Origin: Oscillospiraceae bacterium
GTDB lineage: Bacteria > Bacillota > Clostridia > Oscillospirales > Oscillospiraceae
Direction: 5' to 3'
Assembly (NCBI GenBank): GCA_902787755.1
Contig: CADAHL010000014.1
Span: 1 to 35,153, forward strand
DNA length: 35,153 nucleotides
Shown one piece after another: positions 1 to 35,153 of this stretch. Every line of letters starts with the position of its first letter. Position 1 is the first letter of the stretch. A program made the position numbers and the translations under genes. The notes below the pieces were generated by a model, which was not told the DNA's origin, did no database searches, and worked only from the letters and a program-made list of their open reading frames with translations.

Positions 1-80
1 TGACACCGCTGGAGTTGCGATGCCAGTTCGTTACTTAATTCTATTCTCCTACATCTCGGGTCTTTTTTGTGCTGTCCGCA

Positions 81-117
81 CAATCTGGTTCGGTTCAAAA
101 CCGGAGGGGGATTTTTT
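81..117 (+). terminator. Possible weak intrinsic terminator
   Basis: A short CGGTT-CAA-AACCG stem with flanking imperfect pairing is followed by a run of six T. The 3' half (ACCGGAGGGGG then T) closely matches the hairpin at 2204-2237. It may end a transcript entering from left of the window. Confidence 0.35.
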
Positions 118-157
118 GCGTGGAGGGTAGAAAATACGGGGGTCGACGCCTTCGGCA

Positions 158-192
158 ATTCGGAGTTCGGAGTTCGGAATTCGGAGTTCGGA
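158..192. repeat. Heptanucleotide tandem array (ATTCGGA/GTTCGGA x5)
   Basis: Five perfect 7-bp units, ATTCGGA or GTTCGGA, lie head to tail. The same heptamer family recurs at 33068-33102 after the HD-domain gene. It is one of about nine arrays in the window with strict 7-bp period. Confidence 0.85.
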
Positions 193-216
193 ATGATGCA
201 GGCACGTACCGATATG

Positions 217-245
217 CTGTAGGGGCCGACGCCCTCGGCGGCCCG
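217..245. repeat. 29-bp direct repeat, copy 1 of 2
   Basis: This segment starts CTGTAGGGGCCGACGCCCTC and is identical over 29 bp to 657-685. The core GGGCCGACGCCCTCGGCGGCCC can form a stem. It is part of the GTAGGGGC family of this region. Confidence 0.8.
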
Positions 246-375
246 CTCCCCGGCGGCCCGTCTCAATTGATCGAAAACGTGTATTCAACTCGTAGGGGCG
301 GGGCTTGCCCCCGCCCGGCGCAGTGGTCTTGAATTTTACGGCGCGCGGCGGCGAATACGCGGGGAGGGGACAGTA

Positions 376-407
376 TTCTTTCTCTTTGCTTGTCCAAAGA
401 GAAAGAA
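376..407. repeat. Perfect 13-bp stem hairpin
   Basis: TTCTTTCTCTTTG and CAAAGAGAAAGAA flank the six-base loop CTTGTC. The left arm is pyrimidine-only apart from one G. No T-run follows it that would make it a clear terminator. Confidence 0.75.
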
Positions 408-481
408 CCAAAGAGAAACGACCCTCAGGAGGGGAAGATTGCGATTTCTTCCCCTCCCGAGACCCACCCTAATTGAAACGC

Positions 482-505
482 CCAAGAGGGGCGATCCCCT
501 CTTGG
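482..505. repeat. Perfect 10-bp stem hairpin
   Basis: CCAAGAGGGG and CCCCTCTTGG flank the loop CGAT. It is another palindromic module of the repeat mosaic. Confidence 0.75.
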
Positions 506-557
506 AACACCCCCGGGCGGTACGAATTCGCCAGGGGCTTCTATATCTCTCTGGTTT

Positions 558-590
558 CCCCGCCGGGCGGGGACGAGCCCCGCCCCTACA
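558..590. repeat. 33-bp direct repeat, copy 1 of 2
   Basis: This GC-rich palindrome-containing unit (CCCCGCCGGGCGGGGACGAG then CCCCGCCCCTACA) is identical to 729-761. Its inner part GGGGACGAGCCCC forms a small stem. Confidence 0.8.
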
Positions 591-619
591 TGGGGACGGA
601 ACGGTTTCCTGTTCTCCGC

Positions 620-639
620 AGGGGCGATTCACGAATCGC
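620..639. repeat. 20-bp palindromic repeat, copy 1 of 2
   Basis: AGGGGCGATTCACGAATCGC is identical to 791-810; GCGATTC and GAATCGC form the stem. Both copies lie just after or before the 33-bp and 29-bp repeats, which suggests the modules spread together. Confidence 0.8.
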
Positions 640-656
640 TCGCCGGCCTAATCATT

Positions 657-685
657 CTGTAGGGGCCGACGCCCTCGGCGGCCCG
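657..685. repeat. 29-bp direct repeat, copy 2 of 2
   Basis: Identical over 29 bp to 217-245, in the same orientation. Confidence 0.8.
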
Positions 686-728
686 GGCAATACGGATTCG
701 CCCGGGGTTTCTGTATCTTCCGGGTTCT

Positions 729-761
729 CCCCGCCGGGCGGGGACGAGCCCCGCCCCTACA
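729..761. repeat. 33-bp direct repeat, copy 2 of 2
   Basis: Identical over 33 bp to 558-590, in the same orientation. Confidence 0.8.
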
Positions 762-790
762 CCATAACCGAAAGGCCCCGTTCAAACCGT

Positions 791-810
791 AGGGGCGATT
801 CACGAATCGC
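791..810. repeat. 20-bp palindromic repeat, copy 2 of 2
   Basis: Identical to 620-639, in the same orientation. Confidence 0.8.
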
Positions 811-825
811 CCGGCGGTCCCGGTC

Positions 826-2196
826 ATGCCGCAGGGGTGTTTACCTTCCCCTCCGGGGGAGGCGTCTGCGCGGCAGACGGAAGGGGCGTTCCCCCTATCG
901 GCCCTGCGGGCCACTCAAGGTGAATTGCCGCGAAACGGCAAGAGAGGGTCCCCTGGGGGATCCCCCAAAGGGGGGAGCAGGAGCGGGCAGCAAAAAACCG
1001 CCCCGGAGGGCGGCGTAAGGTATCAGGCGAGGGAAAACAAAGGCGCATTTGAGAAGGACAGGTATTACGAGCGGCAGATTGACCGCTGGGGCAGCCTTGC
1101 CCCTGGCACCAGGGTACGAGTGGGCAAGGTGCGGGAGAATAGTGCCCTGAGTAAAGTGGGCATTGCGGCAACGGACGTCTATTTCGATGCAGGCAAGATT
1201 GCCAAGGAAATGGACAAGCACGGCGACCATCTGACCGAAGCGATCCTGAAAAGCATCCCTGCGCTACTGAGCGATCCTGTGGTGATCAGTGAGTACAGGG
1301 GGCCATCCAACACCATTGAAAACACAGTCAGCGTCTACGGGGATCTGATCGTGGACAACAAGCCCGTTATGGTGGGGCTTGTTATGGTCCGAAACAGCAG
1401 CGGGACGGGAGTGATTAATAAAAGCCGAACAATCCATATGCGCGGGGATGCGGGGAGGCTGATCACGGATGATTCTGTGCTTTACCTCAACGAGGATAAA
1501 AAAAGGACCCGCAGTTGGTTCCAGGTTTGCGGCATCTCTGTGCCGTTAAACGGAACCAAGTACGGGCCTATTCGTATTATAGCACAAGCGGAGGAAAAAA
1601 GCAAGACCCGAAAGCAGGCCAGGGAGGCCATGCCGGAGGACCGGGAGCTGCTGCTGACGGCGGCGGCCAGAGCGGGGGCCAGTGCGGAGGTGCTGGAGTA
1701 CCGGAAGAAGGTGCGGGCCATGGAGGCCCAGGGCCGGAGACTGGAGCGAAAGCGGGCGGAGCTGGAGAACGCGGAGAGGCAACGGGAGACCGCGGGGGAC
1801 GCCCCTTCCGCCTTCGGCACCTCCCCCAGAGGGGGAGGCATGAGCGGGGCCACTCAAGGTGAATTGCCGCGAAGCGGCAAGAGAGGGTCCCCTGGGGGAT
1901 CCCCCGATGGGAGAGAGCCCCTATCGGCCCTGCGGGCCACTTCCCCCAGAGGGGGAAGCAAGGGCCAGGAGAAGGTGAAGGCGCTGCGGGAGGAGGTCCG
2001 GAAGCTGGAGGGCTCCATGATCCGATACGAGCGGGACCTGGGGAAGATGGAGCGGAGACCCGCCCTGCGGAAGGAGCTGGAGAAGGCCAGGGCCGACTGG
2101 TGCAACGAAAGCCCGGTGAAGGCGGCCCGGGTGATGAGGCAGATGCAGGAGGAGAACGAGAGCCTGCGGGCGCAAACTCTGCGAGGTTATTTTTGA
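826..2196 (+). CDS. Remnant of a phage/ICE-type polyvalent protein with a MuF C-terminal (PBECR-like) domain and coiled coil
   Basis: The open frame encodes 456 residues, but the first 60 or so are translated repeat, so the true start is uncertain and the protein is probably the C-terminal part of a larger ancestor. Residues about 65-260 hold a compact domain with motifs I associate with the nuclease-like C-terminal domains of phage MuF/minor head proteins and large polyvalent proteins of integrative elements (SIPALLSDPVVI; DDSVLYLNEDKKRTRSWFQ; PLNGTKYGPI). The assignment is from motif memory. The rest is Glu/Arg-rich coiled coil. A 138-bp repeat element is inserted in frame in the coiled coil, and translation reads through it. 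No good ribosome binding site is seen before residue 1. It could be a pseudogene. Confidence 0.5.
   Translation: MPQGCLPSPPGEASARQTEGAFPLSALRATQGELPRNGKRGSPGGSPKGGSRSGQQKTAPEGGVRYQARENKGAFEKDRYYERQIDRWGSLAPGTRVRVGKVRENSALSKVGIAATDVYFDAGKIAKEMDKHGDHLTEAILKSIPALLSDPVVISEYRGPSNTIENTVSVYGDLIVDNKPVMVGLVMVRNSSGTGVINKSRTIHMRGDAGRLITDDSVLYLNEDKKRTRSWFQVCGISVPLNGTKYGPIRIIAQAEEKSKTRKQAREAMPEDRELLLTAAARAGASAEVLEYRKKVRAMEAQGRRLERKRAELENAERQRETAGDAPSAFGTSPRGGGMSGATQGELPRSGKRGSPGGSPDGREPLSALRATSPRGGSKGQEKVKALREEVRKLEGSMIRYERDLGKMERRPALRKELEKARADWCNESPVKAARVMRQMQEENESLRAQTLRGYF
845..977. repeat. Composite palindromic element, copy 1
   Basis: The element starts with the near-palindrome CTTCCCCTCCGGGGGAG and ends in CCCCC-AAA-GGGGG. 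Inside are two stem-loops, CGTCTGC-GCG-GCAGACG (863-879) and TTGCCG-CGAAA-CGGCAA (about 923-939). A 57-bp stretch at 910-966 recurs with one mismatch at 1849-1905, and the phrase CCCTATCGGCCCTGCGGGCC recurs at about 1918. The open frame of the following gene runs through it. Confidence 0.75.
1821..1958. repeat. Composite palindromic element, copy 2, inside a coding frame
   Basis: The element is bounded by CTCCCCCAGAGGGGGAG (1821-1837) and CTTCCCCCAGAGGGGGAAG (1940-1958). It is 138 bp, exactly 46 codons, and adds a Gly/Ser/Pro/Arg-rich segment to the surrounding coiled coil without a stop. Its inner 57 bp match 910-966 with one mismatch. Confidence 0.8.
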
Positions 2197-2203
2197 TACG
2201 CTG

Positions 2204-2237
2204 AACCCTCATCCGGAAATGAACCGGAGGGGGTTTT
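2204..2237 (+). terminator. Intrinsic terminator
   Basis: AACCCTCATCCGG and CCGGAGGGGGTT form an imperfect stem around AAATGAA, and four T follow. It lies 8 bp after the polyvalent-protein stop codon. The gene to its right is on the minus strand and converges on it. Confidence 0.7.
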
Positions 2238-2264
2238 AGTGAAGAGAGTGCGTATTGCATTCCT

Positions 2265-2292
2265 GAGCACTGAGCACCGAGTACTGAGAACT
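2265..2292. repeat. Heptanucleotide tandem array (GAGCACT-type x4)
   Basis: Four 7-bp units lie in a row: GAGCACT, GAGCACC, GAGTACT and GAGAACT. The array ends five bases before the stop codon of the minus-strand lipoprotein gene. It belongs to the class of arrays with strict 7-bp period. Confidence 0.75.
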
Positions 2293-2296
2293 CTTT

Positions 2297-2986
2297 TTAA
2301 TTCAGCGCCAGACTGATGCTGCCCTCGGCCTGGGTCACGGTCACCTGAGAGGGATCCAGGAAGAAGCCCTCCCAGACCTTGTTCTCCACGTCCAGGGTGG
2401 CCCAGCCGGAGAAGAAGGCGTTGCGGTAGCCCTCGTACTGGCCGTATTCCGCGCCGTAGGCCGTATAGGGAAGGGCCTGGCAGTCGAACACGGCGGTCTT
2501 TTCCGTCTCCATGGCGTAGAACAGGTCCGAGGAGTGACCGTAGGTGTAGGCCCGGGTGTCCACGTCCAGCTGATTGTCGATGTACAGGTCGAAGCGCAGG
2601 GAGAACTGGACGCTCCAGTCCCCCTCGGGGTCCACGTAGGGCTGGTACTCATCCCGCAGGACCACGCAGTAGTTCTGGTAGATGGCGGCGATGACCCGCT
2701 CCGGCTCCTCTGAGCCCTCGGTGCGCACGATATACATGGGGATCTCCCGGATGGTGAAGTACTGCTGCCAGTTGTCCAGGCTGATCTCCACCGGGCGGTA
2801 GCTGTCCCGGGGAAAAGAGGAAGCCGGCCGGGGCGTCGGCTGGGCCTGGTCCTGGGTCTGGTCCGGCAGCGGCGCGGCGGTCTGGACCGGGGTGGGAAGC
2901 GGCTCCGGATCGGGAGCCTTCTTCTTCCCGCAGGCGCACAGGCTCAGGCAGAGAGCCGCCAGAAGGATACACAGAAATCGTCTCAT
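2297..2986 (-). CDS. Small secreted lipoprotein, unknown function
   Basis: The 229-residue product has a lipoprotein signal peptide: basic MRR, a hydrophobic stretch, then LCAC with the lipidated cysteine at residue 19. A Pro/Thr/Gln-rich spacer (about 23-55) would hold the globular part off the membrane. The remaining 170 residues are rich in Tyr, Asp and aromatics, and I do not recognise the fold. The ribosome binding site AAGGAAA precedes the ATG. It is the third gene of the GH2-GH36 operon, 11 bp after the GH36 stop, so a role in sugar sensing or binding is possible but is inference from position only. Confidence 0.8.
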   Translation of the reverse strand: MRRFLCILLAALCLSLCACGKKKAPDPEPLPTPVQTAAPLPDQTQDQAQPTPRPASSFPRDSYRPVEISLDNWQQYFTIREIPMYIVRTEGSEEPERVIAAIYQNYCVVLRDEYQPYVDPEGDWSVQFSLRFDLYIDNQLDVDTRAYTYGHSSDLFYAMETEKTAVFDCQALPYTAYGAEYGQYEGYRNAFFSGWATLDVENKVWEGFFLDPSQVTVTQAEGSISLALN

Positions 2987-2997
2987 ATCGCGTTTCC

Positions 2998-4575
2998 TTA
3001 CTCAATGACAACCCGGTGGCTCTCGCCGTCCAGCTCGTAGGTGACGGAGAGCCCGTGGTCGGCGTGGACCTTCACGTTCGTGGCTTCCCGGTTGCGCAGC
3101 AGCTGCCGATAGGCGGCCTTCGCTTCGTCGGTCCACTTGGCCATGTCGTCGGAATGGAGCAGCACCCCGCCGAAGAGACTGTTTACGGTGGCCAGGGCGT
3201 GCTTCTGCTCCGGACTCAGCTTCAGGTTCTCCTCCCGGAGGAAGAACACGTCCGGGTCGCTGAGATAGGCCCGGCCGTTGAGCTGGCGGCGGAAGATGGT
3301 GTTGCCGATGGCCTGGCGGGTGGAGACCCGCTCCCGGTGGGTCTGCTGCATGAGCCGGGTGTCGTCCCAGTCCAGGCCCACGTCGCAGCTGATGCGGCAG
3401 TAGTCCACCAGGCCGAAGGCGGGCATCACCGGTACGCCGCAGCCCAGGATCAGCTTGTCTCCGCACAGGCGGCGCAGCAGCTTCATGGCCCGGATCATCC
3501 GGCCCGCCCGGGTCTCCCGGTCAGAGCCGAAGGGAGCGGCGGCGTAGAGGAAGTCCAGCTTTACCAGGTCATAGCCCCACTTGTGGAACACCTGGTCGAA
3601 GACCCGCTCCAGATAGGCGATCACCTGGGGGTTGTCGATGTCCAGGGAGTAGAAGCCGCCCCAGTTGATGCCGCAGTACCAGGGCTTGCCCTCCACCTTC
3701 AGGAACCAGTCCGGGTGCTCCTTCCAGACCCGGGAGCCCTTCTTCGCCACGAAGGGAGCCAGCCACAGTCCGGCCAGAAAGCCGCTTTCGTGGATGGTCC
3801 GGGCGGCGGCGCCCATGCCGTCGGGGAACTTCAGGTAATCCGGCTCCAGCCAATCGCCCACTGCGGGCTCCCAGCCGTCGTCGATCTGGAACAGATCCCC
3901 GGGCTGCAGCATGGTCCGGCAGCCCTCCAGATCGCTGAGAATGCTCTGCTGGCTGATGTCCTCGTAGCGGTTGTACCAGCTGGAGTAGCCGGCCAGAGGC
4001 CGGGTGGTCCGAGGCTTCACGCCCATGGCTGCAAACCAGGCGTCGAAGACCGCGTCCTCCGTCCCCTGGGCGTAGAACAGATCCAGGGCGTGGAAGGCGC
4101 CCTTCACCCGCAGGCCCTCGCAGTCCCGGCGGATGGTCAGGGTGTCCAGGGCAGTGTTGTTGCAGAACAGGGTGTAGCCCGGCTCCTCATCCAGAGACGC
4201 GAAAAGCCGGAAGTCCTCCCCATTGCGGAAGTAGCACCAGCTCTCCCCGTGGGTCACGCCGGTCTGCTGGGGATAGGGGACAAAGTAGCTGTCGCCGTAG
4301 GCCCGCAGCCCGTAGTGGGCGATGAGCCGCTCGGGGAAGGGGCCGATGTCCCGGGTGAAGCCCGCCCGGGTGTATTCCGGGCAGTAGGTCCAGGTCTGGA
4401 AGCCGTTCATGAAGATCTTCTCGTCCTCGTTCAGCGGGACCTTCACGGTGGCGGTGACAGATTCCACGACGCCCTCGGGCAGCTCCGGCGCGATCAGAAG
4501 CCGGCCGCCCGACCATTCCTCCTGGCCCCGGAGGGGCTCCTCGCCCCGGAGCCGGATCTCATATCGTACAAGCAT
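2998..4575 (-). CDS. GH36 alpha-galactosidase-type glycosidase
   Basis: The 525-residue protein matches glycoside hydrolase family 36 (melibiase clan). Residues 1-180 are the N-terminal beta domain, and a TIM barrel starts near 190 with YSSWYNRYEDIS and FQIDDGWE (229-236). The retaining nucleophile is D341 in VKLDFLY; the acid/base is D398 in CRISCDVG. It has no signal peptide, so it acts in the cytosol, probably releasing terminal alpha-galactose from short oligosaccharides taken up by the cell. At 525 residues it resembles the short Thermotoga-type enzymes rather than the roughly 700-residue forms. AAAGGA lies 7 bases before ATG. The GH2 stop is 3 bp upstream, so the two are co-transcribed and probably translationally coupled. 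The exact substrate is not shown by the sequence. Confidence 0.88.
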   Translation of the reverse strand: MLVRYEIRLRGEEPLRGQEEWSGGRLLIAPELPEGVVESVTATVKVPLNEDEKIFMNGFQTWTYCPEYTRAGFTRDIGPFPERLIAHYGLRAYGDSYFVPYPQQTGVTHGESWCYFRNGEDFRLFASLDEEPGYTLFCNNTALDTLTIRRDCEGLRVKGAFHALDLFYAQGTEDAVFDAWFAAMGVKPRTTRPLAGYSSWYNRYEDISQQSILSDLEGCRTMLQPGDLFQIDDGWEPAVGDWLEPDYLKFPDGMGAAARTIHESGFLAGLWLAPFVAKKGSRVWKEHPDWFLKVEGKPWYCGINWGGFYSLDIDNPQVIAYLERVFDQVFHKWGYDLVKLDFLYAAAPFGSDRETRAGRMIRAMKLLRRLCGDKLILGCGVPVMPAFGLVDYCRISCDVGLDWDDTRLMQQTHRERVSTRQAIGNTIFRRQLNGRAYLSDPDVFFLREENLKLSPEQKHALATVNSLFGGVLLHSDDMAKWTDEAKAAYRQLLRNREATNVKVHADHGLSVTYELDGESHRVVIE

Positions 4576-4578
4576 GGC

Positions 4579-6915
4579 TTATCCTTTCTGAATCTTGAAT
4601 TCTACGGTGACGGGCTCGGCCTGGGGGCAGCTGATGGTCAGGCTGCCCTTCCCGGCCTTCCCGGTGGTCCTGACATAAGTGCCGGTCATGCCGCCCTCGG
4701 CGGTGACCAGATCGGGGGTGCACAGCGCCACGGCGCCGTGGACCTTGAAGCGAATGGGCAGCTGGGCGTAGGGGGTGGGATTGCCGTTCTCGTCCACCAC
4801 CCGGATCCGGACGGCCGCCATGTCGTAGCTGTCGCCCTCGGTGAGGGCGGTCTGGCTGACGGTGACCTCCAGGTGCAGATCCTGGCCGGGGCAGCAGGTC
4901 TGGGACGCGGTGACCTCTCCGTCCTTCCGGCCCTCAAAGCGCCAGCGGGTGGCCTCGCCGCCCCAGTTGCCCACGTACTTGCCGTACAGGGCCACGCCCT
5001 GTTCGATGGTCAGACCGTAGCGCTTCATGCACAGAAGCATCTTGGCCTTGTCCTGGGCGGGCAGATCCGCCATGCCGTGCCTGGCGGCGGCCTGGAGTAC
5101 CTCCTTTACCAGACGGGCCTCCTCAGGAGGGAAGCCCTCCACGGTCTCCAGCAGGCAGCCGATGGTGTCATCGATGAGCACCGGGCCGTGCTTCAGGCCG
5201 TCCCAGCCCCGGGAGCGGAAGGTGGCTACGAACTGATCGTTCTTGTACAGATCCACCTGGTCGGCGTTGGTGAAAACGTAGACCTTCCCCAGATCGCCGG
5301 CGGGGTAGTCGCCGATATCCATGGGGCTGCCCACCACCAGCACCGGGCGCTCCTCGCCCTGGCTGGCGTAGGTGGCGGAGGCCAGCTTGGGATTGCGGAA
5401 GGCGTCCATCACGCCGTGGTAGCAGACCCGGTCGCCGGAACCGAAATCCTTATGGGTGGGATAGTCGAACATACACCAGCCGAAGCAGCCGGCGTGCTGA
5501 CCGTCGGCCTGGGTGTCGTTGAGGACCCGGGCGTGGCGCAGAGCCTGCTCCTGGCGCTTGGCCCAGGGGTCGAAGCTCTTGGTGGGGAACATGTGCCCGT
5601 TGTGCTCGGAGACCAGCAGGGCCTTGCCCATGTCCGGCGTGACCTTGTTCTTGGGCAGACAGCCTGGATTCTGACCGGTGTGGGAGAAGTCGTTGTAGGC
5701 GTACACATCCTCCAGCAGGCTGCTCTTCTGCAGATAGCGCACGCCGGAGGTGGGACGGCTGGGATCCAGCTCATGGCACAGGGCGTTGGTGCGGGTGTAG
5801 AAGGCGTCGTCATCCTGGCTCTCGTTGATGCGCACGCCCCAGAGCACGATGCTGGGGTGGTTGCGGTACTGCAGCACCATCTCCCGCACGTTCTCCACCG
5901 CCTGATCCTTCCAGGCGGCGTCGCCGATATGCTGCCAGCCGGGGATCTCGGTGAAGACCATCAGACCCAGCCGGTCGCACTCGTCGATGAAGTGCTGGCT
6001 CTGGGGATAGTGGGAGGTGCGCACCGCGTTGCAGCCCAGCTCCTGCTTCAGGATCCGGGCGTCCTCCCGCTGGAGGTGGGCGGTGGCGGCGTAGCCGATG
6101 TAGGGGTAGCACTGATGCCGGTCCAGGCCCCGGAGGAAGCTGCGCTTGCCGTTGAGATAAAAGCCGTCGGGCTTGAACTCGATGGTGCGGAAGCCCACCT
6201 TCGTCTCCGCCCGGTCCAGAACCTGGTGCTTGTCATCCAGCAGCTCGGCCCGGCAGGTGTAGAGCTTGGGGCTCTCCGGACTCCAGGACTGGGCCCGGGG
6301 CACCCGGACGGTAAAGAGATCGTGGCCGGTGACCTGGGCCAGCAGCCGCTCGCCGTCCAGCACGCTGAGCCTCACCAGCATCTTCGGATCGGTGAGGCTC
6401 AGCCGGGCCTCCAGCAGATCCAGACTGGGCGTGAAGACGAACAGGTCCTCAATGTAGTTCTTCGGGCGAACGTCCAGCCAGACCTCCCGGTACAGGCCGC
6501 CGTAGGTCAGGTAGTCGATCACAAAGCCGAAGGGCGGGATCTGGCCGTTTTCGGTGCAGTCCAGCTTCACCGCCAGGTCGTTTTCCTCTCCCCAGCGGAC
6601 CAGATCGGTGATCTCCACCCGGAAGGCGGTGTAGCCCGTGCGGTGGTGGGCGCATTCCGCGCCGTTGAGATAGACGGTGGCGATGTGCGCCGCACCGTCG
6701 AACTGCAGGAACAGACGCCGGCCCCGGAGCTCCTCTCCGACCTCCAGCTTTCTGCGGTAACCGCAGACCATCTCATAATCCCGGGGGCCGGCGTAATGCT
6801 GGGGGATCTCACGGACGGTATGGGGCAGGCGGACCGGCTCGGCCTCGCCCTGACCCCGGAGAAAGTCCTCGGACCATTGCGGAGTGAATTCCCATTGGCT
6901 GCAAAGACTGATCAT
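4579..6915 (-). CDS. GH2 beta-galactosidase-type glycosidase
   Basis: The 778-residue protein has the family 2 layout: jelly-roll sugar-binding domain (about 1-150), immunoglobulin-like domain (150-250), TIM barrel (250-520), and C-terminal beta domains. The acid/base is E365 in the N-E pair of GVRINESQDD and the nucleophile is E437 in LVSEHNG. R299 and H302 (VRTSHYP) fit the active site. A beta-glucuronidase-type N-x-K motif is not seen, which favours a beta-galactosidase or related activity. No signal peptide is present. I chose the ATG at 6915 because AGGAGG lies about 7 bases before it; an upstream in-frame ATG at 6981 has no such site and would overlap the promoter. It heads the operon with GH36 and a lipoprotein. 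Confidence 0.88.
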   Translation of the reverse strand: MISLCSQWEFTPQWSEDFLRGQGEAEPVRLPHTVREIPQHYAGPRDYEMVCGYRRKLEVGEELRGRRLFLQFDGAAHIATVYLNGAECAHHRTGYTAFRVEITDLVRWGEENDLAVKLDCTENGQIPPFGFVIDYLTYGGLYREVWLDVRPKNYIEDLFVFTPSLDLLEARLSLTDPKMLVRLSVLDGERLLAQVTGHDLFTVRVPRAQSWSPESPKLYTCRAELLDDKHQVLDRAETKVGFRTIEFKPDGFYLNGKRSFLRGLDRHQCYPYIGYAATAHLQREDARILKQELGCNAVRTSHYPQSQHFIDECDRLGLMVFTEIPGWQHIGDAAWKDQAVENVREMVLQYRNHPSIVLWGVRINESQDDDAFYTRTNALCHELDPSRPTSGVRYLQKSSLLEDVYAYNDFSHTGQNPGCLPKNKVTPDMGKALLVSEHNGHMFPTKSFDPWAKRQEQALRHARVLNDTQADGQHAGCFGWCMFDYPTHKDFGSGDRVCYHGVMDAFRNPKLASATYASQGEERPVLVVGSPMDIGDYPAGDLGKVYVFTNADQVDLYKNDQFVATFRSRGWDGLKHGPVLIDDTIGCLLETVEGFPPEEARLVKEVLQAAARHGMADLPAQDKAKMLLCMKRYGLTIEQGVALYGKYVGNWGGEATRWRFEGRKDGEVTASQTCCPGQDLHLEVTVSQTALTEGDSYDMAAVRIRVVDENGNPTPYAQLPIRFKVHGAVALCTPDLVTAEGGMTGTYVRTTGKAGKGSLTISCPQAEPVTVEFKIQKG

Positions 6916-6952
6916 AACGAATCCTCCTGTGAAGAGACTTATTAACGACAGT

Positions 6953-6981
6953 ATTCTATCATCGAAACGGCTGTCACACAA
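6953..6981 (-). promoter_or_regulatory. Sigma-A promoter for the GH2-GH36 operon
   Basis: On the minus strand TTGTGT (6976-6981) and TAGAAT (6953-6958) are 17 bp apart, about 40 bp before the GH2 start codon. Confidence 0.6.
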
Positions 6982-7051
6982 GAGAGAAAATCAAGGTCCT
7001 CCGGCACAGCGGCGAGGCGGGAAGCGGGCTGTTTGGCCCGGCGGCGGAGGG

Positions 7052-7175
7052 TTCGACAGATTTCGACATCGTACGACATACAAGAAAAAAATAATTTGTC
7101 GAAAGGGATCGGAAAGACTTGCATTCTGCCGGAAAATACAATATTATGTAAACAAATAATACCGATTCTTCGACA
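7052..7175. promoter_or_regulatory. Cluster of Spo0A-binding (0A) boxes upstream of spo0A
   Basis: The 373-bp gap between the divergent GH2 and spo0A genes contains a perfect 0A box TTTGTCGAA at 7095-7103. TTCGACA boxes on the other strand lie at 7052-7058, 7062-7068 and 7169-7175, and a weaker TACGACA lies at 7072. The boxes flank the candidate spo0A promoter, which fits autoregulation as known for spo0A in Bacillus. Control of the divergent sugar operon is also possible. Nothing else is seen in the gap apart from the two promoters. Confidence 0.75.
7119..7147 (+). promoter_or_regulatory. Sigma-A promoter for spo0A
   Basis: TTGCAT (7119-7124) and TATTAT (7142-7147) are 17 bp apart, with a 0A box 15 bp upstream and another 21 bp downstream. 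The leader to the ATG is about 135 bases. I see no clear sigma-H promoter. Confidence 0.65.
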
Positions 7176-7288
7176 GAGTTCCCTACACAAAAAGTCCCAG
7201 ATATGGTAAATTGTTCCCGCATTGACGGATAAATGACCGCTTCACGTGCAAAGAATCGATTGCTTGCTGTAACGGGAGGAAAATAGTT

Positions 7289-8071
7289 ATGGAAACCAAG
7301 ACCCGCATTCTGCTGGCAGACGCCGGCGCGGAATTCTGCGGCGCGGTGGCAAGGGAGATCGCCGCCGATCCGGAACTGGAACTGGTGGGAACTGCGTCCG
7401 ACGGGCCGGGCGCTTTGGAAAAGGCCGGGGAGCTGAAGCCCGACGTTCTGATCCTGGACCTGATGCTGCCCGGACTGGACGGGCTGGAGGTGCTGCGCCG
7501 GCTGCCGGAAACAGGGCATCGGTGCCGGATAATCATGACCTCGGCCTTCGTCACCGACGCGGTGCTCAACCGCTGCGCCGCCTGCGGTGTGGATTTTTTC
7601 ATGCCCCAGCCCTGTGACCCCGTGGCGCTAGTCATGCGGGCCAAGCATGCCAATACCGAGAACCGGACCCGGGAGCCCGACGGCAGAGACCCCGGCCGCG
7701 GGGAGATCACGTCCGCGGAGCTGGAGGCCAGGGTCACCGAGGTGATCCACGAGATCGGAGTTCCCGCCCACATCAAGGGATACCAGTACCTGCGGGAGGC
7801 CATTCTCCTCACCTACAACGATATGGATATGATCAACGCCGTCACCAAGGTCCTCTATCCCGAAGTGGCCAGGCGCTTCTCCACCACCCCCTCCCGTGTG
7901 GAGCGGGCCATCCGCCACGCCATCGAGGTGGCCTGGGACCGGGGCGACATCGAGGTGCTGCAGAAGTACTTCGGCTACACGGTGTCGAATATCAAGGGAA
8001 AGCCCACCAATAGCGAGTTCATCGCCATGATCGCGGACTCTCTCCTGCTGCGGCAGAAGCAGGCGCGGTGA
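7289..8071 (+). CDS. spo0A: Sporulation master regulator Spo0A, with altered receiver pocket
   Basis: The 260-residue protein has an N-terminal response-regulator receiver (1-120) and a C-terminal Spo0A DNA-binding domain (about 140-260). The latter shows the conserved helix segments [20 protein letters not shown] and [19 protein letters not shown]. The phospho-acceptor is D57 and T84 is present. Two other pocket residues differ from the usual receiver: the second acidic residue of the DD pair is Ala12 (D11-A12), and the conserved lysine of the LKP motif is Gln107 (MPQP). The C-terminal domain looks intact, so DNA binding is expected and phosphorylation may be altered. GGGAGGA lies 7 bases before ATG. 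It is monocistronic: a terminator follows and the next gene converges. Confidence 0.95.
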
Positions 8072-8127
8072 TTTTCCTTTCCCGGCTCTTGGCCGGAGCT
8101 GCGTTCGTACCGTGCGGGCGGGATATT

Positions 8128-8136
8128 TTCGACAAA
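8128..8136 (-). promoter_or_regulatory. Perfect 0A box downstream of spo0A
   Basis: TTCGACAAA is the exact complement of the TTTGTCGAA consensus. It lies 57 bp after the spo0A stop and just before the shared terminator, a place without an obvious promoter, so it may be chance. Confidence 0.3.
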
Positions 8137-8142
8137 CGAAAA

Positions 8143-8182
8143 GCCGGGGCTGTGATACTCTCACAGCCCCGGTGGGTTTTTA
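8143..8182. terminator. Bidirectional terminator between spo0A and the symporter gene
   Basis: CCGGGGCTGTGA (8144-8155) and TCACAGCCCCGG (8161-8172) form a perfect 12-bp stem with loop TACTC. A T-rich tail follows on the plus strand, and AAAAG precedes it for the minus strand. It serves both convergent genes. Confidence 0.88.
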
Positions 8183-8212
8183 TGCGGTTTTGGTTCGGAA
8201 GCCAGGCGGTTT

Positions 8213-9463
8213 TTATGCCGTTTTCTTCTCGCTCTTCAGGGCGTCGTTGCCCTCCCAGGTGTTCACGCAGACGGCGCAGGAGGCGTCGCCGATGATGTTC
8301 AGAGCGGTACGGCCCATATCGAACAGACGGTCGATACCGTAGATGATGCCGATGTAGACGGGCGGGATGCCCACGGACTCCAGCACCATGGCCAGCATGA
8401 TCATACCCGCGCCGGAGGTACCGGCGGTGCCGATGGAGGCCAGAGTGGCGGTGACGACGATGACGATCATCTGGGTGATGCTCAGATCCACGCCGATGCA
8501 CTTGGCCAGGAAGATGGCGGCCACACACTGGTAGATGGCGGTACCGTCCATGTTCACCGTGGCGCCCAGAGGCAGCACGAAGGAGGAGATCTCCGGGTGC
8601 ACGTCCATCTCATCGCAGCACTCCTTGGTTACCGGCAGGGTGGCCACGGAGGAGGTGGAGGTGAAGGCGAAGGCGGCGGCGGGGAAGATCTTCCTGAAGA
8701 ACTCCAGGGGACTCATCTTGGCGAAGATCTTGACGGACATGCTGTAGACCAGGACCACGTGGAGAATATAGCCGATGTAGGCGGCCAGCAGCACCAGGCC
8801 CAGAGAACCCAGGATCTTGGGACCCTGCGCGGCCACGACCCAGACCATCAGGGCGAACACGCCGATGGGGGAGACGGCCAGGATAAAGCCCATGACCCGC
8901 TGGGTGACATCGTTGAAGGAGGTGATGAAGTCGCCGAAGGGCTTGCCCTTCTCACCGGCCACCAGCACGCCGCAGCCGAAGATGATGGCGATGAAGATGA
9001 TCTGCAGCATAGCCGAGGTGGACAGGGGATTGATGGCGTTGGACGGGAAGATGTTCACGATCACGTCCATCAGGTTGGAGGTCTTGGCCTCGTAGGCCGC
9101 GTCTTCCGCCAGCGAAAGGATGGGGAAAGCGCCCTTGAACAGGCTGGCCACGATCAGGCCGATGACGCAGGCGATGGCGGTGGTGACCAGGAAGTAGGCA
9201 ACAGTCTTCCAGCCGATCTTGCCGACCTTGCCGATGTCGCCCATGGCGATCACGCCGTCCATGATGCTCAGCAGTACCAGCGGCACCACGATGAATTTCA
9301 GCAGGTTGACGAAGATGTCACCGAAGGGTTTGATGTACTTGGCGGTGAAGGCGGCGGCCGCATCGGGGCCCATGGCGGCCCAGAAGATCGCGCCGACGAT
9401 AATGCCCGCTACCAGGCCGATGAGGATTTTTACGCCAAGACCCAGCTTTTTCTTTTCTTTCAT
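8213..9463 (-). CDS. Dicarboxylate/amino acid:cation symporter (DAACS family)
   Basis: The 416-residue membrane protein belongs to the GltP/DctA family of sodium- or proton-coupled carriers for glutamate, aspartate or C4-dicarboxylates. The family marks are the serine-rich re-entrant loop HP1 (STSSVATLPV), the TM7 motif NMDGTA, and the HP2 loop SIGTAGTSGAG. Multiple hydrophobic helices begin at about residue 10. The ATG at 9463 is chosen because AAAGGAGAG lies about 7 bases before it; an ATG 36 bases upstream lacks a site. The gene is single, with its own promoter and a shared terminator. The cargo (glutamate, aspartate, succinate or fumarate) cannot be read from the sequence alone. Confidence 0.92.
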   Translation of the reverse strand: MKEKKKLGLGVKILIGLVAGIIVGAIFWAAMGPDAAAAFTAKYIKPFGDIFVNLLKFIVVPLVLLSIMDGVIAMGDIGKVGKIGWKTVAYFLVTTAIACVIGLIVASLFKGAFPILSLAEDAAYEAKTSNLMDVIVNIFPSNAINPLSTSAMLQIIFIAIIFGCGVLVAGEKGKPFGDFITSFNDVTQRVMGFILAVSPIGVFALMVWVVAAQGPKILGSLGLVLLAAYIGYILHVVLVYSMSVKIFAKMSPLEFFRKIFPAAAFAFTSTSSVATLPVTKECCDEMDVHPEISSFVLPLGATVNMDGTAIYQCVAAIFLAKCIGVDLSITQMIVIVVTATLASIGTAGTSGAGMIMLAMVLESVGIPPVYIGIIYGIDRLFDMGRTALNIIGDASCAVCVNTWEGNDALKSEKKTA

Positions 9464-9528
9464 TCGGGTTCTCTCCTTTCGTATTCTCTCGTTTCTCAAA
9501 ACAGATCCGGGGGGAACTGCTTGAAGAC

Positions 9529-9557
9529 ATTATAGTAGAAATGACGGAAAATGTTAA
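9529..9557 (-). promoter_or_regulatory. Sigma-A promoter for the symporter gene
   Basis: On the minus strand TTAACA (9552-9557) and a perfect TATAAT (9529-9534) are 17 bp apart, about 65 bp before the start codon. Confidence 0.75.
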
Positions 9558-9597
9558 GAGATTTTGAATGATATTCAGTATTTTTGTGACATTACAC

Positions 9598-9624
9598 AAA
9601 AAACACCGCGGCGAATCAGCGGTT
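9598..9624 (-). terminator. Terminator of the tauE-racemase operon
   Basis: On the minus strand ACCGC and GCGGT pair around a short loop (9605-9623), followed by a T-run (plus-strand AAAAAA at 9598-9603). It lies about 35 bp after the racemase stop. Confidence 0.6.
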
Positions 9625-9657
9625 TAAACGAATAAAGCACAAAACGGGGAAGCATGC

Positions 9658-10362
9658 TCAGCCCTTGAGTTCGTACCCACAGGTGAGGATGGCCTCCCGG
9701 GCCAGCTCCTCGGTGGGGTCCAGGAAGGGCCCGTCCAGCTCCAGGGTGTTGGCCAGAATGGGAAGCTCCGTACAGGCCAGGAGAAAGACCTCCGCACCCC
9801 GGGCCCGCAGCCCCTCCAGCAGACTCCGCCAGGTCTCCTTTTCCGGCTCCATGGGCAGGGAGGCCTTCACCACGTCGTAGATCAGATGCATGAGGCGCCC
9901 CTGCTCCTCGTCATTGGGGATGAGACAATCCAGACCCTCCTCCGCCATGGCCCGGGCATAGAGCCCGGTGGCCAGCAGGCCCCGGGTGCCGAGAATGGCG
10001 GGCCGCCTCCCCGGAAACAGCTCCCGGCAGCGCCGGGCCGCGATCCTGGTCATGTCCAGGATGGGGGTGTCCGTCAGGGCCTGGAGCCGGGGCAGGAAGC
10101 AGTGGGCCGTGTTGCAGGGCAGAAGCACGCAGTCGGCCCCGCATTTTTCCAGATTCCGTAAGGCGCAGGTCATCTCCGGCACCGGATCCTCACCCCCGTA
10201 GAGGATGGCGGCGGTGCGGTCCGGGATCTGCCCGTCGCTGTCGATGTAGATGCGGATGTGGTCGCAGTCCCGGTCGGCCCTGGTCATGGCCAGGATCTTG
10301 ATGTACAGATCCGCCGTGGCCATGGGCCCCATCCCGCCGAGAATGCCGATGCTTTTTTTCAT
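9658..10362 (-). CDS. Aspartate/glutamate racemase family protein
   Basis: The 234-residue protein fits the PLP-independent Asp/Glu racemase family. It starts with the GILGGMGPMATADLY motif typical of aspartate racemases, and has the two catalytic cysteines C83 in LPCNTAH and C197 in LACTELP. It probably interconverts L- and D-aspartate or a related amino acid in the cytosol; several members have other substrates, so this is not certain. AAAGGAG lies 10 bases before ATG. The tauE-like gene ends 19 bp upstream on the same strand, so the two form an operon. The symporter next door on the same strand could supply substrate, but has its own promoter. Confidence 0.9.
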   Translation of the reverse strand: MKKSIGILGGMGPMATADLYIKILAMTRADRDCDHIRIYIDSDGQIPDRTAAILYGGEDPVPEMTCALRNLEKCGADCVLLPCNTAHCFLPRLQALTDTPILDMTRIAARRCRELFPGRRPAILGTRGLLATGLYARAMAEEGLDCLIPNDEEQGRLMHLIYDVVKASLPMEPEKETWRSLLEGLRARGAEVFLLACTELPILANTLELDGPFLDPTEELAREAILTCGYELKG

Positions 10363-10381
10363 GTGGCAGCGCTCCTTTCCG

Positions 10382-11161
10382 CTATATCAGTTCTGTGATG
10401 ACTTTCACCGCCAGCAGGGCCAGCACGATCAGGATCATGGGCCGGGCGATCCTGGAACCGTCCCGGATGGCCAGACCTGAGCCCAGCCAATGGCCCAGCA
10501 CGGAGGAACCCGCCCCGATGAGGCCCAGCACCAGGAAGACCTGTCCGCTTATGAGAGAGGTGAACAGCGCCCCTAAGTTGCTGGCCAGGTTCACCAGCTT
10601 CACATTTCCGGAGGCGGTGCGCAGATCCAGCCTGCCGGGGCCGCAGTAGATCAGGATCAGGAAGGTGCCGGTGCCGGGGCCGTAGAAGCCGTCGTAGGCC
10701 CCCACGATCAGGGAGGACAACAGCACGATCAGCGCCCGGCGCCCCTCGGGCATTTCGCTCCGCTCCTCGGGCAGCTTCTTGTGCCGCAGGATGATGAAGG
10801 CCGCCGCGGGCAGCACCGCCAGCAGCAGGAGCTTCAGATACCGGTCCGGCAGCATCAGCTGCAGCCGGGTGCCGAGATGGGCGCCGACCAGGGCCAGAAG
10901 CACCGAGGGGACGGCCAGCTTCCAGTCCACGTAACCGCCCTTGACAAAGCGCCCGGCGGACACCGCCGTTCCGATGCAGGAGGAGAGCTTGTTGGTCCCC
11001 AGCGCCAGATGGGCCGGGAGCCCCGCCAGAAAATAGGTGGGCACCGAGATGATGCCGCCGCCCCCGGCCACACCGTCCACAAAGGAGGCCAGGAACACGC
11101 CGATCACCACGATGGCCACCATCCCCGGCGTCAGCTCCATGGGAAAGAGAAGAGCGCGCAT
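10382..11161 (-). CDS. TauE/SafE-family membrane transporter
   Basis: The 259-residue protein has about eight hydrophobic helices in two related halves, with the family motifs FVDGVAGGGGIISVP near the N terminus and YDGFYGPGTGTF near the middle. TauE/SafE proteins are thought to export sulfite, sulfoacetate or other small anions; the substrate here is unknown. GGAGG precedes the ATG at 11161 by about 9 bases. A second in-frame ATG seven codons later is an alternative. It is the first gene of the operon with the racemase. Confidence 0.9.
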   Translation of the reverse strand: MRALLFPMELTPGMVAIVVIGVFLASFVDGVAGGGGIISVPTYFLAGLPAHLALGTNKLSSCIGTAVSAGRFVKGGYVDWKLAVPSVLLALVGAHLGTRLQLMLPDRYLKLLLLAVLPAAAFIILRHKKLPEERSEMPEGRRALIVLLSSLIVGAYDGFYGPGTGTFLILIYCGPGRLDLRTASGNVKLVNLASNLGALFTSLISGQVFLVLGLIGAGSSVLGHWLGSGLAIRDGSRIARPMILIVLALLAVKVITELI

Positions 11162-11192
11162 GGCAGTTGCCTCCGCTTTTGCGATTTACAAC

Positions 11193-11220
11193 ACTATATT
11201 AGCACACCTCGGCCCGTCAG
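11193..11220 (-). promoter_or_regulatory. Candidate promoter for the tauE-like operon
   Basis: On the minus strand CTGACG (11215-11220) and TATAGT (11193-11198) are 16 bp apart, about 30 bp before the start codon. Confidence 0.5.
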
Positions 11221-11285
11221 GGAAGAGCAAAAGAGGGACAGCCGCATGTTTTTCGGAGAAAAAAGGGGAAAAAACGCCGGCCTGC

Positions 11286-11314
11286 TTGAACGCGGAAGGG
11301 GATTATGATACACT
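11286..11314 (+). promoter_or_regulatory. Candidate promoter for the aspartate aminotransferase gene
   Basis: TTGAAC (11286-11291) and TACACT (11309-11314) are 17 bp apart, about 70 bp before the start. Confidence 0.5.
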
Positions 11315-11382
11315 GATAACAGAAACGGGCCGGGATGAGACGGCCGGGAACCGGAAAAAACATTAGGAAAGGATCTGCTGAT

Positions 11383-12675
11383 ATGAACCAAAAACCCTAT
11401 CCCCGGATGACCCGGGAGGAGCTGATGGCCGAGCGGGAGCTGATCCGGGCAAAGTATGAGGAACTGAAGGCACAGGGCCTGAACCTGAATATGGCCCGGG
11501 GCAAGCCCGGCAAGGAGCAGCTGGACATGGTCAGCGATATCATGGACGTGCTGCGCTCCGACAGCGACTTTGTCTGCGACGGCATCGACGCGCGCAACTA
11601 CGGCAATCTGGAGGGCCTGCCCGCGGCGAGAAAGCTCTTCGCCGAGATCCTGGGCACCCAGCCCGAGAATGTGTTCGTCGGCGGCAGCGCGTCGCTGCAG
11701 CTGATGTACGACACCATCGCCAAGGCCTATACCCACGGCCTGCTGCACAGCGAGAAGCCCTGGGCCCGGCTGGAGAAGGTCAAATGGCTCTGCCCGGCGC
11801 CCGGCTACGACCGGCACTTCTCCATCTCCCAGAGCTTCGGCATGGAGATGATCACCGTCCCCATGACCCCCGCCGGCCCGGATATGGACCTGGTGGAGCG
11901 GCTCATTCAGGACCCTGAGGTGAAGGGCATGTGGTGCGTGCCCAAGTACTCCAACCCCGACGGCATCGTCTATTCCGACGAGACCCTCCGGCGCATCGCC
12001 TCCATGAAGCCCGCCGCCCCGGATTTTCTGCTCATGTGGGACAACGCCTACTGCGTCCATGAGTTCAGGGGCGAGTACCGGCCCTTCCCGGATATCCTCT
12101 CCGAGTGCGAGAAATATGGCAACGCCGATATGGTTTTTGAGTTCGCTTCCACCTCCAAGATCACCTTCCCCGGCGCGGGCCTGTCCGTTTTCGCCTGCAG
12201 CCAGGCCAATATGGCCTACATGAAAAAGCTGCTCAACGCCCAGATCATCTCCTACGACAAGGTAAATCAGCTGCGCCACGTGCGCTATCTGAAGGACAAG
12301 GCCGGAGTGCTGGCCCTGATGAAGAAGCACGCCGGGATCCTGGGACCCAAGTTCCAGTGCGTGCTGGACGCCCTGGAGCGGGAGATCGCCCCGCTGGGCA
12401 TCGCGGCCTGGGAAAAGCCCGTGGGCGGCTATTTCGTGTCGGTGAACACCATGCCCGGCATCGCCATGGCCACCTGGCAGTTGTGCAAGGAGGCGGGCCT
12501 GACCCTGACCAAGGCCGGCGCCACCTTCCCCTACGGCAAGGATCCCCGTGACAGCAACATGCGCATCGCCCCCTCCCTGCCGCCCATCGAGCAGCTGGAG
12601 AAGGCCATGGAGATCTACTGCGTCAGCCTGCGCCTGGCCGCGGTCGAGCACTGCCTGGGGATGACGGCGGACTGA
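11383..12675 (+). CDS. Aspartate aminotransferase, type Ic (MocR-like fold I)
   Basis: The 430-residue PLP enzyme carries the LNLNMARGKPGKEQLD signature that marks the subgroup Ic aspartate aminotransferases, as in Corynebacterium AspT, rather than the common AspC type. Expected fold-I residues are present: N191 (YSNPDG), D220 and Y223 (WDNAYCVH), the Schiff-base lysine K259 (STSKITFPGAG) and substrate-binding R394 (MRIAPS). It should transfer the amino group between aspartate and 2-oxoglutarate in the cytosol. The ATG at 11383 is chosen because GGAAAGGA lies about 9 bases before it; the frame stays open upstream without a better site. Single gene with its own terminator. Confidence 0.9.
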   Translation: MNQKPYPRMTREELMAERELIRAKYEELKAQGLNLNMARGKPGKEQLDMVSDIMDVLRSDSDFVCDGIDARNYGNLEGLPAARKLFAEILGTQPENVFVGGSASLQLMYDTIAKAYTHGLLHSEKPWARLEKVKWLCPAPGYDRHFSISQSFGMEMITVPMTPAGPDMDLVERLIQDPEVKGMWCVPKYSNPDGIVYSDETLRRIASMKPAAPDFLLMWDNAYCVHEFRGEYRPFPDILSECEKYGNADMVFEFASTSKITFPGAGLSVFACSQANMAYMKKLLNAQIISYDKVNQLRHVRYLKDKAGVLALMKKHAGILGPKFQCVLDALEREIAPLGIAAWEKPVGGYFVSVNTMPGIAMATWQLCKEAGLTLTKAGATFPYGKDPRDSNMRIAPSLPPIEQLEKAMEIYCVSLRLAAVEHCLGMTAD

Positions 12676-12689
12676 TCTGTTGAACGCGC

Positions 12690-12724
12690 AAAAAGGACCC
12701 GGTGCCAGGCATCGGGTCCTTTTC
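12690..12724 (+). terminator. Terminator of the aspartate aminotransferase gene
   Basis: AAAAGGACCCG and CGGGTCCTTTT form an 11-bp stem around a short loop, ending in TTTT, 15 bp after the stop codon. Confidence 0.88.
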
Positions 12725-12756
12725 ACGTCCCCGGCAAAGCAAAAGCAAGGGGACTC

Positions 12757-12785
12757 TTGCAATCCGGGGCGGAGGGAAATATAAT
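12757..12785 (+). promoter_or_regulatory. Sigma-A promoter for hypF
   Basis: TTGCAA (12757-12762) and a perfect TATAAT (12780-12785) are 17 bp apart, about 50 bp before the hypF start. Confidence 0.78.
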
Positions 12786-12835
12786 AGCGAAAGATCGGCC
12801 GGACCGATCCATTTCACAGACGGGAGGGGAAGGAC

Positions 12836-15082
12836 TTGGAGAGCGTATTCATTCGGATCCGCGGCATCGTGCAGGGCGTGGGCTTTCGGCCCTTCATCCA
12901 CCGCCTGGTGCGGGAGACGGGACTGAAGGGGACCATCAAAAATTCCAGCTCCGGCGTGGAGCTGGTCCTGGACGGCGAGCGGGAGGACCTGGAGCGTTTT
13001 CTGCGCCTGCTGCCGGAGCGGGCGCCCCAGCTGGCCGTGATCGAGAGCGTGGAGGCGGAGTACAGCCCGGAGCCCCGGGGCTTTTCGGACTTCCGTATCC
13101 TCTCCAGCAAGACCGAGAACGAGCGCAATACCCTGATCTCTCCGGATATCGGCATCTGCGCGGACTGCCGCCGGGAGCTTCTGGACCCCCGGGACCGGCG
13201 TTACCGCTATCCCTTCATCAACTGCACCAACTGCGGCCCCCGCTTCACCATCATCCGGGACGTGCCCTATGACCGCTGCAGCACCTCCATGGCCCGCTTC
13301 CCCATGTGCCCGGACTGCGACCGGGAGTATCATGATATTGAAAACCGCCGCTACCACGCCCAGCCGGACTGCTGTCCGGTCTGCGGCCCCCGGGTCTTCT
13401 TCCTGGACGCGGAGGGCCGGGAAGTGCCCGGCGACCCCGTCGAGACCGCCCGGGCCCGGCTGAAGGACGGAAAGATCCTGGCGGTGAAGGGCCTGGGCGG
13501 CATGCACCTGGCCTGCCTGGCGGAGGACGAACAGCTGGTGCGGACCCTTCGGCGCCGGAAGGAGCGGGACGAGAAGCCCTTTGCCCTGATGTGCCGGGAT
13601 ACCGCCGCGGCGGAGAAGTACTGCCTCGTCTCCGATGAGGAGCGGGCGGTGCTGGAGAGCTTCCGCAAGCCCATCGTGCTGCTGAAAAAGCGGGACCGGG
13701 CTGCGCTGGGACATCTGAGCGAGAACGGCTATCTGGGCGTGATGCTGCCCTATACCCCGCTGCATGTGCTGCTGCTGGGGGAGGATCTGGACGCGCTGGT
13801 GATGACCAGCGCCAACCTGTCGGACACGCCCATCGTCTATCGAAACCAAGAGGCGCTGGAGAAGCTCCGGGGCATCGCCGACGGTTTCCTGCTCCATGAC
13901 CGCCAGATCCAGACCCGCTGCGACGACTCCCTGTGCTGGGTCCTGGGCGGGAAGGAATATTTCGCCCGCCGTTCCCGGGGCTATGTGCCCTTTCCGGTGC
14001 GCATCGAAGGCAGCCGGGGCGGGATCCTGGCCTGCGGGGCCGAGCAGAAGGCCAGCTTCTGCCTGTCCAAGGGGGACTACGTATTTCCCAGCCAGCACAT
14101 CGGGGATCTGAAAAACGCCGAGACCCTGGCCCATTACGAGCAGCAGATCCGCCACTTTGAGCGGCTGTTCGATATCCGGCCCAAAGTCCTGGCCTGCGAC
14201 CTGCACCCGGACTATCTGTCCACCGAATACGCACAGAATCGGGCGGAGGCGGAGGGCCTGGAGCTGGTCCGGGTCCAGCACCATCACGCCCACATGGCCG
14301 CCTGCATGGCCGACAACGGTCTTGCCGGCCCCTGTCTGGGACTGATCTGGGACGGGGTGGGCTACGGCACCGACGGCCAGGCCTGGGGCGGGGAGCTGCT
14401 GGCAGGGGATTACCGGGGCTTCACACGGCTGGGATCCCTGCGGCCCATCCCGCTCATCGGCGGAGATCGGGCGGTGAAGGAGCTGTCCCGGCTGGCCTTC
14501 GCCCTGCTGTGGGAGAGCGGCTGCGGCGGGGGAGAGATCCCCGGAGCCGAGAGCTATGAAAAAATGCTGTCCCTGGGCTTGAACTGCCCCGGCTCCTCGG
14601 GTATGGGGAGACTCTTCGACGGGGTGGCGGCCATCCTGGGTATCAAGACTCTGGCCAGCTACGAGGGCCAGGGGGCGGTGCTGCTGGAGGCGGCGGCGAA
14701 GGAGACGGACCGGGTGTATCCCGTGGTCCTGGAGGGCGAACCCCTGCGCTTCGACTGGCGACCCATGATCCGGGAGATCGTCCGGGATCGGGACAGGGGC
14801 GAGGACACCGGCGTTCTGGCCGGAGCCTTCCTGAACACCCTGACCGAGATGGCAAGGCGGATGTGCCTGTACGGCGCGGAGAAGACCGGGTATACGGACG
14901 TGGTCCTCTCCGGCGGCAGCTTCCAGAACCAGATCCTGATGGCAAAGCTCCCTGCCGCCCTGGAGAGCGCGGGCCTGCGGGTGTACCGTCATCGGCGGGT
15001 GTCCTGCAACGACGAAGGGCTGAGCCTGGGTCAGCTGATGATCGCCGGAGCGGCTGTGGGCGCGGGAAAAGACAAGAAATAG
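12836..15082 (+). CDS. hypF: [NiFe] hydrogenase maturation carbamoyltransferase HypF
   Basis: HypF makes thiocarbamate on HypE from carbamoyl phosphate, the source of the CN ligands of the [NiFe] site. The 748 residues show the full order: acylphosphatase domain (1-90, RGIVQGVGFRPF), double zinc finger with cysteines 108, 111, 130, 133, 158, 161, 180 and 183 in the exact CX2C-X18-CX2C-X24-CX2C-X18-CX2C spacing, YrdC-like domain (about 200-380), and Kae1-like carbamoyltransferase domain (VQHHHAHMAACMADN). The start is TTG at 12836, preceded by GGGAGGGGAAGG. It is the first gene of the hyp cluster, 97 bp before hypC. Confidence 0.96.
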   Translation: MESVFIRIRGIVQGVGFRPFIHRLVRETGLKGTIKNSSSGVELVLDGEREDLERFLRLLPERAPQLAVIESVEAEYSPEPRGFSDFRILSSKTENERNTLISPDIGICADCRRELLDPRDRRYRYPFINCTNCGPRFTIIRDVPYDRCSTSMARFPMCPDCDREYHDIENRRYHAQPDCCPVCGPRVFFLDAEGREVPGDPVETARARLKDGKILAVKGLGGMHLACLAEDEQLVRTLRRRKERDEKPFALMCRDTAAAEKYCLVSDEERAVLESFRKPIVLLKKRDRAALGHLSENGYLGVMLPYTPLHVLLLGEDLDALVMTSANLSDTPIVYRNQEALEKLRGIADGFLLHDRQIQTRCDDSLCWVLGGKEYFARRSRGYVPFPVRIEGSRGGILACGAEQKASFCLSKGDYVFPSQHIGDLKNAETLAHYEQQIRHFERLFDIRPKVLACDLHPDYLSTEYAQNRAEAEGLELVRVQHHHAHMAACMADNGLAGPCLGLIWDGVGYGTDGQAWGGELLAGDYRGFTRLGSLRPIPLIGGDRAVKELSRLAFALLWESGCGGGEIPGAESYEKMLSLGLNCPGSSGMGRLFDGVAAILGIKTLASYEGQGAVLLEAAAKETDRVYPVVLEGEPLRFDWRPMIREIVRDRDRGEDTGVLAGAFLNTLTEMARRMCLYGAEKTGYTDVVLSGGSFQNQILMAKLPAALESAGLRVYRHRRVSCNDEGLSLGQLMIAGAAVGAGKDKK

Positions 15083-15091
15083 AAAATATCC

Positions 15092-15120
15092 TTGCTTTCC
15101 CCGCTGCTGTGTGATAGAGT
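15092..15120 (+). promoter_or_regulatory. Candidate internal promoter before hypC
   Basis: TTGCTT (15092-15097) and TAGAGT (15115-15120) are 17 bp apart in the 97-bp hypF-hypC gap. It could let hypCDE be expressed apart from hypF. Confidence 0.45.
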
Positions 15121-15179
15121 AACACTGATAAAAAATAGACAATTGCGCTCATTCTGTCGTGAGCGGGGAGGCTTTTGGA

Positions 15180-15401
15180 ATGTGCCTGGCAGTACCGTTA
15201 AAACTGGTGGAGATCCACGGAAACGACGCCGTGGGGGAGGCTCTGGGGACCCGGCGGAAGATCCGGGTGGATTTTATCCCGGAGCCGAAGCCGGGGGACT
15301 ATGTGATGGTCCACGCGGGCTTCGCCATCGAGCGGCTGCCCGAGCGGCAGGCCCTGGAGGATCTGGAGACCTGGGAGGAGCTGGACGATGCCCTCCGCTG
15401 A
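15180..15401 (+). CDS. hypC: Hydrogenase maturation chaperone HypC
   Basis: The 73-residue protein has the family start MCLAVP, where Cys2 binds the iron of the Fe(CN)2CO intermediate and the large subunit. This fixes the start at 15180; the frame also has a GTG 21 bases upstream, but using it would bury the essential cysteine. GGGGAGG lies 8 bases before the ATG. HypC works with HypD as a scaffold for the iron centre and delivers it to the hydrogenase large subunit. Its last codons overlap the start of hypD by 14 bp, so the two are translationally coupled. Confidence 0.95.
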   Translation: MCLAVPLKLVEIHGNDAVGEALGTRRKIRVDFIPEPKPGDYVMVHAGFAIERLPERQALEDLETWEELDDALR

Positions 15402-16458
15402 AACGCTGATCGCCGCCATCCGTGAGCTGCGGCCGGAGCCGGTGAAGCTGATGGAGGTCTGCGGCACCCATACCCACGCCATCGCCCGCTCCGGGATCAA
15501 ATCGGTGCTGCCGGAGGGCGTGGAGCTGCTCAGCGGGCCGGGCTGCCCGGTCTGCGTCACCCCGACGGAGGTCATCGATCAGATCCTGAGCCTGAGCATG
15601 GAGCCGGGCGTCATCATCGCCAGCTACGGCGATATGCTGCGGGTGCCCGGGAGCAGACCCGGAGACAGCCTCCAGCGCCGCCGGGCCCTGGGCGCCAGGG
15701 TGGAGATCGTCTATTCCCCCATGGACGCCATCGAGATCGCAAAACAGAACCCCGCGAAGGAAGTGGTCTTCCTGGGCGTGGGCTTTGAGACCACCGCCCC
15801 CGGCACGGCCATCGCCGCGCTGACGGCGGCGGAGCAGGGCGTGAGGAATTTTACCGTCTGGTCCCTGCTCAAGCGGGTGGAGCCGGCCCTGCGGGCGCTG
15901 CTCCGATCCGAGAATTTCCAGGTCAAGGGCTTCCTCTGCCCGGGCCATGTGGCCACCATCATCGGTGCCGAGGGCTTCCGGTACCTGCCCGAGGAATACG
16001 GCATGCCGGCGGTAATCTCCGGCTTCGAGCCGGAGGATATCCTGCTGGCGGTGTATCATCTGCTGCGGCAACTGAAGGAGGGCTCGCCCCGGGTGGAGAA
16101 CGACTATCCCCGGGCCGTTTCGGCAAAGGGGAATCTGCTGGCCCAGGGGATCATGGCCCGGTGCCTGGCGCCCCGGACGGATCTGTGGCGGGGCCTGGGA
16201 GAGATCCCGGACAGCGGCCTGGGGCTGCGGCCACAGCTGCGGGAGCAGGACGCCCAGGTGAGATTCGGCCTGGAGCGGCTGCCCGCGCCCAAGCCCACGG
16301 CCTGCCGCTGCGGCGAGGTCATCACCGGACGGCTGAGGCCGGCCGACTGCCCCCTGTTCGGCAAGCGCTGTACCCCGGAGGATCCGGTGGGGCCCTGCAT
16401 GGTCTCCTCGGAGGGAGCCTGCAGCGCGGCGTATCTGTACCGGCCTGCTTCCCCCTAA
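15388..16458 (+). CDS. hypD: Hydrogenase maturation Fe-S protein HypD
   Basis: The 356-residue protein is the scaffold and redox partner for Fe(CN)2CO assembly. Family motifs are present: C25 in MEVCGTHTH, C53 and C56 in GPGCPVC, the GFETTAPGT motif (about 138-146), and a C-terminal cysteine set (CRCGEVITG, DCPLFGKRC, GPCMVSSEGAC) that ligates the [4Fe-4S] cluster. The start overlaps hypC by 14 bp. The last four residues and the stop codon lie inside a palindromic repeat (16448-16464), so the repeat has become the end of the gene. Confidence 0.96.
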   Translation: MPSAETLIAAIRELRPEPVKLMEVCGTHTHAIARSGIKSVLPEGVELLSGPGCPVCVTPTEVIDQILSLSMEPGVIIASYGDMLRVPGSRPGDSLQRRRALGARVEIVYSPMDAIEIAKQNPAKEVVFLGVGFETTAPGTAIAALTAAEQGVRNFTVWSLLKRVEPALRALLRSENFQVKGFLCPGHVATIIGAEGFRYLPEEYGMPAVISGFEPEDILLAVYHLLRQLKEGSPRVENDYPRAVSAKGNLLAQGIMARCLAPRTDLWRGLGEIPDSGLGLRPQLREQDAQVRFGLERLPAPKPTACRCGEVITGRLRPADCPLFGKRCTPEDPVGPCMVSSEGACSAAYLYRPASP

Positions 16459-16541
16459 GGGGAGAATGACCGATAGGGGCTGTCTCGAAACCGACACCCC
16501 TTCAGTCAGCCCGATGGCTGACAGCTCCCCCGGAGGGGGAG
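16448..16541. repeat. Palindromic element between hypD and hypE
   Basis: The 94-bp element is bounded by CTTCCCCCTAAGGGGAG (16448-16464) and CTCCCCCGGAGGGGGAG (16525-16541), with an inner hairpin GTCAGCC-CGAT-GGCTGAC (16505-16522). The end palindromes match those of the element at 1821-1958, but the interior differs. The hypD stop TAA lies in the first palindrome, and the hypE ribosome binding site begins just after the second. Confidence 0.8.
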
Positions 16542-16564
16542 CCAAAAAGGAAGATAGATTGAAA

Positions 16565-17563
16565 ATGGACGAGATCATTACTCTTGACTATGGCAGCGGG
16601 GGGAAGAAGACCTCCCGGCTGATCGAACAGCAGATCCTGCCCGCCCTGGGCAATCCCGCCCTCAGCGCCCTGGGGGATGGAGCCCTGCTCCCCGGCGGGG
16701 ACCGGTTGGTATTCTCCACCGACAGCTTCGTGGTCTCTCCCCTGTTTTTCCCCGGGGGAGACATCGGGAAGCTCTCGGTCTGCGGCACCGTCAACGACAT
16801 CGCCATGTGCGGCGGGGAGCCTAAATATCTCAGCTGCGCTTTCATCCTGGAGGAAGGCTTTCCCATGGAGAACCTGGAGAAGATCATCGCCTCCATGGCC
16901 GGGGCCTGTGAGAAGGCGGGGGTCCAGATCGTCACCGGCGACACCAAGGTGGTGGAGAAGGGTCGGGGCGACGGGCTGTATATCAACACCGCCGGGATCG
17001 GCGTTCTCCGGTATCCCGGGCTGAGTCCCCGGAACCTGCGGCCCGGCGACGCGGTGCTGATCTCCGGCACCATGGGCGACCACGGCGCCACGGTGATGCT
17101 CGCCCGCAGCGGTATGCTGGAGGGGGAGCTGCGCTCCGACTGCGCTTGCCTCAACCACATGGCCCTGGATCTGCTGGACAAGGTCCCCGGGGTCCGGGTG
17201 CTCCGGGATCCCACCCGGGGCGGCGTGGCCACCACCCTCAACGAGTTCGTGGAGGGCTCGGAGCTGGGGATCGAGCTGATAGAACGGGCCCTGCCGGTGC
17301 GCCCGGCGGTCCATGCCGCCTGCGAGATGCTGGGGCTGGATCCGCTGTACTGCGCCAACGAGGGAAAGCTGCTGGCGGTGGTGCCGGAGGAACAGACGGA
17401 GGCGGCCCTCGCGGTGCTGAGAAGCCACGAGGAGGGAGCAAACGCCGTCTGCATCGGTTCTGTCACCGGAGATTTCCCCGGCCGGGTCGTGATGAAAACG
17501 CCTTTGGGCGGCCGAAGGATCCTTCAGAAGCTCACCGGCGCCCAGCTGCCCCGGATCTGCTGA
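16565..17563 (+). CDS. hypE: Hydrogenase maturation protein HypE
   Basis: The 332-residue protein dehydrates the thiocarbamate made by HypF into thiocyanate, giving the CN ligand. It has the PurM/AIR-synthase fold: start MDEIITLDYGSGGKKT, FSTDSFVVSP, GDTKVVEKG and DPTRGGVATTLNE. It ends in PRIC, whose C-terminal cysteine carries the cyanide group. The ATG at 16565 gives the conserved N terminus. A TTG two codons upstream (16559) sits closer to the ribosome binding site AAGGAAG and is a real alternative. It is separated from hypD only by the palindromic element. Confidence 0.95.
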   Translation: MDEIITLDYGSGGKKTSRLIEQQILPALGNPALSALGDGALLPGGDRLVFSTDSFVVSPLFFPGGDIGKLSVCGTVNDIAMCGGEPKYLSCAFILEEGFPMENLEKIIASMAGACEKAGVQIVTGDTKVVEKGRGDGLYINTAGIGVLRYPGLSPRNLRPGDAVLISGTMGDHGATVMLARSGMLEGELRSDCACLNHMALDLLDKVPGVRVLRDPTRGGVATTLNEFVEGSELGIELIERALPVRPAVHAACEMLGLDPLYCANEGKLLAVVPEEQTEAALAVLRSHEEGANAVCIGSVTGDFPGRVVMKTPLGGRRILQKLTGAQLPRIC

Positions 17564-17640
17564 GAGGAACGGCCCCTGCGATAGGGCGGGCGTTTTTCGC
17601 ATTCGCCGGAGACCACGCGGCATCCGACGGGGTTCCGCGC

Positions 17641-17678
17641 GGGCGACCGCAAGGGCGAAGCGAAGCGGAGGGTCGCCC
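17641..17678. repeat. Hairpin repeat downstream of hypE
   Basis: GGGCGACC (17641-17648) and GGTCGCCC (17671-17678) form a stem, followed by CCTACA as in the GTAGGGGC repeats at the window start (opposite orientation). No gene is seen between 17564 and 17831. Confidence 0.6.
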
Positions 17679-17715
17679 CTACAGCCGGACCACCGGGCCC
17701 TGCGATGATCAATCC

Positions 17716-17770
17716 GTCGCGAAGCGACACCATAACGATTCACGATTCACTCTTCACTTTTCACTTTTAT
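17716..17770. repeat. Hairpin plus heptanucleotide array
   Basis: GTCGC-GAA-GCGAC (17716-17728) is followed by five 7-bp units (CGATTCA, CGATTCA, CTCTTCA, CTTTTCA, CTTTTAT) at 17736-17770. A hairpin-plus-array arrangement recurs at 31021-31130. Confidence 0.7.
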
Positions 17771-17780
17771 TCGTTTCCCC

Positions 17781-17793
17781 ATGGCGAGGCCAT
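17781..17793. promoter_or_regulatory. Possible operator before the hydrogenase operon
   Basis: ATGGC-GAG-GCCAT is a perfect inverted repeat just upstream of an AT-rich block with TATTAT and TATAAA (17800-17808). No good -35 is seen at the right distance, which could mean an activator or a non-standard promoter. It is a guess based on position. Confidence 0.3.
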
Positions 17794-17831
17794 TTACCAT
17801 ATTATAAATAATTCACAGAGAGGTGATTTAT

Positions 17832-18230
17832 TTGCAGGAGTACAAACGCATCGATATCCAGAAGGATCAGATCGTACCGATCGCGGAGCGGATGCGGAAA
17901 AACGGCGTGTACCTGGTGATGATCCACGGCTTCCTGAACAAAGAGGGGCTGCTGGACGTCTCCTGGGATTACGCGGTGGATCCGGCCATCGAATCCTACC
18001 ACGTGGTGGGCGAGATGGAGCTTCCCTCCATCGGAGAGATCTACGACACTGCCGCCACCTGGCCCGAGCGGGAGCTGAACGAGCTGTTCGGCGTGACCTT
18101 TGAGGGCCTGGACATGTCCGAACGGCTGTTCCTGCCCGAGGATATGCTGGAGACCCAGGGACGGGGCCATATCATGGTCACACCCCTGAGTGAGCTGGTG
18201 GACAACATGAAGAAGGAGGGCAAGGAATGA
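17832..18230 (+). CDS. Mbh-type hydrogenase NuoC-like subunit (MbhK-like)
   Basis: The 132-residue protein matches the 30-kDa (NuoC/HycE-N) subunit, with the conserved block LPSIGEIYDTAATWPERELNELFGVTFEGL, which packs against the large subunit in the peripheral arm. I chose TTG at 17832 because AGAGAGGTGAT, a strong ribosome binding site, lies about 6 bases before it; the GTG at 17823 falls inside that site. It is the first gene of a run of about 16 genes. Its stop overlaps the large-subunit start (ATGA). Together with the next genes it marks a group 4 membrane-bound hydrogenase. Confidence 0.88.
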   Translation: MQEYKRIDIQKDQIVPIAERMRKNGVYLVMIHGFLNKEGLLDVSWDYAVDPAIESYHVVGEMELPSIGEIYDTAATWPERELNELFGVTFEGLDMSERLFLPEDMLETQGRGHIMVTPLSELVDNMKKEGKE

Positions 18231-19309
18231 GCTACATCGTACCCATCGGGCCCTATCATCCCGCACTGGAGGAGCCGATCCACGCCAAGCTCTACACCGA
18301 GGGCGAGGTCATCAAGGACGCAAAGGTCTTTGTGGGCTATAACCACCGGGGCATCGAAAAGCTGGCCACCGAGCGCAACGCCATCCAGACCCTGGTGCTG
18401 GTGGAGCGCGTGTGCGGCATCTGCTCCCACTCCCACGCCCTGACCTACGCCATGTGCGTGGAGAGCATCAACGGCATCCAGGTCCCCAAGCGGGGCGACT
18501 ATATCCGCGTCATCACCGCAGAGCTGGAGCGGCTCCACTCCCACTTCCTGTGGCTGGGCATCGCCTGCCACATCATCGGCCATGACAGCATGTTCATGCA
18601 CATCTGGGACGAGCGGGAGCTGGTCATGGACATTCTGGAGAAGATGACCGGCAACCGGGTCAACTACGCCATGGTCACCATCGGCGGCTCCCGTCGGGAC
18701 ATCAGCGACGATCTCAGAAGGGAGATCCTGGACGCCTGCGACAAGCTGAAGGCCCCCCTGGATCGGATCACCGAGATCGCCGTCACCGACAAGACCATCG
18801 CCATGCGCACCAAGGGCGTGGGTGTTCTCACCCGGGAAGACGCCCTGCGGATGGGCGCAGTAGGCCCCCATGCCCGCGCCTCCGGCGTGGATATCGACGT
18901 GCGCCGGGACGCCCCCTACTCCGCCTACGGCGACTTTGAGTTCAATGTTCCCGTGGTGGACAGCGGCGACGTGTACGCCCGCGTGGTGGTCCGCGCCCTG
19001 GAGTGCTACGAGAGCATCAAGATCATCCGCCAGGCCCTGGAGAATCTGCCCGAAGGCCCCATCAACCTGGGCAACAAGCTGGTCAAGATCAAAGAGGGCA
19101 TGGCCGTCTGTCGGCACGAGGCCCCCAGAGGCCAGCTCAGCCACATGGTGGTGGGCGACGGCAGCCTGAACAACCACCGGGTCAGCGTCCACGTGCCCAG
19201 CTACAAGAACACCCCCACGGTGCCCTTCATGCTGCGTGGCAACACCGTGGCCGACGCCGGACTCATCATTGCCAGCATCGACCCCTGCTTCAGCTGCCTG
19301 GACCGCTGA
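18227..19309 (+). CDS. Group 4 [NiFe] hydrogenase large subunit (MbhL-like, NuoD homologue)
   Basis: This is the catalytic subunit that holds the NiFe centre. The 360 residues keep both Ni-binding motifs: RVCGICSHSH (C63, C66) and DPCFSC (C354, C357). It is therefore a true hydrogenase, not complex I and not the sulfur reductase relatives that have lost ligands. The N terminus YIVPIGPYHPALEEP is typical of group 4. The chain ends three residues after C357, so there is no C-terminal extension for a maturation protease to remove, and no such protease gene is seen nearby. The ATG overlaps the previous stop, and the stop overlaps the hypA start (TGATG). Confidence 0.95.
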   Translation: MSYIVPIGPYHPALEEPIHAKLYTEGEVIKDAKVFVGYNHRGIEKLATERNAIQTLVLVERVCGICSHSHALTYAMCVESINGIQVPKRGDYIRVITAELERLHSHFLWLGIACHIIGHDSMFMHIWDERELVMDILEKMTGNRVNYAMVTIGGSRRDISDDLRREILDACDKLKAPLDRITEIAVTDKTIAMRTKGVGVLTREDALRMGAVGPHARASGVDIDVRRDAPYSAYGDFEFNVPVVDSGDVYARVVVRALECYESIKIIRQALENLPEGPINLGNKLVKIKEGMAVCRHEAPRGQLSHMVVGDGSLNNHRVSVHVPSYKNTPTVPFMLRGNTVADAGLIIASIDPCFSCLDR

Positions 19310-19650
19310 TGCACGAGCTGGCTTTGACCGAGGGCATCCTGGAGATCGTCCGGGAGCAGGCGGAGAAAAACGGCTTCGACCGGGTGCTGGAGATCTCCCT
19401 GAAGGTGGGGGAATACTCCGGCGTGATCCCGGAGTGTCTGATGGAGTTTTTTCCCATCGCCTCCAAAGGGACCAGGGCCGAAGGCGCCAGGCTGCTGATC
19501 CAGCCGGTGCCCGCCTCCTTCCGCTGCCTCAGCTGCGGCTACGAGGGGCCCATCCCGCCCAGGACGGCCTGCTGCCCTGAGTGTGCTTCCACCGCCATCC
19601 GTATGGTGGCCGGCCGGGAGTTCTATGTGGAAAACTTAAAAGTCGAGTAG
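19309..19650 (+). CDS. hypA: Hydrogenase nickel insertion protein HypA
   Basis: The 113-residue protein begins MHELAL, where His2 is the nickel ligand, and has the zinc site C73, C76, C89, C92 (RCLSCGYEG then CPEC). HypA delivers nickel to the large subunit, usually with the GTPase HypB, which is not in this window. The ATG overlaps the stop of the large-subunit gene (TGATG), so its translation is coupled to that of its client. It lies between the large subunit and the Mrp-like genes, apart from hypFCDE. Confidence 0.95.
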   Translation: MHELALTEGILEIVREQAEKNGFDRVLEISLKVGEYSGVIPECLMEFFPIASKGTRAEGARLLIQPVPASFRCLSCGYEGPIPPRTACCPECASTAIRMVAGREFYVENLKVE

Positions 19651-19695
19651 AAAAACCGAGGAGACGATCCTCGGCAAGAAAGGAGAGGACTCACC

Positions 19696-20217
19696 TTGCA
19701 AAAGACGAAATTCCCCGCAGTCGTCGTGACCTTTATCCTCTGCTTTGCCTTCTGGCTGCTGCTGACCTGGTCCTTCGCGGTCCAGGAGCTGATAGCCGGT
19801 GCGGTGGTGAGCCTGGCGGTGGCTCTGTTTACAGCCCGCTTTTTCATCCATGAAAAGGCCTTCTGGCTGTGCAATCCCGTCAAGCTCTTCTCCGGCCTGT
19901 TCTTCTGGGTCTGCGTGTTCCCAGTGGAACTGGTGAAGGCCAACGTGGATATGGCCAGGCGCTGCTTCTCGGGATGCAGGAACATCAATCCCGGCATCGT
20001 GAAGGTGCCTGTGGATCTGAAGAGCGACTACGGCCAGGCGGCTCTGGCCAACGCCATCACCCTGACCCCCGGCACCATCACCATGGAGGTGGCCGAGGAG
20101 GAGGGACAGACCTACTACTACATCCATTGGATCGACGTTACGAAGCCCAGCGGCAAGGAAGCCGGAGACGCCATTAAGGGCACGCTGGAGAAAGGCTTAA
20201 GGAGGGTTTGGGAATGA
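19696..20217 (+). CDS. MrpE/MnhE-like antiporter subunit (MbhA-like)
   Basis: The 173-residue protein has two or three N-terminal membrane helices and a cytosolic domain with the family block DLKSDYGQAALANAITLTPG and EEEGQTYYYIHWIDV. It is the E subunit of Mrp Na+/H+ antiporters, equivalent to MbhA in archaeal membrane-bound hydrogenase. The start is TTG at 19696, with AAGGAGAGG about 8 bases before it. The 45-bp gap after hypA is the widest in this operon. The stop overlaps the next start (ATGA). Confidence 0.9.
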   Translation: MQKTKFPAVVVTFILCFAFWLLLTWSFAVQELIAGAVVSLAVALFTARFFIHEKAFWLCNPVKLFSGLFFWVCVFPVELVKANVDMARRCFSGCRNINPGIVKVPVDLKSDYGQAALANAITLTPGTITMEVAEEEGQTYYYIHWIDVTKPSGKEAGDAIKGTLEKGLRRVWE

Positions 20218-20486
20218 GCGAACTGGTTATCTTCGCGGTGTTTCTGGCCCTGCTGGCGGCACTGCTGATGGTGCGTGTGGCCAAAGGCCCCACCGCCGCC
20301 GACCGTATGGTGGCCGGCGACGCGGCGGATACCCTGATCTGCTGCGCCATGATCCTGTTCTCCCTGTTCAGCGGGAGAGGCATTTATCTGGATATCTCCA
20401 TCGTCTGCGCCGCCTTCGGCTTCATCGACACCATGCTGGTGGGACGCTACCTGGAGAAAGAGAGGGGGAAGAAGGATGGCAATTAG
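20214..20486 (+). CDS. MrpF/MnhF-like antiporter subunit (MbhB-like)
   Basis: The 90-residue protein has three predicted helices and the MrpF pattern RVAKGPTAADRMVAGDA. It corresponds to MbhB of the archaeal complex, where MrpE, F and G make the Na+-translocating side. The ATG at 20214 overlaps the previous stop, with AAGGAGGG about 8 bases before it. The last codons overlap the next gene by 11 bp. Confidence 0.9.
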   Translation: MSELVIFAVFLALLAALLMVRVAKGPTAADRMVAGDAADTLICCAMILFSLFSGRGIYLDISIVCAAFGFIDTMLVGRYLEKERGKKDGN

Positions 20487-20820
20487 GATCATCGTGGACC
20501 TTCTTCTGGTCATCGGCGCCGTGTTTGCCCTGGCGGGCACCATCGGCGTTCTGAAAATGCCCGATACCTACAGCCGGATGCAGGCCAGCACCTGCATCGC
20601 CACCCTGGGCATGCTGGGCGTGGCCCTGGGCGCGCTGCTGTACGCCATCTTTGTGATGCACTCCGCCGGCACCGCCGTCAAGGTGGCCCTGGTGGCGGGT
20701 CTGATCCTGGCGACCAACCCGGTTGGCTCCCACGCCATCGCCAAGGGCGCCTATAAGTCCGGCATCCGCCCCGAGAAGAAGATGGAAGTTGACGATTTGG
20801 GGAGGGATCTGTATGACTAA
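20476..20820 (+). CDS. MrpG/MnhG-like antiporter subunit (MbhC-like)
   Basis: The 114-residue protein has three helices and the MrpG signature AGTIGVLKMPDTYSRMQAST. It is equivalent to MbhC. It overlaps the genes on both sides, consistent with fixed subunit stoichiometry. Confidence 0.9.
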   Translation: MAIRIIVDLLLVIGAVFALAGTIGVLKMPDTYSRMQASTCIATLGMLGVALGALLYAIFVMHSAGTAVKVALVAGLILATNPVGSHAIAKGAYKSGIRPEKKMEVDDLGRDLYD

Positions 20821-21067
20821 TCTGCTTGTGATCCTGAACGTCCTGGTGGTTCTGGGCCTGGTGGTCTCCGCCATCCTGGCGATCCACTTTGAGAACCTGC
20901 TGTCCTCCGTGATCGCCCTGGGCGTCACGGGCCTGTTCGCCGCGGCGGAATTTCTGCTGCTGCACGCCCCGGACGTGGCGATCTCCGAGGCCGCCGTGGG
21001 CGCGGCCCTGACCCCGCTGATCTTCATCGTCACCCTGAGAAAGATCAAAGGAGGGGACGGGAAATGA
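20813..21067 (+). CDS. MbhD-like antiporter subunit (DUF4040)
   Basis: The 84-residue protein has three helices and the conserved block LLHAPDVAISEAAVGAALTP, found in MbhD and in the C-terminal region of MrpA. In the Mrp antiporters this part is fused into MrpA; here, as in Mbh, it is free. The ATG at 20813 has GGGGAGGG before it. It overlaps both neighbours. Confidence 0.9.
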   Translation: MTNLLVILNVLVVLGLVVSAILAIHFENLLSSVIALGVTGLFAAAEFLLLHAPDVAISEAAVGAALTPLIFIVTLRKIKGGDGK

Positions 21068-21426
21068 AAAAATTCCTGACCTGGGTCTGCCTGGGCGTGA
21101 TCCTCTTCGCCTGCCTGTACGGAGCCGTTCAGATGGGCTCCCTTCCCCGGACCTACGAGGGCGGGGAGGCGGCGGTGAGCGTGTACGAGCTCCAGCAGAA
21201 CCCCGAGGCCTATGACGATTCCCACGCCAACGGCGCGGCCGACGCCATCGTCCAGCAGAACCTGGCCGAGACCCACGCGGTCAACGACGTGACCAGCATC
21301 GTCTTCGACTTCCGTGGTTACGATACCATGGGCGAGGCCTTCATTCTCATCACCGCCGTGGCCGGCAGCGCGGTCATCCTGTTTACCAAGAAAGAGAAAA
21401 AGGAGGGCGAGGCTGATGAAAAATGA
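21064..21426 (+). CDS. MbhE-like antiporter subunit
   Basis: The 120-residue protein has one helix at each end around a soluble loop. It contains HAVNDVTSIVFDFRGYDTMG, the hallmark of MbhE and the C terminus of MrpA, with an acidic/aromatic FRGYDT motif. The start overlaps the previous stop (ATGA) and the end overlaps the MrpB-like start. Confidence 0.88.
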   Translation: MKKFLTWVCLGVILFACLYGAVQMGSLPRTYEGGEAAVSVYELQQNPEAYDDSHANGAADAIVQQNLAETHAVNDVTSIVFDFRGYDTMGEAFILITAVAGSAVILFTKKEKKEGEADEK

Positions 21427-21865
21427 GAACATCCGCGTGAAAAACGTAGTCCAGTCCTCCGGCTGCGACTATATGCTCCCCTTCGCCCTGACCTACCTGG
21501 TATACATCATCCTCCACGGACATCTCTCTCCTGGCGGCGGCTTCCAGGGCGGCGTCCTGGTGGTGGGCGTGGTGGTCCTGATCTATCTGGGCCACGGCTA
21601 TGAGACCACGGTGCGCACCCTGAGCGCCAACCTTCTGCACGACACCGAGGGCTTTGCCTCCGTGGTGTACGTGGCCCTGGCCATGATGGGCGTGGCCGTG
21701 GGCGCTCAGTTCTGCCAGAATATCCTGTATCAGCAGGGGAACATCGGCGACCTGTACAGCACCGGCACCATTCTGCTGATGAACGTCACCGTAGGCGTCA
21801 AGGTCTTCACCGGCATCGGCTCCATCGCCCTGCTGATGCTGGGCCTTGTGAACGAGAAAGCGTGA
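21416..21865 (+). CDS. MrpB/MnhB-like antiporter subunit (MbhF-like)
   Basis: The 149-residue protein has four predicted helices and the MrpB motif HGHLSPGGGFQGGV between helices one and two. It is equivalent to MbhF. AAGGAGG lies before the ATG at 21416, which overlaps the end of the MbhE-like gene. Confidence 0.92.
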   Translation: MKNENIRVKNVVQSSGCDYMLPFALTYLVYIILHGHLSPGGGFQGGVLVVGVVVLIYLGHGYETTVRTLSANLLHDTEGFASVVYVALAMMGVAVGAQFCQNILYQQGNIGDLYSTGTILLMNVTVGVKVFTGIGSIALLMLGLVNEKA

Positions 21866-21875
21866 GGTGAGAGAT

Positions 21876-22226
21876 ATGATCGTATTCAACTACATCGCTT
21901 CCTTCTTCCTCATCGTTCTCGGCTTCTACTGCATCGTTGTCAAATACAACCTGGTCAAGACCGTGATCGGCCTGAGCATCGCGGACTACGGCGTGAACCT
22001 GCTGATCATCACCATCGGATTTAACCCGGGCGGCACCGCCCCCATCTTTACCCCCGGTGAGCTGACGCAGGCCAGCTACTTCGTCGATCCCATCCCCCAG
22101 GCCCTGACCCTGACCAGCATCGTCATCGGCGCCTGTGTCACCGCCATGAGCCTGGCTCTGGTCATCAAGCTCAAGGAGTCCTACGGCACCCTTGACACCC
22201 GCGAGATAAGGAGGCTGAGAGGATGA
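21876..22226 (+). CDS. MrpC/MnhC-like antiporter subunit (MbhG-like, NuoK homologue)
   Basis: The 116-residue protein has three helices with family features: IGLSIADYGVNLLI, and FVDPIPQALTLTSIVIGACVTAMSLAL near the C terminus. It is equivalent to MbhG and NuoK. I chose the ATG at 21876, since GAGGTGA lies 5 bases before it; a GTG at 21867 is inside that site. It overlaps the MrpD-like start (ATGA). Confidence 0.9.
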   Translation: MIVFNYIASFFLIVLGFYCIVVKYNLVKTVIGLSIADYGVNLLIITIGFNPGGTAPIFTPGELTQASYFVDPIPQALTLTSIVIGACVTAMSLALVIKLKESYGTLDTREIRRLRG

Positions 22227-24127
22227 GTACTGAATTTGTCCGGCACTTCCCCATCTTTGCCATCATGCTCTACTTCCTGGGCGCATTTCTGATCGTCATG
22301 CTCGGGAAGGTCAGGGCTCTGCGGCACGGCATCGCCTTCGTGGCCACCGCCGGCCCCCTGGCTCTGCTGATCGCTCTGGTGAAGCCCATCATGATCGACG
22401 GCGGCATCATCGCCTACTGGATGGGCAACCGGGTCCCCGCCGGCGGCTATGCCATCGGCATCGCCCTGGAGGTGGACGCCCTGGGCCTGTTCTTCGGCCT
22501 GCTGATCGCCACCGCCGTGTTCGTCTCCTGCCTGTACTCCTTCCGGTACATGGAGCGGGACGACAACGTGCCCCAGTATTACACCCTGTTTCTGATGCTG
22601 GCCGGCGGCGTTATGGGCCTGGTCCTGTCCGGAGACCTGTTCAACATGTTCATCATGGTGGAGATCCTGACCTTCGCCGCGGTGGCCCTGACCGCTTTCC
22701 GCAACCGGGCCAACGGCGCCCTGGAGGCGGCCTTCAAGTACCTGGTGGTGGGCTGCATGGGCTCTACCTGCATCCTGGCGGGCACCATCCTGCTCTATGC
22801 CCAGGCCAGAACCCTGAACTTCGCCCAGCTGAGCGCCCTGATCCCCGGCAACCTGGGCACCTCCACCAAGCTGGCCTTCGCCCTGCTGTTCATCGGCTTC
22901 TCCACCAAGGCCTTTATCGTGCCCTTCCATCCCCTGGCGGCGGACGCCCACGGCGCGGCCCCGGCCAGCATCTCGGTGCTCATCTCCGGTGTGCTGACCA
23001 AGTCCGGCATTTATGGCCTGATCCGTCTGACCTACTTCCTGTTCCAGACCATGGAGCTGGGCACCATGCAGTTCTGGCTGGTGTTCCTGGGCTCGGTGAG
23101 TATGTTCGTGTGCGTCACCATGGCCCTGGCCCAGCATGACTTCAAGAGACTGCTGGCCTTCCACTCCATCTCCCAGATCGGCTATGTGCTCACTGCGGTG
23201 GGCCTGGCTACCGGCTTGGGCGTGTCCGCGGGCCTGTACCACGCCATGAACCACACCCTCTTTAAGGGCCTGCTGTTCCTTGCCGCCGGCGCCGTTCTCC
23301 ATGAGACCGGCACCACCGACCTGAACCGTCTGGGCGGGCTGGCAAAGAAGATGCCCCACACCACGGCGCTGTTCCTCATCGGCGCGGCCTCCATCAGCGG
23401 CATCCCGCCCTTCAACGGCTTTGCCTCCAAGTGGATGATCTACCAGGCCGCCTATCAGAAGGCCGCCGAGACCGGCAACATCGGCTTTGCGCTGGTGACC
23501 ATCATCGCCCTGGTGACCTCCACCCTGACCCTGGCCTCCTTCGTGAAGGTCAGCCAGTCTGTGTTCTTCGGGCGTCTGCCCAAGGAGTACGAGAAGGTTC
23601 AGGAGGTGCCCTTCGGCATGCGCTTTGCCATGGGCATCCTGGCTCTGCTGTGCATCCTGACCGGCCTGTTCCCCGGCCTGGTCACCAAGTATCTGACCGA
23701 GCCTGCCGCCCGGGCTGTGTTCAGCGTGGGCACTTACATCAACAGCATGATGGGCGAGGGTACCATCATCCTGCAGAACCCGGTGGTCAACTTTGCCCAG
23801 GCCGGCGTCTGGTCTCCGATCAACTGGCTGTTCCTGCTGATCATCGCCCTGCTGGCCATCACCATCGTGGCGATCTCCGGCAAGTACGACCGGGTCCGGG
23901 AGATGAACGCCGAGAAGCCCGAGGGCAAGTACGACCTGTTCTTCGGCGGCGAAGAGAGCGTGTACTCCCAGGTGGGCGGCGAAGACCTGTTCTGGGGCTT
24001 CAAGCACAACTGGAGACACTACTTCGGATTCATGCATGAGCTGCACAGCGGCGTGGTCAATGATTACGCCCTGTGGGCGGTGGTCGCGCTGGCCCTGGCC
24101 ATCGTGTACGCCACGATCGTTCTTTAA
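22223..24127 (+). CDS. MrpD-like antiporter subunit with C-terminal extension (MbhH-like)
   Basis: The 634-residue protein is a proton/Na+-translocating subunit related to NuoL/M/N, with about 14 helices plus an extension. Key charged residues of the family are visible: E147 in NMFIMVEILTF, K229 and H243 in the broken-helix region FSTKAFIVPFHPLAADAHG, K260, and K348 in MNHTLFKGLLF. Archaeal MbhH is about 510 residues. Here a tail of over 100 residues (from about 550, including a soluble stretch and a final helix after HSGVVNDYALWAVV) is added. No separate MbhI-like gene is seen, so the tail may be a fused MbhI-like part (inference). AAGGAGG precedes the start. Confidence 0.92.
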   Translation: MSTEFVRHFPIFAIMLYFLGAFLIVMLGKVRALRHGIAFVATAGPLALLIALVKPIMIDGGIIAYWMGNRVPAGGYAIGIALEVDALGLFFGLLIATAVFVSCLYSFRYMERDDNVPQYYTLFLMLAGGVMGLVLSGDLFNMFIMVEILTFAAVALTAFRNRANGALEAAFKYLVVGCMGSTCILAGTILLYAQARTLNFAQLSALIPGNLGTSTKLAFALLFIGFSTKAFIVPFHPLAADAHGAAPASISVLISGVLTKSGIYGLIRLTYFLFQTMELGTMQFWLVFLGSVSMFVCVTMALAQHDFKRLLAFHSISQIGYVLTAVGLATGLGVSAGLYHAMNHTLFKGLLFLAAGAVLHETGTTDLNRLGGLAKKMPHTTALFLIGAASISGIPPFNGFASKWMIYQAAYQKAAETGNIGFALVTIIALVTSTLTLASFVKVSQSVFFGRLPKEYEKVQEVPFGMRFAMGILALLCILTGLFPGLVTKYLTEPAARAVFSVGTYINSMMGEGTIILQNPVVNFAQAGVWSPINWLFLLIIALLAITIVAISGKYDRVREMNAEKPEGKYDLFFGGEESVYSQVGGEDLFWGFKHNWRHYFGFMHELHSGVVNDYALWAVVALALAIVYATIVL

Positions 24128-24139
24128 GGAGGTGGGAAT

Positions 24140-25171
24140 ATGAGTGCTATTCTGCTTGACGCTCTGAGATACCTGGGCTATATCCTCATCTTCCCGGGCT
24201 TCCTGTTCTGCTTCCTCACCGGCCTGCTGCTGTGCGGCATCGACCGGAAGCTGGTGGCCAGAATGCAGAAGCGCGTGGGTCCCCCGATCCTGCAGCCCTT
24301 CTACGATTTCTTCAAGCTCTGCGGCAAGGAGACCATCGTCCCCGCCACCGTCACCTCCAAGACCGTGTTCCTGCTGGCGCCTCTGGTGGGCCTGGCATCC
24401 CTGGTGGTGCTGCAGCTGTTCATCCCCATCTTCTCCTTCCGGGCCTTCGGCGCGGTGGCGGACGTGATCGTCATCCTCTACCTGCTGCTGATCCCGGCGG
24501 TGTCCGTCATCATGGGCGGCTCCGTTACCGGCTCCCCTTACGCCGGCGTGGGCCTGAGCCGTGAGATGGTCACCATTCTGGCCTGCGAGCTGCCCCTGGT
24601 GCTGGTGCTGCTGAGCGTGGCCAAGACCGTGGGCAACGCCCTGGACACCGGCCTCTGCTTCTCCCTGACCCAGATCGCCGCCTTCCAGGCCAAGTACGGC
24701 AGCCTGATCCTGCGTCCCAGCATGATCCCCGCCGCCATCGCCTTCCTGCTCATCATCCCCGGCGAGACCGGCAACCATCCCTTCGACGCCGCTGAGGCCG
24801 AGACCGAGATCTGCGAAGGCATGCTGGCTGAGTACAGCGGCGCTCCCCTGGGCGTATATAAGCTGAACCACGCGGTCAAAATGCTGACGATGACCAGCCT
24901 GTTCATCGCCCTGTTCTTCGGCGGCATCGGCACCGGCATCGAGCAGCTGGCGGCGGCCATGGGCCTGACCGGCGGCGCCGCCGGCATGGTGGTGATCCTG
25001 CTGGACGTGCTGGTCATGTTCCTGCTGTGCGTTCTGACCACCGCGGTGGGCATCTCCTTTGTCCACGCCGTCACCGCGCGGCTGAAGATCGAGCAGATCT
25101 TCAAGTACTACTGGACCGTGGTCTCGGGCCTGGCTCTCATCAGCCTGGTGCTGAGCTGGTACGGTTTCTAA
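24140..25171 (+). CDS. NuoH-like membrane subunit (MbhM-like)
   Basis: The 343-residue protein is the membrane anchor linking the hydrogenase arm to the antiporter arm, homologous to NuoH, HycD and EchB. It has about eight helices, the cytosolic loop RMQKRVGPPILQPFYDFFKL and the acidic HPFDAAEAETEICEGMLAEY segment, both strongly conserved. AAGGAGG lies before the ATG, 12 bp after the MrpD-like gene. Confidence 0.95.
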   Translation: MSAILLDALRYLGYILIFPGFLFCFLTGLLLCGIDRKLVARMQKRVGPPILQPFYDFFKLCGKETIVPATVTSKTVFLLAPLVGLASLVVLQLFIPIFSFRAFGAVADVIVILYLLLIPAVSVIMGGSVTGSPYAGVGLSREMVTILACELPLVLVLLSVAKTVGNALDTGLCFSLTQIAAFQAKYGSLILRPSMIPAAIAFLLIIPGETGNHPFDAAEAETEICEGMLAEYSGAPLGVYKLNHAVKMLTMTSLFIALFFGGIGTGIEQLAAAMGLTGGAAGMVVILLDVLVMFLLCVLTTAVGISFVHAVTARLKIEQIFKYYWTVVSGLALISLVLSWYGF

Positions 25172-25183
25172 GGAGGCGTGTCC

Positions 25184-25627
25184 ATGTTTAAGAAACTGAT
25201 CGAAGAGAGCACCGGGAAATCCCCCTGGCTGTTCCATATCAACGCCGGCTCCTGCAACGGCTGCGATATCGAGCTGGTGAGCGTGCTCACTCCCCGCTAT
25301 GACGCCGAACGTCTGGGCTTCAAGCTGGCCGGCACCCCCCGGCACGCCGATATCGTGGTGGTCACCGGCCCTGTCACCCAGCAGTCCCTGAACCGGGTGC
25401 TGCGGGCCATTGAGCAGGTCCCCGAACCCAGATGCATCGTCACCATGGGCTCCTGCCCCCAGTCCGGCAACGTGTTCCGGGGCAGCTATGCCATCGCCGG
25501 ACCCCTCAGCAAGTACGTCCATGTGGACGTGGACGTGGCCGGCTGCACCCCCAAGCCCGAGGCAGTCATGGACGGTCTGGTGCTGGCCACCAAGATCCTC
25601 CAGGAGAAAAGGAGGGCGATGAAGTAA
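25184..25627 (+). CDS. Group 4 [NiFe] hydrogenase small subunit (MbhJ-like, NuoB homologue)
   Basis: The 147-residue protein binds the single [4Fe-4S] cluster next to the NiFe site, with ligands C24, C27, C91 and C121 (GSCNGCDIE, MGSCPQSG, AGCTPKPEAV). It is the minimal small subunit of group 4 enzymes and of NuoB. I chose the ATG at 25184, 7 bases after AGGAGG; the GTG at 25178 is too close. The stop overlaps the next ATG (TAATG). Confidence 0.95.
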   Translation: MFKKLIEESTGKSPWLFHINAGSCNGCDIELVSVLTPRYDAERLGFKLAGTPRHADIVVVTGPVTQQSLNRVLRAIEQVPEPRCIVTMGSCPQSGNVFRGSYAIAGPLSKYVHVDVDVAGCTPKPEAVMDGLVLATKILQEKRRAMK

Positions 25628-26619
25628 TGGATTTTCCCTTTGTGAAAGAGGCCATCAAGGGCCTGTTCTCCAAGTCCAGCTGCGACATGTATCCCGTCAA
25701 GCCCTCTGAGGCCGCCCCCAACTACCGGGGCCGGATCGTGTTCCATCCGGACAAGTGCATCAACTGCATGATGTGCGAGCGCGTCTGCTCCGGCAACGCC
25801 ATCACCCATACCATCGAGAAGACCGAGGAAGGGGATCTGGTCACCAGGACCTTCTACCTGGGCTCCTGCACCTTCTGCGCTACCTGTATGGACTTCTGCG
25901 GCCACGGCGCCATCGAGTTTACCGGCGATTACCACATGATCGCCACCAAGGAGGAGGACCTGATGGTCTCCGGCACCTTCCTGAAGAAGCCGCCGGTGAA
26001 GAAGGCCCCCGCGCCCAAGCCCGCCGCCGCGCCTGCCGCTCCCAAGGCCGAGGAGGCTCCCAAGGCCGCCTCCGCCGCCGGGACCGTGATTCGGCCCAGA
26101 GACGACGGCAAGCCTGTTCAGGTGCCCTCCAAGTGCGTCTACTGCACCATCTGCGCCAGGAAGTGCCCTGCCGGGACCCTGACGGTGGATCGGGCCGCCA
26201 AGACCTGGACTCTGGACGAGGATACCTGCGTCGGCTGCGGCACCTGTGCCGAGGCCTGTCCCAAGAAGGCCATCCTGATGCCCGGCGACGAGCCCGTGAC
26301 CGTGGAGGCCGCTCCCGCCGCACCCGCGCCCAAGGCGGCTCCTGCGCCGGCCCCCAAGGCGGAGGAGAAGCCCGCCCCCAAGGCGGAGGAAGCTCCCAAG
26401 GCGGAGGAGAAGCCCGCGGAGGCCCCCAAGCCCCGGGATGACGGCAAGCCCGTTCAGGATCCCAGCAAGTGCATCTACTGCACCATCTGTGCCAGAAAGT
26501 GCCCCGCCGGGGCACTGACGGTGGATCGCGCCGCCAAGACCTGGGAGCTGGACGAGGATCTGTGCGTGGCCTGCGGCACCTGCGAGAGCGTCTGCCCCAA
26601 GAAGGCCATCATCATGTGA
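25627..26619 (+). CDS. NuoI-like subunit with two extra ferredoxin modules (MbhN-like polyferredoxin, six predicted [4Fe-4S])
   Basis: The 330-residue protein should take electrons from ferredoxin into the hydrogenase. Residues 1-120 are a normal NuoI/MbhN domain with two clusters (C44, C47, C50, C54; C81, C84, C87, C91). Two more two-cluster modules follow: 157-217 (C170, C173, C176, C180; C201, C204, C207, C211) and 269-329 (C282, C285, C288, C292; C313, C316, C319, C323). They are nearly identical to each other and joined by Pro/Ala/Lys/Glu linkers (about 122-155 and 223-268). Usual MbhN is only about the first part. It is the last hydrogenase subunit gene; ATG overlaps the small-subunit stop. 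The extra modules may act as tethered ferredoxins or an electron relay (inference). Confidence 0.92.
   Translation: MDFPFVKEAIKGLFSKSSCDMYPVKPSEAAPNYRGRIVFHPDKCINCMMCERVCSGNAITHTIEKTEEGDLVTRTFYLGSCTFCATCMDFCGHGAIEFTGDYHMIATKEEDLMVSGTFLKKPPVKKAPAPKPAAAPAAPKAEEAPKAASAAGTVIRPRDDGKPVQVPSKCVYCTICARKCPAGTLTVDRAAKTWTLDEDTCVGCGTCAEACPKKAILMPGDEPVTVEAAPAAPAPKAAPAPAPKAEEKPAPKAEEAPKAEEKPAEAPKPRDDGKPVQDPSKCIYCTICARKCPAGALTVDRAAKTWELDEDLCVACGTCESVCPKKAIIM
26095..26613 (+). repeat. Duplicated ferredoxin module and linker repeats inside the NuoI-like gene
   Basis: Coding segments 26095-26277 and 26431-26613 encode two near-identical modules 112 codons apart. Between them the linker DNA has tandem CCCAAGGCGGAGGA-like units (about 26354-26425). 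This shows duplication within the gene, possibly recent. Confidence 0.85.
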
Positions 26620-26647
26620 CAAGCCCGGCGAAGAAAGAGAGGCAGCC

Positions 26648-27052
26648 ATGAGCTTTAAAGAAGCCATTCTGAACGTATTCAACAATTACGCCAATTTCAA
26701 CGGCCGGGCCAGACGCAGCGAGTACTGGTACTTTGTGCTGTTCACCACGCTGATCAACAGCGTGCTGGCCGGTCTGCAGAACTCCGCCGGCGAGGGCACC
26801 GTGGGCAGCTTCTTCGGTATGCTGGCGGGTCTGTTCTCCCTGGCCACCCTGATCCCGGGTCTGGCGGTCTGCTGGCGCAGACTCCACGACATCGGCAAAT
26901 CCGGCGGCTATTACTTCCTGATCCTGATCCCCCTGGTGGGCGCCATCATCCTGCTGGTGTGGATGTGCCGGGACAGCGAGCCGGGGACGAACCAGTACGG
27001 CCCCAATCCCAAGGAGCCGCCCCGGGACGATATTTTCAACAGCTTCGGCTGA
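26648..27052 (+). CDS. DUF805 membrane protein
   Basis: The 134-residue protein has about three or four helices and the DUF805 marks: NYANFNGRARRSEYWYFVLF near the start, CWRRLHDIGKSGGYY in the middle, and a polar tail GTNQYGPNPKE. The family function is unknown. It starts 28 bp after the polyferredoxin gene with AGAGAGG before the ATG, and no terminator lies between, so it is probably in the hydrogenase transcript. Confidence 0.88.
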   Translation: MSFKEAILNVFNNYANFNGRARRSEYWYFVLFTTLINSVLAGLQNSAGEGTVGSFFGMLAGLFSLATLIPGLAVCWRRLHDIGKSGGYYFLILIPLVGAIILLVWMCRDSEPGTNQYGPNPKEPPRDDIFNSFG

Positions 27053-27079
27053 TCATTCTGAACAAGGAGGGGAAACATC

Positions 27080-27214
27080 ATGCGTTATGTGTGCACCATC
27101 TGCGGCTGGGTCTATGACGAGGAAGAGACCGGCGTGAAGTGGGAGGATCTGCCCGAAGATTTCGCCTGCGAGCTGTGCGGCGCGGGCAAGGACATGTTCG
27201 AGCCCGAAGCCTGA
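27080..27214 (+). CDS. Compact rubredoxin
   Basis: The 44-residue protein is a rubredoxin: [15 protein letters not shown] with C5 and C8, then [15 protein letters not shown] with C30 and C33, binding one iron. Typical rubredoxins have about 52 residues and about 29 residues between the cysteine pairs. Here 21 lie between, so the central loop is shortened by about eight residues. AAGGAGGGG precedes the ATG, 27 bp after the DUF805 gene. It is the last gene before a strong terminator and may carry electrons linked to the hydrogenase or to oxygen detoxification (inference). Confidence 0.9.
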
Positions 27215-27237
27215 AGGAAGAAAGCCTGACCAAGAAC

Positions 27238-27281
27238 GATCTCCCGGAGCCTTTTCACAGGCCCCGGGAGATCATTTATTG
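27238..27281 (+). terminator. Terminator of the hydrogenase operon
   Basis: GATCTCCCGG (27238-27247) and CCGGGAGATC (27264-27273) pair, with an inner GCC/GGC, followed by ATTTATT. It lies 23 bp after the rubredoxin stop. Confidence 0.82.
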
Positions 27282-27290
27282 AAAAAGATG

Positions 27291-27319
27291 TTTACTTTCC
27301 CGGCAAAACACCGTACAAT
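27291..27319 (+). promoter_or_regulatory. Sigma-A promoter for the SUV3-like helicase gene
   Basis: TTTACT (27291-27296) and TACAAT (27314-27319) are 17 bp apart, about 45 bp before the ATG. Confidence 0.7.
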
Positions 27320-27364
27320 ACATCGAAAGCCAACCGGCAAACCATTTGGAACACAGGAAGAGAC

Positions 27365-29182
27365 ATGAGCAGAAGACACAGAGGAAGAAAACCGAATATC
27401 GCCGGGGAGGATCCGGCACAGAGCGGAGGCGCACCCTCACCGGAGGGCGAGCGGGCCCGGGACTGGGATCTGCAGCGGATCCAGAGCGAATACGGCCTGT
27501 CCAGGGCCATGGTCAGAAAGTATTTCCCCAAACCCCGGCAGGTAAACCGCCGGAACCGGGCCGGCCAGCCCAGGAGCTTTCTGGTCTGGACCCGGGCCCA
27601 GGTGGAAGAGGGCCTGGCCGCCGGGCCGGTGTCGGAGTTTCTGGAGGAGGAGCGCCGCCGGGCTCAGGAGCAGAAGAGCCTGCGGGAGATCCGGGAACTG
27701 CTGAGTCAATACTCTCCCGACCACTACATCGACTACGGCCAGCACCTGTACCGGCAGTTCGTGCTCCACGTGGGCCCCACCAACAGCGGCAAGACCTTCG
27801 ACGCCATCCAGTACCTGAAGGGTCACACCCCGGGGACCTATCTGGGACCCCTGCGGCTGCTGGCCCTGGAGATGTTCGACAAGCTCAACGACGCCGGGGT
27901 GCCCTGCAGCATGCTCACCGGGGAGGAGTCCATTCCGGTGGACGGCGCCCGGGTGGTGTCCTCCACCATCGAGCTGTGCGACTTCAGGACCCACTTCCGC
28001 TGCGCGGTGATCGACGAGGCCCAGCTCATCGCCGATAAGAGCCGGGGCGCCGCCTGGCTCAAGGCCATCTGCATGGTCAACGCCGACGTGGTGCATATCT
28101 GTATGGCCCCGGAGGCCCTGCACTACATCGAGAGCCTGGTGAAAAACTTCTCCAGCGACTACGAGGTGGTTTGGCACCACCGCCTGGCGCCGCTGCGCTA
28201 CGGCGGCGTCTGCCGGGGCTATCAGGACCTGAGGCCGGAGGACGCGCTGATCTGCTTTTCCCGGAAAAGCGTGCTGTCCACCGCGGCCCTGCTGGAGAAG
28301 GAGGGCTTCCGGGCCAGCGTCATCTACGGCGCGCTGCCTCCGGCGGCCCGCCGCCATGAGGTGCAGAAATTCCTGGACGGGGAGACCAACATCGTGGTGG
28401 CCACCGACGCCATCGGTCTGGGCATCTCTCTGCCCATCAAACGGATCGTCTTTGCCGAGACCGAGAAGTTCGACGGGGTCCAGTTCCGGCAGATCAACAC
28501 CGCCGAGCTCAACCAGATCGCCGGACGGGCCGGACGCTACGGCCTCAACGAGTACGGCGAGGTGCTGGGCTGGGGCGCCAACGCCCAGCTGGTGGAGCTG
28601 AGCCTGGGCCAGAAGGCCCGGGATATCCGCTTCGCCTGCCTGGCCTTCCCACGGGAGGTCCTGGACAGCGACTATCCCCTCCGGCTGCTGCTGAAGGCCT
28701 GGCAGACCATGGCCGCCGAGCGCAGGAGCGGCTTTATCCGGGAGGACGTGGGCGAGGCCCTGACTCTGCTGGCGGCGCTGCGGGATCTGCCGGAGCGCGA
28801 GTCCCGGCGGGAGCTGGTCTACGATCTGATCACCTGTCCGGTGGACGTGCGCAATCCGGAGCTGGTGCGCTACTGGGCCAGCTGCGCCCGGGCCATTCTG
28901 CGGGGCAGACGGGTCCCCGAACCGAATTTCGGAGACTGGGACCTGGCGGCCTGCGAGCTGCAGTACAAGGCCTACGACGTGCGCCATCAGCTCATGCGGC
29001 GCATCGGCGTGCCCTATGACTGCCGGGCCCAGCGGGAGGCCATCTGTCAGCGGATCGCGGAGCTTATGCGGGAGGACAAGGAGCAGTACATCCGCAGATG
29101 CAAATACTGCGGGAAGGAGCTGCCGGTAGGCAGCCTGTTCAACGTCTGCGACGCCTGTTACCGGCGAGGCAGTGAAAAGTGA
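27365..29182 (+). CDS. SUV3-like DExH-box RNA helicase
   Basis: The 605-residue protein matches the SUV3 family of ATP-dependent RNA helicases, best known from the mitochondrial RNA degradosome. After a basic N-terminal region (1-130), the Walker A motif GPTNSGKT is at 137-144, the DEAQ box at 217-220, SAT-like contacts follow, and the helicase C domain has VATDAIGLGISLP and NQIAGRAGRYG. The C-terminal region ends in a zinc-binding-like CKYCGKELPVGS...CDACY set. It probably unwinds RNA during decay or ribosome assembly; its bacterial role is unknown to me. AGGAAGAG precedes the ATG. The final codons SEK and the stop lie at the start of a heptamer array. Confidence 0.85.
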   Translation: MSRRHRGRKPNIAGEDPAQSGGAPSPEGERARDWDLQRIQSEYGLSRAMVRKYFPKPRQVNRRNRAGQPRSFLVWTRAQVEEGLAAGPVSEFLEEERRRAQEQKSLREIRELLSQYSPDHYIDYGQHLYRQFVLHVGPTNSGKTFDAIQYLKGHTPGTYLGPLRLLALEMFDKLNDAGVPCSMLTGEESIPVDGARVVSSTIELCDFRTHFRCAVIDEAQLIADKSRGAAWLKAICMVNADVVHICMAPEALHYIESLVKNFSSDYEVVWHHRLAPLRYGGVCRGYQDLRPEDALICFSRKSVLSTAALLEKEGFRASVIYGALPPAARRHEVQKFLDGETNIVVATDAIGLGISLPIKRIVFAETEKFDGVQFRQINTAELNQIAGRAGRYGLNEYGEVLGWGANAQLVELSLGQKARDIRFACLAFPREVLDSDYPLRLLLKAWQTMAAERRSGFIREDVGEALTLLAALRDLPERESRRELVYDLITCPVDVRNPELVRYWASCARAILRGRRVPEPNFGDWDLAACELQYKAYDVRHQLMRRIGVPYDCRAQREAICQRIAELMREDKEQYIRRCKYCGKELPVGSLFNVCDACYRRGSEK

Positions 29183-29205
29183 ACAGAGAAAAGTGAAAAG
29201 GAAAA
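29171..29205. repeat. Heptanucleotide array after the helicase (AGTGAAA-type x5)
   Basis: Units AGTGAAA, AGTGAAC, AGAGAAA, AGTGAAA and AGGAAAA follow each other. The helicase stop codon TGA (29180-29182) lies inside the second unit. Confidence 0.8.
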
Positions 29206-29250
29206 AGGACCGGGGGCGGAATGAATTTCTTCTGCCCTCGGTCCCTTTAC
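29203..29250. terminator. Shared terminator between the helicase and plsY
   Basis: GGACCGGGGGCGGA (29207-29220) and TCTGCCCTCGGTCC (29231-29244) form a 14-bp stem with two G-T pairs. On the minus strand a T-run follows (plus AAAAA at 29202-29206), so it is strong for plsY; the plus-strand tail CCTTT is weaker. Confidence 0.75.
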
Positions 29251-29292
29251 GCATCCGGCCCCCTCTGCACAGAGGAGGCCAGATAAGATATC

Positions 29293-29320
29293 TTTTCACT
29301 TTTCACTCTTCACTCTTCGT
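29293..29320. repeat. Heptanucleotide array at the plsY end (GTGAAAA-type x4, minus)
   Basis: On the plus strand: TTTTCAC, TTTTCAC, TCTTCAC, TCTTCGT. The plsY stop codon and its last residues KSEE are encoded by the array. It is inverted relative to the array at 29171-29205. Confidence 0.8.
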
Positions 29321-29944
29321 TTTGCCCCGGTCTGCCCGGTGTTCGCCCCGATGGGCCGAGCGCAGGCCAATCTCGGTGCCGTTAAAGATCCGCACCAGGT
29401 TCTGACGGTGCTTGTAGATGATGATGAGGCTGACCATCACCAGCAGGATCCCCACCACGTAGTGGCCGGTGGCCAGCTGATAGACGGGGAAGCTGACCAC
29501 GGTGGCCATGGTGCCCGCTACGATGTAGTCGGTGATCAGTACCAGGGCGATGATGGCCGCGCCCAGGATCAGGGCGTAGCGCCAGTTGAGGATGGCGATG
29601 ACCCCGATATAGGAGGCAAAGCCCTTTCCGCCCCGGAAGCGCCGGTAGAAGGGGAACATGTGGCCGAGAATGCAGGCCGCACCCGCCGCGCCGCCGGCAT
29701 AGGGAAGCTCCGGGAAGAGCCAGCGGGCCAGAGCCACCGCCAGGGCGGCCTTGCCGATGTCGTGCAGGCCCACCAGGATCCCGGCCTTCCAGCCCATCAG
29801 GATCATGGCGTTGGAGGCCCCGGGATTGCCGGAGCCGGCGCTCAGATCCACATGCTTGAGCTTGGCCAGAAGCAGGGCCAGATTGCAGGTGCCCAGAAGA
29901 TAACCCAGCAGAACAACAATGGGATAGGCAATGATCGGATTCAT
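29303..29944 (-). CDS. plsY: Glycerol-3-phosphate acyltransferase PlsY
   Basis: The 213-residue membrane protein transfers an acyl group from acyl-phosphate to glycerol 3-phosphate, the first step of phospholipid synthesis. It has about five to seven helices and the family motifs SAGSGNPGASN (about 35-46), GHMFPFYRRFRGGKG, and a late YKHRQNLVRIFNGTE. The tail (HRGEHRADRGKTKSEE) is polar, and its end is formed by the heptamer repeat. GGAGG lies before the ATG. It follows rsmE by 57 bp on the same strand. Confidence 0.93.
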   Translation of the reverse strand: MNPIIAYPIVVLLGYLLGTCNLALLLAKLKHVDLSAGSGNPGASNAMILMGWKAGILVGLHDIGKAALAVALARWLFPELPYAGGAAGAACILGHMFPFYRRFRGGKGFASYIGVIAILNWRYALILGAAIIALVLITDYIVAGTMATVVSFPVYQLATGHYVVGILLVMVSLIIIYKHRQNLVRIFNGTEIGLRSAHRGEHRADRGKTKSEE

Positions 29945-30001
29945 AATGCGCCTCCTGTGATCTTCGTATTCAACGCGACCCGCGCAGGGGCTGAATGAGA
30001 G

Positions 30002-30733
30002 TCAGGACAGGTTTCCGGTGGCGTACATCACGGCGGTAAGCGCGACCACGGGGGCGGTCTCGCATCTCAGGATCCGTTCGCCCAGGGAGCAGATGTGAAG
30101 CCCCGCGATCTTTGCCAGCTTCACCTCAAACTCCGCAAAGCCCCCCTCGGGGCCGGTGAGGATGGCGGCGGTCTTCGCCTCGGGGTTTGCCGACAGGACC
30201 TCATCCAGGCGCTCCCGCTCTCCGGTCTCGTACATGAACAGGCCCAGATCCCGGTGCACCGCCTCGTTCAGGGCGTTGGCGTACTCGCCCAGCCAGTCCA
30301 CCCTGGGGATGATGCCCCGGCCGGACTGCTTGGCGGCCTCCTCGGCGATCCGCTGCCAGCGCTCCAGCTTCTTCTCCGGCGCGTCAGGCCGGGCCACGCA
30401 GCGGTCGGACTGGAAGAACAGGATCTCCTGAGCGCCAGCTTCCACGGATTTCTGGATGATGTACTCGGTCTTGTCCCCCTTGGGCAGACCGCAGAGCACG
30501 CTGACCTTCACCGAGGGCTCGGACTTGCAGGGGACCACCTCGATGACCTCGGCCTTGGCCTCCTCCTTGTCCGAAGAGACCAGGCGGCACTTGTAGTCGG
30601 TGCCCTCTCCGTCGCAGATCACCAGATCCTCACCCGGGCGCAGACGCAGGACCTTGACATGCTCGGCGTCCCGGCCCCGGATGATGGCCATACCGCCGGC
30701 GATGTTGGTGCCGGCCATGAAAAATCGTGCCAT
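30002..30733 (-). CDS. rsmE: 16S rRNA (uracil-1498-N3)-methyltransferase RsmE
   Basis: The 243-residue SPOUT-family enzyme methylates U1498 of 16S rRNA. It starts MARFFMAGTN with a PUA-like N-terminal domain (1-70). The trefoil-knot SAM site includes LTGPEGGFAEFE and SLGERILRCETAP near the C terminus, both diagnostic. The ribosome binding site GGAGGAGGAG precedes the ATG at 30733. It is the first gene of a two-gene operon with plsY. Confidence 0.95.
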   Translation of the reverse strand: MARFFMAGTNIAGGMAIIRGRDAEHVKVLRLRPGEDLVICDGEGTDYKCRLVSSDKEEAKAEVIEVVPCKSEPSVKVSVLCGLPKGDKTEYIIQKSVEAGAQEILFFQSDRCVARPDAPEKKLERWQRIAEEAAKQSGRGIIPRVDWLGEYANALNEAVHRDLGLFMYETGERERLDEVLSANPEAKTAAILTGPEGGFAEFEVKLAKIAGLHICSLGERILRCETAPVVALTAVMYATGNLS

Positions 30734-30765
30734 AGAGATGCTCCTCCTCCTGGGATTCTGAAGCT

Positions 30766-30794
30766 ATTATCGCATATTCCGCACCGCTTTGCAA
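30766..30794 (-). promoter_or_regulatory. Sigma-A promoter for rsmE-plsY
   Basis: On the minus strand TTGCAA (30789-30794) and GATAAT (30766-30771) are 17 bp apart, about 35 bp before the rsmE start. Confidence 0.7.
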
Positions 30795-30830
30795 GGCCGG
30801 GAATAGAATGGGGCGAAAGGGGATGGGCTT

Positions 30831-31025
30831 ATGGACAGGGAAAAACAGTGGAAACGGGAGCTCGGAAACTTTGACGAGGTCTGGGCCCGGGTGCAGGGGG
30901 AGCGGAGACCGGAGGCCACGCCGCCGGAGTCTGCCCGTGACGCCGGACCGCGCCGCGCCGGAAGCTGCGCCAGGCGCTGCGGCGTGAAGCTGATGCCGCG
31001 GAGACGGGGGAAGAGATATGAGTGA
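30831..31025 (+). CDS. Small basic protein, unknown
   Basis: The 64-residue product begins MDREKQWKRELGNFDEVWAR and ends in an Arg/Lys-rich tail PRRRGKRYE. AAAGGGGA lies about 9 bases before the ATG. I recognise no domain. The start half looks like a short amphipathic helix. It is divergent from rsmE, and its stop codon is in the first unit of a heptamer array. It may be a real small gene; the good ribosome binding site is the main support. Confidence 0.5.
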   Translation: MDREKQWKRELGNFDEVWARVQGERRPEATPPESARDAGPRRAGSCARRCGVKLMPRRRGKRYE

Positions 31026-31130
31026 AGAGTGAAGAGTGAAGAGTTATGGTGTCCGCTCCGCGGACGGATTGTAATTCATGCCGCAAAGCGGCAGCCCGCA
31101 ACTTTTCACTTTTCTCTTTTCGCTCTTCAC
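31021..31130. repeat. Paired inverted heptamer arrays with two hairpins
   Basis: Three AGTGAAG units (31021-31041) face inverted units TTTTCAC, TTTTCTC, TTTTCGC and TCTTCAC (31103-31130). Between them are two perfect hairpins, GTCCGC-TCC-GCGGAC (31051-31065) and TGCCGC-AAA-GCGGCA (31079-31093). The arrays can pair with each other to close one large stem. Both convergent genes have their stop codons in or at the arrays, so this may serve as a bidirectional terminator. Confidence 0.75.
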
Positions 31131-32332
31131 TTGTCCCCCTGCGCTCTATGATTGTACTTGTCAATGGCGATGGCCAGGATCTCCATGGCCCGCTCCAGAT
31201 CGGCGCTGTTGAGCACGTAGGCCATACGCACTTCGTTCCTGCCCTTGCCCGGGGTGGCGTAGAAGGGCTCGCCGCAGGCGAACATCAGAGTTTCGCCGTG
31301 GTCGTCAAAGTCCGACAGCAGCCAGGTCTGGAACTTGTCCGCGTCGTCCACCGGCAGGGCGGCCATCAGATAGAAGGCCCCTCTGGGCTCCGCCGCCACC
31401 ACGCCCGGGATCTCCCGGAGCTTGCGCAGCAGGCTGTCCCGCCGGCGCTTGTACTCCTGGCGCACGGCCTCAAAATAGCTGTCCTCCACCGTGTACAGGG
31501 CCGCAGAAGCCAGCTGGTCCACCGTGGCGGCGCTGAGCCGGGCCTGGCACCACTTGAGCGCGTGCTGCATCAGGGCGTGGTTCTTGGAGATCAGCATGCC
31601 GATCCGGGCGCCGCAGGCCGAGAAGCGCTTGGACACCGAGTCAATGATGATCAGGTTCTCCTCGTAGCCGGGAAACTGCAGGGCGCTCAGCAGCGGCTCG
31701 CCGTTGTACACAAACTCTCGGTAGACCTCGTCCACGATGATGAAGAGCTCGTGCTCTTTGGCGATGTCCAGCATCAGCTTCAGCTGCTCCCGGTCCAGAA
31801 TGGTGCCGGTGGGGTTGCCGGGGTTGGTGATCAGCATGGCTCGGGTGTGCTCGTTGATGCACTCCTCCACCCGGGTCCGGGCGGCGAAGAAATAGTCCTC
31901 CTCCGGACAGGTGGTCAGGGGATGGATCCGGGCGCCGGTGAGATTGACAAAGGTGGCGTAGTTGGGATAGAAGGGCTCGGGCACGATGATCTCGTCCCCG
32001 TCGTCCAGAATGGTGTTCAGGACCATGGCCAGGGCCTCGCTGCCGCCGGTGGTGATCAGAATATCCTGCCGATCCAGCTCCACGCCCAGCTTGCGGTAAT
32101 AGCCCTGAACGGCCTCCAGCATCACGGGCAGACCGTTGGAGGGCGCATAGGACAGCACCGGCTGGGAGAAGCTCCTGAGGGCTTCGCGATACGCTTCCGG
32201 AGTGTGGATGTCCGGCTGGCCGATGTTCAGGTGGTAGATCTTCTTGCCTGCACTGATGGCCTGCTCCGATGCCCCTTGAAACTTCCGCATGGGGGACAGT
32301 CCGCAGCGCTCCATCTTGGAAGAAAATTTCAT
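31127..32332 (-). CDS. PLP-dependent class I aminotransferase
   Basis: The 401-residue fold-I enzyme has N173 in NPGNPTG, D201 and Y204 in VDEVYREF, the Schiff-base lysine K235 in DSVSKRFSACGARIG, and a late EVRMAYV with the carboxylate-binding arginine. It resembles aspartate- or aromatic-type aminotransferases of Clostridia; the amino donor cannot be read. The ATG at 32332 is chosen because AGGAGG lies about 7 bases before it; the ATG at 32338 is too close. The stop codon lies in a heptamer array. Its promoter overlaps that of the divergent HD gene. Confidence 0.88.
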   Translation of the reverse strand: MKFSSKMERCGLSPMRKFQGASEQAISAGKKIYHLNIGQPDIHTPEAYREALRSFSQPVLSYAPSNGLPVMLEAVQGYYRKLGVELDRQDILITTGGSEALAMVLNTILDDGDEIIVPEPFYPNYATFVNLTGARIHPLTTCPEEDYFFAARTRVEECINEHTRAMLITNPGNPTGTILDREQLKLMLDIAKEHELFIIVDEVYREFVYNGEPLLSALQFPGYEENLIIIDSVSKRFSACGARIGMLISKNHALMQHALKWCQARLSAATVDQLASAALYTVEDSYFEAVRQEYKRRRDSLLRKLREIPGVVAAEPRGAFYLMAALPVDDADKFQTWLLSDFDDHGETLMFACGEPFYATPGKGRNEVRMAYVLNSADLERAMEILAIAIDKYNHRAQGDK

Positions 32333-32379
32333 AAGCATACCTCCTGAAAGATTTCTGTGTAGCAATCGCCTACGAAACT

Positions 32380-32410
32380 ATTATATACCACAAGCCAGGC
32401 GGTGAATCAA
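32380..32410 (-). promoter_or_regulatory. Candidate promoter for the aminotransferase gene
   Basis: On the minus strand a perfect TATAAT (32380-32385) lies about 50 bp before the start. The nearest -35-like TTGATT (32405-32410) is 19 bp away, longer than ideal. Confidence 0.5.
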
Positions 32411-32411
32411 G

Positions 32412-32440
32412 TTGCAATCGACGCGGAACGGTGGTACAAT
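32412..32440 (+). promoter_or_regulatory. Sigma-A promoter for the HD-domain gene
   Basis: TTGCAA (32412-32417) and TACAAT (32435-32440) are 17 bp apart, 36 bp before the start codon, next to the divergent aminotransferase promoter. Confidence 0.75.
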
Positions 32441-32476
32441 GTGCCCAAAAAAGCCCAGTGCGGGAGGAACCGACCC

Positions 32477-33067
32477 ATGAGCGACAATTTCTTCGCCTAT
32501 ATCTCCAGAATGCGGTACATCGGCCGCTGGAGCCTGATGCGCAACGCCTTGCCGGAGAACATCCAGGAGCACAGCCACATGGTGGCGGTGCTGGCCCACG
32601 CCCTGGGCGTGATCCGGCGGGATGTGTTCGGCGTTCCCTGCGACCCGGACAAGGCCGCCTCGGTGGCCCTGTTCCACGATGCCAGCGAGATCCTCACCGG
32701 GGACCTGCCCACGCCCATCAAGTACCACAGCGATCAGATCCACTCCGCCTATGAGCAGGTGGAGGCTCTGGCCTGCCGCAAGCTGCTGGACACCCTGCCG
32801 GAGGCCCTGCGTCCGGCCTACGAGCAGCTGCTGGTGGGGGATACCCATGACGAGCTCTACGACCTGGTGAAGGCGGCGGACAAGCTCTCGGCCTATCTCA
32901 AGTGCGTGGAGGAGCGGAAGGCAGGCAATAAGGAGTTCCTCTCCGCCGAGAAGCAGACCCTGCGCTGGCTGCAGCAGAATCCCATGCCGGAGCTGCGGTA
33001 TTTCATGGAGCATTTCGTCCCCGCCTTCGAGAAGGACCTGGACGAGCTGGGGACCATCGAAGAGTGA
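32477..33067 (+). CDS. YfbR-like HD-domain 5'-nucleotidase
   Basis: The 196-residue protein matches YfbR, the 5'-deoxynucleotidase of E. coli, over its length. It keeps the metal ligands: EHSHM (H32), FHDASEILTGDLPTPIKY (H67, D68), and AADKLSAYLKC (D135), at nearly the same positions as in YfbR. It should hydrolyse deoxynucleoside 5'-monophosphates in the cytosol. The ATG at 32477 is chosen because GGGAGGA lies about 8 bases before it; the frame is open upstream through the promoter. The next gene follows 57 bp later across a heptamer array, and no terminator is seen. Confidence 0.9.
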   Translation: MSDNFFAYISRMRYIGRWSLMRNALPENIQEHSHMVAVLAHALGVIRRDVFGVPCDPDKAASVALFHDASEILTGDLPTPIKYHSDQIHSAYEQVEALACRKLLDTLPEALRPAYEQLLVGDTHDELYDLVKAADKLSAYLKCVEERKAGNKEFLSAEKQTLRWLQQNPMPELRYFMEHFVPAFEKDLDELGTIEE

Positions 33068-33102
33068 ATTCGGAATTCGGAGTTCGGAATTCGGAATTCA
33101 GA
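33068..33102. repeat. Heptanucleotide tandem array (ATTCGGA-type x5)
   Basis: ATTCGGA, ATTCGGA, GTTCGGA, ATTCGGA and ATTCAGA start directly after the HD-gene stop codon. The same unit forms the array at 158-192. Confidence 0.85.
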
Positions 33103-33124
33103 GAAGGAAGAAAAGGAGAGAAGA

Positions 33125-33334
33125 ATGGAACAGGCGAAGATCGAGCGCATTAACGAGCTGGCCCGGCTGAAGAAGCAGCGGGAGCTGACGTCGGAGGAGC
33201 AGGAGGAGCAGACCAGGCTCCGGCAGGAATATCTGGCCGACTGGCGGGCCGGGACCGTGGCGGTGCTGGAGAACACCTATGTGCTCACTCCGGACGGCAA
33301 AAAGCGGAAGCTGAAAGAACTGAAGAAAAAGTGA
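33125..33334 (+). CDS. DUF896 (YnzC-like) small protein
   Basis: The 69-residue protein has the DUF896 core, KIERINELARLKKQRELTSE followed by EEQTRLRQEYL, a helical hairpin seen in small cytosolic proteins of Firmicutes such as B. subtilis YnzC. Its function is unknown. The C-terminal part (NTYVLTPDGKKRKLKELKKK) is basic. AAAAGGAGAG lies before the ATG. Its stop codon lies in the first heptamer of the following array. Confidence 0.85.
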   Translation: MEQAKIERINELARLKKQRELTSEEQEEQTRLRQEYLADWRAGTVAVLENTYVLTPDGKKRKLKELKKK

Positions 33335-33405
33335 AGAACGAAGAGTGAAGAGTGAAGAGTGAAGAGATGTCTTTTCACTTTCCACTCTTCACTTTTTTCT
33401 TTTTT
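33331..33405 (+). terminator. Heptamer-array hairpin acting as terminator
   Basis: Five units (GTGAAGA, ACGAAGA, then GTGAAGA three times; 33331-33365) are followed by GATGTC and inverted units TTTTCAC, TTTCCAC, TCTTCAC (33372-33392), then a long T-rich run. The arrays pair to give a stem of over 15 bp followed by T. The repeat thus also looks like an intrinsic terminator. Confidence 0.7.
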
Positions 33406-33452
33406 CGTGCTATACTCCACCCGCAAGCAATCGGACCGGGATGTACGCGCAG

Positions 33453-33615
33453 CCGTACTTAACAGGGGAATCGGGGTGAAAATCCCCGGCGGGGCCGCCA
33501 CTGTGAAGGGGAGAGGGAGGCTGAACTCTCTCCCAAAGTCAGAAGACCTGCCCGGACAGCGAGACAACAAACTGCTGTGTCATACGGAGAACCGCGTAAC
33601 CCGGTCAAAGTACTG
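33453..33615 (+). ncRNA. Cobalamin (B12) riboswitch
   Basis: The conserved core is clear: AACAGGGGAATCGGGGTGAA, then AATCCCCGGC, GGGGCCGCCACTGT (the B12 box region), a variable stem GGGAGAGG/CTCTCTCCC, and AGTCAGAAGACCTGCC. GTACTT (33455-33460) and AAGTAC (33608-33613) may form the closing stem. It precedes the DUF4430 and ECF genes, so it should shut them off when adenosylcobalamin is plentiful. Confidence 0.92.
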
Positions 33616-33642
33616 TGACAGCCTGGCTTCGCCATGCCCTCA

Positions 33643-33688
33643 CCTCTCTTTTTCTTCGTGTGATTTCCGACAAGAAAGAAAGGAGAGG
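33643..33688 (+). promoter_or_regulatory. Possible RBS-sequestering hairpin (riboswitch expression platform)
   Basis: CCTCTCTTTT (33643-33652) can pair with AAAGGAGAGG (33679-33688), the ribosome binding site of the DUF4430 gene, with one G-T pair. No strong terminator is seen after the riboswitch, so control at translation is likely. This is inferred from pairing only. Confidence 0.5.
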
Positions 33689-33696
33689 ATATTTTT

Positions 33697-34098
33697 ATGT
33701 CCAAAAAAACCAGAAACATCATCATTGCCGTGGCCGTCCTGCTTGTTGTGGTCGTGGCGCTGGTCCTCATCATGAACCAGAACAAGCCCCAGGCCCAGGC
33801 CGGGGACAAGACCATCCAGGTCACCGTGGTCCATGGGGACGAGACCAGGAAGGACTACAGCATCAACACCAACGCCGAGACCCTGAGAGAGGCTCTGGAC
33901 GAGCAGAACCTGATCGAGGGAACCGAGAGCGAGTACGGCCTGTACGTCATCACCGTGGACGGCGAGACCGCCAATGAGGACATCCAGCAGTGGTGGGGCC
34001 TCTACGACGGCAACGGCGAAATGCTGATGACCGGCGTGGACACCACCATGATCTCTGACGGCGACAGCTATGAGATCATCCTCAACACCGGCTGGTAA
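33697..34098 (+). CDS. DUF4430 (transcobalamin-like) membrane-anchored protein
   Basis: The 133-residue protein has an N-terminal signal anchor (about 7-27), then a DUF4430 domain, related to the C-terminal beta domain of transcobalamin and intrinsic factor. Marks are TLREALDEQNLI, WWGLYDGNGEMLMTGVDTT and DGDSYEIILNTGW. Behind a cobalamin riboswitch and overlapping an ECF S component gene, it is probably a surface cobalamin-binding helper for uptake; that is inference. AAAGGAGAGG precedes the ATG. Confidence 0.85.
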   Translation: MSKKTRNIIIAVAVLLVVVVALVLIMNQNKPQAQAGDKTIQVTVVHGDETRKDYSINTNAETLREALDEQNLIEGTESEYGLYVITVDGETANEDIQQWWGLYDGNGEMLMTGVDTTMISDGDSYEIILNTGW

Positions 34099-34597
34099 GT
34101 TTTCCGCCCGGGAGCTCTGCGCCTTGTCCCTGATGGCGGCGCTGATCTTCGCAAGCAAGGTGGCCCTGGCCGCCCTGCCGAATATCAACCTCAACTCCCT
34201 GCTCATCATCCTCACGGTGGTCTTCTTCGGCTGGAAGAGCCTGTACACCGTGTACGTGTACGTGATGCTGGAGGGGCTGGTCTTCGGTTTCAGCATCTGG
34301 TGGTTCGGGTATCTCTACGTTTGGGCGATCCTGGTCGTGGTCGCCATGCTCTTGCGCAAAAACGACTCCGCTGTGATCTGGGCGGTGATCGCCGGGCTCT
34401 ACGGCCTGATCTTCGGGCCGCTGATGTACCTGGAGTACTTCGCCATCAACGGCGGTTGGGAAATGTTCTTTGCCATGTGGGTCAGCGGGATCCCCTATGA
34501 CCTGGCCCACTGCGGCGGTAATTTCGTGTTCACCCTGGTGCTCTACCGGCCTTTGCACAAGGTCATGGAGCGTCTGATGGAAAAGGGAGGGCTGTGA
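34070..34597 (+). CDS. ECF transporter S component, probably for cobalamin
   Basis: The 175-residue protein has about six helices, as in substrate-binding (S) subunits of energy-coupling factor transporters, with a basic N terminus and LCALSLMAALIFASKVALAA. The annotated ATG lies 29 bp inside the upstream gene and has a weak ribosome binding site, so a later TTG (about 34124) or ATG (34133) is possible. The B12 riboswitch and DUF4430 partner point to cobalamin. No ECF A/T module genes are in the window, so it probably uses shared ones. Confidence 0.85.
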   Translation: MRSSSTPAGKFSARELCALSLMAALIFASKVALAALPNINLNSLLIILTVVFFGWKSLYTVYVYVMLEGLVFGFSIWWFGYLYVWAILVVVAMLLRKNDSAVIWAVIAGLYGLIFGPLMYLEYFAINGGWEMFFAMWVSGIPYDLAHCGGNFVFTLVLYRPLHKVMERLMEKGGL

Positions 34598-34613
34598 CGG
34601 GAGTCACAGCCCT
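34589..34613 (+). terminator. Hairpin at the end of the ECF gene
   Basis: AGGGCTGTGAC and GTCACAGCCCT form a perfect 11-bp stem that contains the stop codon. No T-run follows, so it may be a 3'-end stabiliser or weak terminator. Confidence 0.5.
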
Positions 34614-34689
34614 CAAGCTGTCGACGAAGCCGAGAAGGGAAAAGAAATGACGACAGAGCAGCGGGGGAGCTCGAGGGGATCCACTCAGT

Positions 34690-34881
34690 TAAGGATACAA
34701 AATCCAGAAACCCACGCTTACGGTACTTCCATACGCCGTCAAAAGTGATCGTCTTCCCGTTGGCGCAAGTGTAGGTATCTGCTTCGGCGTCATAAGCCAT
34801 GCTCTCCCGGCGGCTGATGTCTGTGCGGTATTTCCTCGTCTTCCTCTGCTCGTGGTTTGAGGGTTTCACATACAGCTTCAT
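34690..34881 (-). pseudogene. Transposase C-terminal remnant (IS1182-like)
   Basis: The minus-strand frame from the ATG at 34881 reads MKLYVKPSNHEQRKTRKYR, DISRRESMAYDAEADTYTC and ANGKTITFDGVWKYRKRGF. The KPSN-EQ-KTRKY and RRE-M-YD--D-YTC pattern is known to me from IS1182-family DDE transposases. After about residue 60 the similarity ends in unrelated sequence. No catalytic residues, terminal repeats or start region remain. It is a decayed fragment between the ECF gene and hsp20. Confidence 0.6.
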
Positions 34882-34933
34882 GACACCGTTGGCTGTTTTA
34901 TATATGAGAGTTAACAAATTCTTCACAGAAAAA

Positions 34934-34960
34934 TTAGCACTCGCTCTTGACGAGTGCTAA
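34934..34960 (+). promoter_or_regulatory. CIRCE operator (HrcA-binding)
   Basis: TTAGCACTC and GAGTGCTAA flank nine bases (GCTCTTGAC): a perfect CIRCE inverted repeat. HrcA should repress the downstream hsp20 until heat or unfolded protein inactivates it. Confidence 0.96.
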
Positions 34961-34975
34961 CAATAGTGGTATAAC
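34947..34975 (+). promoter_or_regulatory. Sigma-A promoter for hsp20, overlapping CIRCE
   Basis: TTGACG (34947-34952), in the CIRCE spacer, and TATAAC (34970-34975) are 17 bp apart. HrcA bound to CIRCE would cover the -35 region. Confidence 0.85.
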
Positions 34976-34980
34976 ATACT

Positions 34981-35037
34981 CGCAAGAGGGAAAGAGATCC
35001 GGAGCTTTGGTTCCGGGTTTCCCCATCTCCCCTTGCG
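34981..35037 (+). promoter_or_regulatory. Structured hsp20 leader
   Basis: CGCAAG (34981-34986) and CTTGCG (35032-35037), GGG/CCC, AGAT/ATCT, and CCGG/CCGG can form a long imperfect hairpin in the roughly 120-base leader. It does not include the ribosome binding site AAAGGAGG (35085-35092). A role in mRNA stability or thermosensing is only possible. Confidence 0.4.
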
Positions 35038-35100
35038 GCATATACCACAGCAATAGCCCTGAACAGCATCCAGGACCGAAAATAAAAGGAGGTTTGACTT

Positions 35101-35153
35101 ATGTTGTACATGCCTAGTATTTTTGGTGAGGATCTGATGGATCGTTGGTTCGA
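35101..35153 (+). CDS. Hsp20/alpha-crystallin small heat-shock protein, N-terminal part
   Basis: The window ends after 17 full codons: MLYMPSIFGEDLMDRWF. The start (M-MPSIFGE-L-D) is typical of Hsp20 proteins in Clostridia, ATP-independent chaperones that hold unfolding proteins. AAAGGAGG lies about 8 bases before the ATG. The CIRCE promoter upstream supports the assignment. The alpha-crystallin domain is outside the window. Confidence 0.75.
   Translation, partial: MLYMPSIFGEDLMDRWF

Follow-up and report, generated by a model that had tools for sequence, protein, structure and literature searches.

The window, by which we mean the whole stretch of 35,153 nucleotides analysed here from an Oscillospiraceae bacterium, contains a run of genes on the forward strand that starts at hypF and ends at the gene for an MbhN/NuoI-type subunit, the electron-entry subunit of a hydrogenase. 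In order, the run encodes the maturation proteins HypF (12836..15082) and HypD (15388..16458); an AIRS-family protein that is probably HypE (16466..17563), a name taken from its place beside hypD; a NuoC/MbhK-type 30 kDa subunit (17823..18230); and an MbhL-type [NiFe] large subunit (18227..19309) that has both CxxC pairs and is without a C-terminal extension. These are followed by subunits of the MrpE/MbhA type (19696..20217, domain MNHE), the MrpF/MbhB type (20208..20486), the MrpG/MbhC type (20476..20820), the MbhD type (20723..21067), the MbhE type (21064..21426), the MnhB/MbhF type (21314..21865) and the MrpC/MbhG type (21867..22226, domain Oxidored_q2), an MrpD/MbhH-type antiporter-like subunit (22223..24127), an MbhM/NuoH-type membrane subunit (24140..25171, domain NADHdh), an MbhJ/NuoB-type small subunit (25178..25627, domain Oxidored_q6) and the MbhN/NuoI-type subunit itself (25627..26619).

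The large subunit contains both [NiFe]-binding motifs, L1 (CGICSHSH) and L2 (DPCFSCLDR), as these are defined in the available text of PMC7886697. Both motifs are found in every one of the 77 loci whose upstream sequence exceeds 7.5 kb, the window included and five of them from a second family of the order (that of genome G082), and in none of the 77 does the large subunit have a residue beyond L2. Other hydrogenases need C-terminal maturation cleavage of the large subunit; stopping right at L2, this one would need none. Compared with solved structures, it matched Pyrococcus furiosus MbhL best (6cfw, E 2.9e-85), followed by 7z0s (E 9e-77), 2fug (E 1.5e-62) and 6u8y (E 1.7e-46), the last of which we take to be Mbx, and it is thus nearer Mbh than formate hydrogenlyase, complex I or 6u8y. 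No NCBIfam model matched the large subunit above its cut-off, the best being NuoD (333.7 against 360 bits). An enzyme without a NiFe site was considered and rejected, given L1, L2 and MbhL as the best structural relative. Mrp-type antiporter subunits are present as well, and by sequence the operon is that of an Mbh-type group 4 [NiFe]-hydrogenase. Its placement in HydDB subgroup 4g, suggested by the accessible portions of PMC6776011 and PMC7886697, is a lead.

The entry subunit has 330 residues. Its gene starts with an ATG at 25627 that shares sequence with the stop codon (TAA) of the MbhJ-type gene before it, an overlap of the kind seen in coupled translation. The core, with two [4Fe-4S] motifs, spans residues 1-119 (25627..25983) and matches the NuoI/HycF/MbhN family (6cfw_N, E 3.8e-13). 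The NuoI model TIGR01971 scored 123.1 bits on the whole protein, above its cut-off of 113.05, and two further models aligned with the core below theirs (NF006221 over residues 3-108, 117.2 against 124 bits; NF009053 over residues 17-118, 147.4 against 204 bits). The core is followed by a tail of two dicluster [4Fe-4S] modules on Ala/Pro/Lys/Glu linkers, and Pfam finds Fer4 and dicluster domains across it: an Ala/Pro/Lys-rich linker of 37 residues (25984..26094), module 1 (residues 157-217; 26095..26277), an Ala/Pro/Lys/Glu-rich linker of 51 residues (26278..26430) and module 2 (residues 269-330; 26431..26616), each module including a PRDDGKP lead and containing two CX2CX2CX3CP motifs, as a soluble 2[4Fe-4S] ferredoxin does. 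Polyferredoxin models scored the protein below their cut-offs (FwdF, 89.7 against 375 bits; VhuB, 76.8 against 600 bits).

Motifs, Pfam and TIGR01971 together bear out the preliminary description of this protein as a 330-residue NuoI/MbhN-like subunit whose two-cluster core carries extra modules on linkers. Its count of 24 motif cysteines was also correct: the protein has 25 Cys, of which 24 lie in six CX2CX2CX3C motifs, the remaining one being C19. The modules, which had been called nearly identical, are indeed similar, but at 82% over 51 residues, for protein and DNA alike (blastn: 84.6% over 175 bases), that wording was too strong, and of the linkers, given as 35-45 residues, the first falls within that range and the second exceeds it. 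An Mbh-type entry subunit would be expected to have two clusters only and this one has six cluster motifs; the remaining complex is of Mbh type, and our claim is therefore of an Mbh-type enzyme plus an added tail.

An AlphaFold2 monomer model of the whole protein (mean pLDDT 72, pTM 0.36) assigns the modules a pLDDT of about 90 and most linker residues values below 50, as for disordered arms, in keeping with the flexible arms proposed earlier; with its low pTM the model yields no reliable relative placement of the modules. Foldseek hits of the model were NuoI/HycF chains and the polyferredoxin FwdF, which told us nothing more about docking.

All 102 genomes of the genus were searched at a match threshold of E 1e-20, and the match regions were read in 92 besides the window. 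The subunit is encoded in 93 of the 102 (window included); seven of the nine genomes without a match at this threshold are less than 87% complete. A tail is present in 89 of the 93, intact with one module in 66, with two in 11 and with three in 8, and damaged or split in four: three modules in pieces with a broken frame (G370), two modules with an internal deletion in the second (G367), one module behind an in-frame stop (G002), and at least two modules split over two contigs (G006). The contig ends before any module in G395 and G022. Complete subunits with zero modules are encoded by G001 (L209, 134 residues) and G347 (L194, 151 residues), so some species can do without the tail. The G347 subunit keeps a linker-like Pro/Ala end; it looks like a case of secondary module loss and would serve as a natural control. 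Modules were counted with a regular expression that demands all eight Cys, so that full Cys retention holds partly by construction; in a looser anchor scan of 95 genus loci, used as a check, the only incomplete modules were those of G367, G370 (broken frame) and G006 (cut by a contig end).

The doubt raised in the preliminary description, that the duplication might be an assembly error, can largely be set aside: the tail is present in many independent genomes, and copies lie at the same position in the genomes of independent species, which makes such an error very unlikely. Two genomes have a second subunit copy on another contig (G335, L147/L195; G353, L185/L186), which may be assembly contamination. 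In a sub-group of one-module species (L205, L207, L204, L203, L206, L210, L202) an insertion, VADYYHAPSFEEGE or alike, lies in the core just before a linker that is longer than usual. Across the loci (G370 and G367 excluded from linker statistics) the linker preceding module 1 spans 23 to 142 residues, and all linkers pooled have one composition (A 35%, P 21%, K 16%, E 10%). The records of several relatives name the rumen, omasum, caecum or faeces of herbivores.

Beyond the genus, searches at the levels of order, class and phylum scored only the 7-10 top candidates of each genome and may have overlooked tailed proteins that match weakly or are distant; apart from the genus and the G082 family, each group was represented by a sample of its genomes. 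In the order sample, 13 of 295 genomes matched on this basis, the window included. Four genomes of the window's own family encode an Mbh-type core that ends in an Ala/Lys repeat tail (KAKAEAAKAAKAA) with zero modules (G060, L064; G230, L065; G161, L066; G296, L069). Of the nine genomes in the family of G082, a second lineage, five encode an Mbh-type subunit bearing two or three modules; in one of these (G170) the third module is cut at the contig end.

In a further family (f23, that of G328) the modules occur on EchF. An EchF-plus-tail alignment matched 22 of 150 genomes there, of which nine have a tailed EchF and seven a tail-less one that ends at a stop codon; of the rest, two matched with a different type of subunit and four, judged by match rows only, with other ferredoxin-like proteins. 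The tailed proteins have one module in six cases, two in G1218 (L250) and four in G1260 (L248), where EchF reaches 414 residues and ten cluster motifs; in G1226 the protein lies in pieces over two contigs and its module number is uncertain. Other tailed loci include L070 (G328), L247, L253, L254, L255 and L259. Beside EchF, the operons of G1260 and G1218 encode antiporter-type, NuoH-, NuoB-, NuoC- and NuoD-type subunits, an Ech-like set. At another locus (L252, in G1280), a NuoC/EchD-type protein encoded upstream of the tailed EchF (1168-1809; Complex1_30kDa over residues 12-114) has a C-terminal dicluster module at about residues 137-189, which shows that EchF is not the only Ech subunit able to carry one.

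Wider samples gave no further tails among the best 7-10 candidates per genome. The class sample (391 genomes) contained an Mbh-type core in three genomes of another family, with frames of 139-150 residues, two motifs and a stop, and no tail. In the phylum sample (398 genomes) the EchF-tail alignment matched 55 genomes besides that of the window, none with a second match, to the tail, in the same frame; the 29 of these that were read all had two motifs and ended at a stop, and the other 26 were judged by match rows. The Mbh alignment gave no match in the phylum search that reached a module outside the window's genome. The question posed at the outset, in which taxa such repeats occur, thus has an answer: the tail characterises almost the entire genus and is also present in two further lineages of the order.

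By sequence identity the Mbh tail modules are closest to the Ech tails. Outside Cys, the 11 Mbh tail modules compared have a mean identity of 0.50 with Ech tails, 0.37 with EchF cores, 0.28 with the soluble ferredoxin of the genome and 0.22 with MbhN cores, and for all 11 the nearest sequence other than an Mbh tail was an Ech tail module, 60-69% identical outside Cys. Support for a clade of Mbh and Ech tails is modest: 0.92 in FastTree, and 90/71 in IQ-TREE once ten long-branch sequences were removed (six MbhN cores, two delta-like proteins and two RnfB pieces). In the full IQ-TREE analysis, long branches kept, that clade was absent; any group large enough to take in every tail there contained, in addition, MbhN cores, the two delta-like proteins, one of the RnfB pieces and a single EchF core. 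The modules may have originated from EchF, which is a lead and not a result because the module sequences have only about 50 residues. Origin from the enzyme's own MbhN core is not favoured, given the identity of 0.22 to those cores against 0.50 to Ech tails.

The modules also differ in charge from the soluble ferredoxin of the window's genome. The net charge of 128 modules, a rough indicator of docking, has a mean of +1.1 (from -2 to +4; +2 and 0 for the window modules), against -10 for the one soluble ferredoxin compared. Near-neutral or basic dicluster domains we take to be receivers of acidic ferredoxin. Near-neutral modules beside a ferredoxin of such charge, taken together with this receiver role, lead us to favour relay arms over built-in ferredoxins. 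Taking the enzyme to be a membrane-bound, ion-translocating [NiFe]-hydrogenase, we think, with slightly better than even confidence, that the tail consists of tethered electron-receiving relay arms that feed the MbhN core and would work, by analogy, like E2 lipoyl arms. Once its clusters are assembled, a module would be loaded with electrons by acidic ferredoxin in its reduced state or, without that intermediary, by an enzyme that reduces ferredoxin. It would then swing on its Ala/Pro/Lys/Glu linker and deliver the electrons to the MbhN core at its entry cluster, and thence to the NiFe site. Several arms would benefit the enzyme as extra capture points, and could keep as many as four electrons close to an active site that uses two per H2.

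The preliminary description had proposed that the modules act as built-in ferredoxins, and in its strongest form this would mean that they replace the soluble protein, with pyruvate:ferredoxin oxidoreductase or a like enzyme reducing them directly, without a diffusing ferredoxin. Such a role would suit dicluster motifs that keep all eight Cys, as well as a local concentration that a polymer estimate with assumed scaling constants puts between 0.4 mM (linker of 142 residues) and 4 mM (linker of 37). We nevertheless consider replacement unlikely, since a separate soluble 2[4Fe-4S] ferredoxin exists in this genome and passes the NCBIfam FdxA_fam cut-off of 65 bits at 80.8, whereas the window modules fall short of it (43.9 and 44.6); since the modules are not acidic; and since their identity outside Cys is lower to that ferredoxin than to the Ech tails. 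The same evidence, with tails of EchF as the nearest relatives, does not support the view that the modules are simply soluble ferredoxins built into the subunit. Loss of the soluble ferredoxin as the cause of the tail was rejected as well, the genome encoding one.

The window's genome also encodes RnfA and RnfB, both over their NCBIfam cut-offs, and two small oxidoreductase-delta-like proteins (net charge +1 and +4) that fall below every cut-off. A tail that mainly recruits partners of this kind (Rnf, oxidoreductases) into a loose membrane electron-exchange assembly could make use of all of them, and linkers so long and variable would fit several partners; the sequence, however, points to no partner, and we find this reading improbable. 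Smaller still is the chance we allow that the tail is an electron buffer only, keeping one-electron arrivals from limiting two-electron H2 chemistry: four extra cluster motifs in the window and six in three-module species would serve that end, but one-module and no-module species exist.

The history of module number was followed in a species tree of 78 loci built from the cores of MbhL, M, J and N, that of the G370 N subunit left out. One module is the usual state of the genus. Multi-module loci lie mostly in one clade, which includes the window, and occur again in a clade of G026, G031 and G017; a single-module locus (G362) lies inside the multi-module clade. In a tree of the modules, from which three of every four single-module rows were omitted, there are both positional copies common to species and recent duplications: module 1 of the window is nearest to module 1 of G364 and module 2 to module 2 of the same genome, and the two modules of G019 are identical in DNA. 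Fully concerted evolution of the modules was therefore rejected as a general account, both patterns being seen. Among 14 chosen species groups dN/dS was 0.227 for the core, 0.219 for the first module and 0.149 for the last, so that in these groups purifying selection acts on the modules much as it does on the core. Neutral drift of module number by repeat slippage, with copies beyond the first functionless, would accommodate close relatives that differ in copy number, the identical modules of G019, the deletion within the second module of G367 and the single module of G362, but is very improbable in view of the constraint on first and last modules (dN/dS 0.15-0.22), the positional copies shared across species and the rarity of incomplete modules, which the looser scan of 95 genus loci found only in G367, G370 and G006.

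What emerges is a known kind of enzyme with a new tail, one that is real, conserved in the genus, constrained and variable in number, and whose role we infer. Energy-converting hydrogenases convert the electrons of ferredoxin to H2 and an ion gradient, and the natural series of zero to three modules on otherwise alike Mbh-type enzymes, and up to four on Ech, allows the limits of electron delivery to be tested. The available text of PMC6776011, on rumen data, calls group 4g [NiFe]-hydrogenases functionally unresolved and lists groups 4g, 1b and 1d as having the highest hydrogenase expression by RNA/DNA ratio. Related hydrogenases with zero to four tethered modules suggest a swinging-arm feed of electrons into H2 production. 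A wider form of this hypothesis, which we advance tentatively and think more probably wrong than right, is that gut clostridia evolved a modular feed in which one dicluster family, on one to four disordered arms, serves both Mbh and Ech as a tethered pool, with arm number controlling the rate. If true, it would be a redox counterpart of the E2 lipoyl arms, and would link ferredoxin-reducing enzymes to H2 formation via a tethered rather than a free ferredoxin pool.

Among known systems, P. furiosus Mbh (6cfw) is the best match of the large subunit and has the same kinds of Mrp-type, MbhD/E, M, J and N subunits as the window; its MbhN chain has 139 residues, to which the window subunit adds four cluster motifs on the tail. 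The two differ in gene order. According to the sections available of PMC11228991, P. furiosus MbhN and MbhJ together hold three clusters, and a small soluble ferredoxin docks to MbhN to supply electrons. The tailed EchF proteins have the nearest relatives of the window's modules, in copy numbers of 1, 2 or 4, on a core that is EchF and not MbhN and, in G1260 and G1218, within an Ech-like gene set. The literature matches listed for hydrogenases, ferredoxin tails, Rnf and lipoyl domains, in which subscription journals are thinly covered, include no tandem-ferredoxin tail on MbhN or EchF, in agreement with the earlier remark that no described Mbh with such a tail was known.

Other systems share single features with the tail. 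RnfB, as far as the consulted text of PMC12174285 describes it, is likewise an entry subunit with a variable cluster number, its C-terminal cytoplasmic domain holding two to seven [4Fe-4S] clusters and accepting electrons from ferredoxin, and it has a flexibly tethered small domain; it is a different protein with a membrane helix, and that text describes no Ala/Pro linker arrays. The polyferredoxins FwdF, MvhB, EhaP/EhaQ and EhbK have tandem dicluster domains that serve hydrogenases or dehydrogenases (PMC3087415, in the passages available), yet they are separate subunits, whereas the window modules are fused to the MbhN entry subunit on long linkers. Group B [FeFe]-hydrogenase has a single fused dicluster ferredoxin-like domain on a short flexible linker (PMC12578642, in part), and CarE a fused dicluster domain proposed to be an adaptor (PMC5861303, in part); unlike the window tail, these belong to other enzyme classes and have one domain each. 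E2 enzymes have one to three lipoyl domains depending on species, and the linkers of Escherichia coli E2p are Ala-Pro rich and 20-30 residues long (from the accessible text of PMC6270654); these arms resemble the tail in mechanism only, without homology, their cargo being acyl groups on lipoyl-lysine. Within the portions of these sources available, the nearest ideas in print are therefore RnfB, the polyferredoxins encoded with Eha and Ehb, the single fused domains of group B [FeFe]-hydrogenase and of CarE and, where mechanism alone is compared, the lipoyl arms.
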